From Geothrix sp. (lineage in GTDB: Bacteria > Acidobacteriota > Holophagae > Holophagales > Holophagaceae), in assembly GCF_020622065.1 (NCBI RefSeq), contig NZ_JAHRYQ010000002.1, forward strand, positions 617,905-681,904: a DNA stretch of 64,000 nt, read 5' to 3'. The position numbers and the translations under genes are program-made. This document shows positions 1 to 64,000 of this stretch, piece after piece. Every line of letters starts with the position of its first letter. The stretch's first letter is position 1. A model generated the notes under the pieces. It worked only from the letters and a program-made list of their open reading frames with translations. It did no database searches and was not told where the DNA came from.

Positions 1-135
1 TGCTTCCGGGGCCTGTCCCTGCCCCCGAAGAGCCTGTACCACGCCGATGTGGGCCTGGCGGGCCTCTACGAGGAGCGCCTTCCCGGCCGGCCGCCCCTGC
101 TGGGATCACCCTTCGGGACGCTGATGTTGATTTGA
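1..135 (+). CDS. C-terminal end of an unidentified protein (partial)
   Basis: An open frame runs from the first base of the window to a TGA at 133-135 and gives the last 44 residues of a protein whose start lies outside. The piece contains the short stretches LPPKSLYHADVG and GLYEERLPGRP and matches no family I recognise. It converges on the acyltransferase gene, with a 28-bp gap. High GC3 and the absence of stops support coding, but the piece is too short to assign a function. Confidence 0.45.
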   Translation, partial: CFRGLSLPPKSLYHADVGLAGLYEERLPGRPPLLGSPFGTLMLI

Positions 136-163
136 CCGGCCGCCGGATCGCGGAGCGGCCCCA

Positions 164-1051
164 TCAGGCCTGGGCCGACTGCCCCTGCAGCACGATCTCC
201 TCGATGCGCGCGTCCTTCTCCGCCCACAGCTCCTGCACCCAGGCCTGCAGGCGCGCGCGGAAGACGGGATCACCCTCATAGTCGCCGGTCAGCAGATCCG
301 TCGGGATCTTCAGCTCCCGCACCCGCACCACCACCCGCTTCACCTGGCCTGACAGCAGGTCCCAGAAGCTGGGCACACCCTCGGGATAGACGATGGTGAC
401 ATCAAGCAGGGCATCGAAGCGCTCGCCCATGGCGCTGAGGGCCGTGGCGAGCCCGCCCACCTTGGGCTTGAGCAGGTGCCGGTAGGGCGATTGCTGCTGG
501 TCGTGTTTGGCCCGACTGAAGCGGCTCCCTTCCAGGAAGTTCATCACCGAGGTGGGGATCTGGCGGAACTTCTCGCAGGCCTTGCGGGCCGTGGCCAGGT
601 CCTGGGACCGGCTGCCGCTGCGCCGCCGCATGAAGGGGAAATCCAGGGCCCACCAGGCCAGGCCCATCACCGGCACGAAGAGCAGCTGCCGCTTGAGGAA
701 GAACTTCAGGAAGGGCACCTTCCGGTGGAAGACCTTCTGCAGCACCAGGATGTCCACCCAGCTCTGGTGGTTGCTGCTCACCAGGTACCAGCCCTTTCGC
801 CGCAGGCCCTCCAGGCCCGTCACATCCCAGCGCGTGCGCTGCACCAGGGCCATCCACCAGCCGTTCACGGCGATCCAGCCCTCGGCCAGGCCGTTGAGCA
901 GGCGGTCCGCCCCGCGCCGGATGAAGCCGACCGGGAGGGCCAGCTTCACCAGGGCCACAGGGATCATCCCCGAGAAGATGCCCACCGCATTGACCGCCAG
1001 CACAACGCTGGCCCAGGCGCCTTTGAGGGTGGACCACAGGCGGTTGAACAT
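164..1051 (-). CDS. 1-acyl-glycerol-3-phosphate acyltransferase-like protein (PlsC family)
   Basis: Probably a membrane-associated acyltransferase of phospholipid synthesis. The HX4D signature is visible as NHQSWVD, preceded by a hydrophobic N-terminal segment, and EGSR follows about 75 residues later, as in the YihG/PlsC group. I start at the ATG at 1051 because GAGGAG lies just upstream and the protein then begins MFNRLWSTLKGAW; the open frame extends further upstream but into low-quality sequence. About 295 aa is normal for the family. The natural acceptor cannot be read from sequence; the YihG-like branch is also possible. Confidence 0.85.
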   Translation of the reverse strand: MFNRLWSTLKGAWASVVLAVNAVGIFSGMIPVALVKLALPVGFIRRGADRLLNGLAEGWIAVNGWWMALVQRTRWDVTGLEGLRRKGWYLVSSNHQSWVDILVLQKVFHRKVPFLKFFLKRQLLFVPVMGLAWWALDFPFMRRRSGSRSQDLATARKACEKFRQIPTSVMNFLEGSRFSRAKHDQQQSPYRHLLKPKVGGLATALSAMGERFDALLDVTIVYPEGVPSFWDLLSGQVKRVVVRVRELKIPTDLLTGDYEGDPVFRARLQAWVQELWAEKDARIEEIVLQGQSAQA

Positions 1052-1151
1052 GCGGCTCCTCATCTTCCGGGCCGACCCGGTGGACCAGAATATCGGAGGA
1101 TCCGAAGGCCCGCGGTCGGGAAAAATCGGCCTAGAACCCACCCGTCTCAGG

Positions 1152-1523
1152 CTAACCCCAGCCCAGTTCCTCCAGCCGTTCCTCGCTGATGCCGAAGTGG
1201 TGGGCGATCTCATGGATGACCGTGGTGGCGATCTCGTCCCGCAGCTCGTCCTCGTCCCGGCAATCCTCCAGCAATGGCCCTCGGTAAATGGTGATGCGGG
1301 GGGGCAGCTCGCCGGATTCCGCGCGGCCCTCGGTCAGGGCCCGACCCGAATAGAGGCCGTAGAGCGTCTCGTCCTCGGGCACGCCCAGGTCATCCAGCAG
1401 GGCGTCCGGCGCCCAGTCCTCGATGACCACCGGGACGCCCGCAAGGTAGGGGCGGAACTCCGCCGGCACCAGCGCCAGCGCCTCGTCCACCAGGCGCCGG
1501 AAGGGGAGGTCAGACATGCGCAT
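1152..1523 (-). CDS. Small metallopeptidase-family (zincin) protein
   Basis: A 123-residue protein with a C-terminal zinc-protease motif, HEIAHHFGISEERLEELG, which matches HExxH followed by a downstream acidic residue as in the short zincin-like family of bacterial proteins with this size. The upstream part (PRITIYRGPLLE) is the usual conserved strand of that family. ATG at 1523 has AGGA eight bases upstream. No signal peptide, so probably cytoplasmic. Lies between intI and the acyltransferase on the same strand. Substrate unknown. Confidence 0.8.
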   Translation of the reverse strand: MRMSDLPFRRLVDEALALVPAEFRPYLAGVPVVIEDWAPDALLDDLGVPEDETLYGLYSGRALTEGRAESGELPPRITIYRGPLLEDCRDEDELRDEIATTVIHEIAHHFGISEERLEELGWG

Positions 1524-1641
1524 GGGACGATCCTACTGCCCCTGCCGCCAGGGGGAGGAGGGCGGATCACAGAAGGGGGGAATCATATGGAAGCCCCGAA
1601 GAAGACACCCCGTACCCTCGTTTCCTTCCGCGACCAGCCCC

Positions 1642-2652
1642 TCACAACCCGTCCAGCGGGCTCGCCACACCGCGGCCGCCGCGGTTCAGCACATGGGTGT
1701 AGATCATCGTGGTGGCCACATCCTTGTGGCCCAGCAGCTCCTGCACGGTGCGGATGTCGTGGCCCGAGGCCAGCAGGTGGGTGGCGAAGCTGTGGCGCAG
1801 CACATGGGGCGTGACGGGCTTGACCAGCTCTGCGGCCCGGGCTGCCAGCCGCACGGCCTTCTGCACGCTCTCGGGATGGAGGTGATGGCGGCGCACCAGG
1901 CCGGAGCGGGGGTCCACCGAGCGCTGCGCCGAGGGGAAGACCCACTGCCAGCCCCAGGCGCGGGGCGCAGCCCTGAACTTCTCCGCCAGCGCATCCGGCA
2001 GCCCGACCTCCCCGAAGCCTTCCGCCAAGTCCCGGCCATGGAGGGCGCGCACCCGCTCCAGGTGCGCGAGGAGGGGCCCCACCAGGCGATCCGGCAGCAT
2101 GGTGACCCGGTCCTTGCCTCCCTTTCCATCTCTCACCACGATCTCCCGGCGTTCAAATTCCACATCCTTCACCCGGAGGCGCAACCCCTCCATCAGCCGC
2201 ATCCCCGTACCGTAGAGCACCTGCGCCACCAGGGCCATGCCGCCCTCCATCTGATCCAGCACCGCCCGCACCTCTCCCGGCGTGAGCACCACGGGCAGGC
2301 GTGGCTGTCGGCGGGCCTGGACCACCTCACCCAGCCATGGCAAGTCCACCTCCAGCAAGTGGCGGTAGAGGAAGAGCAGGGCCGCCTTGGCCTGGTTCTG
2401 CGTCGACGGCGCCACCCGCCGATCCACCGCCAAGTGGCTCAGGAATGCCTGGACCTCCGGCGCCCCCATGTCCTTCGGATGCCGCTTGCCATGAAAGAGA
2501 ATGAACCGCCGCACCCAGTCCAAATACGCGTCCTCGGTCCGCAGGCTGTAGTGCCGGACCCGAAGGCTTTCGCGAAGCCGATCCAGGAATCGGGGCGCGG
2601 TCCCCACCCCCGCGTTCCGCCCTTCGCCGGTCTGCCTATTCCCGTCAGACAT
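1642..2652 (-). CDS. intI: Integron integrase IntI (site-specific tyrosine recombinase)
   Basis: Catalyses attC x attI and attC x attC recombination of gene cassettes. All catalytic residues are present: R152 (YGTGMR), K177 (GKGGKDR), H283 and R286 (TPHVLRHS), H309 (LLGHK) and Y318 (MIYTHV), each six positions after its class 1 IntI equivalent. The integron-specific extra segment (about 230-265, with [15 protein letters not shown] and VRRHH) separates it from XerC/D. Length 336 aa is normal and there is no frameshift, so it should be active. It points away from the cassette array, with attI at its 5' side, the usual divergent layout. I see no convincing LexA box, but a motif search would be needed. 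Confidence 0.97.
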
Positions 2653-2875
2653 GACCCCGCTCCGATCGTCCCAGGCCGCCTATTGCGCTAACCTGACCCC
2701 CGATTCCCGACTTCAACTTGCTGGACTGCGCCCAATTTATCGCCTTTTTTTCGCCCGTCAAGTCCACCCGTCAGTACGCCCATTCCCCCAAGCACGGCTT
2801 CCCCCCACCCCCAGGTTTCCGGCCCGAAGCGTACTCACCCACCCCCCAACCCCACCGTCCAATTCAAAGTTAGGC
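2653..2875 (+). other. attI region: primary integration site of the integron
   Basis: Non-coding interval between the intI start and the first cassette. It ends in AAAGTTAGGC (2866-2875), the same ten bases that end the class 1 attI site, and GTTAGGC at 2869-2875 matches the R' core where cleavage is expected after the G. No attC-like left arm precedes it, which distinguishes attI from attC. A weak TTCAAC-17 bp-ATTTAT pair (2712-2740) could be the cassette promoter, but it matches consensus poorly. The outer limits of attI are not visible. Confidence 0.85.
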
Positions 2876-2922
2876 AGCATCGACAATTCCTATTCATTGA
2901 TCGACAAAAGGAGGGGGTCAAC

Positions 2923-3501
2923 TTGGCAATCAAATTTGTAGTAGAAAATTGCACCATCAAAAGCAAACCCTATGAAACAACTCTAAGTGGGATATTAAAT
3001 ACGCTTGCAGATGGCAATACAATGTCACTTAAAGCTAATGGACAATGGTCCGAGTTACGCAGTAATTTTCCTGAAATTCCGAATGAATCAAATTTTGCTA
3101 CCATCAATTGGCTCACATACGGGGTATTCATTTCGATATTTTCATTTTTACTTATATTAAAACATCATTCACTAGATAGATTGCTTCAGGATATGTTGTT
3201 TGTAGTGTTATTATCTTGCCAATTTTTCTTCACAAATAAAAATTTGAAATTTCTGTTTTCAACATCTCATACTATTATTTTAAGCTGGTTGTCATTTATT
3301 TCGTTCTATATTATTTTTATTCCGGCAGAATTGATTTACGAAAAAATTGGCCCTGGTTTCGGGACTTTAATAATTATGGGTGGGGGAACTTTAGGCTTAT
3401 TTGCGCCGTCCAAAATAAGTAATAAAATTTTACAATATCGAATTGAGCACTTGAAATCATTGATCGAAAATAGGTTGAACCATTCGAGCCACGAGCAATA
3501 A
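2923..3501 (+). CDS. Cassette 1: AT-rich hypothetical membrane protein
   Basis: First cassette of the array (2870-3649). A 192-residue protein with hydrophobic segments at roughly 66-85, 92-105, 115-137 and 143-158; the first 60 and last 30 residues are polar. I do not recognise the family. TTG at 2923 is preferred because AAAAGGAGG lies just upstream, and no ATG is equally placed. The gene is strongly AT-rich, very different from the flanking chromosome and from most other cassettes, which points to recent capture from a low-GC source. Position next to attI makes it the best-expressed cassette if the integron promoter is upstream. Confidence 0.75.
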   Translation: MAIKFVVENCTIKSKPYETTLSGILNTLADGNTMSLKANGQWSELRSNFPEIPNESNFATINWLTYGVFISIFSFLLILKHHSLDRLLQDMLFVVLLSCQFFFTNKNLKFLFSTSHTIILSWLSFISFYIIFIPAELIYEKIGPGFGTLIIMGGGTLGLFAPSKISNKILQYRIEHLKSLIENRLNHSSHEQ

Positions 3502-3531
3502 ATTTTTATATATTTGTGACATAAACACCCA

Positions 3532-3655
3532 GCCTAACCCTTAGCTCAACTCGGACCCCGCCTGCATTGCCTTTCGCTCTCTCTCAACTTCTCGCTACCT
3601 CGGCTTCGTTCGGCGCCTCGGTGCAGGCGTGGCCGGTTAGTTCCATTCGTTAGGC
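3532..3655 (+). repeat. attC 1 (intact, 124 bp)
   Basis: Starts with R'' GCCTAAC (3532-3538) and ends with R' GTTAGGC (3649-3655). Inner arms CTCAACTCGGACCCCGCC and GGCGTGGCCGGTTAG can pair imperfectly, as needed for the folded bottom-strand substrate. Central TGCA/TGCA boxes flank a TC-rich variable loop. This is the reference form for the array. Confidence 0.95.
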
Positions 3656-3661
3656 CGCACC

Positions 3662-4048
3662 ATGATCGCTCTCGAAATACTCGGAACCTTGGCTTACCTC
3701 GCGTGGGGGTTGTTCACCTTCTACACCGCCTTTCAAATCTTCAAACTCTGCTGGCCAGTTCTCAAAAATGATTGGTTTTGGTTTGCGACTAAATCCGCTT
3801 ACTACAAAGGAATGTTTCTCGGCCTTGGTAGTTTCTTCCTTGTCATGCTCCCCGTTGCTTGGCTTGGGCAGGTGGGCATATTGATTCCAATGGTCGTACA
3901 GGCCATCATCGCCCTGAAGCAAACGCACAACAAATCAATGCCGTCGCTAGATAGGGCCGTTTGGTACGGTATGCCCTTCTTCATGCTTCCACTTTGGCTC
4001 ACGGTCCGTCAGGGGCAGAAACTTGGCGAGATCCCACGCGCGGCCTAA
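3662..4048 (+). CDS. Cassette 2: hypothetical membrane protein, 128 aa
   Basis: Encodes a small inner-membrane protein with about four hydrophobic segments (near residues 5-30, 47-66, 70-86 and 100-115). No recognised domain. ATG at 3662 lies 12 bp after the recombination point and has no clear Shine-Dalgarno sequence, which is common in cassettes. The TAA stop (4046-4048) is formed by the R'' core of the next attC, so coding region and recombination site overlap by six bases. Confidence 0.7.
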   Translation: MIALEILGTLAYLAWGLFTFYTAFQIFKLCWPVLKNDWFWFATKSAYYKGMFLGLGSFFLVMLPVAWLGQVGILIPMVVQAIIALKQTHNKSMPSLDRAVWYGMPFFMLPLWLTVRQGQKLGEIPRAA

Positions 4049-4166
4049 CCCTCCGCTCAACTCGGACCCCGCCCGCATTGCCTTCCGTTCTCTCTCATCT
4101 TCTCGCTTCCTCGGCTCCGCTCAGCGCCTCGGTGCAGGCGGGGCCGGTTAGCTTCATTCGTTAGGC
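4043..4166 (+). repeat. attC 2 (intact, 124 bp)
   Basis: R'' GCCTAAC 4043-4049 and R' GTTAGGC 4160-4166 with the array's standard core. It overlaps the stop codon of the preceding ORF. Confidence 0.95.
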
Positions 4167-4167
4167 C

Positions 4168-4381
4168 GCCCAACCAGCGGAGTACGCTCTAAATTTTAGG
4201 CCTGCATCGAATCGTTAGGCCTCAGTTCTTCCAAAACCCGCTCCATCCGCGTTTTTTTGGTCTGCCCATTCAAATTGCCTCGTTCAATAGCTCCGCGGTA
4301 AAATCAGCAATTACATCCATCTCAAACCGGATTAGGCGGATTACGAACATCTTCGTCCTCGCCGTCCAAGTTTAGTTAGGC
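4168..4381 (+). other. Two decayed, ORF-less mini-cassettes
   Basis: After attC 2 there are two more R'-type boxes, GTTAGGC at 4214-4220 and 4375-4381, without a full attC in front of either. GCCCAAC at 4168-4174 could be an R'' partner of the first, which would give a 53-bp degenerate site. The sequence between them has no ATG-started ORF on the plus strand. I read this as remnants of two cassettes whose attC arms have decayed. Confidence 0.55.
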
Positions 4382-4514
4382 CTCGAAGAGCCACACTTCA
4401 CATCGCTTCAGGCACTTCACATTTCCCACTTGTCTCGCAATTCTTTTGTTCCTTCAATCGTCTGCTCGGTTTCCTGGTCGTCTCGGTCCATGCCGCGGCA
4501 AACCTGGCGTCTCG
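4376..4514 (+). other. ORF-less cassette, copy A of a duplicated cassette
   Basis: The cassette body between the R' at 4375 and attC 3 is about 140 bp and has no credible ORF. It is roughly 92 percent identical to 5812-5951. Differences fall at all codon positions and one is an indel, which argues against a protein product. It may carry a promoter or a small RNA, or be a passenger. The shared 3' part contains CATGCCGCGGCAAACCTGGC in this copy. Confidence 0.75.
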
Positions 4515-4638
4515 GCCTAACCCTCCGCTCAAGTCGGACCCCGCCTGCATTGCCTTCCGCTCTCTCTCAGCATCTCGCTATCTCGGCTCCGCTCGTCGCC
4601 TCGGTGCAGGCGTGGCCGCTTAGCTTCATTCGTTAGGG
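4515..4638 (+). repeat. attC 3 (intact, 124 bp)
   Basis: R'' GCCTAAC 4515-4521; R' is GTTAGGG (4632-4638), one base away from the majority form. Confidence 0.94.
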
Positions 4639-4673
4639 CTCATCCCCAATTTCATTCCAACACGGTGTCATTC

Positions 4674-5129
4674 ATGTTCATTCCCATTTTCGCTTTGCTC
4701 GTGCTGAACCAGAGTCAACAATCATTAGTAAATCCTGAAATGCGGGATTCAGCCATCCGACTGGAAGCCAAAATTTCTTCGACCGGTGGGGCTGGGGCTG
4801 TCCTTCTCATCTCAAGGCCTGACAGGACGCATCTTTCTTATGCCTTCTTACCCCGGGGCAATTGGCCCGTTACCCTCTTCGGTGAAACGCAGCCCTTTGC
4901 GCCGGCCTCACAGCCTAAAATCAAATTCATTAAACCAAGGCCATCAAAATCAGATCCTGTATCACCCATCGTATTCACAGAAGTCATTCCAGAAGAAACC
5001 ACCGGCATTAAGTTGAAGTTCGATCCAAAGGATTTGAATTCTGAATCTAGAGAGGTGGTTGTCCCTCCTGTTGGCCAATCAAGTGTAATTATCGAATTTT
5101 ATTCACCCGCCAAACTTTTTGCGAGATAA
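4674..5129 (+). CDS. Cassette: hypothetical exported protein
   Basis: Starts with a hydrophobic stretch (MFIPIFALLVLNQ) that could be an uncleaved anchor or weak signal peptide, followed by a polar, proline-rich domain of about 135 residues. No family recognised. ATG at 4674 is chosen over GTG at 4665 because it gives a normal signal-like start; no clear ribosome site is visible. The stop lies six bases before attC 4, leaving essentially no spacer. Confidence 0.65.
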   Translation: MFIPIFALLVLNQSQQSLVNPEMRDSAIRLEAKISSTGGAGAVLLISRPDRTHLSYAFLPRGNWPVTLFGETQPFAPASQPKIKFIKPRPSKSDPVSPIVFTEVIPEETTGIKLKFDPKDLNSESREVVVPPVGQSSVIIEFYSPAKLFAR

Positions 5130-5135
5130 CCTTCG

Positions 5136-5259
5136 CCCTAACCCTTAGCTCAACTCGGACCCCGCCTGCATTGCCTTCCGCTCTCTCTCAGCTTCTCGCT
5201 TCCTCGGCTCCGCTCAGCGCTTCGGTGCAGGCGGGTCCGGTTAGCTCCATTCGTTAGGC
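5136..5259 (+). repeat. attC 4 (intact, 124 bp)
   Basis: R'' CCCTAAC 5136-5142 (C instead of G at the first position), R' GTTAGGC 5253-5259, standard core. Confidence 0.93.
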
Positions 5260-5278
5260 GTGCATCATAGGAATCAAA

Positions 5279-5683
5279 ATGAACAATAGGATTCGAACCA
5301 TGTTCCTTCTCGCGACTTTCTGTACGCTTCTTTTCGCAATGAACTGCCAACAGCCTTCATCTGAACGCACCTCTGCCTATAGAGGGCAGCAAATTACCGA
5401 ATTTAATGAATCGGTCGCTAATTCCCTCCCCGTTATCCAAGATGAATCGGCGCTCAATGGGCGCAGGTACTCAGTGATCCAAGATCTTGAAAATGTTTGG
5501 CCAAAGAGAACCGGCGAAACCTTAGAGAAGGCCAGTGCTGTAGCTGGTCTTCGGTACCAGGCATGGAAACTAAAGGCCGATGCTCTAATATTTATTGGTA
5601 TCTCCACCAAATCCACGACTCCGGATAAGAATGGTTACATTGAATTCATCGCACGAGGGAAGGCTATAAAATTTCTAAAGTAA
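5279..5683 (+). CDS. Cassette: hypothetical secreted or lipoprotein, 134 aa
   Basis: N-terminus MNNRIRTMFLLATFCTLLFA is a good signal sequence and a Cys follows at residue 23 (AMNCQQ), a weak lipobox because Asn precedes the Cys. The mature part has a short hydrophobic strand (ALIFIGIS) but no recognised domain. AGGAATCAAA precedes the ATG. Likely periplasmic or membrane-anchored; function unknown. Confidence 0.7.
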   Translation: MNNRIRTMFLLATFCTLLFAMNCQQPSSERTSAYRGQQITEFNESVANSLPVIQDESALNGRRYSVIQDLENVWPKRTGETLEKASAVAGLRYQAWKLKADALIFIGISTKSTTPDKNGYIEFIARGKAIKFLK

Positions 5684-5692
5684 TCCGTGCAT

Positions 5693-5817
5693 GCCTAACC
5701 CTTCGCTCAAGTCGGACCCAACCTGCACGGCCTGCTTTCCTCTCTCTTCATTCGTCCTTCTCAACTTCGTTCAGCTTTTCGGCTGCAGGTCGGGCCGCTT
5801 AGCTTTATTCGTTAGGC
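5693..5817 (+). repeat. attC 5 (125 bp, variant core)
   Basis: R'' GCCTAAC 5693-5699 and R' GTTAGGC 5811-5817. The arms read CAAGTCGGACCCAACC and GGTCGGGCCGCTTAG, compensated changes relative to the majority sites. The central loop is also different. Confidence 0.92.
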
Positions 5818-5951
5818 CTCGAAAAGCCACACCTCACATCGCTTTAAGGCACTTCGCATTTCCCACTCGTCTCGCAATTCTTTCGTTCTTTCAATCGTCC
5901 GCTCGGTTTCCTCGTCGTCTCGGTCCATGCCTCGGCAAACCTGGCGTCTCG
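5812..5951 (+). other. ORF-less cassette, copy B of a duplicated cassette
   Basis: Second copy of the 4376-4514 body, with about a dozen differences in 140 bp including one inserted base. It is bounded by different attC sites (5 and 6), so it moved or was duplicated as a cassette and not by simple tandem slippage of the whole region. No credible ORF. Confidence 0.75.
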
Positions 5952-6075
5952 GCCTAACCTTCAGCTCAACTCGGACCCCGCCTGCATTGCCTTCCGCTCT
6001 CTCTCAGCTTCTCGCTTCCTCGGCTCCGCTCAGCGCCTCGGTGCAGGCGGGTCCGGTTAGCTCCATTCGTTAGGC
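5952..6075 (+). repeat. attC 6 (intact, 124 bp)
   Basis: R'' GCCTAAC 5952-5958, R' GTTAGGC 6069-6075, standard core. Confidence 0.95.
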
Positions 6076-6084
6076 GTCGCATCG

Positions 6085-6522
6085 ATGGCCTCTGATTACC
6101 AGCAGAACATCCAAACTAGCCAATTCCTCGAACTGGCCGAAACGAAATTCGCCGGTGAAAGCAAGGTCTCACTCTATGTTCAGGGATGGGAAGACGGCGA
6201 CCACTACCTTGAACTATGTAATGAAAATGGTGGTGTCGTCCCTTCAAGACACGAGTTGTTCAAAACCTTGCCATTCCACTACTCCGGCCCCAATTGGTCC
6301 GAAACCCTATGCCGGTTGAACCAATTTCTTTCCCACCCGCATCTCGGAACTGAATCCGGGGCTTACAAGTTCCCCTACGACATTTTCCTTTCAACTCCAG
6401 GAATGGCTATTGTCTACAACCCATTGCTCCTTGCTCTTCGTCAATACAAGCCCACCATCCACGAGCGCCTCTTCGGGCTGGCTTTACCCGCCTGGCAGAA
6501 TGAAAGCCAACCATCCTTTTGA
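6085..6522 (+). CDS. Cassette: hypothetical cytoplasmic protein, 145 aa
   Basis: A soluble protein without signal or membrane segments. It contains many aromatic residues (VQGWEDGDHYLELCNENGG near 33-51) and an ending without recognisable motif. No family recognised. The ATG at 6085 lies nine bases after R', with no visible Shine-Dalgarno, so translation may depend on the upstream transcript. ORF length fills the cassette almost completely, as expected for a cassette gene. Confidence 0.65.
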   Translation: MASDYQQNIQTSQFLELAETKFAGESKVSLYVQGWEDGDHYLELCNENGGVVPSRHELFKTLPFHYSGPNWSETLCRLNQFLSHPHLGTESGAYKFPYDIFLSTPGMAIVYNPLLLALRQYKPTIHERLFGLALPAWQNESQPSF

Positions 6523-6532
6523 ATGGCGAACC

Positions 6533-6656
6533 GCCTAACCCTCCGCTCAAGTCGGACCCCGCCTGCATTGCCTTCCGTTCTCTCTCAGCATTTCGCTATC
6601 CCGGCTCCGCTCATCGCTTCGGTGCAGGCGTGGCCGCTTAGCTTCATTCGTTAGGA
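6533..6656 (+). repeat. attC 7 (intact, 124 bp)
   Basis: R'' GCCTAAC 6533-6539; R' GTTAGGA 6650-6656 (last base changed). Inner arm CGTGGCCGCTTAG, as in attC 3 and attC 8. Confidence 0.93.
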
Positions 6657-6667
6657 GCTTTCGCCTC

Positions 6668-7546
6668 ATGGCATCAGCTGGGAACGACCGATTTTTATTG
6701 ATGTTCACTCCAGAGCAATGGACGCCCCTAGAACAATTCATCCGATTCATGGGCCCACCATTCCCTGTCAACAGACCTCTATCACATTCGGTTCGCTCAT
6801 GTGATAGCCACATTAGGAAATTCAAAATATTGGCAAATCTAGCAAATCGTCTATACCCAGGCATCGACGAGGATCTGGCCGAATTGAAGGAGAATGGGTA
6901 CACAAGCAACGCCCGGAGCAACGAGTACTCAGCTGTAGTCGAAACTCTTGCATGCGAGCTATATGCCGCTTTAGATTGCCTAAGAACAACTCTTTATCAC
7001 ATATACAGAAATGTACAAGGAATACAAAACAGCTCTACCAAAAAATTGTTCGATAAGGCCATCTCTTCCTCCTATGGAGTCGGATTTCCGGAAACAATCA
7101 GACTCCTCCTATCTCAGGCTGCGGACGATTGGTTCCCAAAGCTCCGTAAATTAAGAACTGAGCTCACACATGGCGGTACTGGTTCGTGCCACAAAGACAA
7201 AGTAAGCACTCAAATCAGGTATATTCACGAGGGCCTCGGAGACGGCTATAGAGCATACATAATTGACAATATTCATTCTGAAATCAATGCTTTCGCATCA
7301 GGAACTCTAAATCTGATTTATTCCATTTTTCAGCAACTGTACAACCAGCTAGACCCATCTGATACCACTCAATTCTGTGGAATTTATAAGGGTAGAGTAT
7401 ATTCTAGGACGGCTATCCCAGAACAACCACCGACTCAATCAATGGGCACTTGCACCGCTTATTCATGGTTCAACAATGAACCCGATTTAGCTTGTCCGCT
7501 TCGTGAAGAGTGTGGTGCATACAAACGGGCCCACGCACGCTCCTAA
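6668..7546 (+). CDS. Cassette: hypothetical protein with an RX4H (HEPN-like) motif
   Basis: A 292-residue mostly helical protein. Residues 155-170 read WFPKLRKLRTELTHGG, with R163 and H168 spaced as in the RX4-6H active site of HEPN ribonuclease domains and with the usual helix context. The C-terminal 50 residues are Cys-rich (Cys near 261, 275 and 281). No signal peptide. If HEPN, it may be an RNase toxin, a defence effector, or a non-catalytic HEPN; no antitoxin-like partner is encoded in the same cassette. Assignment rests on one motif, so it is tentative. TAA is provided by the R'' of attC 8. Confidence 0.65.
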   Translation: MASAGNDRFLLMFTPEQWTPLEQFIRFMGPPFPVNRPLSHSVRSCDSHIRKFKILANLANRLYPGIDEDLAELKENGYTSNARSNEYSAVVETLACELYAALDCLRTTLYHIYRNVQGIQNSSTKKLFDKAISSSYGVGFPETIRLLLSQAADDWFPKLRKLRTELTHGGTGSCHKDKVSTQIRYIHEGLGDGYRAYIIDNIHSEINAFASGTLNLIYSIFQQLYNQLDPSDTTQFCGIYKGRVYSRTAIPEQPPTQSMGTCTAYSWFNNEPDLACPLREECGAYKRAHARS

Positions 7547-7664
7547 CCTTTCGCTCAAGTCGGACCCCGCCTGCACGGCCTCCCGCTCTCTCTCAACACT
7601 TCGCTATCTCGGCTCCGCTCATCGTCTCGGTGCAGGCGCGGCCGCTTAGCTTCATTCGTTAGGC
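7541..7664 (+). repeat. attC 8 (intact, 124 bp)
   Basis: R'' TCCTAAC 7541-7547 (first base changed), R' GTTAGGC 7658-7664. The stop of the preceding ORF is inside R''. Confidence 0.93.
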
Positions 7665-7672
7665 AGGCTTCG

Positions 7673-8164
7673 ATGATTCTCCGAACTTCGATGGCAGCCA
7701 TTCTCATCGCGGCCCCAGTTTCACTGAGGTCGCAAGCACCACCTGTTAAATACGATGAGCATTCTCCGATCAACAAGTTCATCCCATTCGGAAGAGACTT
7801 TTTCAAAAGCCATCGGGGATCTGTCCTTCGTCATTGGATGGAGAAATACCACAACTCGAATTCAGAGCTTGATGGTGAATGGCACACGGAACTACATCGC
7901 GGCTTCCGATTCGAATTCATTCGAGGCGATCGCTACACCAAAGATGAACTGGGTAGCGTCGTCATTACAGATCCAACGATTCCGCTCCCACTTGGATTGG
8001 CGCTCGGTGACAGCAAGGAGAAGGTTCTGAAAATCCTGGGACCAGCTGCAATCACCAAAGAAGATTCATTCGAGTACGAACTCAGTTTTGAAATGTGTTT
8101 CCTCACCATGCGGTTCACTCGGGGGCGCCTAATCGAAATCGAGATCTCGTATGATCACGAGTAA
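7673..8164 (+). CDS. Cassette: hypothetical secreted protein, 163 aa
   Basis: Begins MILRTSMAAILIAAPVSLRSQAPP, a probable cleavable signal peptide ending near SQA. The mature domain has a Gly/Leu-rich centre (LPLGLALGDSKEKVLKILGP) that resembles small periplasmic domains in which a residue threshold is computed from neighbours, but I cannot name a family. Ends 32 bp before attC 9. Confidence 0.65.
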   Translation: MILRTSMAAILIAAPVSLRSQAPPVKYDEHSPINKFIPFGRDFFKSHRGSVLRHWMEKYHNSNSELDGEWHTELHRGFRFEFIRGDRYTKDELGSVVITDPTIPLPLGLALGDSKEKVLKILGPAAITKEDSFEYELSFEMCFLTMRFTRGRLIEIEISYDHE

Positions 8165-8196
8165 GAATAACGCACACCATTACTGTATTCAGGCCT

Positions 8197-8321
8197 GCCT
8201 AACCCTCCGCTCAACTCGGACCCCGCCTGCATTGCCTTCCGCTCTTTCTCTTCATTCCTCTTCCTCGGCTTCGTTCGTCGCCTCGGTGCAGGCGGGGCCC
8301 GGTTAGCTTCATTCGTTAGGC
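8197..8321 (+). repeat. attC 9 (intact, 125 bp)
   Basis: R'' GCCTAAC 8197-8203, R' GTTAGGC 8315-8321. Extra C in the GGGGCCCGGTTAG arm and a different central loop. Confidence 0.93.
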
Positions 8322-8340
8322 GGCTCTTCTAGAGGTCCCT

Positions 8341-9177
8341 ATGAGTTCTCCCCTCGCACTTCTATGGCTAGAGTTATGTATAGGCACAAATTCCATCGGG
8401 TTTCTTTACTCACAGCCTTCGGGGTTGATGGAAACGCCAGTAGTTATTGAAGGCAAGTCAACCCTCATCCATGTTCAGAACCCAAGGCCAGGAGAGAAGA
8501 ACGAGTACTTTGACCTCGCGGATTCTACCGAGTGGTTTCGACCAGTCCAGATGTGCAAGGCTAGATTGGAATACCAGGCCTCCCTGGCAAAGCGTCTAGG
8601 TGAAGGTGGGCTCCTTCAACGAGGTCTACTGGAACGGCAGTACGCTTTGTACGCTGCCCAAGTGGGAAAACCTTCAAGGCGGGAATCCGAAAATGGCCGC
8701 CTCGTGCTCGATGGGCAGATTGGAAAGCAAAGGCCTGTCAACGCTTTGGAATGGTTGCTATTCCAACACCAGGCGAACCGATATCCCATGATTGAGCACC
8801 CAACCGAATTCTCTGCATACATCCTCAGAGGAAACGGCCGAATCCATGTCTACATGTCCGGTGGCGATACCATCGGTACAAAGCTAAGGCATGAGGTCAC
8901 AGAAAGGGTCGCCCTTGACGTAAAGGCGGGTATGGACCTCATCACTCACTTGCACAATCATCCTTTCATGTTCGACCGCCAACCAGGAGATCGCCTCTAT
9001 ACCACTGAGGATTCACGAACCGATGTAGGTGGTGCACTCGCACCAAGCCTTACCGACGTGCAGGCTCTTCGACGCATGCACAATGACTTCGGATTGATAG
9101 GGGCCACAATCACAAACGGCCTGGACACATATGAGTTCAAAGCCGCTGAATTCGATCGTTTATCGGCCTGGGACTGA
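8341..9177 (+). CDS. Cassette: protein with a JAB/MPN-like metalloprotease motif
   Basis: A 278-residue soluble protein. H203-L-H205 (THLHNHPF) and S236-L-T-D239 (APSLTD) reproduce the HxH...SxxD zinc signature of JAMM/JAB domains, and E156 could be the upstream catalytic acid. The gap between HxH and SxxD is about 30 residues, longer than in RadC (H171/H173 and D184 of the radC gene at 36332), so it would need an insertion loop. The first 140 residues match nothing I know. Possible role: removal of a ubiquitin-like or other C-terminal tag, or an atypical RadC-like domain. ATG at 8341 has GAGG eight bases upstream. Confidence 0.65.
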   Translation: MSSPLALLWLELCIGTNSIGFLYSQPSGLMETPVVIEGKSTLIHVQNPRPGEKNEYFDLADSTEWFRPVQMCKARLEYQASLAKRLGEGGLLQRGLLERQYALYAAQVGKPSRRESENGRLVLDGQIGKQRPVNALEWLLFQHQANRYPMIEHPTEFSAYILRGNGRIHVYMSGGDTIGTKLRHEVTERVALDVKAGMDLITHLHNHPFMFDRQPGDRLYTTEDSRTDVGGALAPSLTDVQALRRMHNDFGLIGATITNGLDTYEFKAAEFDRLSAWD

Positions 9178-9216
9178 ACTTGTATTGTGGTAATAGGATG
9201 TTTGTTATCCACAGCC

Positions 9217-9340
9217 GCCTAACCCTCGGCTCAACTCGGACCCCGCCTGTCTTGCCTTCCGCTCTCTCTCAGCATTTCGCTATCCCGGCTCCGCTCAGCG
9301 CCTCGGTGCAGGCGGGTCCGGTTAGCCTCATCCGTTAGGG
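9217..9340 (+). repeat. attC 10 (intact, 124 bp)
   Basis: R'' GCCTAAC 9217-9223, R' GTTAGGG 9334-9340, with TCC for TTC in the R' spacer. Confidence 0.93.
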
Positions 9341-9363
9341 CTCCTTTCAACGGAGAATTCAAC

Positions 9364-9771
9364 ATGACCAGTTGGCGCATCACACCAATCCTTTTAGGCC
9401 TTCTCTCTCTTTGTGCTTGCACAGGGCCAGTCGTGGTTCGCTCACATGTTTCCGGGGGCTATGTTCGTGCTCAGGGCTACAGCCGAGAGGAAAACTCGCG
9501 GGTCTTGGCCGAACTTCGAATTTTCGGGTCCGTCGATGCAGATTCCGTCCAATTCCAGGAAGAGACCCCACAAGGTCTGAATATTGAATACCAACCAGAC
9601 CAAGTCACTGTCAGATGGGTGGTAGCCGAGGGGCGGATTGGTAAATGGAACAAGGCGCCTTACTTCGTGCTTGGCCGAAGTAAGGATCGTCCATTCAAGG
9701 TACGGATAGACTGCCAAACCAAGTCTTCAGTTCTAGTCGAGGCTTTTAGTGTCCCACCCGTTCGCCCCTAG
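9364..9771 (+). CDS. Cassette: hypothetical lipoprotein, 135 aa
   Basis: Signal peptide ILLGLLSLCACTG gives a lipobox-like LCAC, so the mature protein is probably lipid-anchored at Cys19. The rest is a short beta-rich domain without a recognised family. GGAGA lies eight bases upstream of the ATG at 9364, one of the clearer ribosome sites in the array. Confidence 0.7.
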   Translation: MTSWRITPILLGLLSLCACTGPVVVRSHVSGGYVRAQGYSREENSRVLAELRIFGSVDADSVQFQEETPQGLNIEYQPDQVTVRWVVAEGRIGKWNKAPYFVLGRSKDRPFKVRIDCQTKSSVLVEAFSVPPVRP

Positions 9772-9804
9772 AAATTCCTTCTTCACTTGCAATCGCCCTG
9801 GTCG

Positions 9805-9928
9805 CCCTAACCCTGCGCTCAACTCGGACCCCGCCTGCATTGCCTTCCGTTCTCTCTCAGTTTCACGCTTCCTCGGCTCCGCTCAGCGCCTCGGTGCAGG
9901 CGGGTCCGGTTAGCTTCATTCGTTAGGC
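9805..9928 (+). repeat. attC 11 (intact, 124 bp)
   Basis: R'' CCCTAAC 9805-9811, R' GTTAGGC 9922-9928, standard core. Confidence 0.94.
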
Positions 9929-9949
9929 CTCACATTTAGGAGAGAAGCC

Positions 9950-10654
9950 ATGCCGTTTGACTTGGCGTCCTTACTTTCAGCTGGTGGTGGAGGCGCAGCC
10001 GTTGCATTCGGATTCTATAAATTCTTCGGTACAAAATGGCTCGAGTCGAAATTCCAAGCCTCAATCGAAAAGCTCCGTCATCAGCAACGTCAGGAACTTG
10101 AAACATTTAAGATTTCTACAAATTCTTCTCTCGATCGGCTCAACAAATTGAACCAAAGGGAATATGAAGTTTTACCGAAAGCCTGGGAGTTATTAGTCCT
10201 TCTCCAACTTCATGTATCAAGATTTGTAGCTTCCTATAAAGAATCACCGGATCTGAAGAGTATGTCAGATCCCCAATTTGAAGAATTTGTAACCCAAAGT
10301 GATATGGCAGATTTTCAGAAAACCGAGCTGAGAATTGCACCTGATAGAAATAAATATCACCAAGAAATCACCTTTTGGCGCGAGTACAACTCAGCTCGTA
10401 ATGCGTACAGCGACTATGCGAAATTTATAATGTTCAATTCCATCTTTTTCTCTCCCTCATTGAAAGATCTATTCAAAAAGGCCGATGAAGAATGTTGGGC
10501 GGCAATGTCTAGTCGAAAAATAGCAAAAGAGGCTGGCTCCTTCCCAGGACAGTACATGCAATTCTATGAACAGTGGGTAAAGGCGATGGAATCGTTGAAA
10601 AATTTAATGAATCAAATCGAAACTCTCGTCCAAGAACGTCTCAATCGAATCTGA
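9950..10654 (+). CDS. Cassette: membrane-anchored coiled-coil protein, 234 aa
   Basis: N-terminal glycine-rich hydrophobic segment (about 8-26, LLSAGGGGAAVAFGFYKFFG), then a charged coiled-coil stretch (about 32-70) and a helical domain. This architecture, a short membrane anchor followed by a Gln/Lys-rich helix, recurs in many uncharacterised bacterial proteins. GGAGAG precedes the ATG. Function unknown. Confidence 0.7.
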   Translation: MPFDLASLLSAGGGGAAVAFGFYKFFGTKWLESKFQASIEKLRHQQRQELETFKISTNSSLDRLNKLNQREYEVLPKAWELLVLLQLHVSRFVASYKESPDLKSMSDPQFEEFVTQSDMADFQKTELRIAPDRNKYHQEITFWREYNSARNAYSDYAKFIMFNSIFFSPSLKDLFKKADEECWAAMSSRKIAKEAGSFPGQYMQFYEQWVKAMESLKNLMNQIETLVQERLNRI

Positions 10655-10668
10655 TCTTTGGTTCTTCG

Positions 10669-10792
10669 GCCTAACCCTCCGCTCAACTCGGACCCCGCCT
10701 GCAATGTCTTCCGCTCTCTCTCAACTTCTCGCTTCCTCGGCTTCGTTCATCGCCTCGGTGCAGGCGGGGCCGGTTAGCTCCATTCGTTAGGC
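10669..10792 (+). repeat. attC 12 (intact, 124 bp)
   Basis: R'' GCCTAAC 10669-10675, R' GTTAGGC 10786-10792, standard core with AATGTC in place of CATTGCC. Confidence 0.94.
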
Positions 10793-10863
10793 CTCGAATA
10801 ACAGGCTCGTCAGAACTCCGTTCGGCTGGTCAATTCGCCTGTTCGGCCGTTCTGCTTGACCTG
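10787..10863 (+). other. Minimal ORF-less cassette body (77 bp)
   Basis: Only 77 bp separate the R' cleavage point of attC 12 from attC 13. No ORF is possible. It shares the opening TTAGGCCTCGAA with the duplicated ORF-less cassette but then differs, and contains short palindromic pieces (TCGGCTGG, TTCGGCCG). Confidence 0.75.
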
Positions 10864-10986
10864 GCCTAACCCTCCGCTCAACCCGAGTCCCGCCTGCATT
10901 GCCAGGCGCTCTCTTTCTTGCTCTGGCCATCTCGACTTCGCTCATTGCCTTGGCGCAGGCAGGCCCGGTTAGCTCACTCGTTAGGC
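10864..10986 (+). repeat. attC 13 (123 bp, somewhat divergent)
   Basis: R'' GCCTAAC 10864-10870, R' GTTAGGC 10980-10986. Core arms read CAACCCGAGTCCCGCC and GGCAGGCCCGGTTAG; the variable loop differs. Confidence 0.92.
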
Positions 10987-11014
10987 GTCGAACCCTCAAA
11001 GACCAAAGGTGTAA

Positions 11015-11524
11015 ATGAAAACCGCGCTACTCGTAGTTGACATGCAAATCAGCCTCATCGATGAGGGGCCGTGGAACTCCGAAGCCCTAATGAGCAAAGT
11101 AGAGAAACTGATTGAACTTGCCCGCCTGAATTCGGTTCTTGTTGTATTTGTGGTGGATCACCGCGTTGAACCCAATATGTCCCTGCACCCACGGATGCAA
11201 ACCATATCAGGTGACCTTCATATAACAAAACATTTCTGCGATTCTTTTCTCGATACTCCACTGGATGAAGAATTACAAATACGAGGCATCAAGCACCTGG
11301 TGATCGCAGGGTTACAAACTGATTACTGTATTGATACTACCTGCAGACGAGCTGCTTCACTTGGATACACCGTCCAACTCGCAAGTGATGCACACTCCAC
11401 CTTCCCGCACCATGATCTAAATGCGGAGCAAATCATCGCGCACCACAATTGGACCCTTCGGCATTTCTCGGCAGGGAAGGGCTCGGTTTCTGCTGTTAAA
11501 AGCGAGCACATCCATTTCGCCTAG
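11015..11524 (+). CDS. Cassette: isochorismatase-family cysteine hydrolase
   Basis: Cytoplasmic hydrolase of the isochorismatase/nicotinamidase superfamily, 169 aa. The catalytic triad is visible as D9 (VVDMQ), K72 (HITKH) and C105 (TDYCIDTTCRRA), with the cis-peptide region AGLQTD before the Cys. Length and motif order fit the small single-domain branch. Substrate is not predictable: these enzymes act on amides or enol ethers and some modify xenobiotics. The stop overlaps a non-standard attC (14). Confidence 0.9.
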   Translation: MKTALLVVDMQISLIDEGPWNSEALMSKVEKLIELARLNSVLVVFVVDHRVEPNMSLHPRMQTISGDLHITKHFCDSFLDTPLDEELQIRGIKHLVIAGLQTDYCIDTTCRRAASLGYTVQLASDAHSTFPHHDLNAEQIIAHHNWTLRHFSAGKGSVSAVKSEHIHFA

Positions 11525-11613
11525 CCTTCGTTCAACTTGAACGCTGCCGCTGCGGGGCGCTGTTCGCCCTTCCGCGCCGCTCGGGCAGCGCCGGTCAACT
11601 CCCATCGTTACAA
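11519..11613 (+). repeat. attC 14 (divergent, about 95 bp)
   Basis: Does not match the array consensus. Arms CAACTTGAACGCTGCCGC and CAGCGCCGGTCAACTCC pair with a short GC loop; ends are GCCTAGC (11519-11525) and GTTACAA (11607-11613). It looks like an attC from another integron lineage that arrived with its cassette. Confidence 0.75.
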
Positions 11614-11716
11614 CGCCATCCAGCCACCCCGTCAATTCGGACAGGGAACTGCACCTATTTGCATTCGAATGATAAAATACTATTCGGTCGGCATAAGTGA
11701 ATGAGGAGTTCTTGGG

Positions 11717-12292
11717 ATGGTACAAACGCTTTCACAGATCGCACTACGAGTCGTAAATCACATCCCCGCAATGGTGGCCTATTGGGATCGTAGTCAAAGA
11801 TGCGTCTTTTCCAATAACGCTTACCTCGAATGGTTCGGAAAGACGCCAGAGCAAATGGTTGGAATGACCATGAAAGAATTGCTAGGCCCCATCTACGAAA
11901 AGAACCTTCCCTACATACTTGCGGCGCTCAATGGCCAAAAACAGGTGTTTGAGCGGCGAATCCCACTACCTCAAGGTAACCATCGAGATACCATTGCCAC
12001 ATACACGCCGGACATCGTTGATGGAGAAGTTCTCGGCTTTTCCGTTCTCGTGGCTGATGTAACGCTACTTCGCGAACGCGAAGCAGCATTGGAGCAGGTC
12101 GTACGAGAGAAGGAAGAGGTCCTTGCCCAAGTCAGAGAACTGACTGGGCTCCTGCCGGTGTGTGCATGGTGCAGAAAAGTTAAAGACGACGACGGTTACT
12201 GGCTCCAATTTGAAGAATATGTGAAAGACCACTCAAAAGCAGAATTCACCCATGGAATCTGCCCGGACTGTAGTGGAAAGCTAAAAGAATGA
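11717..12292 (+). CDS. Cassette: PAS-domain protein with C-terminal double CxxC motif
   Basis: PAS domain at about 10-118 (FSNNAYLEWFGKTPEQMVGM), a short coiled coil (117-143), then a Cys motif C149-x2-C152 and C182-x2-C185 around DDDGYWLQFEEYV and FTHGICPDC, a module usually found at the end of PAS sensor proteins just before or instead of a kinase. No HisKA or other output domain follows, so this is an orphan sensor or a metal/redox switch. TGAGGAG lies upstream of the ATG at 11717. A stretch of about 100 bp between attC 14 and the start could hold a promoter. Confidence 0.85.
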   Translation: MVQTLSQIALRVVNHIPAMVAYWDRSQRCVFSNNAYLEWFGKTPEQMVGMTMKELLGPIYEKNLPYILAALNGQKQVFERRIPLPQGNHRDTIATYTPDIVDGEVLGFSVLVADVTLLREREAALEQVVREKEEVLAQVRELTGLLPVCAWCRKVKDDDGYWLQFEEYVKDHSKAEFTHGICPDCSGKLKE

Positions 12293-12318
12293 CCGAGCTC
12301 CTCGTTGTGCCAATCGGA

Positions 12319-12441
12319 TCTTGACCCTCAGCTCAACTCGGCCCCGCCCGCACTGTCTCCCGTTCTCTCTCATCCTCTCGCTTCCTCGACTCCGCTCAGC
12401 GTCTCGGTGCAGGCGGGTCCGGTTAGCTTCATTCGTTAGGC
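12319..12441 (+). repeat. attC 15 (R'' mutated)
   Basis: Normal core and R' GTTAGGC (12435-12441), but the left end reads TCTTGAC (12319-12325), without a usable R''. It may still recombine poorly through R'. Confidence 0.88.
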
Positions 12442-12486
12442 CTCCCGCAAACCGCGAAACCAGCATCAACCAAGGTATAGGGCACC

Positions 12487-12828
12487 ATGGCTAAATACCT
12501 GATCTCCTTCCCCAGTGCCGCGATGGTCGTTCCCTCCGGTGAGTTGGAGGCAGTGGGCCGCGATGCGCATGCCGTGATTGAAGAGGCGAAGGCCGCTGGC
12601 GTTTACATCTTCGGCGGTGGCATCGACGAAGATGTTCCGCCAGTGCTTGTTTCGGCCGATGGCTCGGTCGCCATGGGTGGTTACCCGTGGGCGCCCAAGC
12701 TCAATGGCGGGTTCACCGTGCTCGAGCTGCCCTCGCGCCAAGAGGCCGTCGCGTGGGCTGCACGCATCGCGAAGGCCTGCCGCTGTGACCAAGAGTTGCG
12801 CGTCTTTGGGTTCGACCCGCGGTCCTGA
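12487..12828 (+). CDS. Cassette: YCII-related (DGPF-type) domain protein
   Basis: 113 residues with the ferredoxin-like YCII fold pattern: MAKYLISFPSAA, then a GVYIFGGGIDE strand and a C-terminal helix with conserved arginine. The family includes dehydratases/chlorohydrolases and small proteins of unknown activity often next to sigma factors; here it stands alone in a cassette. Higher GC than the neighbouring cassettes. ATG at 12487. Confidence 0.8.
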   Translation: MAKYLISFPSAAMVVPSGELEAVGRDAHAVIEEAKAAGVYIFGGGIDEDVPPVLVSADGSVAMGGYPWAPKLNGGFTVLELPSRQEAVAWAARIAKACRCDQELRVFGFDPRS

Positions 12829-12848
12829 GGCCGCAGACCCAGATATAG

Positions 12849-12972
12849 GCCCAACCCTCAGCTCAACTCTGACCCTGCCTGCATTGCCTTCCGTTCCCTC
12901 TCAACTTCCCGCTATTTCAATTCCGCTCATCGCCTCGGTGCAGGCGGGGCCGCTTGGTTTCATTCGTTAGGC
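12849..12972 (+). repeat. attC 16 (124 bp)
   Basis: R'' GCCCAAC 12849-12855, R' GTTAGGC 12966-12972. Core CAACTCTGACCCTGCC and GGCGGGGCCGCTTGG, several substitutions. Confidence 0.92.
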
Positions 12973-13012
12973 CGTGACCATATCGACTCACATCCATGAG
13001 GAGATTCCCGGA

Positions 13013-13759
13013 ATGGACATCCCAAGGATCTTCAACATTGCCGAAAGTGCTCATCGCATTCATAACCCGTTGACACCAGGCAAGCTGGCCACCCTCGGCG
13101 TGGCGCTGCGCCTGGAATCGGGGGCTCGAGTCCTCGACCTCGGTAGCGGTTCGGGGGAGATGCTATGCACCTGGGCACACGATCACGGAGTCGTCGGCAC
13201 CGGCATCGACATGAGCCGGTTGTTCACCGAGCAGGCGAAACGCCGTGCTGAAGAACTGGGCGTCGCCGATCAAGTCAAGTTCATCCACGGCGATGCCACC
13301 GGCTATGTCTCGGATGAAGGGGTCGATGTGGCCGCCTGTGTCGGCGCCACTTGGATTGCCGGGGGAGTCGCCGGCACCGTCGAGCTTCTGGCGCAGAGCC
13401 TGCGGACCGGAGGGATCATCCTCATCGGCGAGCCTTACTGGCGGCAGTTGCCGCCGACGAAAGAGGTTGCCAAGGGATGTCTTGCCAACTCAATCTCCGA
13501 CTTTCTCCTGCTGCCTGAACTTCTCGCGTCTTTCGACCGCCTTGGCTGCGACATCGTTGAAATGGTTCTGGCTGACCAAGACGACTGGGACAGGTATGAG
13601 GCGGCCAAATGGCTCACCATGCGCCGATGGCTTGAAACCAATCCCGATGACGAGTCCGCGGAAGAGGTTCGAGCCAAACTGACCTCGGAACCCGGGCGCT
13701 ACGCCGCTTACACGCGCGAATACCTGGGCTGGGGTGTATTCGCTCTGATGCCGCGATGA
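13013..13759 (+). CDS. Cassette: SAM-dependent methyltransferase
   Basis: Class I methyltransferase, about 248 aa. Motif I is VLDLGSGSGEML, followed by TGIDMS (motif II acidic residue) and FIHGDATGY. ATG at 13013 is chosen because GAGGAGATTC lies eight to twelve bases upstream; a GTG at 12974 also extends the frame. Acceptor unknown: the C-terminal half carries no family-specific signature that I recognise. Confidence 0.85.
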   Translation: MDIPRIFNIAESAHRIHNPLTPGKLATLGVALRLESGARVLDLGSGSGEMLCTWAHDHGVVGTGIDMSRLFTEQAKRRAEELGVADQVKFIHGDATGYVSDEGVDVAACVGATWIAGGVAGTVELLAQSLRTGGIILIGEPYWRQLPPTKEVAKGCLANSISDFLLLPELLASFDRLGCDIVEMVLADQDDWDRYEAAKWLTMRRWLETNPDDESAEEVRAKLTSEPGRYAAYTREYLGWGVFALMPR

Positions 13760-13883
13760 ACCTAACCCATCGTTCAACCCGGCCGCTGCAGCCACTTCCC
13801 ACCTTCACCCTCGTGCATTCCGATTTCTCCTTTTCCCCTATCATCCGGGAGGCGGCATCGCCGGTTGACTCCAGACATTAGGC
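13760..13883 (+). repeat. attC 17 (divergent, 124 bp)
   Basis: R'' ACCTAAC (13760-13766) and R' ATTAGGC (13877-13883), where the expected G is A. Arms CAACCCGGCCGCTGC and GCGGCATCGCCGGTTG differ from the array type, so this site has a separate origin or has drifted. First clearly divergent site in the distal direction. Confidence 0.8.
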
Positions 13884-13886
13884 GCT

Positions 13887-14189
13887 ATGAACCCCCACGC
13901 CCATTCCCTAGGCAAACCGTTGCTATCCGTCGTGCTCATCACGGCGATAGGGCTCCTCATCCCTTTACTGGCCATGCAATTCACCCCCGGGGTTGCATGG
14001 ACCGTTCTGGATTTTGGAACTGCCGCCGCCCTCTTGCTTGGGGCCGGCTCATCCATGGTTATTGTTTTCAAGCGTGTCTCCAGCCGCTTCTACCGCGGGC
14101 TCTTGATTGCCCTCATTGCTCTGGCACTGGCCATCGTTTGGATCGAATTGGCCGTTGGTCTTTTTCACTCGTTCACACCGAGCGCCTGA
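13887..14189 (+). CDS. Cassette: hypothetical membrane protein, 100 aa
   Basis: Three hydrophobic helices (about 11-32, 36-58 and 70-95) with a short cytoplasmic loop of basic residues (FKRVSSRFYRG). The stop codon TGA overlaps the R''-like start of attC 18. No recognised family. Confidence 0.65.
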   Translation: MNPHAHSLGKPLLSVVLITAIGLLIPLLAMQFTPGVAWTVLDFGTAAALLLGAGSSMVIVFKRVSSRFYRGLLIALIALALAIVWIELAVGLFHSFTPSA

Positions 14190-14271
14190 CCCGCTCAAGT
14201 CGGACCCCGCCTGCACCGCCTTGGCTCAGCGCCTCGGTACAGGCCAAACCAGGTCGCTTCATTTGTTGGCA
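14184..14271 (+). repeat. attC 18 (shortened, degenerate)
   Basis: R'' GCCTGAC (14184-14190) and R' GTTGGCA (14265-14271). The central part is 36 bp shorter than in other sites but retains CAAGTCGGACCCCGCCTGCA and GCGCCTCGGTACAGG. Likely damaged. Confidence 0.8.
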
Positions 14272-14328
14272 GACTGAGTCCCGTACGACGAACCAACATC
14301 AGTGTCTCAACCGGGAGGTGGCTTTCCT

Positions 14329-15192
14329 ATGGCGGAACAGCAACCCTCATTCGACGCAGCGAAGTACAAGCACGCACAGCGGGAGCAATGGAACAAGGAC
14401 GGTGCGGCGTGGCGGCACTGGAATCCCATCCTGGATCGTTGGTACGGGGTGGTCACCAGTCAAATGCTCGACCTCGCCCGGATTCAGCCAGGCCAGCGCA
14501 TCCTGGACATCGCAACCGGGGCGGGGGAACCCGCGGTCAGTGCCGCGGAGCGGGTCGGCCCTGATGGCTATGTGCTGGCGACGGACATCGCGGAAGGGAT
14601 CGCCGAGCTGGCGCTCCAGGTCGCCCGTGAACGAGGGCTCAGGCAGATGGAGACGCGCGCAATGGACGGCGAGAGCCTGGATCTCCCGGACGCGTCCTTT
14701 GATGCGGTGCTGTGCCGGCTGGGCCTGATGTATATGCCCCACCCGGTGACCGCGTTACGCGAGTGGCGCCGCGCGCTGAAGCCGGGTGGTCGGGTTGCCG
14801 TCGCGGTCTTTTCGACGCCGGACCGCAACAGCTGGGGGGCCCTGCCCGCTTCCACCATCCGTCGGCGAGCGCAGCTCCCGCCACCCGTTCCGGGACAACC
14901 GGGCCCCTTCAGTCTGGGCGCCCCGGGGGTGCTCGAAGGCGTCTTCCGCCAAGCCGGATTTACCGATCCCGAGGTTCGCGCCGTGCCGGTTCCCCATCGA
15001 ATGGCCAGTTCGGCTGAGTATGTGCGGGTCGCCCGGGAAGCCTTCGGTGCGTTCAATGCCATGATGGCCCATCTGCCTCCCCAAGAGCGCGAGTCCGTGT
15101 GGAACGAAGTCGAAAGCTCCCTGCGCCCTTTTGAATCGCCGGGCGGGTTCGAGGCACCGGGGGAATGCCTTGTCGGTGCAGCCACGAAGTGA
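14329..15192 (+). CDS. Cassette: SAM-dependent methyltransferase (UbiE/MenG-like)
   Basis: 287 aa. Motif I ILDIATGAGEPAV, then a TDIAEG acid loop and the LKPGGRV signature of small-molecule methyltransferases. ATG at 14329 follows GGGAGGTG; the GTG at 14302 would add nine residues. A C-terminal segment PGPFSLGAPGVLEGVFRQAGF is typical of the group. Substrate unknown; a role in quinone synthesis is not implied by context. Confidence 0.85.
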   Translation: MAEQQPSFDAAKYKHAQREQWNKDGAAWRHWNPILDRWYGVVTSQMLDLARIQPGQRILDIATGAGEPAVSAAERVGPDGYVLATDIAEGIAELALQVARERGLRQMETRAMDGESLDLPDASFDAVLCRLGLMYMPHPVTALREWRRALKPGGRVAVAVFSTPDRNSWGALPASTIRRRAQLPPPVPGQPGPFSLGAPGVLEGVFRQAGFTDPEVRAVPVPHRMASSAEYVRVAREAFGAFNAMMAHLPPQERESVWNEVESSLRPFESPGGFEAPGECLVGAATK

Positions 15193-15312
15193 TCGCCCCT
15201 GGCCCAACTCGAATTTCTCCTGATCGGCCACCGTCTCTCTCTCATCGCTTCCCTTCTTCGACCGCGCCCAATGCCATGGTGCAGGCGGGTCCGGTTATCT
15301 TTCCTCAGACCA
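15190..15312 (+). repeat. attC 19 (remnant)
   Basis: Right arm CAGGCGGGTCCGGTTATC and the central TC-rich loop are recognisable, and GGCCCAACTCG marks the left arm, but the R' core is lost (TCAGACCA instead of CGTTAGGC). Confidence 0.7.
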
Positions 15313-15334
15313 CTCACGAAAAAGGGGGCTGCGC

Positions 15335-15760
15335 GTGACAACGGAGAACTCGGGCCCCAAGCGGCACCACAGCCAAGCCGATACGACCAAGGCCGTCGAT
15401 GAGTTCATGCGCAACCTGGATCACGCACACCCATCCGAGATCCAGGAGATTCGACTCGCGATTCTCAGTGCCGATCCGACCATTGCCGAGGGCATCAAGT
15501 GGAATGCACCCAGCTTCCGAACCACGGACTACTTCGCCACGACCAACCTGCGCGAGAAGACGGGGATCGGCATCATCCTTCACCTCGGCGCAAAGGTCCG
15601 GAAGTCGAGCTCGGACGGGTTAGCCATCCACGATGCCGACGGGTTGCTCAAGTGGCTTGCGAAGGACCGCGCGACCATCGTCTTCAGGGATAGGACGGAT
15701 TTCAACCGCAAACGAAAGGCCTTCGTGAGCATCATCCAGCAATGGATTGCCTATGTATGA
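15335..15760 (+). CDS. DUF1801-family protein
   Basis: 141 residues with the DUF1801 pattern: a helical start, IKWNAPSFRTTDYFATT, and the strand GIGIILHLGAKV. The fold is a small alpha/beta protein that often occurs next to iron or carrier functions, but its role is not established. GTG start at 15335 is preceded by AAAAAGGGGG. Lies between two attC remnants, so it was probably a cassette. Confidence 0.8.
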   Translation: MTTENSGPKRHHSQADTTKAVDEFMRNLDHAHPSEIQEIRLAILSADPTIAEGIKWNAPSFRTTDYFATTNLREKTGIGIILHLGAKVRKSSSDGLAIHDADGLLKWLAKDRATIVFRDRTDFNRKRKAFVSIIQQWIAYV

Positions 15761-15801
15761 TTCAAAGGCCCCATTCCACCGCGCCCTCCAGGACGGCCGA
15801 A

Positions 15802-15919
15802 GCCTCCCCTCACCTCGGACTCCGCCCACAGGATCTTCCTCCCGCCCCCGTCTTCCCGCGTGTTCGGCTTCGCTCAGCGCCTCGATGGAGGCGGATCCGG
15901 TTAGCTTCATTCGCCAGGC
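15802..15919 (+). repeat. attC 20 (remnant)
   Basis: Core parts CCTCGGACTCCGCCC and GGAGGCGGATCCGGTTAGC are clear. R' has become GCCAGGC (15913-15919), and R'' GCCTCCC (15802-15808). Recombination through R' is unlikely. Confidence 0.75.
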
Positions 15920-15961
15920 CGATTCCAAAGAAAGCCACACCCCCTCCGACGGAGTTCCAAC

Positions 15962-16282
15962 ATGAAGATCGGGATCATCCTCGAAACCAACGAACCCGAA
16001 AAGGCCTGGAATGGCGTCCGATTCGCCAATACCGCATTAAAGCAGGGCCATGAGGTCAAGCTGTTCCTGATGAGTGCCGGCGTTGAAGCCGAATCCATCA
16101 CCCATGAAACTTACAATGTGCGCCATCAGCTCCATGACTTCGCTGAAAACAAGGGGGCCATCCTGGCCTGCGGCACTTGCATCAAGGGTCGAAACCAGGC
16201 CGAATCCGAGGTTTGCCCGATTTCCACGATGGTCGATTGCCTCGACATGGTCGTTTGGGCCGATAAGGTTGTCACATTTTAA
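15962..16282 (+). CDS. DsrE-family protein
   Basis: 106 residues, Rossmann-like DsrE/DsrF fold: KIGIILETNEPEKAWNG, HEVKLFLMSAGVE, and a CGTC pair near 71-74. The family transfers sulfur or binds persulfides through such cysteines, though some members only bind ligands. Lies between attC remnants 20 and 21, hence a former cassette. No sulfur-relay partners are in the window. Confidence 0.85.
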   Translation: MKIGIILETNEPEKAWNGVRFANTALKQGHEVKLFLMSAGVEAESITHETYNVRHQLHDFAENKGAILACGTCIKGRNQAESEVCPISTMVDCLDMVVWADKVVTF

Positions 16283-16309
16283 GATGGAAACCTCATGGCC
16301 TCAGCCTCG

Positions 16310-16430
16310 GCCTGATCCTCCCCGCAACTTGAACCCCGCCCGCATGACCTGCCACTCTCTCTCAGCTCGCGGCCTCCCAGCCCCCTCTCATCACCTCGGT
16401 GAAGGCGGATCGGGGCTTTACCCGCTAGGC
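16310..16430 (+). repeat. attC 21 (remnant)
   Basis: R'' GCCTGAT (16310-16316) and R' GCTAGGC (16424-16430), core only partly conserved (ACCCCGCCCGCATG, ACCTCGGTGAAGGCGGATC). Confidence 0.7.
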
Positions 16431-16462
16431 GGCCCCCACCCATGCGGCATCAGGATCGGCCC

Positions 16463-16993
16463 ATGATTCCGAATATCATCGCCCCTACTCCCGGCTACAC
16501 CCCCGGCCTAGGCCGGCTGGTCTGCATGCTCACCCATGTTCGGCACACCCTCCTTTCAGCAGTCGGGGGCCTTTCGCCTGCAGAATTCGACCACCTTCAC
16601 GATCCGGAAAGCAACTCGATCGGGGCCCTCCTGGCTCATGCCGCAGCGGTCGAACATTGGTTTCAGATCCTCACATTCGAGGGGTACGAACCTTCGGATG
16701 ACGACATCGCCGACCGGCTGCCCGCTCTGGATCTCGGCGAGAGGGGTCGGCGGGAGATCCGGGGCCGGGAGCTTCTGTTCTATTTGGATGAATTATCTCG
16801 GACGCGACAAACGACACTCGCCTCGCTGGCCAAGCAAGACGATCAGTGGCTCGAAAGCAAATTGGCGGCTAAACCAGACTGGAACGCCCACTGGGCCTGG
16901 TTTCATGTGATCGAGGATGAGATCGGTCACTGCGCTCAAATCCGTTGGTTGCGCGCGCGCCTGCCTCAAAATCCTGGCGCCTCGGCCAGCTAA
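16463..16993 (+). CDS. DinB-family protein
   Basis: About 176 aa four-helix bundle of the DinB/DUF664 group. Metal-ligand histidines are visible at H59 (LLAHA), H65 (VEHWF) and in IGHCAQIRWLR near the C-terminus. Members include thiol-dependent transferases such as mycothiol or bacillithiol S-transferases. The ATG at 16463 is preferred to 16442 because it gives the standard N-terminus. Precedes a second DinB gene 95 bp away. Confidence 0.85.
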   Translation: MIPNIIAPTPGYTPGLGRLVCMLTHVRHTLLSAVGGLSPAEFDHLHDPESNSIGALLAHAAAVEHWFQILTFEGYEPSDDDIADRLPALDLGERGRREIRGRELLFYLDELSRTRQTTLASLAKQDDQWLESKLAAKPDWNAHWAWFHVIEDEIGHCAQIRWLRARLPQNPGASAS

Positions 16994-17088
16994 CCCTCGG
17001 TGTCATGCAGGCTCCGCCCACATCACCTGCCACCCCGGTGGCCTTCTCCGAAGGGTTCGTCCAGAGGCTGCGGCAGTAGAATGCCCTC

Positions 17089-17664
17089 ATGACCCCACAC
17101 GAGCCCTCCCTTGATGACATCGTGGCCATTCTGGCGCGCACCCCCGCCAGCCTGTCGGCCATGCTTGAAGGCCTGCCTCAGGCCCTGGTGACCGCGACCG
17201 AAGGCGACAAGACCTGGTCTCCCTATGATGTGATCGGCCACCTCATCAACGGCGAGCGCGTCAATTGGCTCCCGCGTGCGCGGCACATCCTGGAGGGTGA
17301 GCCCCGTCCCTTCGATCCGTTTGATCGAACGGCCCAATTCACCCAGAGCCAGGGCAAGCCGCTATCAGAGCTGCTCAAGACATTTGAAGTGCTCAGGCGG
17401 GACAATCTGGCCGCTCTCGCGGGAATGAACCTTACGGAGGCAGACTTCAACCGCGTGGGACAGCATCCAGAACTCGGTGAAGTCACTTTGGGTCAACTGC
17501 TCGCCACCTGGGCCGTGCACGATCTCGACCATCTCGGTCAAATCGCTCGAACACTGGCAAAGGTTCACGCCCATGCGGTCGGTCCCTGGGAGCAGTATCT
17601 CTCGATCTTGAAGGATCGCCGGCACGAGTCTGTTTCCAATCAGGCTGGGGCGAACAAGGCCTGA
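17089..17664 (+). CDS. DinB-family protein
   Basis: 191 aa DinB_2-type bundle. H51 (VIGHLING), H144 and H148 (AVHDLDHLGQI) are at the standard ligand positions. Second of two adjacent DinB genes; the sequences differ enough that this is not a recent tandem copy. The only attC trace before it is the R''-like GCTAACC at 16991, so the two genes may have been separate cassettes. Confidence 0.88.
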   Translation: MTPHEPSLDDIVAILARTPASLSAMLEGLPQALVTATEGDKTWSPYDVIGHLINGERVNWLPRARHILEGEPRPFDPFDRTAQFTQSQGKPLSELLKTFEVLRRDNLAALAGMNLTEADFNRVGQHPELGEVTLGQLLATWAVHDLDHLGQIARTLAKVHAHAVGPWEQYLSILKDRRHESVSNQAGANKA

Positions 17665-17717
17665 TCCCTCGCGACAGCAGATCCAGGCGCCAGGTCCCGA
17701 TCCGCTGAGGCCCCTTC

Positions 17718-17724
17718 GTTAGGC
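17718..17724 (+). repeat. Solitary R' core (attC trace)
   Basis: GTTAGGC without any recognisable arm on its left; GCCCCTTC precedes it as in attC R' spacers. Marks the probable start of a decayed cassette. Confidence 0.6.
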
Positions 17725-17730
17725 AGCAGC

Positions 17731-17910
17731 ATGTTGCTTCGAAAAACCGAGACCGCCCGGCGGAACCATGACACGGCAGGGGAACCCTTTCTCTCGGAGC
17801 AAGACGCTTTAGCCGCAGTCACTCTGGCTGGCGCTCCGGCAGATGGGGCCTTACCGATTCCCAATGGCCCCGAACCCAGATTTGCCATAATTGGTTCCGA
17901 TCAAGCATGA
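17731..17910 (+). CDS. Possible short ORF after a lone R' core
   Basis: A 59-residue frame starts with ATG seven bases after the solitary R' core and ends in TGA at 17908-17910. It has no recognised family, a moderate codon bias and no clear ribosome site. The minus strand carries a longer competing frame (17640-17888), so I cannot tell whether either is real. Could be a truncated cassette gene. Confidence 0.25.
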   Translation: MLLRKTETARRNHDTAGEPFLSEQDALAAVTLAGAPADGALPIPNGPEPRFAIIGSDQA

Positions 17911-17925
17911 AAGCAGGTGTGTGAG

Positions 17926-19131
17926 ATGAAGTCATTCTTATCCCTTTTCTTTAGCGGCATCATGCTCGCTGCCCAGCTCGCCTGCGGGGGCGGTGGTTCA
18001 GGCACCCAACCATCAGGTGTCCAGCCGGCTCCAGTTCCCAGCCTGATTCTTGCTGGTCAGATGCTTTCGCCAAGGCATTCCCATACTGCAACCACCCTCT
18101 TGGATGGCCGAATATTGCTGGCAGGTGGGAATTCGACCACTTCAGTTTCTTCTTTTGACTACTTGGGATCTGCCGAGACCTTCAATCCCTCCACCAATCA
18201 GTCAATGGCTCTGCCAACCATGTATCTCGCAAGGTCTACCCATACCGCCACTCGAATTGCCAACGGCCGAGTCTATATTTTCGGGGGTACCGTCGACAGC
18301 CGCCTCACACATGTCGAGTACTTTGACCCGGCGCTCAATGATTTTGTTCTGGCTGGCCACACCTTCACAGTCCGCTGGGAGCACACGGCGACACTCCTGC
18401 GAGATGGCAAAATTTTCTTGGCAGGAGGGTCAGGGGACCAGAACGATACCTGTGAGGTCTTTGACCCATCCACCAATACAACAGAAACGGTCGGGTGGCT
18501 CCATACACAAGTCAGAAGTACGGTCACGAATAGATCTCTGATGACATCCCATCTCCTCTCGGACGGAAGCGTCCTTCTGCTTGGTGGATTTGGAAGCCGC
18601 GAAGATACGCCCTATCTTGCTCCTGTGGACATCGTCGAGGTATATGACCCTCTGATGAAGAGGACCACGGTGGCTACGCCTCTCATGACGCCTCGGTACT
18701 CTCACGCAAGCACCCTTCTGCCAGATGGAAGAATCCTTGTCATGGGAGGTGTTGGTTTCGATGGGGTATCGCGAAGCTCACTCAACACCACAGAACTCTA
18801 TGATCCCCGCAATGGAACCGTCAGCCCCGGTCCACTCTTGAGTGTGGCTCGTCACAATTTCCGCGCGACGCCCCTGCCGGATGGTCGAGTTTACATCTCT
18901 GGAGGTGAGTCTTCTCAAATCAACCTCCAAACCGGTTCGCTCCGCGCGAAGAATGTGACGGTCGATGAAATCTTTGACCCGGCCACCAATCGTTTTTCGT
19001 TGGTGCAAGGGGCCGTTCCGCCACGATTTTTCCACGCAACCGTCCTATCCAATGACGGGATCTTCTATTCCATCGGTGGGCTTGGAGAGGGGACCGCTCG
19101 CAACGAGATCCTCAAGTTCGATATCAAGTAG
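17926..19131 (+). CDS. Kelch-repeat lipoprotein
   Basis: 401 aa. The signal peptide ends in a lipobox (AQLACGG), followed by a linker rich in Gly/Pro and about six kelch-type blades, each with an HTATxLLDGRILLAGG type motif (near 60, 110, 155, 210, 265 and 320). Likely anchored on the outside of the cell and binds a polymer or partner protein. ATG at 17926 is preferred to GTG 17917 for the signal peptide. Largest ORF in the array; followed by attC 22, so it is a true cassette gene. Confidence 0.88.
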   Translation: MKSFLSLFFSGIMLAAQLACGGGGSGTQPSGVQPAPVPSLILAGQMLSPRHSHTATTLLDGRILLAGGNSTTSVSSFDYLGSAETFNPSTNQSMALPTMYLARSTHTATRIANGRVYIFGGTVDSRLTHVEYFDPALNDFVLAGHTFTVRWEHTATLLRDGKIFLAGGSGDQNDTCEVFDPSTNTTETVGWLHTQVRSTVTNRSLMTSHLLSDGSVLLLGGFGSREDTPYLAPVDIVEVYDPLMKRTTVATPLMTPRYSHASTLLPDGRILVMGGVGFDGVSRSSLNTTELYDPRNGTVSPGPLLSVARHNFRATPLPDGRVYISGGESSQINLQTGSLRAKNVTVDEIFDPATNRFSLVQGAVPPRFFHATVLSNDGIFYSIGGLGEGTARNEILKFDIK

Positions 19132-19163
19132 TAAGTGTGGTTTCTATGGGTTGGCATGATCAC

Positions 19164-19287
19164 CCCTAACCCTGCGCTCAACTCGAACCCAACCGGCTTT
19201 GCCTTCCGCTCTCTCACTGTTTCCCGCTTCCTCGGCCCCGCTTTCATCTCGGCGCAGGCCCGGTCAACTGAGCTTCCTTCGTTAGGC
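19164..19287 (+). repeat. attC 22 (124 bp, divergent core)
   Basis: R'' CCCTAAC 19164-19170, R' GTTAGGC 19281-19287. The arms changed together (CAACTCGAACCCAACCGG / AGGCCCGGTCAACTGAG), so pairing is partly preserved. Last intact-looking site. Confidence 0.88.
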
Positions 19288-19292
19288 CGTCC

Positions 19293-19889
19293 ATGCTTCC
19301 CGACCATTTCGCGATTATCGGCGCCATCATCGGCTCACTCGGCGGCTTCTATTACCTATACGAGACCCTCCTCGGCAAAGCCCAACCCAACCGCATCACC
19401 TGGCTGCTTTGGGGAATCTTCCCGATGGTCATCTTCGTTGCGCAAAGGGCGCAGGGCGTCGCGGGTGTGTCCTGGGTGTCATTTGCCGCCGGATTGACGC
19501 CGCTGCTCATCGTCATCGCCTCTTTCTTCAACCCGAAAGCCTATTGGAAAAGCAAGCCCCGCGACTACTACCTGATGGCCGCGGCGATCCTCGGCATCCT
19601 CCTCTGGGTCATGACCGACCAGCCGAACCTGGCCCTGCTGTTCTCATTGATGGCGGATATGCTGGCGGGCGTACCGACCCTCATCAAGTCGTATCGACAT
19701 CCTCATTCCGAGAGCTGGGTGGCCTATGCGGTCAGCGCATTCGGTTTTGGAATCAGCCTCCTGTCGATTCAAATCCATAACATTGAGAACACGACTTTCG
19801 TAGTCTATGTCTTCCTTCTCAACGGCGTTCTTGCGCTGCTGGCCTCACGAAGCCCCAAGCCTAAACAGGCGATCAGCTCCCTTCTTTAA
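19293..19889 (+). CDS. Cassette: polytopic membrane protein, 198 aa
   Basis: About six to seven transmembrane helices. Two internally similar halves: NRITWLLWGIFP near 32-43 and ESWVAYAVSAFGFG near 142-155, and GVPTLIKSYRHPHS resembles the PQ-loop type turn of small transporters. A transporter-like fold is plausible but unproved. The ATG at 19293 lies six bases after R'. Confidence 0.7.
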   Translation: MLPDHFAIIGAIIGSLGGFYYLYETLLGKAQPNRITWLLWGIFPMVIFVAQRAQGVAGVSWVSFAAGLTPLLIVIASFFNPKAYWKSKPRDYYLMAAAILGILLWVMTDQPNLALLFSLMADMLAGVPTLIKSYRHPHSESWVAYAVSAFGFGISLLSIQIHNIENTTFVVYVFLLNGVLALLASRSPKPKQAISSLL

Positions 19890-20012
19890 ACCCTGCGCCA
19901 GTTCCTCGCTCAACTCGAATGCCGCCTGCCTGTCCTTCCGTCCTCTCCCTTCTTTCTTTCTCAGCTCCGTTCAGCGCCTCGATGCCAGCGGAGTCAACTT
20001 CATTCGTTGGGG
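19885..20012 (+). repeat. attC 23 (degenerate)
   Basis: Left end TTTAAAC (19885-19891) overlaps the previous stop; CTCGCTCAACTCGAATGCCGCC and CGGAGTCAACTTCATTC survive. R' is GTTGGGG (20006-20012). Probably inactive. Confidence 0.75.
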
Positions 20013-20018
20013 CGTTTC

Positions 20019-20363
20019 ATGGAATCCCAGCACAAAGTTTTCGAATCACCCGTTTGGGCTGCGCGCCTACTGAGCGCCCTTGCATTGCTTGCCTTTGTCT
20101 TGCTGATCGCCATGGTCCTCCCCGCTTGGCGCCAGAGCTTGGGCTCGCTTGTTGGCTTTTCTTTTGGCCTGTTCTGGGGGCTCTTTGGATTATTTTCTTT
20201 CGTTTTTGACTGGGCGCTTCCCCTTCGGGGCGGTGGATTCGCATCGCCGCATCAACATCGATGGCTTTGGCTTCTCTTCTGTCTAGGTACAGTCCTCATT
20301 GGCTGTTGCTGTCTCGCCTTTTCATATCGTCACTTGGGAATGGGGCTCCAACACGGAGGTTAG
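20019..20363 (+). CDS. Cassette: hypothetical membrane protein, 114 aa
   Basis: Three hydrophobic segments (about 14-36, 42-66 and 82-104). Ends in TAG at 20361-20363, which lies inside a solitary GTTAGGC (20359-20365). ATG at 20019 chosen; TTG 20007 would start inside the R' core. Confidence 0.6.
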   Translation: MESQHKVFESPVWAARLLSALALLAFVLLIAMVLPAWRQSLGSLVGFSFGLFWGLFGLFSFVFDWALPLRGGGFASPHQHRWLWLLFCLGTVLIGCCCLAFSYRHLGMGLQHGG

Positions 20364-20603
20364 GCCGCATCCAGGACCTGCAAACCAGAGGTTGCGGGGT
20401 TTGCGTCAAGAGCCGCCATTGACATGAATCCGGGGTCGGCCCCCTTTCGACCCTGAATGATGGCCTCCTCATGGTCGAAAGGGCTGCTAAGGTCATCCCA
20501 CTTTGATGGCCCTTCGCGAACCTGCCCCCCGCCTCCCTCGGAGGCCACCTCGTCCACCCCTTGTGCCGCCCCAGGCGCGGCCGGTCAGCTTCCTTCCTTA
20601 GGC
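20359..20603 (+). other. Decayed cassette stretch with attC fragments
   Basis: R' GTTAGGC at 20359-20365 at one end and the right half of an attC at the other (CCCCGCCTCCCTCGG at about 20529, GGCGCGGCCGGTCAGCTTCC, CTTAGGC 20597-20603). In between is an 11-bp perfect inverted repeat, CCCTTTCGACC 20442-20452 and GGTCGAAAGGG 20473-20483. No convincing gene. Confidence 0.6.
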
Positions 20604-20609
20604 CCCCGT

Positions 20610-21017
20610 ATGACCGTGAACCCCAACCCTCCCAGCGCGGCCGAGCTTGAGGGCGTGCTGGGCCCCGCTCTGGTGGCTTGGAACAAGATCATCGGCCATG
20701 CCCAGGCAACCCATGCGCCCCTTGCCGAGACCTGGAAGCCTTCGAAAGTGGGGTTCGGCCGCATGTGCCTGCTCCAGCAGAAGAAGCGAACCCTGCTCTA
20801 CCTCACGCCCGACCAGGGCCGGATCTGGGTGGCGGTCGTTCTGGGTGAACGCGCCTTCCAGCTCGCCCTCGCCAGTTCGCTTCCAGACGGGATCAAGAAG
20901 CTGCTTCTCGAGGCCAGACCCTATGCAGAAGGTCGCGGGATCCGTTTCGCGATCCATTCTCCGGATGAGCTTGCATCGATCGTTACACTGCTTGAAATCA
21001 AAACCACCCGCTCGTAA
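20610..21017 (+). CDS. DUF3788-family protein
   Basis: 135 aa, cytoplasmic. The core WKPSKVGFGRMCLLQQKKRTLLYLTP is typical of the family, with a conserved central strand LVERAF-like region (VVLGERAF). ATG at 20610 gives the family start; the frame is open for 150 bp upstream in attC-derived sequence. Directly follows an attC fragment, so former cassette. Confidence 0.75.
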   Translation: MTVNPNPPSAAELEGVLGPALVAWNKIIGHAQATHAPLAETWKPSKVGFGRMCLLQQKKRTLLYLTPDQGRIWVAVVLGERAFQLALASSLPDGIKKLLLEARPYAEGRGIRFAIHSPDELASIVTLLEIKTTRS

Positions 21018-21101
21018 ACCGACCGGACCTTCCGCTCAGTACCAGCCCCAGTCCCCAGACCGCCGCTGACACACACCTCTCACCCCCCCATCGGAGGTTC
21101 C

Positions 21102-21488
21102 ATGAAACGAGTCACTGGCATCGGCGGCGTCTTCTTCAAGGCCAAAGACGCTCCAGCCCTGCGGGCCTGGTACAAGCGGCACTTGGGGATCGATGTCCAG
21201 GCCTGGGGCGGGGCTGCCTTCGATTGGACCGACGCCGGGGGCCAGCCGGTGGCGGGCACCACGGCCTGGTTGATCGATCCGCAAGAAAGCGACCACTTTG
21301 CCCCGAGCACCGCTCCCTTCATGGTCAACTACCGGGTGGAAGACCTTCATGGTCTGATCAAGGCCCTGAAGGAAGAGGGCTGCCATGTGCTCGAGCCGAT
21401 GGACGAATCCGAGTACGGGAAGTTCGCCTGGGTCATGGATCCCGAGGGCAACAAGGTCGAGCTCTGGGAGCCGCCCGCCGGCCAATGA
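21102..21488 (+). CDS. VOC-family (glyoxalase/bleomycin-resistance fold) protein
   Basis: 128 aa with the paired beta-alpha-beta-beta-beta modules: GIGGVFFKAKD-ALRAWYKRHLGI and a C-terminal DPEGNKVELWEP where the Glu is the usual metal ligand. CGGAGG lies directly before the ATG. Ligand unknown: dioxygenase, lyase or drug-binding roles all exist in the superfamily. The sequence just before (21018-21060) holds a fragment like an attC left arm (CGGACCTTCCGCTCAG). Confidence 0.88.
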   Translation: MKRVTGIGGVFFKAKDAPALRAWYKRHLGIDVQAWGGAAFDWTDAGGQPVAGTTAWLIDPQESDHFAPSTAPFMVNYRVEDLHGLIKALKEEGCHVLEPMDESEYGKFAWVMDPEGNKVELWEPPAGQ

Positions 21489-21666
21489 CCCGGGCAGCCA
21501 AGCCTCCGCGGCTCGTCACGCGGAACCGTTGATCGCCATGGGTTCCCTCAGGTCAGGCCCAAAATGTTACTTACAGCAAATCCTGGCCTGTTGATACCCT
21601 AAGACGGGCGGGCCGCCTGTATTCACAGTCATGTTTACCCTTGTCAAAACAGGGGGAGGTAACGAT

Positions 21667-22185
21667 ATGTTCGAAATTAACGATCCCATTTTTTTCAGCG
21701 GAACAGGAGTTTGCCGTATAACAGGCATTCAAGCGGTCAAATTTGGAACCATGGAAGAGCAAGAATGCTATGTGTTCAAGCCTGTGGCCGATCCATCCTC
21801 CTGTTTATATATTCCCGTCATGAACGATGAAGTGCAGGGCGATATTCGCCCCGTCTTGACCCAAGAGGCCGTTTCCCTTTTGATTCACATGATGCCTCAG
21901 GAAGAAAGTATCTGGATCAGCAATGACCGTGATCGCTGCAAGGATTATCTTGCCAAGATACAATCCTGTGATAGCCGTCAATTAATTAAAATAATTAAAA
22001 CGCTATACATCGAGAAAAATATAAATAGTAAATCCAAGCGATTAAACACATCTGATGCCAAGATCATGAGCATTGCCGAGAAGTTGCTCTATGAAGAATT
22101 TGCCTTTGTTCTGGGTATTGATCCAAAAGAAGTGGTTTCCTATATCCGGGACAGAATCCCCCAGAGTGCCCAACAGGCGAGTTGA
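21667..22185 (+). CDS. CarD-like (CdnL/TRCF-type) transcription regulator homologue
   Basis: 172 aa. The N-terminal segment FEINDPIFFSGTGVCRITGI fits the Tudor-like RNAP-interacting domain of CarD/CdnL (a D-x-V-x-Y...GVG pattern), followed by a helical DNA-binding region. ATG at 21667 follows GGGGGAGGTAAC. The gene is clearly more AT-rich than its neighbours, suggesting transfer. CdnL normally has the same architecture and is essential in some bacteria; whether this is the housekeeping copy or an accessory one cannot be seen here. Confidence 0.7.
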   Translation: MFEINDPIFFSGTGVCRITGIQAVKFGTMEEQECYVFKPVADPSSCLYIPVMNDEVQGDIRPVLTQEAVSLLIHMMPQEESIWISNDRDRCKDYLAKIQSCDSRQLIKIIKTLYIEKNINSKSKRLNTSDAKIMSIAEKLLYEEFAFVLGIDPKEVVSYIRDRIPQSAQQAS

Positions 22186-22271
22186 CTCAACCAGCAGGCG
22201 CTCTTGCTGCCCCAAAAAACCGGTTCATTGCTGTTGCACGCTGAGCTTTCTTCCATTCCAGAGGCGCCTCC

Positions 22272-22751
22272 ATGGCTGTCCGCTCCCTTCTCTTCACCTT
22301 CCTGCTCGGAGTTCCCCTCGCGGCACAGGTGACTGGAACCTGGAAACTGACCTCTCAGCCTGATCTACCGGCCCTCATCGAGCAGGCCACGGCGACCATG
22401 AGGCCCGCCGCACGCGCCCGCGCGCGCGACCAGTTGAAGAAAAACAATCCGGTGTGCCGACGGATCACCATTGCCCACGCGGCCGGATACATCACGATTG
22501 GATGCGATGATCACCGGCCTCAGCGCATGCCTGACAGCGCCCTGGCCTTGCCCTGGACCGGTGCGGATGGCCAGAAGTATCTGATCTCCGCCCGCATGGA
22601 AGGGGCTGACCTGATTCAGACTCTCATGGGCGAGGATGGGATGAGGAAGAGGGTCTTTCGCGTCGATCACGGGGTACTGACCTTGCGGGTGACGGTCAAG
22701 GCGGCCGCGCTTCCGAAACCCTTCACCTATGCGCTCACCTATCGCCTCTGA
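22272..22751 (+). CDS. Hypothetical secreted protein, 159 aa
   Basis: Signal peptide of about 19 residues (VRSLLFTFLLGVPLAAQV, cleavage after AAQ), then a positively charged domain with two Cys (VCRRITIAHAAGYITIGCDD) that might form a disulfide. No recognised family. Same-strand neighbours of similar type (22773, 23228) suggest a small secreted-protein cluster. Confidence 0.7.
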   Translation: MAVRSLLFTFLLGVPLAAQVTGTWKLTSQPDLPALIEQATATMRPAARARARDQLKKNNPVCRRITIAHAAGYITIGCDDHRPQRMPDSALALPWTGADGQKYLISARMEGADLIQTLMGEDGMRKRVFRVDHGVLTLRVTVKAAALPKPFTYALTYRL

Positions 22752-22772
22752 CACCCTGCCGCAGGAGCGCCC

Positions 22773-23174
22773 ATGCGAATCGCACCCCTGGGTACCCTGG
22801 CCCTGCTGGGAGCGGGTTGCACGCCGCTCGTCACCGGATACCACCAGGAAAAGGACCTTCACATCACGGGGGAGTGCGCCAAGGAGGGCGGGTCCACCTA
22901 TGTGAAGGTTCTGATTTCCTCCACCGCCGGAGACCCGCCCTGGATGGTCACCTTCATGGGCGGTCAGCCGGAAGATCTGATCATGGAGGCCACTCCAGGT
23001 TTCACCCGCCTTCGATGGAAGCTGGGCAAGGACCACCTCCAGGCCGTGAGCATCCAGCCCTATGAGCTGCAGATCACTTCCGGCGATCGGATGTTCAGGG
23101 CCCGCATCACTTTCCGGACCACCTCGGAACAGATCCTCTCGGCCGTGGTCGGATCGCTGATCCGGATCCACTGA
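22773..23174 (+). CDS. Hypothetical lipoprotein, 133 aa
   Basis: MRIAPLGTLALLGAGC ends in a lipobox with Cys16. The mature part is a beta-rich small domain with no recognised family. It begins 21 bp after the preceding gene. Confidence 0.7.
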   Translation: MRIAPLGTLALLGAGCTPLVTGYHQEKDLHITGECAKEGGSTYVKVLISSTAGDPPWMVTFMGGQPEDLIMEATPGFTRLRWKLGKDHLQAVSIQPYELQITSGDRMFRARITFRTTSEQILSAVVGSLIRIH

Positions 23175-23227
23175 ATTCGGCTGACCTCACCTTCCGCCGC
23201 CACCTCTAGCCACCGCCTGGGGACACC

Positions 23228-23767
23228 ATGACCAAAGCCGCCGCCGCCCTGCTCTGCCTCCTCGGATGGCCCGCGTGGGCCCAGGTCCAGGCTCCGAAAC
23301 CCGATGCCTGGGCGCCGATGCGGTTCATGGTCGGGGACTGGCAGGGCACCGCCTCGGGCGAGCCCGGGACGGGGACGGTCGTCCGCCATTACGAATTCAT
23401 CCTGGGCGGCCAGTTCGTGCATGAGCGCAACACCTCCACCTTCCCGCCCCAGGACAAGAACAAGGCGGGCGAGGTCCATGAGCACTGGAGCCTCTTCAGC
23501 CACGACAAAAAGCGGAAGACCATCCTCTTCCGGCAGTTCCACCAGGAGAGCTTCGTCGTCACCTACGCGCTCAACCCGGCCCTGAGCACCCCTTCCAGGC
23601 TTGTCTTCGACAGCGAGCAGGTCGAGAACATCCCCAGCTCCTGGAAAGCCCGCGAGACCTACGACCTGATCTCGGCCGACGAGTTCACCGAGACCTTCGA
23701 GCTGTCGCAGGCCGGCAAGCCCTTTGCGGTCTACAGCCGCAACCATTTCAAGCGCCGCCAACCCTGA
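23228..23767 (+). CDS. Secreted beta-barrel (THAP4/DUF1579-like) protein
   Basis: Signal peptide ending at AWA; then FMVGDWQGTASGEPG, the typical first strand and turn of small lipocalin-like domains of this kind, with a conserved YDLISADEFTETFE near the end. Mature size about 158 aa. Such domains bind heme or small ligands in some cases. The precise subfamily is uncertain. Confidence 0.7.
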   Translation: MTKAAAALLCLLGWPAWAQVQAPKPDAWAPMRFMVGDWQGTASGEPGTGTVVRHYEFILGGQFVHERNTSTFPPQDKNKAGEVHEHWSLFSHDKKRKTILFRQFHQESFVVTYALNPALSTPSRLVFDSEQVENIPSSWKARETYDLISADEFTETFELSQAGKPFAVYSRNHFKRRQP

Positions 23768-23773
23768 TCGCCC

Positions 23774-24307
23774 ATGGCCCGACGAGCCCTTTCCCTCTCG
23801 AAGGTCTACGGCTTGCTCGAGCCCGGGCCCGTGGTGCTGCTCACGACCGCGCACGACGGGCACCGCGACATCATGGCCCTGTCCTGGCACACCATGATGG
23901 AGTTCGAGCCGCCGCTGGTCGGCTGCGTCGTCAGCCATCGCAACCACTCCTTCGACCTGCTGAAGGCGACCCGGGAATGCGTCCTCAACCTTCCCTCCGT
24001 AGACCTGGCAGAGCAGGTGGTGGGCTGCGGCAACACCTCCGGTCGGCGGGTGGACAAGTTCGCCCGGTTCGGCCTCACAGCCAAGCCCGCTTCGCGCGTC
24101 GGCGCGCCCCTCATCGTCGAATGCTTCGCCAACCTCGAGTGCCGAGTGGTCGATACCCGGCTGGTGTCCAAGTATTGTTTTTTCATCCTGGAAGTCGTTG
24201 CGGCTTGGAGGGATGCCACCCTGCCCTCGCACACCATCCACCACCTCGGGCGGGGCGAGTTCGAGGTCTCGGGCGAGCACCTCAAGCTCAAGTCGAAGAT
24301 GAAGTAG
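23774..24307 (+). CDS. Flavin reductase-domain protein
   Basis: 177 aa, FMN-binding split barrel of the flavin reductase type: PVVLLTTAHDGHRDIMALSWHTMMEFEPPLVG, then the NHSFDLLK and ECVLNLPS motifs. Such proteins reduce flavin or act on small molecules with a partner. Six bp after the previous stop, so probably cotranscribed. Confidence 0.88.
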   Translation: MARRALSLSKVYGLLEPGPVVLLTTAHDGHRDIMALSWHTMMEFEPPLVGCVVSHRNHSFDLLKATRECVLNLPSVDLAEQVVGCGNTSGRRVDKFARFGLTAKPASRVGAPLIVECFANLECRVVDTRLVSKYCFFILEVVAAWRDATLPSHTIHHLGRGEFEVSGEHLKLKSKMK

Positions 24308-24442
24308 GGAGGGCCGCGGGGGTCCTGGTCCTTTCCATCCATCCACGCCCAGGGATCGCAGTAACCTGAGCGGACCTTCCGTCAGGCTGGGGCCACACGC
24401 GGGCACCGCTTGGCGCACCCTTCGATCACGCAAGGAGCAGGC

Positions 24443-24994
24443 ATGATCCCGCAGCTCACCATCCGGGACCTTCGCCAGGCCGAGGCCGATGCCCTGGGCA
24501 GGCTCATGGTCGAGGTGTACTCGAACCTCGAGGGCTTCCCCACGCCGGACGAGCAGCCCCGCTACTACGAGCTGCTCGCCAACATCGGCAGCTTTGCCCA
24601 GAAAAAGGAGGCCAGGGTGCTCGTGGCGCTGGCCGGGGAGGAGCTGGTGGGCGGTGTCGTCTATTTCGGCGACATGGCCGAATACGGCTCCGGCGGAACG
24701 GCCACCACCGTCAAGGATGCTTCCGGCATACGCCTGCTCGGCGTCAGCCCCAAGTCCCGAAACCTCGGCGTGGGCAAGGCCTTGACCCAGACCTGCATCC
24801 AGCTGGCCCGGGAGAAGGGGCACGCCCAGGTCATCCTGCACACGACGCAGGCGATGCGGATCGCCTGGCAGCTCTACGAGCGGCTGGGCTTCGTGCGGTC
24901 GGAGGACCTGGACTTCTCGCAGCAGGACCTTCCCGTCTTCGGATTCAGGCTCCCCCTGGTGTCCGTGGATGATGCTCCGTGGGTGACACCCTGA
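24443..24994 (+). CDS. GNAT-family N-acetyltransferase
   Basis: 183 aa. Acetyl-CoA binding region LLGVSPKSRNLGVGKALTQTCIQLAREKG (Q/RxxGxG/A) and YERLGFV near the end. AAGGAG precedes ATG 24443. Acceptor unknown. Confidence 0.9.
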   Translation: MIPQLTIRDLRQAEADALGRLMVEVYSNLEGFPTPDEQPRYYELLANIGSFAQKKEARVLVALAGEELVGGVVYFGDMAEYGSGGTATTVKDASGIRLLGVSPKSRNLGVGKALTQTCIQLAREKGHAQVILHTTQAMRIAWQLYERLGFVRSEDLDFSQQDLPVFGFRLPLVSVDDAPWVTP

Positions 24995-25022
24995 CGCCAC
25001 CCCTTTCCCTCAGGCCACGCCC

Positions 25023-25553
25023 ATGCCCCCACCTGCCTGGTCCCTGCGACGCCTGACCTCGGTCGACGAGGCGCAGATCGACGGCCTCGCCAGCCTGCTG
25101 ATCGACTGCGTCGAAGGCGGAGCCTCGGTGGGCTTCATGCAGCCGCTGACCCGGGACCGTGCCTCGGCCTTCTGGCGCCGCATCGCTCGGGGCGTGGCGG
25201 CAGGAGAGCGCGCGCTGCTGATCGCCGAGGATGCCGAGGGCATCTGCGGCACCGTGCAGCTGGTGCTCGACCAGCCCGAGAACCAGCCGCACCGCGCCGA
25301 TCTGGCGAAGATGCTGGTGCATCGACGGGCCCGCCGTCAGGGCTTGGGCGCCGCCTTGATGCGAGCCGCCGAGCGCACGGCCCGGGACTGCGGCCGGACG
25401 CTGCTGGTGCTCGACGCCGTCACCGGGGGCGAGGCCGCCCGGCTGTACGCAAGCCTGGGCTGGGTGCGCGTGGGAGAGATCCCCGGGTACGCCTTGTTTC
25501 CGCAGGGCGGGCCTTGCAGCACGACGGTCTTCTACCGCAACCTCGGCGGCTGA
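25023..25553 (+). CDS. GNAT-family N-acetyltransferase
   Basis: 176 aa. LAKMLVHRRARRQGLGAALMRAAE is the acetyl-CoA loop and LYASLGWVRVGEIPGYA the usual end of the domain. 28 bp after another GNAT gene, but sequence similarity between the two is low, so the pair is unlikely to be a recent duplication. Confidence 0.9.
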   Translation: MPPPAWSLRRLTSVDEAQIDGLASLLIDCVEGGASVGFMQPLTRDRASAFWRRIARGVAAGERALLIAEDAEGICGTVQLVLDQPENQPHRADLAKMLVHRRARRQGLGAALMRAAERTARDCGRTLLVLDAVTGGEAARLYASLGWVRVGEIPGYALFPQGGPCSTTVFYRNLGG

Positions 25554-25584
25554 GGGCCCGGCCCACCCAAAGAAGGAGGTTCCG

Positions 25585-26133
25585 ATGACCGCATCGATCT
25601 TCATTGGCGCCAGCGTGGATGGCTTCATCGCCCGCCCCAACGGGGACCTCGACTGGTTGCCGGCGGACGGGGGCGAATCCCACGGGTACGACGAGTTCAT
25701 GGCCAGCGTGGATGCGCTGGTCATGGGCCGTCACACCTTCGAGAAGGTCCTGACCTTCGGCGCATGGCCCTATGGGAACAAGCGCGTGGTGGTCCTGAGC
25801 AGCCGGCCTGTCGATGGGGCCGCGGCCACCAGGAGTGCAGAGGGCGCCGAGGCCATCGTGGAGCACATGGCCGGCACTCCGGCCGAGGTCGTCTCCAGGC
25901 TTGCCGCGAGCGGTGCCCATCACCTGTACATCGATGGCGGGATCACCCTCCAGGCCTTCCTGCGCGCCGGACTCATCCACCGCCTGATCCTCACGCGCGT
26001 CCCGGTGCTTCTCGGCGAGGGCATCCCCCTCTTCGGCAGCCTGCCCCGAGATGTGCGGCTGACCCACATCGCGACCCGAGCCTTTCCCAGCGGTCTGGTC
26101 CAGAGTGAATACCGGATCGCCACCCAGCTCTGA
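25585..26133 (+). CDS. Dihydrofolate reductase-family (RibD C-terminal-like) protein
   Basis: 182 aa. N-terminus TASIFIGASVDGFIARPNGDLDWL is diagnostic of the DHFR-like/RibD_C group, followed by DALVMGRHTFEKV and HLYIDGGITLQAFL. AGGAGGT precedes the ATG. Probably binds NADPH; the substrate is unknown, since many members are not true DHFRs. Confidence 0.88.
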   Translation: MTASIFIGASVDGFIARPNGDLDWLPADGGESHGYDEFMASVDALVMGRHTFEKVLTFGAWPYGNKRVVVLSSRPVDGAAATRSAEGAEAIVEHMAGTPAEVVSRLAASGAHHLYIDGGITLQAFLRAGLIHRLILTRVPVLLGEGIPLFGSLPRDVRLTHIATRAFPSGLVQSEYRIATQL

Positions 26134-26142
26134 CCCAACCCC

Positions 26143-26712
26143 ATGACCGACACCTTCCATACGCGCCTTCCCACCCTCGCGGACGCCGACCTGCGGCGGA
26201 TCCTGGAGCATCCCTCGGACTACCGCACGGATGCGGTGGAGGCTGCCCTGGCGGAGCTCGGCCGGCGGGGCCACCCCGTCAGTGCGGAGGACCAAGCACG
26301 GATCCGGGCCAGCCTCACGCAGCGTGACACGAATCGGGCGGCAGCCTCGGGCTGGGAGCACGCCGGCCTGCTCGGAACGAACCGCAAAGCCCGTTTCGCC
26401 CGCATCCGCGGCATCACCAGCCTCCTGCTGGCCGGGGGCCTGGGCAGCGCGGTCGCCATCTACCTCACCGCCCCGCCCCGGCGGCCCAACCCCCTCGGCT
26501 ACGAGCCCGAGGACACCAAGCGGTACCTGCGCGACCTGGAGCTCTACGGCGGGAAGGCGAATGTGCTGGCCACTGAGTTCCGGCGCTGGTTCGACGGGCT
26601 GTGGCAGGGGCGGAAGCTGGCCTACACCGTGGCCACGCTGACGGTCCTTCTGGCCTTCGCCTTCTGGTTTCTGGCCACCCGCGCCCTTCCTGAAACCGAA
26701 GCCGAGCCCTGA
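26143..26712 (+). CDS. Hypothetical protein with two membrane segments
   Basis: 189 aa. Soluble helical N-terminal half (1-80), hydrophobic segments at about 90-105 and 160-180. Overall like a small signal-transduction membrane protein, but no family recognised. 9 bp after the previous stop. Confidence 0.65.
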   Translation: MTDTFHTRLPTLADADLRRILEHPSDYRTDAVEAALAELGRRGHPVSAEDQARIRASLTQRDTNRAAASGWEHAGLLGTNRKARFARIRGITSLLLAGGLGSAVAIYLTAPPRRPNPLGYEPEDTKRYLRDLELYGGKANVLATEFRRWFDGLWQGRKLAYTVATLTVLLAFAFWFLATRALPETEAEP

Positions 26713-26814
26713 TGATCCCCAGGGGCCTGCCGCGGGTCCCCAACCTCCTTGACGGGCCGCCAAGGGGGATCATGTTGGAGCCCTTCACCCCGAAAGGGGT
26801 CCGGAGGAGAACCC

Positions 26815-27216
26815 ATGACTCATGCTCCCGCCCTGGTGATCAGCCTCTGCCTCGCCACCTCCCCGGCCCCCGCCCAGGACCCGGCCAAGACCGATCCCGG
26901 GAAGTACATCGTGATCCTCGAGAATGCGCGGACGCGGGTGCTGGAGTTCCGGGACCATCCCGGCGACCGGACCCACGCACATCGCCACCCGGATTCGGTG
27001 CTCTACGCCCTCAGCGACTTCGCCCGTCGCCTGACCTTTCCGGACGGGAGATCCATGACCCGGACCTTCAAAAAGGGCGATGTCGTGTTCCTGGAGGGGC
27101 AGATCCACGTCGGCGAGAACATCGGCGCCAGCGACACCCATGTGATCCTCGTGGAATTCAAGGAGCCCCTGCCATCGCTCCCACCCTCGCCCAGGACTGC
27201 CCCGGCCCTTCCCTGA
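26815..27216 (+). CDS. Secreted cupin-domain protein
   Basis: 133 aa with a signal peptide (ending about APAQD). Cupin strand [22 protein letters not shown] supplies His ligands and the later GDVVFLEG and H109-VGEN strands complete the two cupin motifs in part. ATG at 26815 is preferred because GAGGAG lies before it and it yields the signal peptide. Metal and substrate unknown. Confidence 0.78.
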
Positions 27217-27244
27217 ATCGCCCCCGCCGGCGGACACTGACCGG

Positions 27245-28228
27245 ATGCGATCCCGCGCCCCGAAGCCCGCCCCCAGCCCGCCCTGGCCCGCCAAGCCCGG
27301 GCTGCACCCCCGCAATCGACACGCCGGGGGGTATGACTTCCCACAGCTGGTGAAGATTTCTCCAGACCTGGCGCCCTTCGTGGTCCGCGCCGTCCATGGC
27401 GGCCCCTCCATCGACTTTGCAGATCCGGCGGCGGTGAAGGCCCTGAACCGGGCCCTGCTCCTCCAGGCCTATGGCATCCGCGGCTGGGAGTTGCCCCCGG
27501 GTTACCTGTGCCCGCCCGTGCCGGGCCGCGCGGACTACCTGCACCATCTAGCGGACCTGCTGGCGGCCTCCAACGGGAGCGTGATCCCCCGGGGCCCGGG
27601 CGTGCGCGTCCTGGATGTGGGCGTGGGCGCCAATGTCATCTACCCCCTGGTGGGCCACGGCGAATATGGCTGGGCCTTTGTGGGCTCGGACATCGACGAA
27701 GCCGCCCTGGCCTCGGCCACGCGCATCCTGGCGGCCAATCCCGGCCTGGAGACCGCCATCACGCTGCGGCGGCAACCGGACCGGGGGGCCATCTTCGCAG
27801 GCGTGCTGGGCTCCGGAGAGCGCTTCGACCTGACGCTCTGCAACCCGCCCTTCCACGGGTCGCTGCGGGAGGCCCGGGAGGGTACCCAGCGGAAATGGCG
27901 CAACCTGGGGCGCGGCACCTCCACCAAACCCCTGCTCAACTTCGGGGGCCAAGGGGTCGAGCTCTGGTGCGAGGGCGGCGAGGCGGGCTTCGCCCGACGC
28001 ATGGTCGCAGAAAGCCGGGCCTTCGGCACCCAGGTGCTCTGGTTCACCACCCTGCTCTCCAGCTCCGCCAGCCTGCCCGCCGTCCACCGGGCGCTGCGGC
28101 AGGCGGGAGCGCAGGAGATCCGCACCGTCCCCATGGCCCAGGGCCAGAAGCAGAGCCGCTTCGTGGCCTGGACCTTCCTGTCCCCGGAGGCCCGGGAAGC
28201 TTGGCAAAGCGGGTGGGAAGGGTTGTGA
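27245..28228 (+). CDS. rlmF: 23S rRNA (adenine(1618)-N6)-methyltransferase RlmF
   Basis: 327 aa. [13 protein letters not shown] near 20-32 is the family opening, DVGVGAN (124-130) the SAM-binding motif, and NPPF (200-203) the catalytic tetrapeptide of N6-adenine methyltransferases. Modifies A1618 in the 50S subunit by comparison with E. coli RlmF. Independent of the integron; GC like the main chromosome. Confidence 0.93.
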
Positions 28229-28277
28229 TCCAATATTTCGGACAACTCAGTATGATTTATGGATTGCCGGAGCTTCC

Positions 28278-28664
28278 ATGTCCTTCCTTCGCATCCTCCC
28301 CGCCCAGGTCGCCCTGCTGCTGCTGGCCGCTCTCTTCATGCGCCTGGGCTTCCCGCTGATCATGATCGTCCCCATGACCGTGCTGCTCATGCTGGGGCTC
28401 CTGGTGCCCTGGGCCGAGGCCCGGGCCCTGATGGCGGGCGTCATGGGGTTCTGCTCGCTCCTCTGGGCGTTCATGACCTGGCTGCGGGTGCAGGAGCGCC
28501 TGGCCTACGGCGAGCCCTGGTCCCGCCTGGCCGGGATCCTCATGGGCGTGACCCTGTTCACCGCCTGGTCGGCCTGGCTGGTCTGGAGCGCCCGGAAGGC
28601 GGACCAGCACCGGTTTGGAACCCCCGGCCTGGGTACGACCAGCTTGGACCAGTCGGCCACCTAG
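28278..28664 (+). CDS. Small integral membrane protein (tandem paralogue 1)
   Basis: 128 aa with four helices. Shares the pattern W-x-R-V-x-ERLAxGxPWxRLA...LFTAWSAWL with the gene at 28734, which shows a tandem duplication. Unknown function. ATG at 28278. Confidence 0.75.
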   Translation: MSFLRILPAQVALLLLAALFMRLGFPLIMIVPMTVLLMLGLLVPWAEARALMAGVMGFCSLLWAFMTWLRVQERLAYGEPWSRLAGILMGVTLFTAWSAWLVWSARKADQHRFGTPGLGTTSLDQSAT

Positions 28665-28733
28665 AGCCTGACCGCCCCGGGCTCGAGTGCTCAAGCCGAG
28701 TCCGCCCGATTCATCCGCCGCCGGAGGTCTTCC

Positions 28734-29057
28734 GTGTTCGTCCTTCGCCGCCTTCCCGCCTGCCTCGCCCTCCTGATGCTGGGGGCCCTGTCCCTGCGCC
28801 TGGACCTGCCCTTCCCCCTGGCCCTGCCGCTGACCCTGGCGGCCCTGGTGCTGCTCTTCATCGCCAAGGCGGCGATCCAGGCCGCGCTGTCCGCAGGGCT
28901 CTGGCTGGGCGCCGTCGCCTGGCTGGGCACGGCCTGGATGCGGGTGGACGAGCGCCTGGCCCACGGGGCGCCGTGGCTGCGCCTGGCCATCATCCTGGGC
29001 GCCGTGGCCCTCTTCACTGCCTGGTCGGCGTGGCTGCTGCGCAGCAGGAATGACTGA
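28734..29057 (+). CDS. Small integral membrane protein (tandem paralogue 2)
   Basis: 107 aa, same fold as the preceding gene (RMDERLAHGAPWLRLAIILGA-type ending). GTG start at 28734 with CGGAGGT upstream. The first helix has lost most of the sequence identity, but the last 40 residues are conserved between the copies. Confidence 0.75.
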   Translation: MFVLRRLPACLALLMLGALSLRLDLPFPLALPLTLAALVLLFIAKAAIQAALSAGLWLGAVAWLGTAWMRVDERLAHGAPWLRLAIILGAVALFTAWSAWLLRSRND

Positions 29058-29070
29058 GCGCGCCTGGAAG

Positions 29071-29982
29071 TTAGAAGACCGACCAGCCCGTGCGGGTGGT
29101 GAAGCGGTCCAGGGCTTCCACCCCGGCCACGCTGTTGCCGTGGTGGTCGAGGGCGGGGCTCCAGGCGCACAGGACGCCGCGCTCGGGCAGCACCGCCAGG
29201 ATGCCGCCGCCCACGCCGCTCTTGCCGGGCAGGCCCACGCGGTAGGCGAAGTCGCCGGCCGCGTCGTAGGTTCCGCAGGTGAGCATGATCGCGTTGATGC
29301 GCTTGGCTTCGCTGCGCGTGAGCAGGCGCGAACCGTCGGCCCGCAGGCCGTGGTTGGCCAGGAAGAGGCCCGCCTTGGCAAGATCCGCGCAGCTCATGGT
29401 GAGGGCGCACTGCCGGACATAGTGGTCGAGCACGCGCTCCACCGGGTTCTCCAGGTTGCCGCAGCTGGCCATGAAGTGCGCCAGGGCCGCGTTCCGGTGG
29501 CCGTGGGCAGCTTCGGACGCGGCCACCTCGGGATCCAGGTCCACCCCCGGGTTGCCGCTCTCGGCGCGCAGGAAGGCTCGCAGGGTGCCCAGGGAATCAC
29601 CCGTTTGCGAGAGCAGGCGGTCGATGAGGATGAGGGCACCGGCGTTGATGAAGGGATTGCGCGGGATCCCCTTCTCGTATTCCAGCTGCACCAGTGAATT
29701 GAAGGGGTTGCCCGAAGGCTCGCGGCCCACGCGCCTCCACAGGGCCTCGCCATCTCCGGCCAGCACCAGGGCCAGCGAGAAGGCCTTGGACACGCTCTGG
29801 ATGGAGAAGGGCGCGCGCCAGTCACCGCTGCCGAGGAGCTGCCCGTCCACCGTGGCCAGGGCGATCCCGAACCGCGCGGGATCCACCGCCGCGAGGGCCG
29901 GAATGTAGTCCGCCACCTTGCCTTGCGCCGCAAACGGCGCGGCCTCGGCGGCCAGGTCATCGAGGAGGGCTTGAAGATCCAT
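29071..29982 (-). CDS. glsA: Glutaminase
   Basis: 303 aa. Deamidates glutamine to glutamate in the cytoplasm. Catalytic Ser-x-x-Lys pair in SIQSVSKAFSL (S63 and K66), and FGIALATVDG and GNPFNSLVQLEYEKGIPRNPFINAGA are diagnostic of the serine-dependent glutaminase family. ATG at 29982 gives the conventional N-terminus (MDLQALL). Divergent from the DinB gene at 30025, with a short shared promoter region. Confidence 0.95.
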   Translation of the reverse strand: MDLQALLDDLAAEAAPFAAQGKVADYIPALAAVDPARFGIALATVDGQLLGSGDWRAPFSIQSVSKAFSLALVLAGDGEALWRRVGREPSGNPFNSLVQLEYEKGIPRNPFINAGALILIDRLLSQTGDSLGTLRAFLRAESGNPGVDLDPEVAASEAAHGHRNAALAHFMASCGNLENPVERVLDHYVRQCALTMSCADLAKAGLFLANHGLRADGSRLLTRSEAKRINAIMLTCGTYDAAGDFAYRVGLPGKSGVGGGILAVLPERGVLCAWSPALDHHGNSVAGVEALDRFTTRTGWSVF

Positions 29983-30024
29983 GCCCCCAGAATCCCACAG
30001 GCCTTCGGGTTTAGGATGGTCCCC

Positions 30025-30528
30025 ATGACGCCCCTCGCCACCGACCTCCTGCCCCTGTTCCGCCGCGACCTGCGCTGCTTCATCCGCGAGGTCGGGCTGT
30101 TCCCCGACGACGCGGCGCTCTGGCGCACGGTGCCGGGCATCGCCAATAGCGCGGGCAACCTGGCCCTCCACCTCTCAGGCAACCTGCAGCACTTCGTGGG
30201 CGCCGTGCTGGGCGGAACGGGCTACGCCCGCCAGCGCGAACGGGAATTCGCCCAGCGGGAGGGCACCCGGGCATCCGTCGTCGCGGAGCTGGAAGCCGCC
30301 CTCGCCGCGGTGGAGGCGGGCCTGACGGCCCTGACCCCAGATGTCCAGGCGGCCCCCTTCCCGGTCCCGGTGGGCCCCCACCACCCCCCCACGGGGATCT
30401 TCCTGATGCACCTGGCCACACACCTGGCCTTTCATCTGGGCCAGGCAGGCTACCTGCGCCGTGCCCTCACGGGCGATCCGGCCAGCGCCGGAGCCATGGC
30501 CGTGGCCGACCTGCTGGAGCAGCGATGA
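30025..30528 (+). CDS. DinB-family protein
   Basis: 167 aa four-helix bundle. H49 (LALHLSG), H56 (LQHFVG) and the MHLATHLAFHLGQAG helix supply the metal ligands. Third DinB gene in the window. ATG 30025 is used because the frame from 30016 has a weaker ribosome site. Ends with ATGA overlap to the next gene. Confidence 0.85.
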   Translation: MTPLATDLLPLFRRDLRCFIREVGLFPDDAALWRTVPGIANSAGNLALHLSGNLQHFVGAVLGGTGYARQREREFAQREGTRASVVAELEAALAAVEAGLTALTPDVQAAPFPVPVGPHHPPTGIFLMHLATHLAFHLGQAGYLRRALTGDPASAGAMAVADLLEQR

Positions 30529-31046
30529 CCGATCCGCGCAGCACCCCCACACCCGCTCCCGACGAAGCGCTGCTGACCCCCCTCCGGGCCGGTGCCCTGC
30601 TGGGCGTCCTGGTGGCCCTGTGGACCTTCACCATGGGCTTCACGGGCTGGTACCGGCACCCCAACCTGCTCTTCCTCTTCTGGTTGGTCATCCCCCTCCA
30701 GATCGTGGTGCTGGTGTGGATGCTCCGCAAGACGGCCCCCACCGCGGGCTACCTGCGCCAGGTGCAGAACGGCGTGGGGGCCTCGGTCATCGCCTCGATG
30801 ATCATCTTCATGGCCAGCCTCCTCTTCACGATGGTGGTGTTCCCCAGCTACTTCGCCGAACTGGAGGCCTTGGGCCGGATCCAGATGGCGAAGCAGGGTC
30901 TGAGCCCCGAGCAGATCGAGGCCGTGGTGAAGGCCCAGGCCCCCATGCAGAAGCCCCTGGGCAGCGCCTTCGCGGGCGCCCTGGGCACCTGGATCACGGG
31001 CCTCTTCACCTCCCTGGTGGCCGCGGCCTGGTACCGGAAGCGCTAG
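30525..31046 (+). CDS. DUF4199-like membrane protein
   Basis: 173 aa with four hydrophobic segments; overlaps the preceding stop by four bases (ATGA), so it is translationally coupled to the DinB gene. The layout (three to four helices and a QGLSPEQIEAV amphipathic loop) resembles DUF4199. Role unknown. Confidence 0.7.
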   Translation: MTDPRSTPTPAPDEALLTPLRAGALLGVLVALWTFTMGFTGWYRHPNLLFLFWLVIPLQIVVLVWMLRKTAPTAGYLRQVQNGVGASVIASMIIFMASLLFTMVVFPSYFAELEALGRIQMAKQGLSPEQIEAVVKAQAPMQKPLGSAFAGALGTWITGLFTSLVAAAWYRKR

Positions 31047-31050
31047 GGCC

Positions 31051-31494
31051 TCAGCGTTCGTTCCGGATCGCCGCCACGAGATCGAGCGGGAAGCGCCGGC
31101 CCGCAAGGGCGTCGTCCAGGCAGCGCAGCACCCAGCCCGAACGCAGCGGAGCGGCGGCCAGTTCCGCACGGGTGAGCCAGTGGCAGCGGAGGATGTCGGG
31201 ATCTTCGGGCGCGGCCTCGCATCCAGCGGGCACCGTGCCGATGAAGCACACCCGGAAGTAGTCCTTCCCGTTGGCCGCCTTCAGCGGATAGAGGCCCACG
31301 ATGGCCTGGGGCGTGAAGGCCAGGCCCGTCTCCTCGCGCACTTCCCGGCGCACGGCGTCAAGGAGCGCTTCACCCGGCTCCACATGGCCCGCCGGCTGGT
31401 TGATCACGGGCAGGCCCGTGACTTTGTCAGGCTCCTCGACGAAGAGGAAGCGCCCCTCCCGTTCGATGACGGCGGCGACCGTGAGGGCCCACAT
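31051..31494 (-). CDS. NUDIX hydrolase
   Basis: 147 aa. Nudix box complete: G36x5E42x7R50E51V52xE54E55xG57L58 in GHVEPGEALLDAVRREVREETGL. Cleaves nucleoside diphosphate-X compounds; the NudJ-like size and a HWLTRAELAA motif suggest a phosphatase for thiamine- or nucleotide pyrophosphates, but this is not certain. Confidence 0.93.
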   Translation of the reverse strand: MWALTVAAVIEREGRFLFVEEPDKVTGLPVINQPAGHVEPGEALLDAVRREVREETGLAFTPQAIVGLYPLKAANGKDYFRVCFIGTVPAGCEAAPEDPDILRCHWLTRAELAAAPLRSGWVLRCLDDALAGRRFPLDLVAAIRNER

Positions 31495-32024
31495 CAGGCG
31501 GGGAGGAAGAGGAAGAAGCCGTTGATGAAGTAGACGAGGCCCACGACCCCCACGGCGAGGCCCAGGTAGTAGACCGGCTTCTGCTTCAGGAGGGCAGCGA
31601 TGGAGGAGAGGAGGATGGCGATCTGAAGGAAGATCACCGCCAGACCGAAGGCCGTGCCGTGGCCCTGCGCCTCAGTCTTCACCGCCTCGAAGCGCCGAGC
31701 CTCCTTCTGGATCTCCGCCTTCTCGCCTTCGTATTTCGCCGTCTTCTTCTCCACATCCGCGAGGCTCTGCTCCAGCAGCGGCAGGGCCGCCTTCGGTGCC
31801 AACTGCAGCTCGCGCCTGAGCCGGAGGGCCTCCAGCTCATAGAGGTTCCCCTTGATGCCCTTGGCCTGGTAGTAGGCCCACTGATCCGACGCTTGGCTCT
31901 GACTCAGCACGGCGCGGGTGGAATAGCCGCCCCCCTTGAAGGTCGCCAGGGTCGCGCAGACGGCCAGCACCACCGTGGTCAGGGCCAACAGGTTCAGCCA
32001 GGGTTCCTTCTTCTCATCGCTCAT
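31494..32024 (-). CDS. DUF4337-family membrane protein
   Basis: 176 aa. One N-terminal helix after the cytoplasmic lead (LLALTTVVLAVCATLATF), a long coiled coil (about 60-118, EKKTAKYEGEKAEIQKEA), then two helices at the C-terminus. ATG at 32024. Its last base overlaps the first base of the NUDIX gene, suggesting cotranscription. Confidence 0.82.
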   Translation of the reverse strand: MSDEKKEPWLNLLALTTVVLAVCATLATFKGGGYSTRAVLSQSQASDQWAYYQAKGIKGNLYELEALRLRRELQLAPKAALPLLEQSLADVEKKTAKYEGEKAEIQKEARRFEAVKTEAQGHGTAFGLAVIFLQIAILLSSIAALLKQKPVYYLGLAVGVVGLVYFINGFFLFLPA

Positions 32025-32234
32025 GGGACTCCGCCGCAACAAGGCTTCATCATTCCATGGAACCGCGACCCGGCGCTTGCCCCAGCTCCCGTGCGGCCTA
32101 TCGTAGGTGCTGGAGCCATCTGGGATGTGCGTGGTGTGCCGCAGTCCTCCCCTGATCCGGCGCGTGCCCTCCGTTGCCACGACGAGCAAGTTCCCCGTGC
32201 CCCATGCGCCCCGGGCGAAGCCAAGGAGGTTTCC

Positions 32235-33113
32235 ATGCTCCACCGCACAGCGCTTTGCATCGGGATCAACCAGTATCAGCACTTCCCCTCGGCCACTCTG
32301 AGCGGCTGCGTCAACGATGCCCAGGACATGGCGTCGCTGCTGAAGGATCTGCTGGGCTTCGAGGATTCCGACATCACCCGGCTGTCCGATCAAGCCGCCA
32401 CGAAGGCCAACATCATGCACGAGCTGAAGCGCATGGTGGAGGGCGCGCTGGCCGGCCGGTACGACCATCTGGTCTTCACCTTCTCCGGTCATGGCACGCA
32501 GGTGCCCGACCTGAATCTCGATGAATTCGACCGGGCGGACGAGGCCTTCTGCCCGCACGACCTGGCCCCGAGCGGGCCCCAGTGGGACCGCGATCACCTC
32601 ATCGTGGATGACGAGCTCCACGACCTGTTCGTGCAGCTGCCCTCGACCGTGATCCTCGAGGTGCTGCTCGACACCTGCCACAGCGGCACGGGGCTCCGGG
32701 CCGCGGATCTGCTGATGGACCGCCGGCCCCGCTACCTGCCGCCGCCGTCTATTGAAGCCTTCCGAGACATCGAATACCGCCACGCCCGTCCCGCCCACCA
32801 GAAGCTGCTGGAAAAGGGCCTGTCGCACCACATCCTCTGGACCGCCTGCAAGCAGAACCAGACCGCCGCGGATGCCTTCCTCGACGGGGCCTGGCACGGC
32901 GCCTTCACCTACCACTTCTGCCGGGAGGCCCGGGCCAGCGGCAACCACCTCTCCCGTGCCAAGGTGCTCGCCAAGATCCGCTCGGACCTCGGCGTCGCCC
33001 ACTTCACGCAGACGCCGCAGCTGGACTGCGAGGCCGTCACCCGTCACGCCGTCATGAAGGCCGAAGCAGTGCCTGCCAATGTGGCGCCCCTGCCCACGGA
33101 CATGCCGACCTGA
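32235..33113 (+). CDS. Metacaspase-like protease (caspase family, C14)
   Basis: 292 aa, no signal peptide. Catalytic dyad: H86 in FTFSGHGTQ and C148 in LLDTCHSGTG, both in the correct order and spacing for the p20 domain of metacaspases. The start MLHRTALCIGINQYQHFP is the first beta strand of the fold. No prodomain and no partner domain, so a simple type III-like or orthocaspase. Likely cuts after basic residues by family analogy, with D43-D47 and acid pockets not assignable. AAGGAGG precedes ATG 32235. Confidence 0.9.
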   Translation: MLHRTALCIGINQYQHFPSATLSGCVNDAQDMASLLKDLLGFEDSDITRLSDQAATKANIMHELKRMVEGALAGRYDHLVFTFSGHGTQVPDLNLDEFDRADEAFCPHDLAPSGPQWDRDHLIVDDELHDLFVQLPSTVILEVLLDTCHSGTGLRAADLLMDRRPRYLPPPSIEAFRDIEYRHARPAHQKLLEKGLSHHILWTACKQNQTAADAFLDGAWHGAFTYHFCREARASGNHLSRAKVLAKIRSDLGVAHFTQTPQLDCEAVTRHAVMKAEAVPANVAPLPTDMPT

Positions 33114-33134
33114 CCGGGATTCCCACCTGACATG

Positions 33135-33160
33135 AACAGGGCGCCTTTCGGCGCCCTGTT
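33135..33160. terminator. Bidirectional intrinsic terminator
   Basis: AACAGGGCGCC-TTTC-GGCGCCCTGTT, an 11-bp perfect stem with T tracts on both sides, between the convergent metacaspase and ahcY genes. Confidence 0.85.
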
Positions 33161-33184
33161 TGCGGAAACGCGCAGCGCTTCAGC

Positions 33185-34582
<1,398 letters not shown>

Positions 34583-34650
34583 GGGACCTCCACGAGGGGC
34601 GGGAACGACGGGCGGGGCAACCCACCTCATCGACCCCGGACGGGGTGAGG

Positions 34651-34732
34651 TGAGCGCCGTTCCAGAATCGGAAGCGTCCGAGCCTGAGATCCCTCGCCAT
34701 GCGGGCGGAGTCCTGCAGCGCTCCTCGGACTC
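34651..34732 (-). promoter_or_regulatory. SAH riboswitch upstream of ahcY
   Basis: On the minus strand the leader reads GTCCGAGGAGCGCTGCAG ... CAGGCTCGGAC ... AACGGCGCTCA. P1 is GTCCGAG (34724-34730) with CTCGGAC (34676-34682); the pseudoknot joins GAGCGC with GGCGCTC at 34652-34658. These are the signature elements of the SAH riboswitch class. It ends 68 nt before the ahcY ATG. Between them is a hairpin CCCCGTCCGGGG. Confidence 0.9.
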
Positions 34733-34793
34733 ATCCAGGATAAGCGGTTCCGACAGGGGTTCACGGGGGATTTTTCGCAGTCTCTCTACCTGT

Positions 34794-34940
34794 CACATTT
34801 TATAATTTAATTGAAATTTTATGACAAAAAATAAATATTAAAATTATTTGAATTAATTAATATGTATTAAATTTTGTCATTTATTCAATACATAATTTTT
34901 TAAAGTAAAAAATTATGTACATACAAATAAACAATTTATG
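34794..34940. other. Extremely AT-rich intergenic island
   Basis: About 147 bp that is roughly 85 to 90 percent A+T, inside a chromosome that is about two-thirds G+C. No ORF of note. Contains direct and inverted repeats, including ATGACAAAA (34821-34829) facing TTTTGTCAT (34872-34880). Confidence 0.9.
34889..34919. repeat. Perfect 14-bp inverted repeat with 3-nt loop
   Basis: TACATAATTTTTTA, AAG, TAAAAAATTATGTA. It may be a bidirectional terminator, an operator, or a remnant of an AT-rich mobile element end. Confidence 0.85.
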
Positions 34941-34988
34941 AGATGGCACAACCCTCGATTGGAATGGCCTGCCTGAAAGGAGGCAACC

Positions 34989-35303
34989 ATGTCCAACCCT
35001 CTCACCACCCTGGCCCTGGCACTCGCCCTGGTCCTTCCCCTCTCCGCCGCGCCGGATCGCGCCCCCCGGGCCCCCCAGCGGCCGGTGAACCTCAACACCG
35101 CCACGGTGACCGAGCTCATGCAGCTGCCCCGCATCGGGCAGAAGACCGCCGAGCGCATCGTGGCCTTCCGCAAGCAGCACGGTGGCTTCCAGCGGCCCGA
35201 GGAGCTGATGAATGTGAAGGGCATCGGCGAGAAGTCCTACGCCAAGCTCAAGCCCTTCCTGGCCCTGTCTCCCGCGCCGCGCCCCGCGGCCACCAAAAAG
35301 TAG
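34989..35303 (+). CDS. ComEA-like helix-hairpin-helix protein
   Basis: 104 aa: signal peptide (ending about LSAAP) then two HhH motifs (VNLNTATVTELMQLPRIGQKTAERIVAFR and the GFQRPEELMNVKGIGEKSYAKLKPF unit). ComEA-type proteins bind incoming DNA on the outside of the cell. AAGGAGG precedes the ATG. Followed by two pilin-like genes, which fits a DNA-uptake or type IV pilus context, but this is inference. Confidence 0.9.
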   Translation: MSNPLTTLALALALVLPLSAAPDRAPRAPQRPVNLNTATVTELMQLPRIGQKTAERIVAFRKQHGGFQRPEELMNVKGIGEKSYAKLKPFLALSPAPRPAATKK

Positions 35304-35312
35304 GGGGCCGCC

Positions 35313-35816
35313 ATGATCCCGGGCCGCCGCCGAAGCACCCAGCAGGGCTCCTCCCTGCTGGAACTCACCGTCGCCATGGGCGTGGCCGCCGTGCTGGCCG
35401 CGGTGGGACTCTTCCACTTGGACGCGGGTGCTGCCGAGCTGGCGGCGGCGCACCAAGAGATCCGCGGCAGCCTGGATCAGGCCTTCACCCTGGCCCGCGC
35501 CCGGGGCACGAATGTCACCGTAGCCCTTGGCCGGGCCGGCGGAGTCGGCGAACACCTGCCGGTGCATCTCGGCCGCCGGGTGAAGTGGGGCAAGCCCGCC
35601 CACATCCCCCTCCCCCCGGACATGGATGCCGACAGCGTGGCGGCCGCCACGGGCGAGTCCCATGCGCTGTTCACGGTGACGCCCCGGCGCACGGCGCTGG
35701 CGGGTGCCTGGTTCCTGAACGACGGCCAGGAGGCCCTGTGCATGCGCCTGTCGGGACACGGGCGCCTGCAGGTGCTGCGCTGGCGCCGCGACCGCCAGAA
35801 GTGGACGAGGGCCTGA
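35313..35816 (+). CDS. GspH/FimT-like pseudopilin
   Basis: 167 aa. A class III prepilin peptide is visible: QQG followed by SSLLELTVAMGV, where E is at position +5 after the Gly cleavage site and a hydrophobic helix continues to about 40. The rest is beta-rich. Starts 9 bp after the ComEA-like gene and overlaps the next gene by one base. Minor pilin of type IV pilus or type II secretion. Confidence 0.88.
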   Translation: MIPGRRRSTQQGSSLLELTVAMGVAAVLAAVGLFHLDAGAAELAAAHQEIRGSLDQAFTLARARGTNVTVALGRAGGVGEHLPVHLGRRVKWGKPAHIPLPPDMDADSVAAATGESHALFTVTPRRTALAGAWFLNDGQEALCMRLSGHGRLQVLRWRRDRQKWTRA

Positions 35817-36259
35817 TGCCGGCGCCGCTGTCCCACCTCCCCCGCTTCTTTCAAGTCCTGGCCTCCTGCCTGCCGGCGCCCCTCTGCCCGCCCCTCCGGA
35901 CCGCCCGGACGGAGCTGTGCCGCAGCCTGCATCTGGCCTTCCGCCTGGCCTCCACCCACCGCCGCGTGGTGGTGCTGGAGCCCTGCCAGGGCCCCTGTGA
36001 AGGGCGGATCTCCGTGCGCCTCCCCGCCGGGGTGGACTGGGGCTGCCCCCCGGCTGTTCCCCTCCCGCCGAGCCTGGCGGACAGCGGGTGGCGGGATGGC
36101 CGCCCGCGACCCATCACGGTGATGCCCCAGCGCCGGGCCGCGGCCAATGTCTGGTTCCTCCACCACGGCCAGGAGGCCCTCTGCCTGCGCCTGGAGCTCT
36201 CGGGAGCCGTGGAGCTCCTGCGGTACCGCCCCCTGCTGCGGGCCTGGACCCGGTGCTGA
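35816..36259 (+). CDS. Pseudopilin-like protein lacking the prepilin signal
   Basis: 147 aa, start overlaps the stop of the preceding gene (TGATG). The C-terminal part resembles the upstream gene (WFLHHGQEALCLRLELSG versus WFLNDGQEALCMRLSGHG, with TRC/TRA at the end), but the N-terminus (MPAPLSHLPRFFQVLASCLP) has no prepilin peptidase site or hydrophobic helix. I read it as a duplicated, shortened paralogue; it could be soluble or a pseudogene-like relic. Confidence 0.7.
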   Translation: MPAPLSHLPRFFQVLASCLPAPLCPPLRTARTELCRSLHLAFRLASTHRRVVVLEPCQGPCEGRISVRLPAGVDWGCPPAVPLPPSLADSGWRDGRPRPITVMPQRRAAANVWFLHHGQEALCLRLELSGAVELLRYRPLLRAWTRC

Positions 36260-36331
36260 GGGTCGGTCCTCCCAGAGGAACGCCGCCCCGCAGCACCCAC
36301 CAAACACCGCCCCCATCGACCGGAGCCCTGC

Positions 36332-37012
36332 ATGCGAATCCTCGATCTATCCCCTGACCAGCGTCCTCGGGAACGCCTGCTGGCGGGCCATGGCGAAGGG
36401 CTGTCCGATGCCGACCTCCTGGCCCTGCTCTGGGGTACGGGCCGGCAGGGGCAGAGCGCCGTGGAACTGGCACAGGCGGTGCTCGGCCGCACGGGCGGCC
36501 TGGCTGGGTTGCTGACCCTGGGCCTCAGCGACTGGCTGATCCAACCGGGCCTCGGCCCCGCCAAAACCGGGCAGCTCTGGGCCGCCCTGGAGCTCGCCCG
36601 CCGAGGTTCCCGCAGCGCCGAGCGCCTGCGCATCACCAGCCCCCGGGCCGCGGGCACCTACCTGCTGCCCCGCTGCCGCGGCTGGACGGAAGAGCGCTTC
36701 GGCCTGCTCGCGCTGAACGCCAAGGGCGACCTGCTGGCGGAACGCATCCTCAGCCAGGGCACTGCCACAGCCACCCTCATCAGCCCACGGGAATTCTTCC
36801 GCGAAGCGCTGCGCTACGGCGCCACCACCGCCCTGGCCTTCCACAACCACCCCAGCGGCGACCCCACCCCGAGCCGCGAAGACACCCAGCTCACCCGCCG
36901 CCTCCTCGCCGCCGGCGAATCCCTGGGCGTACCCCTCGCCGACCACCTCATCCTCGGCCACGACCGCTACCACAGCTTCCGGGCGGCGGAGGGGTGGGAC
37001 CAGCGAGGCTGA
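36332..37012 (+). CDS. radC: RadC-family JAB-domain protein
   Basis: 226 aa. N-terminal HhH-like part and C-terminal JAB domain with H171-N-H173 (AFHNHPSGDPTPSREDT), followed by D184. Despite the name, its biochemical role is unclear. The nearby cassette protein at 8341 has a similar HxH...SxxD core with a longer gap. Confidence 0.93.
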   Translation: MRILDLSPDQRPRERLLAGHGEGLSDADLLALLWGTGRQGQSAVELAQAVLGRTGGLAGLLTLGLSDWLIQPGLGPAKTGQLWAALELARRGSRSAERLRITSPRAAGTYLLPRCRGWTEERFGLLALNAKGDLLAERILSQGTATATLISPREFFREALRYGATTALAFHNHPSGDPTPSREDTQLTRRLLAAGESLGVPLADHLILGHDRYHSFRAAEGWDQRG

Positions 37013-37060
37013 CGGCCAAGCCGGCGATTCCGTGATTTCGGATCGCCCTCCCGCTGCCAC

Positions 37061-37087
37061 AAAAAGAAGCCGCCTGGCGGCGGCTTC
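37061..37087 (-). terminator. Intrinsic terminator of tRNA-Ser(GCU)
   Basis: On the minus strand GAAGCCGCC-GCCA-GGCGGCTTC followed by TTTTT. The stem-loop is identical to the one behind the plus-strand tRNA at 37358. Confidence 0.85.
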
Positions 37088-37089
37088 AG

Positions 37090-37182
<93 letters not shown>

Positions 37183-37265
37183 AAGGCTTTCCAGATTACC
37201 GTTGGGTCGGTTCCGGCACAAGGCTTCTTGCCGGGAACCGCGTCCCGCCTTCAAGATGAAGGCAC

Positions 37266-37355
37266 GGAGGGATGGCCGAGCGGTTTAAGGCAACGGTCTT
37301 GAAAACCGTCGTGGGTGTGAACTCACCGCGGGTTCGAATCCCGCTCCCTCCGCCA
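37266..37355 (+). tRNA. tRNA-Ser (UGA anticodon)
   Basis: 90 nt with encoded CCA. Acceptor GGAGGGA/TCCCTCC, anticodon stem ACGGT/ACCGT with loop CTTGAAA, long variable arm, TTCGAATCC. Reads TCA and related codons. Divergent from the other serine tRNA; 83 bp between the two 5' ends. Confidence 0.95.
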
Positions 37356-37357
37356 TC

Positions 37358-37384
37358 GAAGCCGCCGCCAGGCGGCTTCTTTCG
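37358..37384 (+). terminator. Intrinsic terminator of tRNA-Ser(UGA)
   Basis: GAAGCCGCC-GCCA-GGCGGCTTC and a T tract, identical to the terminator on the other side of the pair. Confidence 0.85.
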
Positions 37385-37435
37385 TCAATGGGGAGCGGGG
37401 TTCGAAATCACAGACCTGTTGGCAGGTGGGCCTGC

Positions 37436-37789
37436 CTACTTCTTCTTGTGCGCGTGCACCTTCGCGAACATCGCATCGGTCAAGACCGACACCTTCTTCT
37501 TGCCGTGGCAGGTGGTGCATTGCGCCTTGTCCGGCATGATCAGGCCCGCCTTCTTGGCGGCGGCGGGGTCCTTCATCACCTTCACGGCCTTGTACTCGCT
37601 GCCCGGGCCATGGCAGCCCTCGCAATCCAGCACGGGGTTGAGCTTGGCGTGCTTGGAGGCGTTCCAGGATTCGAACTGGACCTTGTGGCACATCTTGCAG
37701 GCAGCGGCCCCAATGGGAGTCGGGCCTGCAGCCGAGAGCACACAGGCGCCCAGCGCGAAGCCCACCAGCAGAGAACGGATCGGAACCAT
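37436..37789 (-). CDS. Triheme c-type cytochrome
   Basis: 117 aa, Sec signal peptide of about 22 residues, then three CxxCH sites at 31-35 (CKMCH), 56-60 (CEGCH) and 91-95 (CTTCH). Further His residues (HAK, HAHKKK) can serve as axial ligands. Cytochrome c554-like part near CEGCHGPGSEY. Likely a periplasmic electron carrier. Multiheme cytochromes are typical of metal- or quinone-reducing Acidobacteriota, but a specific partner is not in this window. Confidence 0.92.
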   Translation of the reverse strand: MVPIRSLLVGFALGACVLSAAGPTPIGAAACKMCHKVQFESWNASKHAKLNPVLDCEGCHGPGSEYKAVKVMKDPAAAKKAGLIMPDKAQCTTCHGKKKVSVLTDAMFAKVHAHKKK

Positions 37790-37923
37790 GGATTCCTCCT
37801 CGGAAAGAGGCCCTCAGACTACGCCACCGGCTCCGCATCTTCACCCAACCGACAGGTCGGTAATGCTGCCGAAAGGGCAGCCCAGTCTAGACTGGAGACT
37901 GGACCCCCTTTCCGGAGCCTCCG

Positions 37924-39069
37924 ATGCGCCTACGCCCCATCCTGGTCGCCCTCGTTTCCCTGGGACTGACGCTGGCCTGCGGCGGTGGCGGCGGCGGCGG
38001 CAACCGGACCTCCCCCAGCGGCACCCTGACCCTCCGCCTCGGTGCCGACAGTTTCCCCGGCTTCAGTCAGGCCATCGTGAGCCTTGAAAAGGTGGAGGCC
38101 TCCGTCGACGGCGGCACCTGGGTCCCCCTCGGCGACATCAAGGCCACCTTCGACCTCCTGGCCCTGCAGGGCGGAGGCAGCACCCTGGTCCTGCCGGCCA
38201 AGTCCGTGACGGCCGCCACCTACGCGCAGTTCCGGCTCACCTGGGCCACCGTCAACTATCAGTCCGTCTCCCATGTGGCGGCATACCTCATCTCGAGTGG
38301 CGGAATCGAGCAATCCCTCGCCATGCCCGCCGCCACGGTGGTGAGCGGCCCCGTGACCGTGCCCGCCAACGGGAATGTCACGGCCCAGATCATGCTGAAC
38401 GGGCAGCAGATGGTGCAATCCCACGCCGGCAGTGCCTCTACCTATACCTTCCAGGCCACGGGCCGCGCTTTCGACATGGGCGCCACGGCCCGCATCACGG
38501 GGCACCTCAGTGCCGGGTCTACCCCGCTGACCGGCGTGGAGGTGTTCGCGGAGACGGTGGATGGCAGTGGCCTGGCCACGCTCCAGCGCCGGGCCTTCAC
38601 GGACGCCGCCGGCAACTACGCCCTCGAGGCCCTGCCCGCCGGCGGCCTCTGGTTCCTCGTGGCCCAGCCTGTGGGCTCCCTCAGCGCCTACCCCGCCGCT
38701 GCGACTTCCGTGAACGCGACGGCCGCCACCAGCTACGCCGCGGACCTCTCCTTCAGCACTCCTCAGACCCCCGGCTCCCTCACCCTCACGGTCACGCCCG
38801 CCTCCACCGCCACCCAGGGCACCTGGGGCGAGCTGCGGCAGACGCTTGCGACGGGCCTGGGGGGTTCCCAGGTCCTCATCGTCCGCTCCCAGACCGTGGC
38901 CACGGGCGTGGCCCAGGACCAGGCCGGGTTCCTCGGCCTCGCCCCAGGCGCCTACGGCGTCACGGCCCAGCGCAGCACCTCGGGGGGCGCGCCGGTCATG
39001 AAGACCAGCGCCACCCAGTTGCTGGTGAGCGCCGGCGGCACCGCAAGCACCGTACTCACCTACCCCTGA
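37924..39069 (+). CDS. DUF4382-family lipoprotein
   Basis: 381 aa. Signal peptide with lipobox LACGG (Cys20), a Gly-rich linker, then a beta-sandwich domain (TLTLRLGADSFPGFSQAIVSLEKVEA), and a carboxypeptidase-regulatory-like Ig fold at about 200-270 (ADAAGNYALEALPAG). Probably exposed at the cell surface. Starts 55 bp upstream of a typical ribosome site-free region; GCCTCCG precedes ATG. Confidence 0.85.
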   Translation: MRLRPILVALVSLGLTLACGGGGGGGNRTSPSGTLTLRLGADSFPGFSQAIVSLEKVEASVDGGTWVPLGDIKATFDLLALQGGGSTLVLPAKSVTAATYAQFRLTWATVNYQSVSHVAAYLISSGGIEQSLAMPAATVVSGPVTVPANGNVTAQIMLNGQQMVQSHAGSASTYTFQATGRAFDMGATARITGHLSAGSTPLTGVEVFAETVDGSGLATLQRRAFTDAAGNYALEALPAGGLWFLVAQPVGSLSAYPAAATSVNATAATSYAADLSFSTPQTPGSLTLTVTPASTATQGTWGELRQTLATGLGGSQVLIVRSQTVATGVAQDQAGFLGLAPGAYGVTAQRSTSGGAPVMKTSATQLLVSAGGTASTVLTYP

Positions 39070-39088
39070 AGTCCCGGCAGCAACCAGA

Positions 39089-39116
39089 GAAACGCCCGCC
39101 TTGCGGCGGGCGTTTC
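39089..39116. terminator. Bidirectional terminator
   Basis: GAAACGCCCGCC-TTGC-GGCGGGCGTTTC, perfect 12-bp stem, between the convergent DUF4382 and ilvE genes. Confidence 0.85.
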
Positions 39117-39134
39117 CGTGCTCGACGATCGGTG

Positions 39135-40247
39135 CTAGCCGACGATCTTCTTCATCCAGCCGTGGGGGTCGGGCGCGAGGCCGTGCTGGAGGTTGAGGAG
39201 GGCTTCGCGGAGCTTGGCGGCCACGGGGCCGGTCTCGCCGTTGTGGATGGTCCACTCGCCCTGCCGGGACTTCACCTGGCCCACGGGCGTGATGACGGCA
39301 GCAGTGCCGCAGGCAAAGGCTTCGGTCATGCGGCCTTCAGCCACGGCGGCCTTCCACTCGGCCACGCTGATCTTGCGCTCCTCTGCGCGGAAGCCCTGCT
39401 CGCGGGCCAGCTGCAGCAGGCTGTCGCGGGTGATGCCGGGCAGCAGGGTGCCGGTGAGCTCGGGCGTGACCACGACCGTCTCGCCCTTCTCCTGGTAGAC
39501 GAAGAAGATGTTCATGCCGCCCATCTCCTCGATGTACTCGCGGTGGATGGCGTCGAGCCACACCACCTGGTCGCAGCCCTGATCCTTGGCCTGGCTCTGG
39601 GCCACGAGGCTGGCCGCGTAGTTGCCGGCGCACTTGGCGAAGCCAGTGCCACCGGGCGCGGCGCGGACATATTCATCGGAGATCCAGACCGTCACCGGCT
39701 TCACGCCGGCGGGGAAGTAGGCGCCGCTGGGGCAGGCCATCAGAAGGAAGAGGTACTCGTTGCTGGCGTGGACGCCCAGCGCGGCCTCGGTGCCGATCAT
39801 GAGGGGGCGCATGTAGAGGCTCTCGCCCACGGCGCCGGGCACCCAGGCCTGGTCCTGCGTGATCAGGGCCTTGGCGGCCTCCAGGAAGCGGGCCTCCGGC
39901 AGTTCGGGCATGGCCAGGCGGGCGGCGGACTTGTTGAAGCGCTGGGCATTGGCCTCGGGCCGGAAGGAGGCGATGCTACCGTCCTTCTGCTTGTAGGCCT
40001 TGAAGCCCTCGAAAATGGCCTGGCCGTAGTGCAGCACGGAAGACGCCGGAGACATCTCGATGGGGCCGTAGGCCTTCAGCACGCCCTTGCCCCAGCCCTG
40101 GCCTTCCTTGTAGGGGATCACCACCATGTGGTCGGAGAACACCTGCCCGAAGCGGAGGTTGGTCATGAGCTTGGCGCGCTGCTCGGGACTGGCGGCATGA
40201 TCCGAGGGGCGGATCTCGAGGGTGGGAGTGGACATCGCAGTGCTCAT
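39135..40247 (-). CDS. ilvE: Branched-chain amino acid aminotransferase
   Basis: 370 aa, class IV PLP enzyme (IlvE type II, 350-370 aa). Schiff-base lysine at K205 in TGFAKCAGNYAAS, and EMGGMNIFFVYQ, LTGTLLPGITRDSLLQLA and FACGTAAVITPVG motifs are all present. Interconverts leucine, isoleucine and valine with their keto acids. GGAGCACCC precedes ATG 40247. Confidence 0.95.
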   Translation of the reverse strand: MSTAMSTPTLEIRPSDHAASPEQRAKLMTNLRFGQVFSDHMVVIPYKEGQGWGKGVLKAYGPIEMSPASSVLHYGQAIFEGFKAYKQKDGSIASFRPEANAQRFNKSAARLAMPELPEARFLEAAKALITQDQAWVPGAVGESLYMRPLMIGTEAALGVHASNEYLFLLMACPSGAYFPAGVKPVTVWISDEYVRAAPGGTGFAKCAGNYAASLVAQSQAKDQGCDQVVWLDAIHREYIEEMGGMNIFFVYQEKGETVVVTPELTGTLLPGITRDSLLQLAREQGFRAEERKISVAEWKAAVAEGRMTEAFACGTAAVITPVGQVKSRQGEWTIHNGETGPVAAKLREALLNLQHGLAPDPHGWMKKIVG

Positions 40248-40281
40248 GGGTGCTCCTTGGAGGGGGATGGCCAGGTCCGGG

Positions 40282-41745
40282 TCAGGCCCGGTGGATCAGT
40301 TGACCCAGGCGCGCGATGGCGTCCCGGGTGGTCGCGGGGTCGTGCGTGGAGAAGTTCAGGCGGAGACAGTTGGTGCCCCGGCCGTCGGCGAAGAAGAGGG
40401 GGCCCGGCGCGAACCCGATGCCGTGCTGCAGGGCATCGCGGTGCAGATCGAGGGCCGAGTAGCCTTCGGGCATCACCACCCACAGGTGCATGCCGCCTTT
40501 CGGCTCGGAGACCTGGGTGCCCCCGGGGAAATGCTCGGCCAGGGCCTCGACCATGGCGTCGCGGCGCTCCTTGAGGGCGCGGCGCACGCGGGCCAGATGG
40601 CGGCGGAAGCCACCCGTGTCGAGGAAGCGGGCCACCACCGCCTGCATGAGCGGCGGCTGGGCGATGGTCTGAACTTCCTGGATGGGGGCCATGCGTCGGA
40701 GCAGGTCGTCCCTGGCGATGAGGTAGCCCAGGCGCAGGCCGGCCGCCAGCGATTTGGAGAAGCTCCCCAGGTGGATGACATGGTCGGCGCCTTCGAGCCG
40801 CCGGAAGGGCGGCAGGGAGTTTCCGGAGAAGCGCAGATCGCCATACGCCGAATCCGTCACGAGAATCACGCCGTGGGCCCGCGTCAGCGCCAGCACCCGC
40901 TCCCGGCGGGCCTTGGACTGGGTCATGCCCGTGGGGTTGTGGAAGCTGGGCACCGTGAAGAGCAGCTTGGCCTCGCTGCGCTGGAGGGCCGAGGCCAGGC
41001 GCTCCGGATCCAGGCCCTGACGGTCCACGGGTACGGGCACAGCCTCGCGGCCCAGGGCGCGGATGAGGGCCAGGATGCCCACATAGCAGGGGCTTTCCAC
41101 CAGCACGCGGTCGCCGGGCACCGTGAAGGATTCCAGGGCCAGGGCCAGGCCGGACTGCGCCCCGGGGATGGCGCGGATGCCCCAGCCTTCGTCGATGGGC
41201 TCGCCCTCCGAGGCCAGCCAGCGGCCCACGGCGTCCAGGTAGGGCGCGTAGCCCGCGGGGGCGGAGTAGACCCAGGCCTCGGAGCCGAGGTCCTTCAGCA
41301 CCTGGGCCGTGATGCGCCGGAGCTGTTCGCCAGGCAGCAAGTCCGAGGGGATGAAGCCCGCGGAAAAGCTCACCAGATGCCGGTCCTGGACCCGCTCCAG
41401 GGTCTCGCCCAACCAAGAGCCCAGCTCCCCGTCGTGGACCAGCAGCGGAGAGCCCTCAAAGGGGAATTCGCTGGTGGAGCGCAGGCCCGGGGCTTCCGGC
41501 AGACGCGGCGCCACGAAGCTGCCCCGCCCCTGCACGGTCTGGATCCAGCCCGTGCGCTTGAGCCCCGCCAGGGCCTTCAGGACCGTCAGGCGATGGACCC
41601 CCCAGCGCTGGGCCAGCTCGGGGACGGCGGGCAGCCGTGTGCCGGGCCGCCACTCGCCCTGCTGGATGAGGCCACGAAGCCGCCGCTGCAGCTGCAGATA
41701 CAAGGGGCTGGAGGCGCCCGGGTCGAGGGTGGGATCGAGAACCAT
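40282..41745 (-). CDS. MocR-type GntR/aminotransferase transcription regulator
   Basis: 487 aa. N-terminal GntR winged-helix domain (about 15-85, SPLYLQLQRRLRGLI and HRLTVLKALAGLKR) fused to a class I aminotransferase domain, with PLP lysine in LGSFSKSLAAGLRLGYL. Such proteins sense PLP or amino acids and control vitamin B6 or amino-acid genes. Gap to ilvE on the same strand is 34 bp, so it may regulate or be cotranscribed with it. ATG at 41745 or 41751 is likely; a TTG at 41781 is weaker. Confidence 0.85.
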   Translation of the reverse strand: MVLDPTLDPGASSPLYLQLQRRLRGLIQQGEWRPGTRLPAVPELAQRWGVHRLTVLKALAGLKRTGWIQTVQGRGSFVAPRLPEAPGLRSTSEFPFEGSPLLVHDGELGSWLGETLERVQDRHLVSFSAGFIPSDLLPGEQLRRITAQVLKDLGSEAWVYSAPAGYAPYLDAVGRWLASEGEPIDEGWGIRAIPGAQSGLALALESFTVPGDRVLVESPCYVGILALIRALGREAVPVPVDRQGLDPERLASALQRSEAKLLFTVPSFHNPTGMTQSKARRERVLALTRAHGVILVTDSAYGDLRFSGNSLPPFRRLEGADHVIHLGSFSKSLAAGLRLGYLIARDDLLRRMAPIQEVQTIAQPPLMQAVVARFLDTGGFRRHLARVRRALKERRDAMVEALAEHFPGGTQVSEPKGGMHLWVVMPEGYSALDLHRDALQHGIGFAPGPLFFADGRGTNCLRLNFSTHDPATTRDAIARLGQLIHRA

Positions 41746-41925
41746 CCCCATCAGGATGGGCCGATCCCCAAGCTGTTTCAAAGAAAGACGACGAAATTCA
41801 CAGTCCAGAACAGACCATTGGCCGGGGGTTCGAGGGTTCCGCTCCCTCCCTAGACCACCGTAGACCAGTCACCGGCCTCAACCTCCGCCCGTTCTGGGCG
41901 TCCATAATGGTGCCCCGGAGGTTCC

Positions 41926-42465
41926 ATGCGCCCCCTCAGACTGCCCGCCGCCCTGCTCTCCCTGGCCCTGCTGGGGGCCTGCAGCAGCTACCAGGTGACC
42001 TACGACTACGATGTGACTGCGTCCTATGGGCGCTACCGGACCTTCGATTACTACACCTCCAAGAAGGGTACGGGCGGCACCACCAGCCTCATGGACAAGC
42101 GGGTGCGCGCCGCCGTGGAGAAGGAGCTCCAGGCCAAGGGCTTCGCCATGGAGACCAAGGCGGATCCGGACTTCCTCGTGACCTACTACCCCATCGTGCA
42201 GGAACGGAGGTACCGCACCACCACCCATGTCGGCTGGGGCTGGGGCTACCGGCCGATCTACGGGCGCATCGGCACCTCCACCAGCCAGGTGCACCACTAC
42301 AAGGAAGGCAGCATCGTCATCGAGATCGTGGATTTCAAGAGCAACCAGATGATCTGGCAGGGCGCCGCGGCGGGCGCCCTCACGGGCCTGGACAACCCCG
42401 AGGATGCCGACGAGGTCGTGCCGAGGGCGGTTCGCGACATCCTCGCCAAGTTCCCGCCGAAGTAA
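41926..42465 (+). CDS. DUF4136-family lipoprotein
   Basis: 179 aa, lipobox LLGAC (Cys19). The domain YDYDVTASYGRYRTFDYY, VRAAVEKELQAKGF and DPDFLVTYYPIV is diagnostic of DUF4136. A GWGWGYRPIYG loop sits in the middle. Outer- or inner-membrane anchored; role unknown. Confidence 0.9.
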   Translation: MRPLRLPAALLSLALLGACSSYQVTYDYDVTASYGRYRTFDYYTSKKGTGGTTSLMDKRVRAAVEKELQAKGFAMETKADPDFLVTYYPIVQERRYRTTTHVGWGWGYRPIYGRIGTSTSQVHHYKEGSIVIEIVDFKSNQMIWQGAAAGALTGLDNPEDADEVVPRAVRDILAKFPPK

Positions 42466-42506
42466 CTTCGGAAGCGTAAACTGAGAGTTCTCAACGAGGA
42501 GCTCTC

Positions 42507-43004
<498 letters not shown>

Positions 43005-43020
43005 GCACCCTTCCGCTTCC

Positions 43021-43050
43021 AGAAAGGGCGGCCCCGAGGCCGCCCTTTCT
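43021..43050. terminator. Bidirectional terminator
   Basis: AGAAAGGGCGGCC-CCGA-GGCCGCCCTTTCT, 13-bp stem, between the convergent tpx and MFS genes. Confidence 0.88.
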
Positions 43051-43051
43051 G

Positions 43052-44299
43052 TTACTGGATGCGGTCCATCCTGCGGAGCTCGGGCACCTTCCAGGCGGTG
43101 GCGGCCACCACCAGCAGGGTCATGCAGCCGCCGAAGACCACCGAGGGCACCAGGCCCAGGAGCCGGGCGGCCAGACCGCTCTCGAAGGCCCCGATCTCGT
43201 TGCTGGAGCCGATGAAGACCTGGTTCACCGAGGACACCCGGCCCAGCATGTGCTCCGGCGTGAGGGTCTGGACCAGGGTGGCCCGCAGCACCACGCTGAC
43301 ATTGTCCACAGCCCCGCTGGCGGCCAGCGCCAGCAGGCTCAGGAGGAAGCTCCGGCTCAGCGCGAAGGCGATCATGGCCACGCCGAAGGCGCCCACACAG
43401 AGCAGCAGGGTCCGCCCCGCCCGGCGCAGGGGCGGCCGGTGGGCCAGGGTGATGCCCATGAGCACCGAACCCGCGGCCGGGGCGGCGCGCAGGATGCCGA
43501 GGCCCTGAGGTCCCACCTGGAGGATCTCCTTGGCGAACACGGGCAGCACGGCCACTGCCCCGCCGAAGAGCACGGCGAAGAGGTCGAGGCTGATGGCCCC
43601 CAGCAGCAGACGCCGCGAGAACACGAAACGCAGGCCCTCGCCCAGGCTCTGGAGGATGGACCCCACCCGCGGCGCCACCATCCGCGGCGCGTAGCGGACG
43701 GCGAACATGCCCAGGAGCCCACCCGTCATCAGCGCCATCACCAGGAAATGGGCCGTCACCGGGCCGCGCCAGGCATAGACCAGTCCTCCCAGGGCCGGGC
43801 CGAGCACCATGCCCGAGTGGAAGACGGCCACGCGCCAGGTGGAGCCGTTCGCATAGAGTTCCTTGGGCAGCAGGTCCGTGCCCAGGGCCACATTGGCCGG
43901 GCGGTAGAAGGCCCGCATGATGCCCGTGAGGAAGATGATCCCGTAGATGGGCCCGACCGCCTTGGCCAGGGGCCCGACCTGGAACTGCCAGCTGAACCCC
44001 CAGAGCAGGGCCGAGCAGAGGGCGAGCCCCAGGGTCGAGGCCATGCAGAGGCGCAGGCGGTTCATCCGGTCCGCCGCGTGGCCGCCGAACAGCGCCAGGG
44101 CCAGAAAGGGCAGCGCTTCGGACAGCCCCACCAGCCCCAACGCCAAGGGATCCCCCGTGCGGTCGTAGACCTGCCAGCCCACCACCACGCCCTGCATCTG
44201 AAGCCCCAGGGTGACGAGACCCATGGAGGCGATGAACCAGCGGTAGCTTCCGTCCCTCAGGGCCGCGTAGGGGTCGTGGGGGGTGCCGGCCTCAGCCAC
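43052..44299 (-). CDS. MFS transporter (EntS-like)
   Basis: 415 aa, about 12 transmembrane helices and the GHAADRMNRLRL motif A. The closest type is the small MFS_3/EntS exporter group, so efflux of a siderophore-like compound or drug is plausible. GTG start at 44299. The gene is three bases after the permease gene, so part of the same operon. Confidence 0.88.
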   Translation of the reverse strand: MAEAGTPHDPYAALRDGSYRWFIASMGLVTLGLQMQGVVVGWQVYDRTGDPLALGLVGLSEALPFLALALFGGHAADRMNRLRLCMASTLGLALCSALLWGFSWQFQVGPLAKAVGPIYGIIFLTGIMRAFYRPANVALGTDLLPKELYANGSTWRVAVFHSGMVLGPALGGLVYAWRGPVTAHFLVMALMTGGLLGMFAVRYAPRMVAPRVGSILQSLGEGLRFVFSRRLLLGAISLDLFAVLFGGAVAVLPVFAKEILQVGPQGLGILRAAPAAGSVLMGITLAHRPPLRRAGRTLLLCVGAFGVAMIAFALSRSFLLSLLALAASGAVDNVSVVLRATLVQTLTPEHMLGRVSSVNQVFIGSSNEIGAFESGLAARLLGLVPSVVFGGCMTLLVVAATAWKVPELRRMDRIQ

Positions 44300-44302
44300 G
44301 GT

Positions 44303-45520
44303 TCACTCGTACCGCAGGGCGTCGATCACATCCAGCTTCGCGGCCTTCACGGCGGGCAGGAAGCCGGCCGCCACGCCCACCACCCCGGAGAAGCCCAGGC
44401 CCAGGGCCACGGCCCAGGTTTCGGTCACGGCGGGCACCTGGAACTTCTGGAGGATGAACACGGCCGTGTACGCGAATCCGATCCCGATGACGCCGCCCAG
44501 CACGGAGAGCACGATGGCCTCGATGAGGAACTGCCAGAGGATGCTCCGCTGGGTGGCGCCCAGGGCCCGGCGGATGCCGATCTCCCGGGTGCGCTCAGTG
44601 ACGCTCACCAGCATGATGTTCGAGATGCCGATGCCGCCCACCACCAGAGAGATGCTGGCGGCCACGGCCAGCAGGGCCGTGAGGATGCCCGCCTGCTGGC
44701 TCTGCATCTGCACGATGTCGTCCTGCTTGCGGATCTGGAAGGGGTTGTCGTCCTTGGGCGCCACCTTCATGCGCTGGCGCAGAAGGGCCGTGACCTCGGC
44801 TTCGGCCAGCTCGGCCTTTCCCTCCTGGGCGCTGACCATGATGCGCTGGATCTTGTCGCGCCCCATGATCTTGCGCATGACCGTGGTGTAGGGCGCCACG
44901 ATGAGGTCATCCTGGTCGCCCCACATGCCGGCGCCCTTCTTCTCCAGCACGCCGACCACCTGGAAGGGCAGCGCGCCCACCCGCACGGTCTGGCCCACGG
45001 GGTCCTCGCCATTGGGGAAGAGGTTGTCCTTCACGGTCTGGCCGATGACGCAGACCTTGGCCATGCCGCGGACTTCGGTGTCGGTGAAGAAGCGCCCGTT
45101 CTCAACTTCCCAGCCCCGGATCTGGAGGAACTCGGGGCCGGTGCCCTGGACCTGGGTGACATAGTTGCTGTTCTGGAAGATGATGGGCCGCGTGGTCTGG
45201 ACCTGGGCGGAGGCCGCCACCACGCTGCTCTGTGCGAGCTCCTGCTGGATCAGGGGAGGGTCGCTTTCCAGCAGGATGTCCGCGCTGCCCATGGCCGACG
45301 GGCCGAAGCGGTTTCCGCCGCTGCCGGGGAAGATGGTCAGCATGTTGGAGCCCATGTTCTGGATCAGGGCGATGGAGGCCCGCTTCGAACCCTCGCCGAT
45401 GCCGATCATGGCGATGACCGCCCCCACGCCCACGATGATGCCGAGCATGGTGAGAAACGCGCGCATCTTGTTGCGCGTGATGGCGAACAGCGCGAGCTTG
45501 ATGAACTCCAGGAACCGCAT
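44303..45520 (-). CDS. MacB-type ABC transporter permease (no ATPase domain)
   Basis: 405 aa, periplasmic MacB_PCD domain between helix 1 (about 15-40) and three C-terminal helices of the FtsX type (about 280-390). The MacB protein of E. coli is about 648 aa with an N-terminal ABC ATPase; here only the permease half exists. No ABC ATPase gene is next to it in the window, so the ATPase must be elsewhere or absent. Confidence 0.9.
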   Translation of the reverse strand: MRFLEFIKLALFAITRNKMRAFLTMLGIIVGVGAVIAMIGIGEGSKRASIALIQNMGSNMLTIFPGSGGNRFGPSAMGSADILLESDPPLIQQELAQSSVVAASAQVQTTRPIIFQNSNYVTQVQGTGPEFLQIRGWEVENGRFFTDTEVRGMAKVCVIGQTVKDNLFPNGEDPVGQTVRVGALPFQVVGVLEKKGAGMWGDQDDLIVAPYTTVMRKIMGRDKIQRIMVSAQEGKAELAEAEVTALLRQRMKVAPKDDNPFQIRKQDDIVQMQSQQAGILTALLAVAASISLVVGGIGISNIMLVSVTERTREIGIRRALGATQRSILWQFLIEAIVLSVLGGVIGIGFAYTAVFILQKFQVPAVTETWAVALGLGFSGVVGVAAGFLPAVKAAKLDVIDALRYE

Positions 45521-45532
45521 GGATCCTCCCGG

Positions 45533-47089
45533 CTAGCGCCGTCCGCCCTGGCCGCCCGGCGTGGCCGCCGCGCCGTTGGCCTGCTTGGTGTTTTCGACAC
45601 CCACCAGGATCTGCAGGCCCTCCTGGAGGCCCTCGCCGGTCACTTCGGTAAACTGGCCGTCGGTGATGCCGGCCTTCACCACCAGGGCCTTGGGCTTGCC
45701 GTTCTCCAGCACCCAGATGCGGTCCTCCCGCCGGGCCACCAGGCCGCCCTTGCTGCCGGTGGTGCTCTGGGCACCGGGCCGGGGACCACCGCCCATCGTC
45801 ATGGGCTGGCCCAGGCGCGGACCATCGGCCTTCTTCTCATCCTTGATGAAGGCCGACGGGTTGAACCGCAGGGCGGAGTTCGGCACCCGCAGCACATCCT
45901 TGCGCTGGTTGGTGACGATGGTGACATTGGCCGTCATGCCCGAGCGCAGGGCCAGGGTGCCGGTGAACTTCGGGCCGCCGAGCTGGCTGGCGCCGCCGGG
46001 GATCCGGGCCAGGGCCTTCGGATCGCCCACAGGAGCCTGGGCCGTGGCAGCCGTGGGACGCACCTGGTCGGTTCTGCCCTGCCCCGCCTGGCGCTCCTTG
46101 AACCGCTTCAGGAAGTCCGCCTTGGTGGTACCCGCCGGCAGGCGGTCCTTCATGCGCTCCCAGGCCTTTTCGGGGTCGGGGGCACCCTGCCCCGCGGCAG
46201 GTGCCACGGCGGATTCCGCGCCACGGGCATGGCCGCCGGCGGCCTGGGCAGAGCCCTGGGCCTCTTCGCCGGAGCCGGGAAGAGGCTCGTTGGGAACGAT
46301 CATCTCCACGACATAGTTCACGACATTCTGGGTCGTGATCGGCTCCTGCCGGACCAGGCTCACGGTGGCGCCGAACTGGCGGTCGGGCAGGCTGTCCACC
46401 GTGAAGAAGGCGCGCTGCCCCACCTTCACTTCGTCGATGTCCGATTCGCCGATGGAGACCTGGACCTTCATCTTCGACAGGTCCTGGGCGATCTGGAAGA
46501 GGTTGGGCGTGCTGAAGCTGGCGGCCACGGTCTGGCCCACATCCGCGAGCCGGGAGATGACGACGCCATCCACCGGAGCCGTGATGTTGCAGTAGCCGAG
46601 GTTGGCCTTGGCGCGCTCCAGGGAGGCCTTGGCGTTCTCGTAGCTGGCCACGGCAGTCTGGTAGGCCACCTGCTTGGCCTCGAGATCCTGGTCCGCCAGC
46701 AGCTTTTCCGCCGCCAGGCGCTTGGCGCGCTCGTACTGGCGCCGGGCGTCATCCATGCTCGCCTTGGCCCGGTCCATGCCGGCTTCGGCGTCCTTCAGCT
46801 GGGTCTCCCAGATGGTCGGATCGATCTGGGCGATGAGCTGGCCTTTCTTCACGATGCTGTTGTAGTCCACATAGAGGGCCGAGATCACCCCGGACACCTG
46901 GGTGCCCACGGCCACCTGCACCACCGGGCTCACCGCGCCCGTGGCATTGATCCGCTGGGTGATGTTGCCCTTGTCCAGCTTGGCCTGACGCCACTTCACT
47001 TCATCCTTGGGCCGCGTGAGGGCGTAGCCGGCTCCCGCCGCCACCACCGCGACGCCAATGCCAAGAACGATCCAGGTGTTCCGCTTCAT
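45533..47089 (-). CDS. MacA-like periplasmic adaptor protein with a long insertion
   Basis: 518 aa. N-terminal membrane helix (6-24), lipoyl-like hairpin domains (about 44-95 and 165-185) with a coiled-coil hairpin (about 100-160), and the beta-barrel region. Residues about 270-375 form a Gly/Ala/Pro-rich insert before the GALRSGMTANVTIVTNQR strand, which the E. coli MacA lacks. ATG at 47089 is used (MKRNTW); 47110 is a second option. 12 bp before the permease gene. Confidence 0.88.
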   Translation of the reverse strand: MKRNTWIVLGIGVAVVAAGAGYALTRPKDEVKWRQAKLDKGNITQRINATGAVSPVVQVAVGTQVSGVISALYVDYNSIVKKGQLIAQIDPTIWETQLKDAEAGMDRAKASMDDARRQYERAKRLAAEKLLADQDLEAKQVAYQTAVASYENAKASLERAKANLGYCNITAPVDGVVISRLADVGQTVAASFSTPNLFQIAQDLSKMKVQVSIGESDIDEVKVGQRAFFTVDSLPDRQFGATVSLVRQEPITTQNVVNYVVEMIVPNEPLPGSGEEAQGSAQAAGGHARGAESAVAPAAGQGAPDPEKAWERMKDRLPAGTTKADFLKRFKERQAGQGRTDQVRPTAATAQAPVGDPKALARIPGGASQLGGPKFTGTLALRSGMTANVTIVTNQRKDVLRVPNSALRFNPSAFIKDEKKADGPRLGQPMTMGGGPRPGAQSTTGSKGGLVARREDRIWVLENGKPKALVVKAGITDGQFTEVTGEGLQEGLQILVGVENTKQANGAAATPGGQGGRR

Positions 47090-47198
47090 GCGCCGCGCTC
47101 CGAATCTCAAAGGGCCGGGCAGGGCCCAGCCTTAAACCTTCGCATAACGATGTATGGACCGCCAGATCAGGTTCCCGGTTGAGGCGGAAATTCCAGAA

Positions 47199-48698
47199 TC
47201 AGCGAATCAGGCCGAGCCCCTCGACCAGGGCGCGTCGGGCGAACCCATCTGCAAGGAAATACTGGAGAAAGCCGCCAGCAAGGACGATGCCGGCGGCCAC
47301 CAGCACCGTGGCGCCGGCCAGGGGGGCGTGCACGGCCGGGCGATCCGAGGCCAGGCGCTCCGCCTCGGCGCTGGGGGCCTGGAGGAAGAGGGCCACGAGG
47401 AAGCGCAGGTAGTAATAGGCGGACACCAGACTCGCCAGCACGCCCAGGATGGCCAGGCCCACATGGCCCGTGCCCACCAGCTCACGGAAGATCATGTACT
47501 TGCCGTAGAAGCCACCCAGGGGCGGGATGCCCGCCAGGCTCAGCATGAACACGGCGGCGGCGAAGCCCATGGCGGGCCGCTTCCAGCCCAGGCCCCGCAG
47601 ATCCTCGAAGGTGGTGTGCTCGCCCACCAGGCCGAAGGCCGTCAGCAGGCCGAAGGCGCCCAGGTTCATGGCCAGGTAGATGACCAGGTAGAACAGCACG
47701 CCCGTGTGGGCGGCGGGGGTGCCGGCCACGAAGCCGAGCATCAGGTAGCCTGCGTGGCTGATGCTGGAATAGGCCAGCATGCGCTTCACATTGGACTGCA
47801 CCAGGGCGGTGAGGTTGCCCACCACCAGGGTGGCCACGGCCAGCACGGCCACCACGGCCTGCATCTTCACGCCCACGGCGCTCAGGGGTGCCAGGCTGCC
47901 GGGGAAGATGCGGAGCAGGGCGATGAAGGCCACGCCCTTGGTGGCCACGGACATGAAGCCGGCGATGGGATGGGGCGAAGCCTCATAGGCGTCCGGCGTC
48001 CACTGATGGAAGGGCACGGCGGAAACCTTGAAGAGGAAGCCCAGCAGCAGGAGGGCCGCGCCTGCCAGCACCAGCGGATCCAGGGCCAGTCCCTGGGCCT
48101 TGAGGATGACGGCGGCGGTGGTCAGATCGAGGCTGCCACTCAGGCCGTAGATCAGCACGCCGCCCATGAGGAAGCAGCTGGAGGCCACGGCCCCGGTGAT
48201 GAAGTACTTCATGCCGCCTTCGGCGCTCTGGGGCCGCGCCCGCACGGTGCCCACCAGGGCGTAGAGCGGCACGCTGAAGAGCTCGAGGCCCAGGAACAGG
48301 GCCACGAAGTGCGTCGTGGAGGCGAAGAGCATCATGCCCACCACGGAGAAGAGCAGCAGGGAGAGGCTCTCCCCCTTCACCCAGCCTTCCTGGTGGAAGT
48401 GGTCCCAGCTCTGGAGGATGGTGAGGGCCGCGGCCACCAGCAGGAAGATGCCGGTGAACTGGGACAGGCGGTCCATGCGGAGCTGGAAGAAACTGGGCTG
48501 GGCGCCGGTCTGCCAGAGGTCAGTCAGGTACCAGAAGCTCGCGCCTACGGCCAACAGGGCCGTGCCGTACATGACGGCCCGGATCCACTTGGCGGTGGCC
48601 TGATCCTTGTCGAGGGACATGAGGGGGATCAGGCAGGCGCCGAGGGCCGGGAGGATCAGCGGCAGCAGGGCCGCCCACTGGCTGGGAGTGAGGCTCAT
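47199..48698 (-). CDS. nuoN: NADH-quinone oxidoreductase subunit N
   Basis: 499 aa, 14 transmembrane helices of the Mrp-antiporter type, with YSSISHAGYLMLGF and a KVSAVPFHQWTPDAYEAS motif. Proton-pumping membrane subunit of complex I. The start overlaps the nuoM stop. Confidence 0.95.
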   Translation of the reverse strand: MSLTPSQWAALLPLILPALGACLIPLMSLDKDQATAKWIRAVMYGTALLAVGASFWYLTDLWQTGAQPSFFQLRMDRLSQFTGIFLLVAAALTILQSWDHFHQEGWVKGESLSLLLFSVVGMMLFASTTHFVALFLGLELFSVPLYALVGTVRARPQSAEGGMKYFITGAVASSCFLMGGVLIYGLSGSLDLTTAAVILKAQGLALDPLVLAGAALLLLGFLFKVSAVPFHQWTPDAYEASPHPIAGFMSVATKGVAFIALLRIFPGSLAPLSAVGVKMQAVVAVLAVATLVVGNLTALVQSNVKRMLAYSSISHAGYLMLGFVAGTPAAHTGVLFYLVIYLAMNLGAFGLLTAFGLVGEHTTFEDLRGLGWKRPAMGFAAAVFMLSLAGIPPLGGFYGKYMIFRELVGTGHVGLAILGVLASLVSAYYYLRFLVALFLQAPSAEAERLASDRPAVHAPLAGATVLVAAGIVLAGGFLQYFLADGFARRALVEGLGLIR

Positions 48699-50317
48699 CA
48701 GTGCACCTCGTGGGCGGCGGAGGATTCAGAAGCCGCGGGAGCTTCATGGGCTTGGGCCCCGGCGGGCGCCGGCGCTTCATGGACGGCCGGCCTCAGGACG
48801 AAGGTCCGGGGCGCCGGAGCCTTGATGTCCTGCAGCAGCGAGGCCACGGGGGCTTCACTGGCGACCATGAAGGTCTTCGGATGGACGCCCATCCACACGA
48901 TAAGCACCACCAGGGGCAGCATCACCGCGATCTCCCGCGCATTCAGGTCGCTGTGCAGGTGGTGGGTGCCGCTGTCCTCGTCCTTGTTTTCGGGGCCCCA
49001 GAAGACCCGCATGAACATCCAGAGCATGTAGACCGCGCCCAGCAGCACGCCCGAGGTGGCGAGGCAGGCATAGAGCCGGCCCCAGCCGAAGCCGGAGAGG
49101 AAGGTGCCGTTGAGGATCCAGAACTCGCCCACGAACCCGTTGGTCAGCGGCAGGCCGATGGAACTCAGCGTGACGATCATGAAGAAGGTGGTGAACACGG
49201 GCATCTTCGTCACCACGCCGCCGAAGTCGGCGATCATGCGCGTGTGGGCCCGGTCGTAGAGCATGCCCACCAGGAGGAAGAGCGCGCCGGTGCTGATGCC
49301 GTGGTTGAGCATCTGGAGCATGGCGCCCTGGGTGCCGATGACGGTCATGGACGCGAGGCCCAGCATCACGAAGCCCATGTGGCTCACGGAGGAGTAGGCC
49401 ACCAGCTTCTTGATGTCGCGCTGCACCATGGCCACCAGCGCGCCGTAGACGATGGCGACGACGCTGAGGAGGGCGATGGGCTGGGCGTAGTGCATCGCCG
49501 CCTGGGGGAACATGGGGATGGCGAAGCGGATGAAGCCGTATCCGCCCAGCTTCAGCAGCACGCCAGCGAGGATGACCGAACCGGCCGTGGGCGCCTGCAC
49601 ATGGGCGTCCGGCAGCCAGGTGTGGAGCGGGAAGAGGGGCACCTTGATGGCGAAGGCCACCGCGAAGGCGACGAACAGCCAGCACTGGACGCCGAAGGGC
49701 AGCGCCGAGGCGGCCTGGGCCATCACGGCGGGATTGAAGCCGCCGGCCTTGTTGGCCAGGTAGAGCAGCGCCACCAGCCAGAGCAGCGAACCGCTCAGGG
49801 TGTAGAGGAAGAACTTGTTGGCGGCGTAGCGGCGCTCACCGCCGCCCCAGACCCCGATCATGAAGTACATCGGGATCAGCATGGCCTCCCAGAAGAGGTA
49901 GAAGAAGAACAGGTCCTGGGCCATCAGGGCGCCCAGCATGCCGGTCTCGAGCAGGAGGAACAGGGCCGCGAAGGTGCCGATGCGGTCCTTCAGGCTGTTC
50001 CAGGTGCCCAGCATGGTGAGGGGCACGAGGAAGGTCGTGAGGATGACGAGCCAGAGGTTCAGGCCATCCACGGTCAGGGAGTAGTCCACCGGCAGGTTCA
50101 CGAGGGTGAACCAGGGGGCGCGCTCGACGAGGACCGCGCCGGTCGCTCCGTGGCCCAGCAGCCAGGCGAGGCTCAGGATGAAGACGCCCAGGGCGCCCAG
50201 GAACCCGAGCAGCCGGGCCAGCTTGCCCAGGGAGTGCGGCAGGGCCATCAGCACGAACCCCAGCAGGGTCGGCGCGAAGACCAGGAAGGTGAGGGGATGG
50301 GAGTTCAGCCAGGTCAT
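48698..50317 (-). CDS. nuoM: NADH-quinone oxidoreductase subunit M
   Basis: 539 aa. KVPLFPLHTWLPDAHVQAP and YSSVSHMGFVMLGL are the antiporter signature with the conserved Lys/Glu. A C-terminal tail of about 60 residues rich in Ala/Pro (after the last helix) is unusually long and hydrophilic. ATG at 50317. Confidence 0.95.
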   Translation of the reverse strand: MTWLNSHPLTFLVFAPTLLGFVLMALPHSLGKLARLLGFLGALGVFILSLAWLLGHGATGAVLVERAPWFTLVNLPVDYSLTVDGLNLWLVILTTFLVPLTMLGTWNSLKDRIGTFAALFLLLETGMLGALMAQDLFFFYLFWEAMLIPMYFMIGVWGGGERRYAANKFFLYTLSGSLLWLVALLYLANKAGGFNPAVMAQAASALPFGVQCWLFVAFAVAFAIKVPLFPLHTWLPDAHVQAPTAGSVILAGVLLKLGGYGFIRFAIPMFPQAAMHYAQPIALLSVVAIVYGALVAMVQRDIKKLVAYSSVSHMGFVMLGLASMTVIGTQGAMLQMLNHGISTGALFLLVGMLYDRAHTRMIADFGGVVTKMPVFTTFFMIVTLSSIGLPLTNGFVGEFWILNGTFLSGFGWGRLYACLATSGVLLGAVYMLWMFMRVFWGPENKDEDSGTHHLHSDLNAREIAVMLPLVVLIVWMGVHPKTFMVASEAPVASLLQDIKAPAPRTFVLRPAVHEAPAPAGAQAHEAPAASESSAAHEVH

Positions 50318-50325
50318 CGCCCCAC

Positions 50326-52230
50326 CTACTTCAGGAAGACATAGAGGAGGACCGCGGCCCCCAGCGCCATGCTGAGCGCGTAGTTGCGCACCCGGCCGGT
50401 CTGGAAGAGGGCGGTGAAGTCCCCGAACACCCGGGCCAGCGCGCCCGGCAGGTTCACGCCCACGCCGTCGATGATGATCACATCGAAGAGCTTCCACAGC
50501 ACATTGCCGAACCAGCGGATGGGGCGGAGCAGGTAGAGCTCCACGCCCTCATCCACGAAGTACTTGTTCAGCAGCAGGCTGTGGACGAAGGGGAACTTCG
50601 CGGCGAAGGCCAGTTCCCAGGCCGGGCCGTCCTTATACTTCGACCAGCCCAGGAAACCGAAAAGCAGGCCCAGGGTCGTGGAAATAAGGGCGAGCAGGAC
50701 CGCCGGCCCCTCGTGGTGCCCGTGGGCGCCATGGGTCTGGCCGTAAGTCAGGGCGGAGTTCAGCCATTCGCCGATCCGGAAGTGGCCGCCGAAGGCCTCG
50801 GGCACGCCCCAGAAGCCCCAGAGCAGGGAGCCCACGGCCAGCACCATGAGCGGCACCGTCATGGTGAGCGGGCTTTCGTGGGCGTGCTCATAGGCGTGGT
50901 GATCGCGGGGCTCGCCCCAGAAGGTCAGGGCCATAAGGCGCCACATGTAGAAGCTGGTGCAGCAGGCGCCGATCACGCCGATCACCCAGAGGATCGGGGA
51001 CTTCAGGTAGGCCAGATAGAGGATCTCGTCCTTGCTGAAGAAGCCCGAAGTGCCCGGAAAGCCCATGATGGCGACGGTGCCGGCCACCATGGTGAGGAAG
51101 GTGATCTTCGTCTTGGTCTTCAGCCCGCCCATCTTGAACAGGTCCTGCTCGTGGTGCATGGCGTGGATCACGCTGCCGGCGCCGAGGAAGAGGAGGGCCT
51201 TGAACCAGGCGTGGGTGAAGACATGGAAGAAGCCCGCCGCGAAGCCCGCCGCGCCCAGGCCCAGGAACATGTAGCCCAGCTGGGAGACGGTGGAGTAGGC
51301 CAGCACCTTCTTGATGTCGCGCTGGAAGAGGCCGATGGTGGCCGCAAAGAGCGCCGTGGCCGCGCCCACCCAGGCCACCACGGTCATCGTGATGGGGGCC
51401 AGGGTGAAGACGGGCGCCAGGCGGCAGATCATGTAGATGCCGCTGGTCACCATGGTGGCGGCGTGGATGAGGGCGCTGACGGGCGTCGGGCCCGCCATGG
51501 CGTCCGGCAGCCAGAGATAGAGGGGCAACTGGGCGCTCTTGCCTGTGGCGCCCACGAAGAGCATCAGGGTGGCGAAGGTGAGGACGCCGAAGCCCACTTC
51601 GGGGGCCAGGTGGCCGGACTGGGTCAGGATGTCGGAGATGGTCAGCGTGCCGAAGGCGGCGAAGAGCACCAGCATGCCGATGGAGACGCCCAGGTCGCCC
51701 ACGCGGTTGGTGAGGAAGGCCTTCAGGCCCGCCTGGGGCGCGAAGTCCGTCTCGTAGTAGTAGCCGATGAGCAGGTAGGAGCAGAGGCCCACGCCCTCCC
51801 AGCCCACGAACATCAGCGGCAGGCTGGAGCCCATGATCAGGGTGAGCATGAAGAACACGAAGAGGTTCAGGTAGCTGAAGAACCGGGCGTAGCCCTCATC
51901 CCCGTGCATGTAGCCCACGGAGTAGAGGTGGATGAGGAAGCCGATGCCCGTGACGATAAGCATCATGGTGCCGCTGAGGGAATCGATGACCAAGCCGAAG
52001 GGGACACTCAGGGTCCCGGTGGCCATCCACTCGCCGTAGCTCAGGGCGAGGCGGTGGTCCGGCATGCTCTTCATGGCGAAGAAGGCCGAGGTGGCCAGCA
52101 CCAGGGAGCCCAGCACCACGCCGAGGCCGACGACGGTGACGGCGCCCTTGCCGGCGCGCTTGCCCAGCAGGCCGTTGAAGGCCGCGCCCAGCAGGGGGAG
52201 GATCGGAATGAGCCAGTAATACTTGTTCAT
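50326..52230 (-). CDS. nuoL: NADH-quinone oxidoreductase subunit L
   Basis: 634 aa. ATGKSAQLPLYLWLPDAMAGPTPVSALIHAATMV and YSTVSQLGYMFLGLG are the signatures; 16 helices with the lateral helix at the C-terminus. Eight bases after nuoM on the same strand. Confidence 0.96.
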   Translation of the reverse strand: MNKYYWLIPILPLLGAAFNGLLGKRAGKGAVTVVGLGVVLGSLVLATSAFFAMKSMPDHRLALSYGEWMATGTLSVPFGLVIDSLSGTMMLIVTGIGFLIHLYSVGYMHGDEGYARFFSYLNLFVFFMLTLIMGSSLPLMFVGWEGVGLCSYLLIGYYYETDFAPQAGLKAFLTNRVGDLGVSIGMLVLFAAFGTLTISDILTQSGHLAPEVGFGVLTFATLMLFVGATGKSAQLPLYLWLPDAMAGPTPVSALIHAATMVTSGIYMICRLAPVFTLAPITMTVVAWVGAATALFAATIGLFQRDIKKVLAYSTVSQLGYMFLGLGAAGFAAGFFHVFTHAWFKALLFLGAGSVIHAMHHEQDLFKMGGLKTKTKITFLTMVAGTVAIMGFPGTSGFFSKDEILYLAYLKSPILWVIGVIGACCTSFYMWRLMALTFWGEPRDHHAYEHAHESPLTMTVPLMVLAVGSLLWGFWGVPEAFGGHFRIGEWLNSALTYGQTHGAHGHHEGPAVLLALISTTLGLLFGFLGWSKYKDGPAWELAFAAKFPFVHSLLLNKYFVDEGVELYLLRPIRWFGNVLWKLFDVIIIDGVGVNLPGALARVFGDFTALFQTGRVRNYALSMALGAAVLLYVFLK

Positions 52231-52237
52231 CGCATCC

Positions 52238-52567
52238 TCACTGCTTCAGGCTGGCGGCCCGGTCCGAGTCGGTGGTGTCCCGGTGACGGTAGAGGCCGAT
52301 GATCAGCGCCAGACCAATGGCCGCTTCGCAGGCGGCCACGGCGATGATGAAGAGGTAGAACACCGTGGCCTGGGCATCCCCGCTCCGGAAGCGGGCGAAA
52401 GCCAGCAGGGCCACATTGGCGGCGTTGAGCATCAGCTCGACACCCATGAACTGCATGATCAGGGTGCGGCGCAGCAGCACCGTGGCCAGCCCCAGGGCGA
52501 AGAGCAGGAGGGCCACCACCAGGTATCCCTGGAGGCCGCCGTGGAGGATCGCGTCCATGCCGGTCAT
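52238..52567 (-). CDS. nuoK: NADH-quinone oxidoreductase subunit K
   Basis: 109 aa, three helices and FMGVELMLNAANVALLAF with the conserved glutamate. Spacing to nuoL seven bases. Confidence 0.95.
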   Translation of the reverse strand: MTGMDAILHGGLQGYLVVALLLFALGLATVLLRRTLIMQFMGVELMLNAANVALLAFARFRSGDAQATVFYLFIIAVAACEAAIGLALIIGLYRHRDTTDSDRAASLKQ

Positions 52568-52577
52568 CGCTGGCTCC

Positions 52578-53072
52578 TCACAGATTCCGCTTGGTCAGCG
52601 CCACGGCGCCGATCATGGCCGCCAGCAGCAGCAGGCCCGCCACTTCGAACCCCAGCAGGTGGTCGGCGAAGAGCGTCGAGCCCACAGCCTGCAGGCTCAT
52701 GGCTCGAGGCAGCTCCCCGCCCCTCGTCGCCAGGTCCTTCAGGCCACCGGAGGCCAGTACCAGCTTCACGGCGCCGAAGGCCATGGCCGCGAGCAGGGCC
52801 AGGGACAGCCAGCGTTGGATGGGGTGGGCCACCTCGGCCTTCTCCTCTTCATGGCTGTTCAGCATCATGATCACGAAGAGCACCAGCACCATGATGGCGC
52901 CGGTATAGACGATGATCTGGAAGGCCGCAGCCACGGGGTTGGCCAGCAGCACGAAGAGGCCCGCCACGCCGAAGAAGGCGGCCACCATGCAGAGGCCTGC
53001 CATGACGACATTCTTCTGGAGCAGCATCCCCAGGGCACCCAGGAGCGTGATGAGGGCGAAGGTGATGAACAT
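52578..53072 (-). CDS. nuoJ: NADH-quinone oxidoreductase subunit J
   Basis: 164 aa, five helices; FQIIVYTGAIMVLVLFVIMMLN is the family signature. Confidence 0.95.
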   Translation of the reverse strand: MFITFALITLLGALGMLLQKNVVMAGLCMVAAFFGVAGLFVLLANPVAAAFQIIVYTGAIMVLVLFVIMMLNSHEEEKAEVAHPIQRWLSLALLAAMAFGAVKLVLASGGLKDLATRGGELPRAMSLQAVGSTLFADHLLGFEVAGLLLLAAMIGAVALTKRNL

Positions 53073-53081
53073 GGCCTCTCC

Positions 53082-53645
53082 TTACATCGCGATCGTGCGG
53101 CGCGGCACGGAGGGGGTGGGGTCCTGGCTGATGGCTTCCTTGCCGTCGGTTTCGGCGTAGGTGTTCATCAGGTCCCACTTGCCGAACTTCATGGAGAGCC
53201 GGTCGTAGGCGGCCACTTCGTAGTCGTTGCGAAGCCAGATGGCATCCTTGGGACAGGCCTCCTCGCACATGCCGCAGTAGATGCAGCGGAGCATGTCGAT
53301 GCTGAACTTGGCCGGCCGCTTCTCCTCGAAGCCCTGGGTGTAGGTCAGGTCGCTGAATTCCTCGGCCTCGATGCTGATGCAGCGGGCGGGGCAGGCTTCC
53401 TGGCACATGAAGCAGGCCACGCACTTGATGGCGCCGTCCTCGAACCGCTTCAACTCATGGAGGCCTCGGTAGCCCGCGGGCATCTCCTTCTTCATGTCCG
53501 GGTACTGGATCGTGTAGCGCTTCGCGGTGGAGGTGAAGAGCTGCCGGAGAAAGTGCTGGAAGGTGATGCCCATGCCCTTCAGCACCGGCCACACATAGGT
53601 GCGGTCCAGCCAGCTCAGCTCGACCTTCTTGACCAGGACACCCAT
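53082..53645 (-). CDS. nuoI: NADH-quinone oxidoreductase subunit I (2x[4Fe-4S])
   Basis: 187 aa. C75xxC78xxC81xxxC85P and C121xxC124xxC127xxxC131P hold the two [4Fe-4S] clusters that pass electrons from the NADH arm toward quinone. N-terminal membrane-attached helices (QHFLRQLF). Confidence 0.96.
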   Translation of the reverse strand: MGVLVKKVELSWLDRTYVWPVLKGMGITFQHFLRQLFTSTAKRYTIQYPDMKKEMPAGYRGLHELKRFEDGAIKCVACFMCQEACPARCISIEAEEFSDLTYTQGFEEKRPAKFSIDMLRCIYCGMCEEACPKDAIWLRNDYEVAAYDRLSMKFGKWDLMNTYAETDGKEAISQDPTPSVPRRTIAM

Positions 53646-53655
53646 CGCGAACTCC

Positions 53656-54717
53656 TCAGTGTCCCTGGCTCATGCGCCAGGCGTGGAAGACCAGGTTGGC
53701 CATGGAGAGCGGCAGCATCACCTTCCACCCGAGATGCATGAGCTGGTCGTAGCGGAACCGCGGCAGCGTCCACCGGATCCAGACGAAGACCCAGGCGAAG
53801 AACAGCATCTTCAGCAGGAAGCTGGCGACGGACAGCATCACCGCCGGGTCCTTCACGAAGGGCACCTGCCAGCCGCCGAAGTAGAGGGTGGCGATGAGGG
53901 CCGAGGCCGTCATCAAGTGGCAGTACTCCGACAGGGCCAGCAGGCTGAACTTCATGCTGCCGTATTCGGTGTTGAAGCCCGCCACGATCTCGCTCTCGCC
54001 CTCGGCGAAGTCGAAGGGCAGGCGGTTGGTCTCGGCGAACATGCAGGTGAAGAACACGACGAAGCCCAGGGGCTGGCGGACGATGTTCCAGGCCCAGGGC
54101 AGATGGCCCTGGGAGGTGATGATGTCGGAGGGGTCGTAGCCGCCGGCGGTCATGAAGATGGTGACCACGGCCAGGCTCATGCCGATCTCGTAGCTGACCA
54201 TGGTCGCGGAGGCCCGCATGCCGCCGAGGATCGACCACTTGTTGTTGCTCGACCAGGCCGCCACCAGCACGCCATAGACCGCCATGCCGCCGATGGCCAG
54301 GGGATAGAGCATCCCCATGCCGTTGCCGGGATCCAGCAGCGCCATGTGGTAGGTCTGGCCGCCGCTCACGAAGCTGCGCCCGAAGGGGATCACGGCGAAG
54401 CCCATGAGGGCCGGCACGAAGGCCAGGAAGGGCGCCAGCCAGAAGAGGGCCTTGTTCGCGTCGTGGGGGACCAGATCCTCCTTGAAGAAGAACTTGATGC
54501 CATCTGCCACGGGCTGCGCGAGGCCGATGATCTTGATCTTCCCGAAGAGGGCCGCCCGGTTGGGACCGATGCGGTCCTGGATCATGGCCGCGCCTCGGCG
54601 CTCCACCCAGGTCCAGACGGCCGCCAGCGAAAAGACGCCACCGAAGACGATGACGAGTTTCGCCACCATCCAGGCGGTGGCAGGCGTGGTATGCAGCAGG
54701 CTCGCAAGCTTGTCCAT
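53656..54717 (-). CDS. nuoH: NADH-quinone oxidoreductase subunit H
   Basis: 353 aa. ERRGAAMIQDRIGPNRAALFGK and AETNRLPFDFAEGESEIVAGFNTEYGS are the quinone-site signatures. ATG at 54717 is the conserved start. First gene of the membrane module; nuoA-G are not in this window. Confidence 0.95.
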   Translation of the reverse strand: MDKLASLLHTTPATAWMVAKLVIVFGGVFSLAAVWTWVERRGAAMIQDRIGPNRAALFGKIKIIGLAQPVADGIKFFFKEDLVPHDANKALFWLAPFLAFVPALMGFAVIPFGRSFVSGGQTYHMALLDPGNGMGMLYPLAIGGMAVYGVLVAAWSSNNKWSILGGMRASATMVSYEIGMSLAVVTIFMTAGGYDPSDIITSQGHLPWAWNIVRQPLGFVVFFTCMFAETNRLPFDFAEGESEIVAGFNTEYGSMKFSLLALSEYCHLMTASALIATLYFGGWQVPFVKDPAVMLSVASFLLKMLFFAWVFVWIRWTLPRFRYDQLMHLGWKVMLPLSMANLVFHAWRMSQGH

Positions 54718-54941
54718 GGGCGGCTTCCCGGCAGGGCCACCCGCGGGGAGGCCCAACCCATCGAGCCTATCAGACCAACGCCCTTCCCGACACGGAGGGA
54801 AAGAACCCGGGCGGCGCCGATGCGACCTGGGTCACAGCCCCGGTCAAGGCCCGCGCTTGAGCCGCAGGTAAAAGAATCGGTGGTCCGGTTCTCCCGCAGC
54901 GGGGCCGCCTCAGGAAAATTCCAGGTGCAGCCTGCGATTTC

Positions 54942-56651
54942 TCAGCCTTTCGCCTCGATCTTGCTCCACGAATCCTTCAATCCCACGGTCCGGTTGAACA
55001 CGGGCGTGCCGGGCCGGCCGTCCGGGTCCACCGCGAAATAGCCCGTGCGCTCGAACTGGAACCGCTCGCCGGGACGGGCGTCCCGGAGGCTGGGTTCGAG
55101 GCGGGCATCGGTGAGCACCTCGAGGCTGGCCGGGTTCAAGAGGGCCTTCCAGTCCTGGCCCTCGGCCACATCCATGGGATCTTCCTGGGTGAAGAGGGGC
55201 TCGTAGAGCCTCACTTCGGCCTTCACGGCATGGGGCGCGCTCACCCAGTGCAGGGTGCCCTTCACCTTGCGGCCGTCGGGCGCGTTGCCGCCCTTGCTGG
55301 CGGCATCCCACTCGCAGCGCAGCTCCACCACATTCCCGGCGGCGTCCTTGACGACCTCGCGGCAGGTCACGAGGGCCGCTCCGCGAAGGCGCACCTCCGC
55401 GCCCGGGGCCAGGCGGAACCACCTCTTGGGGGCTTCCTCGCGGAAGTCGTCCTGGTCGATGAAGAGCTCCCGGGTGAAGGGCAGCCGGCGGGTCCCCATG
55501 GCCGGGTCATCCGGATGGTTGGCCACCTCGACCTCGAAGGCCTCAGCATCCGTCATGTTGGTGATGACCACCTTCAGGGGGCGCAGCACGGCCATGCGGC
55601 GGGGCGCCCGCTTCTCCTGGTCTTCCCGGATGCAGAACTCCAGCAGGCCCACGTCGGCCACCATGTCCCGCTTGGCCACGCCCACCCGCTCGGCGAAGGC
55701 CCGCACGGCCTCGGGCGTGTAGCCCCGGCGGCGCAGGCCGCAGATGGTGGGCATGCGGGGGTCGTCCCAGCCTCGGACCACGCCGTCCTGCACCAGCTGG
55801 AGGAGGCGGCGCTTGCTCATCACCGTGTAGGTGAGGTTCAGGCGCGCGAACTCGATCTGGCGCGGCAGGGGCCGCTGGAAGAACTTCCCTTCGACATCCT
55901 GCTCCAGGAACCACTCGTAGAGGGGCCGGTGGTCCTCGAACTCCAGGGTGCAGATGGAGTGGGTGATGGTCTCGAGGGCGTCCGACACGCCGTGGGCGTA
56001 GTCGTACATGGGGTAGATGCACCAGGTGTCGCCGGTGCGGTGGTGGTGGGCCCGGCGGATGCGGTACATGAGCGGGTCGCGCAGGTTCATGTTGCCGCTC
56101 GCCATGTCGATCTTGGCGCGCAGCACCTTCGAGCCGTCCGGGAACTCGCCCGCCTTCATGCGGCGGAAGAGGTCCAGGTTCTCCTCGGGGCTGCGGTCGC
56201 GGTACGGACTGGGCCGCCCCGGCACATGGAAGTTGCCGCGGTACTCACGGATCTCCGCCTCCGTCAGATCGCAGACATAGGCCCTGCCCTGCTGGATGAG
56301 GTACTCCGCGTAGTCATAGAGGAAGGGGAAGTAGTCCGAGGCGTAGTGTTCGCCCTTCCACTGGAAGCCCAGCCACTGGACATCCTCGCGGATGGAGTCC
56401 ACATATTCGACATCCTCCTTCACGGGGTTGGTGTCGTCGAAGCGCAGGTTGGTGGCGCCGCCGTAGGCCTTCGCCAGGCCGAAGTTCAGGCAGATGCTCT
56501 TGGCGTGGCCGATGTGCAGATAGCCGTTGGGCTCCGGCGGGAACCGCGTGAGCACCCGCCCCCCGTGCTTGCCCGAGGCGCGGTCGGCCTCGACGATCTC
56601 CTCGATGAAGTGGAGCTTCTTGGGTTCGGGAATCGGCAGGTCAGCGGACAT
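54942..56651 (-). CDS. glnS: Glutaminyl-tRNA synthetase
   Basis: 569 aa, class I synthetase. HIGH motif [17 protein letters not shown] as KMSKS, and the bacterial/eukaryotic GlnRS C-terminal anticodon barrel ([32 protein letters not shown]). Charges tRNA-Gln directly; its presence together with gltX argues that Gln-tRNA is not made solely through the GatCAB route. Confidence 0.96.
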
Positions 56652-56710
56652 CGGGGCTCACAGGATGCAAACCTCAAAGATACCCGCTGGCCGGCTCCCC
56701 CCGGTAATGG

Positions 56711-57529
56711 TCATCCCAGCCCCGCCGCCACCTGCGTCGCGCGCTCGATGCCGCGGGCCACGACGGAGCGGATGCGGCCGTCCTCCAGGACCATCAAACC
56801 GGCGATGGTGCAACCCGCGGGCGTGGTGACCTCATCCTTGAGGGCCGCAGGGTGCCGGCCGGTTTCCAGCACCATGGAGGCGGCCCCCAGCGTCATCTGG
56901 GCGGCCAGTTCCAGCGCCACGGCCCGGGGCAGGCCACACTGGACGCCGCCTTCGGCCAGGGACTCGAGGATCACGAACATGAAGGCCGGGCCGCTGGCGC
57001 TGAGACCCGTGACGGCGTCCATGTGCTTCTCGTCCAGGTCCATGACCCGGCCCAGGGGCTCGAACAGGGCCCGGGCCTGGGCCAACTGGCCCTCCGTGAC
57101 CCCCTGCCCCGCCGCCAGCACCGTCATGCCTCGGCGGATGGCGCAGGGGGTGTTGGGCATGGCCCGCACCAGGGGGGTGCCCTTGGGCGTGTGGGTGGCC
57201 AGGAAGTCCAGGGTCGTGCCCGCGGCGATGGAGACCACCAGAGGGCGATGGTCCAGGGCGCCGGCGGCGGTGAGGCCTGCCAGGAGGCCCTTCAGTTCCT
57301 TGGGTTTCACGCAGAGCAGCACCACCTCCGCCGCCTTGACCACCGCGGTGGCGTCCCCCGAAAGGGTGATGCCCAGGGCCTCGGCCCGGGCGCGGGCCGC
57401 TCCGACGGGGTGCCGGGTAGCGACCCGGATGCGCGCCGCGGGATAGCCGGAGGCCTCCACCAGGCCGGCGCTGATGGCCTGCCCCATGGTGCCGAAGCCC
57501 AGGATGGCCAGGTCGGGATGCATGTTCAT
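56711..57529 (-). CDS. proC: Pyrroline-5-carboxylate reductase
   Basis: 272 aa, last step of proline synthesis. N-terminal NAD(P) loop (LAILGFGTMGQAISAGL) and the C-terminal TVTGLSASGPAFMFVILESLAEG-type signature (GLSASGPAF ... GAASMVLETGRHPAALKDEVTTPAG). AAGGAGC eight bases upstream of ATG 57529. Preceded by a terminator/leader structure. Confidence 0.95.
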   Translation of the reverse strand: MNMHPDLAILGFGTMGQAISAGLVEASGYPAARIRVATRHPVGAARARAEALGITLSGDATAVVKAAEVVLLCVKPKELKGLLAGLTAAGALDHRPLVVSIAAGTTLDFLATHTPKGTPLVRAMPNTPCAIRRGMTVLAAGQGVTEGQLAQARALFEPLGRVMDLDEKHMDAVTGLSASGPAFMFVILESLAEGGVQCGLPRAVALELAAQMTLGAASMVLETGRHPAALKDEVTTPAGCTIAGLMVLEDGRIRSVVARGIERATQVAAGLG

Positions 57530-57543
57530 GGGCGCTCCTTAAA

Positions 57544-57570
57544 ACAAAAACCCCCGCGCAAGGGCGGGGG
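57544..57570 (-). terminator. Terminator-like hairpin directly before proC (attenuator)
   Basis: On the minus strand CCCCCGC ... GCGGGGG followed by TTTTTGTTTT, ending about 14 bases before the proC start and just before its AAGGAG. A terminator placed here only makes sense as a conditional stop. Confidence 0.75.
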
Positions 57571-57596
57571 AGGATGTCGGAACCCGGGTGACCGGG

Positions 57597-57668
57597 TCAG
57601 TGCCGCGTGCGTCTCCCCCCCGCACTTGAGGTGCTAGGGCGCGGGTCGACGACAGGACGGAGGATCAT
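57597..57668 (-). CDS. Candidate leader peptide of proC (23 aa)
   Basis: Short ORF MILRPVVDPRPSTSSAGG... with three proline codons at residues 5, 9 and 11 and stop at 57597-57599. It lies directly upstream of alternative hairpins (ACCCGGTCACCCGGGT near 57580-57595) and the proC terminator. TATGCT (57677-57682) could be the -10 of a promoter. This fits a classic ribosome-stalling attenuator, but the low number of prolines leaves doubt. Confidence 0.45.
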   Translation of the reverse strand: MILRPVVDPRPSTSSAGGRRTRH

Positions 57669-57730
57669 GGCACCCAGCATAGCCGGGCCTGGGGCCGAGT
57701 GGGAGATTTCAGGCGACCGGAAAGCTCCGG

Positions 57731-58075
57731 CTACTGGTCTCGCCCCTGCCCCAGGGTCCACCAGGCGCAGTCGTCCAGGGGGGAGACCACGAAGCCCTGC
57801 CGCATCGCGGAGATGCGCTGGAACTGCGTGCAGGTGGGGGAGTGGAAGCCCGTCGTGATCTCGCTGGGACCCGAGCGCACGCCGAAGAAGAAGTCGGACT
57901 GCTCCAGCCCCAGGCGGAGCACCGTCTCCTGGAGGGCGGTCCGGTGGTCCATCCCGTCCGGGATGCCCTGGATCACCTGGACCGTCTCGCCGGCAACGAT
58001 CGTGGGGGCATAGACAGCGGCGCCCTGGTCCTCCAGCACCGCGAGCGTGAGGTGGGTGAATTCCTCCAGGTCCAT
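57731..58075 (-). CDS. Hypothetical protein overlapping the gltX stop
   Basis: 114 aa, ATG at 58075-58073 overlapping the TGA of gltX, so translationally coupled. No signal peptide or membrane segment. I recognise no family; it contains the motif SDFFFGVRSGPSEITTGF. It is the only protein between gltX and proC and may serve tRNA or amino acid metabolism, but that is a guess. Confidence 0.7.
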   Translation of the reverse strand: MDLEEFTHLTLAVLEDQGAAVYAPTIVAGETVQVIQGIPDGMDHRTALQETVLRLGLEQSDFFFGVRSGPSEITTGFHSPTCTQFQRISAMRQGFVVSPLDDCAWWTLGQGRDQ

Positions 58076-59547
58076 CAGAGCCACCGCTCCAGCCGCGCCA
58101 CCACCTCGTCGCGGCCCACGAGCATGAGCGTGTCGAAGATGCCCGGGCTGACGGGCTTGCCACAGAGGGCCACGCGGAGGGCCTGGGCCAGATCCTTGGT
58201 CTTGAGGCCGTGCCTGGCCAGGATGGCGTCGATGCCCGCCTGCAGGGCGTCGTGGCCATAATCCGTCAGCGCGCAGACCTCAGCCAAGGCCGGCTTGATG
58301 GCCGGCGTCATGAACTTCTCCACGGCCTTCTCGTCGAAGGTGGTGGGGCGCTCGAAGGCGAAGCGCAGGGCCTCGGCCATGTCGGTCAGGGACTTGCCCT
58401 TCTGGGTGGACTGGATGGCCTGGGCCCGCCAGGCTTCTGGCTTTTGGTCCCACATCGCGGGCACGAAGGGCCGGAGGTGGGGCTCCAGTTCCTGCCAGGA
58501 GGCCCGCTGGATGAGCTTCTGGTTCAGCCACTGCAGCTTGTCCATGTCGAAGCGGGCAGCGCTCTTCTGGCAGTCCGCCAGGTCGAAGAGCTGGATCATC
58601 TGCTCGTCCGTGAGCAGTTCCTCCTCGGCGCTCTCGACGGCCTTGCCGTCGATCTTGGGGGTCCAGGAGAGCCGCGCCAGGGCCAGGCGTACGGCAGAGG
58701 GCAGCAGGCCCATGGCCTGGTACTCCGTGATGCTGGTGGCGCCGTGACGCTTGCTCAGCTTCGCGCCGTCGGCGCCCAGGATCATGGGCACATGGGCGAA
58801 GGCCGGCAGCTCATAGCCCAGGGCCTCGAAGAGCGGGATCTGCTTGGGCGTGTTGTTCAGGTGATCGTCGCCGCGGATCACATGGGTGACTTCCATGTGG
58901 GTGTCGTCCACCACCACGCAGAAGTTGTAGGTGGGCACGCCGATCTCGCCGGGCCCCTCCCCGGTGCGGGCGATGATCCAGTCATCCAGGCTGTCCGCGG
59001 GGAAGTGGGTCTCGCCCTTGATGAGATCGGGTACCACGATGTCGCCGCTCCTGGGCATGCGGAAGCGGATGGCGGCCGGCTGGCTGGCGTCGTGACCCGC
59101 CTCGGCGCAGCCCTTCCCGGCGTCCAGCCCGCGGTTGTACTGAAAGACCTTGCCGGCGGCCTCCACCGCCTTGCGCCGCTCGTCCAGCGCCTCCCGCGAG
59201 CAGCGGCAACGGTAGGCCAGCCCCTTGTCCAGCAGTTCCTGGATCTTCCCCCGGTAGAGGTCCATGCGCTGCATCTGGCGATAGGGGCCGTGGGGACCCT
59301 TCCATTGGCTGGGATCCCCCACCACCGGACCCTCGTCCCAGGTCAACCCGCACCAGGCCATGCCCTCTTCGATGATGCGGATGTTGTCGTCCGTGCTGCG
59401 GGAGAGATCCGTATCTTCGATGCGCAGGATGAAGCGACCACCGTGCCTGCGGGCGAACAGCCAGCAGAACAGCGCCGTGCGCACCCCGCCGATGTGGAGC
59501 ATGCCGGTGGGGGAGGGGGCAAAGCGGGTGACGACCTGACGGGACAT
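58075..59547 (-). CDS. gltX: Glutamyl-tRNA synthetase
   Basis: 490 aa. HIGH motif LHIGG at 17-21, LSKRHGATSI as KMSKS, zinc-like CGLTW and the RCRCSRE region. Charges tRNA-Glu. Starts at ATG 59547. Confidence 0.96.
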   Translation of the reverse strand: MSRQVVTRFAPSPTGMLHIGGVRTALFCWLFARRHGGRFILRIEDTDLSRSTDDNIRIIEEGMAWCGLTWDEGPVVGDPSQWKGPHGPYRQMQRMDLYRGKIQELLDKGLAYRCRCSREALDERRKAVEAAGKVFQYNRGLDAGKGCAEAGHDASQPAAIRFRMPRSGDIVVPDLIKGETHFPADSLDDWIIARTGEGPGEIGVPTYNFCVVVDDTHMEVTHVIRGDDHLNNTPKQIPLFEALGYELPAFAHVPMILGADGAKLSKRHGATSITEYQAMGLLPSAVRLALARLSWTPKIDGKAVESAEEELLTDEQMIQLFDLADCQKSAARFDMDKLQWLNQKLIQRASWQELEPHLRPFVPAMWDQKPEAWRAQAIQSTQKGKSLTDMAEALRFAFERPTTFDEKAVEKFMTPAIKPALAEVCALTDYGHDALQAGIDAILARHGLKTKDLAQALRVALCGKPVSPGIFDTLMLVGRDEVVARLERWL

Positions 59548-59587
59548 GGGGAGCCTCTGAATCCAAAGCTCCAGTGTGCCCGAATCG

Positions 59588-59657
59588 GTCCTCGGTCTTC
59601 AGTCCTCAGTCTTCAGTCTTCAGGCCCGGCCCCGCTCCAGTTCACAAGACCGAGGAC
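59588..59657. repeat. Inverted repeat and short tandem repeats between gltX and mglA
   Basis: GTCCTCGGTCTT (59588-59599) and AAGACCGAGGAC (59646-59657) form a perfect 12-bp inverted repeat. Between them CAGTCTTCAGTCTTCAG-like octamers repeat. Possible terminator remnant or a simple repeat expansion. Confidence 0.7.
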
Positions 59658-59664
59658 TCAAGGC

Positions 59665-60540
59665 TCACTTGATGTACAGCTTCAGCTTGATCTCGACGGG
59701 GTTTTCCCCGTTGAAGAGGCTGCGATCCAGGACCACCGGGACCTCGACCACGCTGCTGTGCGGCATGTGGATCGGGGCGGCGACATGGGGGGCAGAGCTG
59801 GCTTCTGCGGGGATCTCCTCGATCTCCTCCAGCAGCTCACCCGCGGACAGCTCCTCGACCTCCAGGGGCTTCGTGGAGTCCGCCGCCGGCGAGGGAGGCG
59901 GCGGGGGAGTGGCGCCCGCGAGGATCGGGGGGGGCTCTTCGACCACGCCGCCGCCGTATTTGTCGGCCAGGCTCTTCAGCACCAGCCGGGCCACGCCCGT
60001 GAGGGTCTCCTTGACCCCTTCGCCCCGCATGGCACAGGCCTCGAAGGTGGGCGCCCCGAAGAGGTTGATCTCCCGGTCCAGCGTCTCCACGGGCAGGGCG
60101 TTCGGCGTATCCCGCTTGTTCCACTGGATGACATGGGGGATCTTCGACAGATCGGCGCCCTGGTCCTTGAGGTTGACGATGAGGTTCTGGAAGCTCTCTT
60201 TGTTGCTTTCCAGGGCCGGGGCCTGAGAGTCCGCCACGAAGACCACCGCATCGGCGCCCCGCAGCACCAGCTTGCGGGTGGCGTCGTAGAAGACCTGGCC
60301 AGGCACGGTGTAGAGCTGGACCCGGGTCTTCATGCCCCGGATGGTGCCGAGGTCGATGGGCAGGAAATCGAAGAACAGCGTGCGATCCGTCTGGGTGGCC
60401 AGGGACAGCATCTTGCCGCGCCCCTCGCCGGGCAGGGTGTCGTAGACATGCTGGAGATTGGTGGTCTTCCCGCACAGGCCGGGGCCGTAGTAGACGATCT
60501 TGGCCGTCAACTCCTTCGTGGCCGCATTGAAAAGCACCAT
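59665..60540 (-). CDS. mglA: MglA-like small GTPase with a proline-rich C-terminal extension
   Basis: 291 aa. P-loop GPGLCGKTTNL (19-29), switch II DLGTIRG, and NKRD (141-144), the usual MglA order; MglA of Myxococcus is about 195 aa. Residues from about 205 form a Pro-rich linker, an acidic stretch (VEELSAGELLEEIEEI), and a short beta-like end. Such GTPases drive polarity, motility or pilus switching. A MglB partner is not visible in the window. Confidence 0.92.
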   Translation of the reverse strand: MVLFNAATKELTAKIVYYGPGLCGKTTNLQHVYDTLPGEGRGKMLSLATQTDRTLFFDFLPIDLGTIRGMKTRVQLYTVPGQVFYDATRKLVLRGADAVVFVADSQAPALESNKESFQNLIVNLKDQGADLSKIPHVIQWNKRDTPNALPVETLDREINLFGAPTFEACAMRGEGVKETLTGVARLVLKSLADKYGGGVVEEPPPILAGATPPPPPSPAADSTKPLEVEELSAGELLEEIEEIPAEASSAPHVAAPIHMPHSSVVEVPVVLDRSLFNGENPVEIKLKLYIK

Positions 60541-60681
60541 GCCTGCACCTTCGCGATCTCCGGGGAAGATTGGCGGGTCTGCGGAACCCCGTCAAGAAAG
60601 AACCGAGATTCCGGTTCGAGGCCCCGTCCTCCCCACGGGTGCGCTACACTTCCGGCCATCCCACCATCCCCGAGGGTTTCT

Positions 60682-61674
60682 ATGGCCAAGCTGCTGGTGC
60701 ACGAAAGCGCGGGCATCCGAGAGTTCGAGATCGTGGACGAGGAAGTCCACATGGGGCGCGAGCTGGACAACACGCTGCGTCTTCCCGACCCGAGCATCAG
60801 CCGCCACCACTGCGTGATCCGGAAGGTGGGCGGCGGCTACGAAGTCCAGGACCTCCAGAGCAGCAACGGAGTCCTGGTCAACGGAAACCGCGTCCAGTCC
60901 TCTCCGCTGCGGGATGGAGACCGCGTCACCCTGGGCCAGGTCCAGCTCACCTTCCAGGACCCGCGGCCCGAAGGCGCCACCGTGGCCATCCACCGGGACG
61001 AGGTTCCGGCCGCCCCCACCGGCACCGTGCGCATGTCCGCCGACGAGCTGGCGGCCATCCACACCGGCAAGCCGCCCGCCGGTGATCCGGCGCCGAAGGG
61101 CCCTGCCTCGGACCAGATCATCACCGGCCCCATCCCCAATGCGCCCAAGGGCATCCCCCCAGTGGCGCCGCCGCCCGCCCCCAGGCCCGTCTCGCACACT
61201 GGCCAACCCGCCGGCCCGGCCGAACAGTCCTTCCTGGGCTCGCTCCTGCCGGCCATCCCCGACGATGCCGTGCCCACAGGCGAACGGGGCGATCTGGTCA
61301 CGCGCCTGCTGGCGGTGCTCATCGATGTGGTCCCGGCGATCCTCCTCTCCATCGCCTTCACGATCCTGGGCATCGTGCCCTATGTGGGCTGCATCCTGCT
61401 GCCCCTCAACATCGTCGCCCAGCTCGCCTACTACTGGTTCTTCGTGCCCTGGTGCGTGTCGAAGTACGGCGCCAGCATCGGCAAGAAGGTCATGAAGCTG
61501 CGGGTGGTGCCCGAAGGCAACCCCCAGGGTCGCCTCGACCTGGGCCCCGCGATCCTGCGCCAGATCGGCAACATCCTCGCCCTGAACCTCATCGTGCTGG
61601 CCGTCAAGGGCGACGAGCGCACCAGCCTCAGCGACATGCTCGCGAAATCGGAAGTCCTGAAAGTGGACCGCTGA
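60682..61674 (+). CDS. FHA-domain and RDD-domain membrane protein
   Basis: 330 aa. FHA domain 1-95 (GRELDNTLRLPDPSISRHHCVIR), a Pro/Ala-rich linker (about 115-190), and an RDD domain with three helices (about 205-320). FHA binds phospho-Thr; RDD is a membrane module of unclear transport function. Starts 141 bp from mglA in divergent orientation. dcd follows two bases later. Confidence 0.9.
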   Translation: MAKLLVHESAGIREFEIVDEEVHMGRELDNTLRLPDPSISRHHCVIRKVGGGYEVQDLQSSNGVLVNGNRVQSSPLRDGDRVTLGQVQLTFQDPRPEGATVAIHRDEVPAAPTGTVRMSADELAAIHTGKPPAGDPAPKGPASDQIITGPIPNAPKGIPPVAPPPAPRPVSHTGQPAGPAEQSFLGSLLPAIPDDAVPTGERGDLVTRLLAVLIDVVPAILLSIAFTILGIVPYVGCILLPLNIVAQLAYYWFFVPWCVSKYGASIGKKVMKLRVVPEGNPQGRLDLGPAILRQIGNILALNLIVLAVKGDERTSLSDMLAKSEVLKVDR

Positions 61675-61676
61675 CG

Positions 61677-62204
61677 GTGATCCTCACCGGCCGTCAGATC
61701 CTCGAGGCCCGGGCCCAGGGCCGGATCCGCATCGATCCCTGGCGCGACGACCAGCTGAACCCGAACAGCTACAACCTGCGCCTGGGCGAGGATCTGGCCG
61801 TCTACACCGACACTGAGCTCGACATGGCCAAGCCCAACGGCATCGAGTTCCTGAAGATCCCCGCCGAGGGCCTCCTGCTGAAGCCGGGGACGCTCTACCT
61901 GGGGCGCACCCTGGAATACACGGAGACCCACGGCATGGTGCCCATGCTCGAGGGCCGCAGCAGCGTGGGCCGGCTGGGCCTCTTCGTCCATGTCACGGCT
62001 GGTTTCGGCGACATCGGCTTCTGCGGCTTCTGGACCCTGGAAATCAGCTGCATCCAGCCCGTGCGGATCTACGCGGGCGTGGGCATCTGCCAGATCTTCT
62101 ACCACACCGTCAGCGGCGACTACGACAGCTACGACTCGGGCAAATACCAGCGCAATTCGGGCATCCAGCCGTCCATGCTGTGGAAGGATTTCATCAAAGA
62201 GTAG
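61677..62204 (+). CDS. dcd: dCTP deaminase
   Basis: 175 aa, dUTPase fold. LNPNSYNLRLGEDL, EGRSSVGRLGLFVHVTAGFGDIGFCGFWTLE (catalytic Glu122 and the S-S-x-G-R phosphate loop) and a C-terminal segment. Converts dCTP to dUTP for thymidylate supply; the bifunctional dCTP deaminase/dUTPase branch is possible. GTG start at 61677 two bases after the previous stop, so translationally coupled. Confidence 0.92.
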   Translation: MILTGRQILEARAQGRIRIDPWRDDQLNPNSYNLRLGEDLAVYTDTELDMAKPNGIEFLKIPAEGLLLKPGTLYLGRTLEYTETHGMVPMLEGRSSVGRLGLFVHVTAGFGDIGFCGFWTLEISCIQPVRIYAGVGICQIFYHTVSGDYDSYDSGKYQRNSGIQPSMLWKDFIKE

Positions 62205-62259
62205 TGGCGGCATGAAATCGATCGCATAGAATCACCTCAACCCAACCTCGAGGTGATTC

Positions 62260-62532
62260 ATGCCGATTCCGGCCGCGCTTCCTTTACTCGGGCTCCTGCA
62301 GCCCCACACCAATGATGCCGCCCTGGCGGGTCTGGCCGCCGCCGGCTGCATGGTCTGGCTCGTGGTCCTCCTCGCGATGGTGATCTTCCCCATCTTCTGC
62401 TTCTGGCGCATCTTCCAGAAGGCCGGCTACAACGGCGCCATGGCCCTGCTCTGCCTCATCCCGGGCATCGGCATGATCATCGTCCTGTGCATCCTGGCCT
62501 TCGGAACCTGGCCCGCCGGCCAGAGGAACTGA
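62260..62532 (+). CDS. Small DUF5684-like membrane protein
   Basis: 90 aa, two helices (about 22-48 and 60-80) with RIFQKAGYNGAMALLCLIPGIGMI between them. The KAGYxGW-like turn recurs in small inner-membrane proteins of this kind. Function unknown. Confidence 0.8.
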   Translation: MPIPAALPLLGLLQPHTNDAALAGLAAAGCMVWLVVLLAMVIFPIFCFWRIFQKAGYNGAMALLCLIPGIGMIIVLCILAFGTWPAGQRN

Positions 62533-62546
62533 CCGCACTCAAGGCG

Positions 62547-62580
62547 CGAAGGCCCCGGGATCCAGATCCCGGGGCCTTCG
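62547..62580. terminator. Bidirectional terminator (16-bp perfect stem)
   Basis: CGAAGGCCCCGGGATC-CA-GATCCCGGGGCCTTCG, between two convergent genes. No T tract directly follows, so efficiency is uncertain. Confidence 0.75.
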
Positions 62581-62596
62581 TCCGTCGGTGGGGATC

Positions 62597-64000
<1,404 letters not shown>

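Follow-up and report, generated by a model that had tools for sequence, protein, structure and literature searches.

Gene-less cassettes in a Geothrix integron array: a repeated non-coding body and its possible kinship with mobile promoter or leader elements

In the usual description, a large integron array is for the most part silent past its first promoter. The promoter cassettes of the Vibrio superintegron (Blanco et al. 2024, PMC11014356) resemble the cassettes described here in being gene-less, in lying in a chromosomal array, in carrying a normal attC and in their proposed action on neighbours. They were tested at the bench, measure 491–666 bp and are described as AT-rich, whereas the bodies studied here are 138–245 nt long and are known from sequence alone; unlike the Vibrio cassettes, ours form families that have shared ends and occur in several species, and two of these families carry a host-type double box. 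In-silico prediction of the promoters of promoter cassettes is reported to fail (PMC11014356). Cassettes without an ORF are also known from oral Treponema (Tansirichaiya et al. 2019, PMC6557892); these have regulatory activity and differ from ours in their sigma-70-like promoters, also antisense, according to the summary in PMC8876359. The sRNA-Xcc1 cassette of Xanthomonas, which shares the non-coding character, is considered to act as an RNA (cited in PMC8876359), whereas family A, the subject of this work, comes without structural or covariation support. Finally, delta-attI-type cassettes (Gonzales Machuca et al. 2026, PMC12901181), known from class 1 and class 2 integrons, have an attI-type site where an attC would be expected at the end, as does a 214-bp unit found here; those described there carry genes, mostly for resistance, and those ending in a truncated attI can be excised and inserted by IntI1, whereas our unit is gene-less, has a promoter-like site and is presumed to be mobile from its position. 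Among the matches listed in the literature on integrons with Geothrix or Acidobacteria, there was no report of the cassette families described below. Family A appears to be a variant of the known ORF-less cassettes, and a function of A itself is a candidate only.

The window analysed here is a stretch of 64,000 nucleotides from Geothrix sp., and its features are collected in Table 1. The two copies of A lie in an array of cassettes that follows a true integron integrase. This integrase is the sole match in its own genome at E <= 1e-60, and at the same threshold one or more matches occur in 30 of the 47 genus genomes. The core of the attI beside it is the same as that of leaders in sister genomes, several of which adjoin intI. 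The attC repeat of approximately 129 nt occurs 12 times between positions 3529 and 10989, and the bottom strands of the three attCs tested form the long hairpin expected (z = -1.95, -2.34 and -4.0).

Table 1. Coordinates of integron, cassette and promoter-like features in the window.
Feature	Position	Strand	Basis
Integron integrase IntI, 336 aa	1642-2652	-	TIGR02249, 463 bits (cut-off 265); Phage_integrase and SAM-like domains
Primary attI beside intI, CGTCCAATTCAAAGTTAGGC, crossover G at 2869	2856-2875	+	Read from sequence
attC of gene cassette 3662-4048, upstream of the 214-bp unit	4044-4166	+	129-nt repeat family D1; attC pattern match
214-bp attI/leader unit, cassette-like, with a terminal attI-type site; adjoins copy 1 on the left	4167-4380	+	BLAST and pattern recovery
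Promoter-like TTGCCT-18-TAAAAT within the attI/leader unit, directed at copy 1	4275-4304	+	Consensus scan; conservation
Gene-less cassette body A, copy 1	4376-4514	+	Self-alignment, genome search
attC of copy 1	4515-4638	+	129-nt repeat; folds as attC
attC left of copy 2, owned by gene cassette 5279-5683	5693-5817	+	Repeat family D3; z -2.34
Gene-less cassette body A, copy 2	5812-5951	+	Self-alignment, genome search
3' module of copy 2, common to A'	5883-5951	+	83% over 75 nt, into the attC box; little changed between species
attC of copy 2	5952-6075	+	~129-nt repeat; hairpin z -4.0
Mini-cassette, shortened A' (first 71 nt at 97%); keeps double box, without TTCAT box and 3' module	10787-10863	+	BLAST
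Double box CCGTTCGG-N13-CTGTTCGG in mini-cassette	10818-10846	+	Pattern, 1 match versus 0/100 shuffles; PWM, 0/200 shuffles as good

An earlier note on this DNA had described two bodies approximately 92 percent identical, with substitutions and one indel, and we find the same: copies 1 and 2 of A share 92% identity over 138 aligned positions and differ by a single indel, a similarity that is not due to chance, since searching the genome that holds the window gives this match E = 4.6e-51. Both start on G^TTAGGC crossover points and end at most 1 base from GCCTAAC boxes, as read from the sequence, and each is followed by a folding attC. The bodies had also been placed between different attC sites, which holds for copy 2 but not for copy 1, whose left boundary, CGTCCAAGTTTAGTTAGGC, lacks an attC fold (z = -0.55) and is an attI-type site that resembles the attI beside the integrase. 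Calling the body duplicated was correct and yet an understatement. The other contig holds a third copy (98%, G000:C1:1582354-1582491), a sister species, G003, has a fourth (88%), and there are two remote relatives (A2), in G003 and G030; the family thus counts four close copies in two genomes, all of 139–140 nt, and the remote relative in G030 adds a third genome. The attC belonging to the body begins CCTAACCTTCAGCTC in copy 2, in the C1 copy and in the G003 copy, while that of copy 1 begins CCTAACCCTCCGCTC, which suggests that this body was re-paired with another attC.

Lying in an array with an integron integrase, flanked by IntI sites, closed at the 3' end by an attC of its own and devoid of a conserved coding frame, A has the make-up of a gene-less integron cassette, and IntI and an attC suffice for its movement. 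That the body is present twice is in itself weak evidence, cassettes being mobile, and the 98% copy on the other contig points to recent movement. Searches of plasmid and phage collections with the A body plus attC gave no match, and two exact patterns had zero matches in viral contigs. Seven matches of a 20-base A-body pattern in genome contigs, from unrelated groups, were set aside; one of them, L020, reached E = 2e-5, but across no more than 22 bases and among loci preselected for the same pattern. The A profile is also weakly similar to an ordinary attC at 8185–8295 of the window (E = 0.0089).

Two sister families of gene-less cassettes, A' and B, accompany family A. The A' body is 187 nt long, and its start (approximately 12 nt) and last 70 nt or so are common to A; the latter stretch is the 3' module of Table 1, with its equivalent in copy 1 at about 4447–4514. 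BLAST with A' gave matches in 10 of the 47 genus genomes, that in G030 being limited to the last 45 nt, and a profile search found none in the 30 other genomes of the order. The A' alignment has 17 rows from 9 of the 47 genomes; one row, L049, is shortened. Its near-invariant blocks are the ends, the boxes CC(G/A)TTC(G/A)G and C(T/C)GTTC(G/A)G located 21 nt apart, and TCAT, while the stretches between them vary, and the invariant columns include parts of both CCGTTCGG-type boxes as well as TCAT. Rate variation among sites markedly improved the likelihood (lnL -1490.8 with gamma versus -1521.6 without, 16 of the 17 rows), which we take to mean constraint on parts of A', or mosaicism. The attC pattern finds no attC in 16 kb around the A' copy G000:C2:402010, so some A' copies may lie outside an array. 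Family B has matches in 10 of 47 genomes. The two B bodies tested carry the boxes at a spacing of 22 (0 of 200 shuffles as good), and a further B body (L277) takes the first cassette position after the leader in the C1 array of G000.

The A body is short and pyrimidine-rich, and some of its frames are stop-free by chance: one plus frame lacks stops in all six aligned rows, and the indel moves the stop-free frames between copies 1 and 2. On the minus strand, a small ORF would encode a peptide of 27–38 aa starting MDRDDEE or MNR. Its ATG is kept in 6/6 rows with at least the first 24 codons open, a related minus-strand ORF is open in part of the A' rows, and codon position 3 is slightly more variable in A', an excess that is borderline in 9 of the 17 rows (p = 0.052; rows gapped in the ORF columns and L037, L039, L045, L046 and L049 excluded) and gives p = 0.14 with all rows that are ungapped in these columns. 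The corresponding values for A are p = 0.21 (six rows) and 0.44 (four rows). Against a peptide, the end of the ORF varies between A copies, frameshifts or early stops interrupt it in other A' rows, and the synonymous share of changes in the candidate ORF (11/40 and 18/76 in A', 13/57 and 2/12 in A) equals the neutral expectation of 0.19–0.23. In all six frames of A, A' and ten B rows the share was 0.13–0.35, with 0.20–0.28 expected, and no frame stands out; the top values, 0.33–0.35, came from the four close A copies, with 23–24 changed codons each, and were gone with six rows. The neutral-level synonymous share and the variable ORF end led us to reject coding on either strand of A, and a minus-strand peptide is extremely improbable. 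The body is judged to be non-coding, and the earlier statement that the bodies hold no conserved reading frame stands, the indel shifting the frames and the synonymous share being close to neutral.

A small RNA had been among the functions proposed for the body, and sRNA-Xcc1 of Xanthomonas would be a model for it. The A ends GTTAGGCC and GGCCTAAC pair in predicted folds, though it is the recombination sites that fix these ends; one A' copy has a minus strand that folds slightly better than its shuffles (z = -1.77, 6 of 200 as good); and an ORF-less cassette of this kind has a precedent in the literature (PMC8876359). The A bodies themselves, however, fold no better than shuffles (z = -1.06 and 0.03), and neither does the plus strand of A' (z = -1.13). 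Covariation terms in the consensus folds are unfavourable, with changes on both sides in 1 of 37 pairs for A' and 2 of 30 for A. Rfam gave no match at the bodies, either in the window at the gathering threshold or in eight related loci at E up to 5. By folding, covariation and Rfam, a structured RNA is thus without support for A and has little for A'; neither compensatory changes nor a known RNA family, the marks of a structured small RNA, were found for A. The proposal of a small RNA finds no backing in covariation or Rfam, and we consider it improbable. The search for the body in other genomes, which had been suggested together with a check of covariation, did yield copies, in a sister species, but the covariation in them is negligible.

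The two halves of A have changed to different extents. Between the window genome and G003, the 3' half differs at 1–4 of 68 positions and the 5' half at 15–20 of 68 (p = 0.0001–0.0005), in three comparisons that share ancestry and represent one species pair; comparison with the two remote A2 copies gives no such contrast (p = 0.39–1). Recombination could be the source of this half-and-half pattern. The less changed half adjoins A's own attC, as would be the case if the body assisted recombination, for example as an accessory site beside its attC; the neighbouring gene cassettes of the window, inspected by eye, have no such stretch before their attCs, and an aid to recombination strikes us as very improbable.

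Profile searches with A' also recovered intergenic relatives on chromosomes. The pattern CCGTTCRG-N13/14-CSGTTCGG has 62 matches (at least two of which are A' copies) in 27 of the 77 genomes of the order, versus 4 for a reversed control pattern. We selected 51 distinct sites on the boxes alone, with no GTTAGGC-like site in the 60 nt upstream; they include orthologues, which makes them non-independent, and one or more of them belong to an array. At 20 of these 51 sites TAnnnT stands exactly 32 nt after the second box, and at 7 it stands at 33 nt, with the other 108 of 110 offsets totalling 23. Since the sites were chosen on the boxes alone, this peak is not built in. TTCAT occurs at offset 33 in 3 of the 51 sites, and further TTCAT loci were seen with degenerate boxes. 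Among 28 hand-picked double-box sites, 19 are followed on the same strand, at 40–215 nt, by an ORF of at least 60 codons with a purine-rich stretch, under a loose rule and with no control. A home-made codon-usage caller showed no preference in the orientation of the downstream gene (29 on the same strand versus 35 on the other); trained on 24 ORFs, it misses genes visible by eye and we distrust it, yet its outcome gives our reading no support. The spacing at these chromosomal sites suggests that the double box marks a promoter class whose -10 keeps a constant distance to a double operator further upstream, at which an activator may bind.

The double box is also present at the heads of arrays. 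In five loci (L085, L093, L137, L139 and L147) it is followed by a leader of approximately 200 nt, in which ATCAGCAGTTAC or a close variant occurs, and then by an attI-like site, a gene and an attC, the attCs being identified by reading the sequence. In each of the genomes concerned (G001, G002, G003, G005 and G009) the single integrase match is on another contig, and thus arrays that lack a local integrase can likewise begin with the double box. Because paired boxes precede -10-like hexamers on chromosomes and head such arrays, A' is probably a mobile promoter cassette; it has the double box, but at the -10 position TTCAT instead of TAnnnT.

Family A lacks these signals. Its best PWM score for the double box is at most 1.4, versus 23 in A', the latter being partly circular as the PWM was built in part on a few A' copies. 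A poor double box that the PWM placed in the 3' module of A was rejected as too weak, with 1, 4, 5, 7, 15 and 108 of 200 shuffles scoring as well in the six rows. A simple scan found no sigma-70-like site in either A body. Recognisable promoter signals, by which a promoter cassette is known, are thus missing from A, and with neither a sigma-70-like site nor a double box we do not file it as one. The suggestion that the body might be a promoter therefore gains from the double box of A' and B, indirectly, and loses where A itself is concerned.

The left neighbour of copy 1 is a unit of another kind. Its terminal boundary CGTCCAAGTTTAGTTAGGC matches attI/leader sequences, some of which adjoin integrase genes, and BLAST with 156 of its bases (4225–4380) gave matches in 11 of 47 genomes, those in G001, G003 and G010 lying a few hundred bases from the integrase. 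The full unit, of 213–216 bp, exists in 11 copies in 7 genomes, the window copy included, and the left context of these copies is an attC in six, an attI in four and another sequence in one. With an attI-type site at its 3' end and a place behind attC or attI, it has the features of delta-attI-type cassettes, and its position suggests that it moves like a cassette. In 9 of the 11 copies TTGCCT, TTGCCC, TTGCGC or TCGCCC is followed, after an 18-nt spacer, by TAAAAT or TAATAT. It is this conservation, and not the scan match, that gives weight to the promoter-like site, the sigma-70 consensus scan having found 8 sites overall versus 7.8 in shuffles, so that a single match is uninformative alone. 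Copy 1 stands directly behind the unit and would therefore lie in the leader of any transcript starting there.

Since its ends are shared with A' and its 3' module is kept, A can be considered a sister of promoter or leader cassettes. Our preferred reading, which we hold tentatively, is that family A belongs to a group of related gene-less cassettes acting as mobile cis-acting leader or promoter elements of the array. A host regulator would bind the double box and thereby activate transcription, which would run across the 3' module and the attC into the cassettes downstream. For A, with its ends and conserved 3' module and no double box, the proposal is less certain: it may provide a leader or a promoter that the scans do not recognise, or be just a relic. 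The function at DNA or RNA level that the earlier note had suggested is plausible, given a non-coding body found in several arrays and two species, with a 3' half that is more conserved in the one close comparison between species.

The same data could, however, describe neutral or selfish baggage, perhaps the remnant of a longer cassette, since any DNA with a good attC would be shuffled by IntI. A is without the boxes of its sisters, its copies differ by substitutions and an indel, the 98% copy suggests recent movement, close copies are confined to two genomes with a remote relative in a third, and the shortened A' mini-cassette persists as well. Baggage does not readily explain why the two species have almost the same 3' half but diverged 5' halves, nor the length of 139–140 nt kept in four copies, and the rate variation in the related A' fits constraint. 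We regard baggage as a serious rival, somewhat less likely than the preferred reading.

The view of A as a member of a leader or promoter group can be extended to a kit of mobile array-control cassettes, an idea that is speculative and rather unlikely. A', B and perhaps A would derive from those host promoters that have a double CCGTTCGG operator, while the 214-bp unit, moving like a cassette, would add a Pc promoter and an attI; one integrase, acting in trans, would place regulated promoters and insertion points in several integrase-less arrays, tying the expression of cassettes to a chromosomal regulator. The double-box cassettes and the attI unit, as such a wider kit, are a more interesting lead than the A copies, and the double box, its distance of 32–33 nt to a -10-like hexamer and the attI-bearing unit are sharp sequences for testing. 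Copies 1 and 2, as family members without the clearest signal, help to separate function from baggage. If the reading is true, host-controlled promoter cassettes would explain why gene-less cassettes are retained, and conserved gene-less cassettes with the signals of chromosomal promoters and array heads could wake internal cassettes under host control.

A pair of operator-like boxes of the CCGTTCGG type, which we term the double box, occurs at promoter-like chromosomal sites in 27 of the 77 genomes of the order set, the two boxes being 21-22 nt apart (for example at loci L152, L187, L202 and L204). At 27 of 51 sites, a TAnnnT hexamer lies 32-33 nt downstream of the paired boxes. Cassette arrays that lack a local integrase in other genomes of the genus (L085, L093, L137, L139 and L147) open with the same element, and their heads comprise the double box, a leader of approximately 200 nt and an attI-like site.

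The double box was also found within cassettes. In the window's own genome, G000, the region at approximately 1500-2700 of L207 (contig C1) carries a double box that is followed, 32 nt further on, by TAGGGT; an attC-like end precedes the box, and small ORFs come after it. This site is apparently a cassette carrying its own regulated promoter. A site resembling it is present in an array of a second genome (L211, G005:C2:362979). Family B, an apparently gene-less cassette family (L005:12946-13190 and nine more matches in G000), matched in 10 of the 47 genus genomes; no coding signal was detected in ten rows, and both bodies tested contained the double box (n = 2). One copy of A', the longer gene-less family that shares both ends with family A and carries the double box, is located at G000:C2:402010 (L208), where an attC pattern search over a 16-kb stretch revealed no site. 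Family D, a further apparently gene-less cassette family, lies directly behind attI in L263 and L271.

Cassette ORFs of the window other than the hydrolase listed below, in two sets of eight that are mostly the same, gave no family match above the curated cut-off.

Coordinates of further features of the window
Feature	Position	Strand	Remark
214-bp unit	4167-4380		gene-less
Isochorismatase-family hydrolase	11015-11524	+	family match; end of array
SAH riboswitch	34645-34732	-	49.1 bits (gathering 37)
tRNA gene	37093-37182	-	divergent pair
tRNA gene	37266-37352	+	divergent pair

The 214-bp unit ends in an attI-type site and contains a promoter-like TTGCCT-18-TAAAAT. Including the window copy, it is present in 11 copies across 7 genomes, positioned behind attC (6), behind attI (4) or elsewhere (1). 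It is possible that this unit represents a mobile attI together with a promoter.
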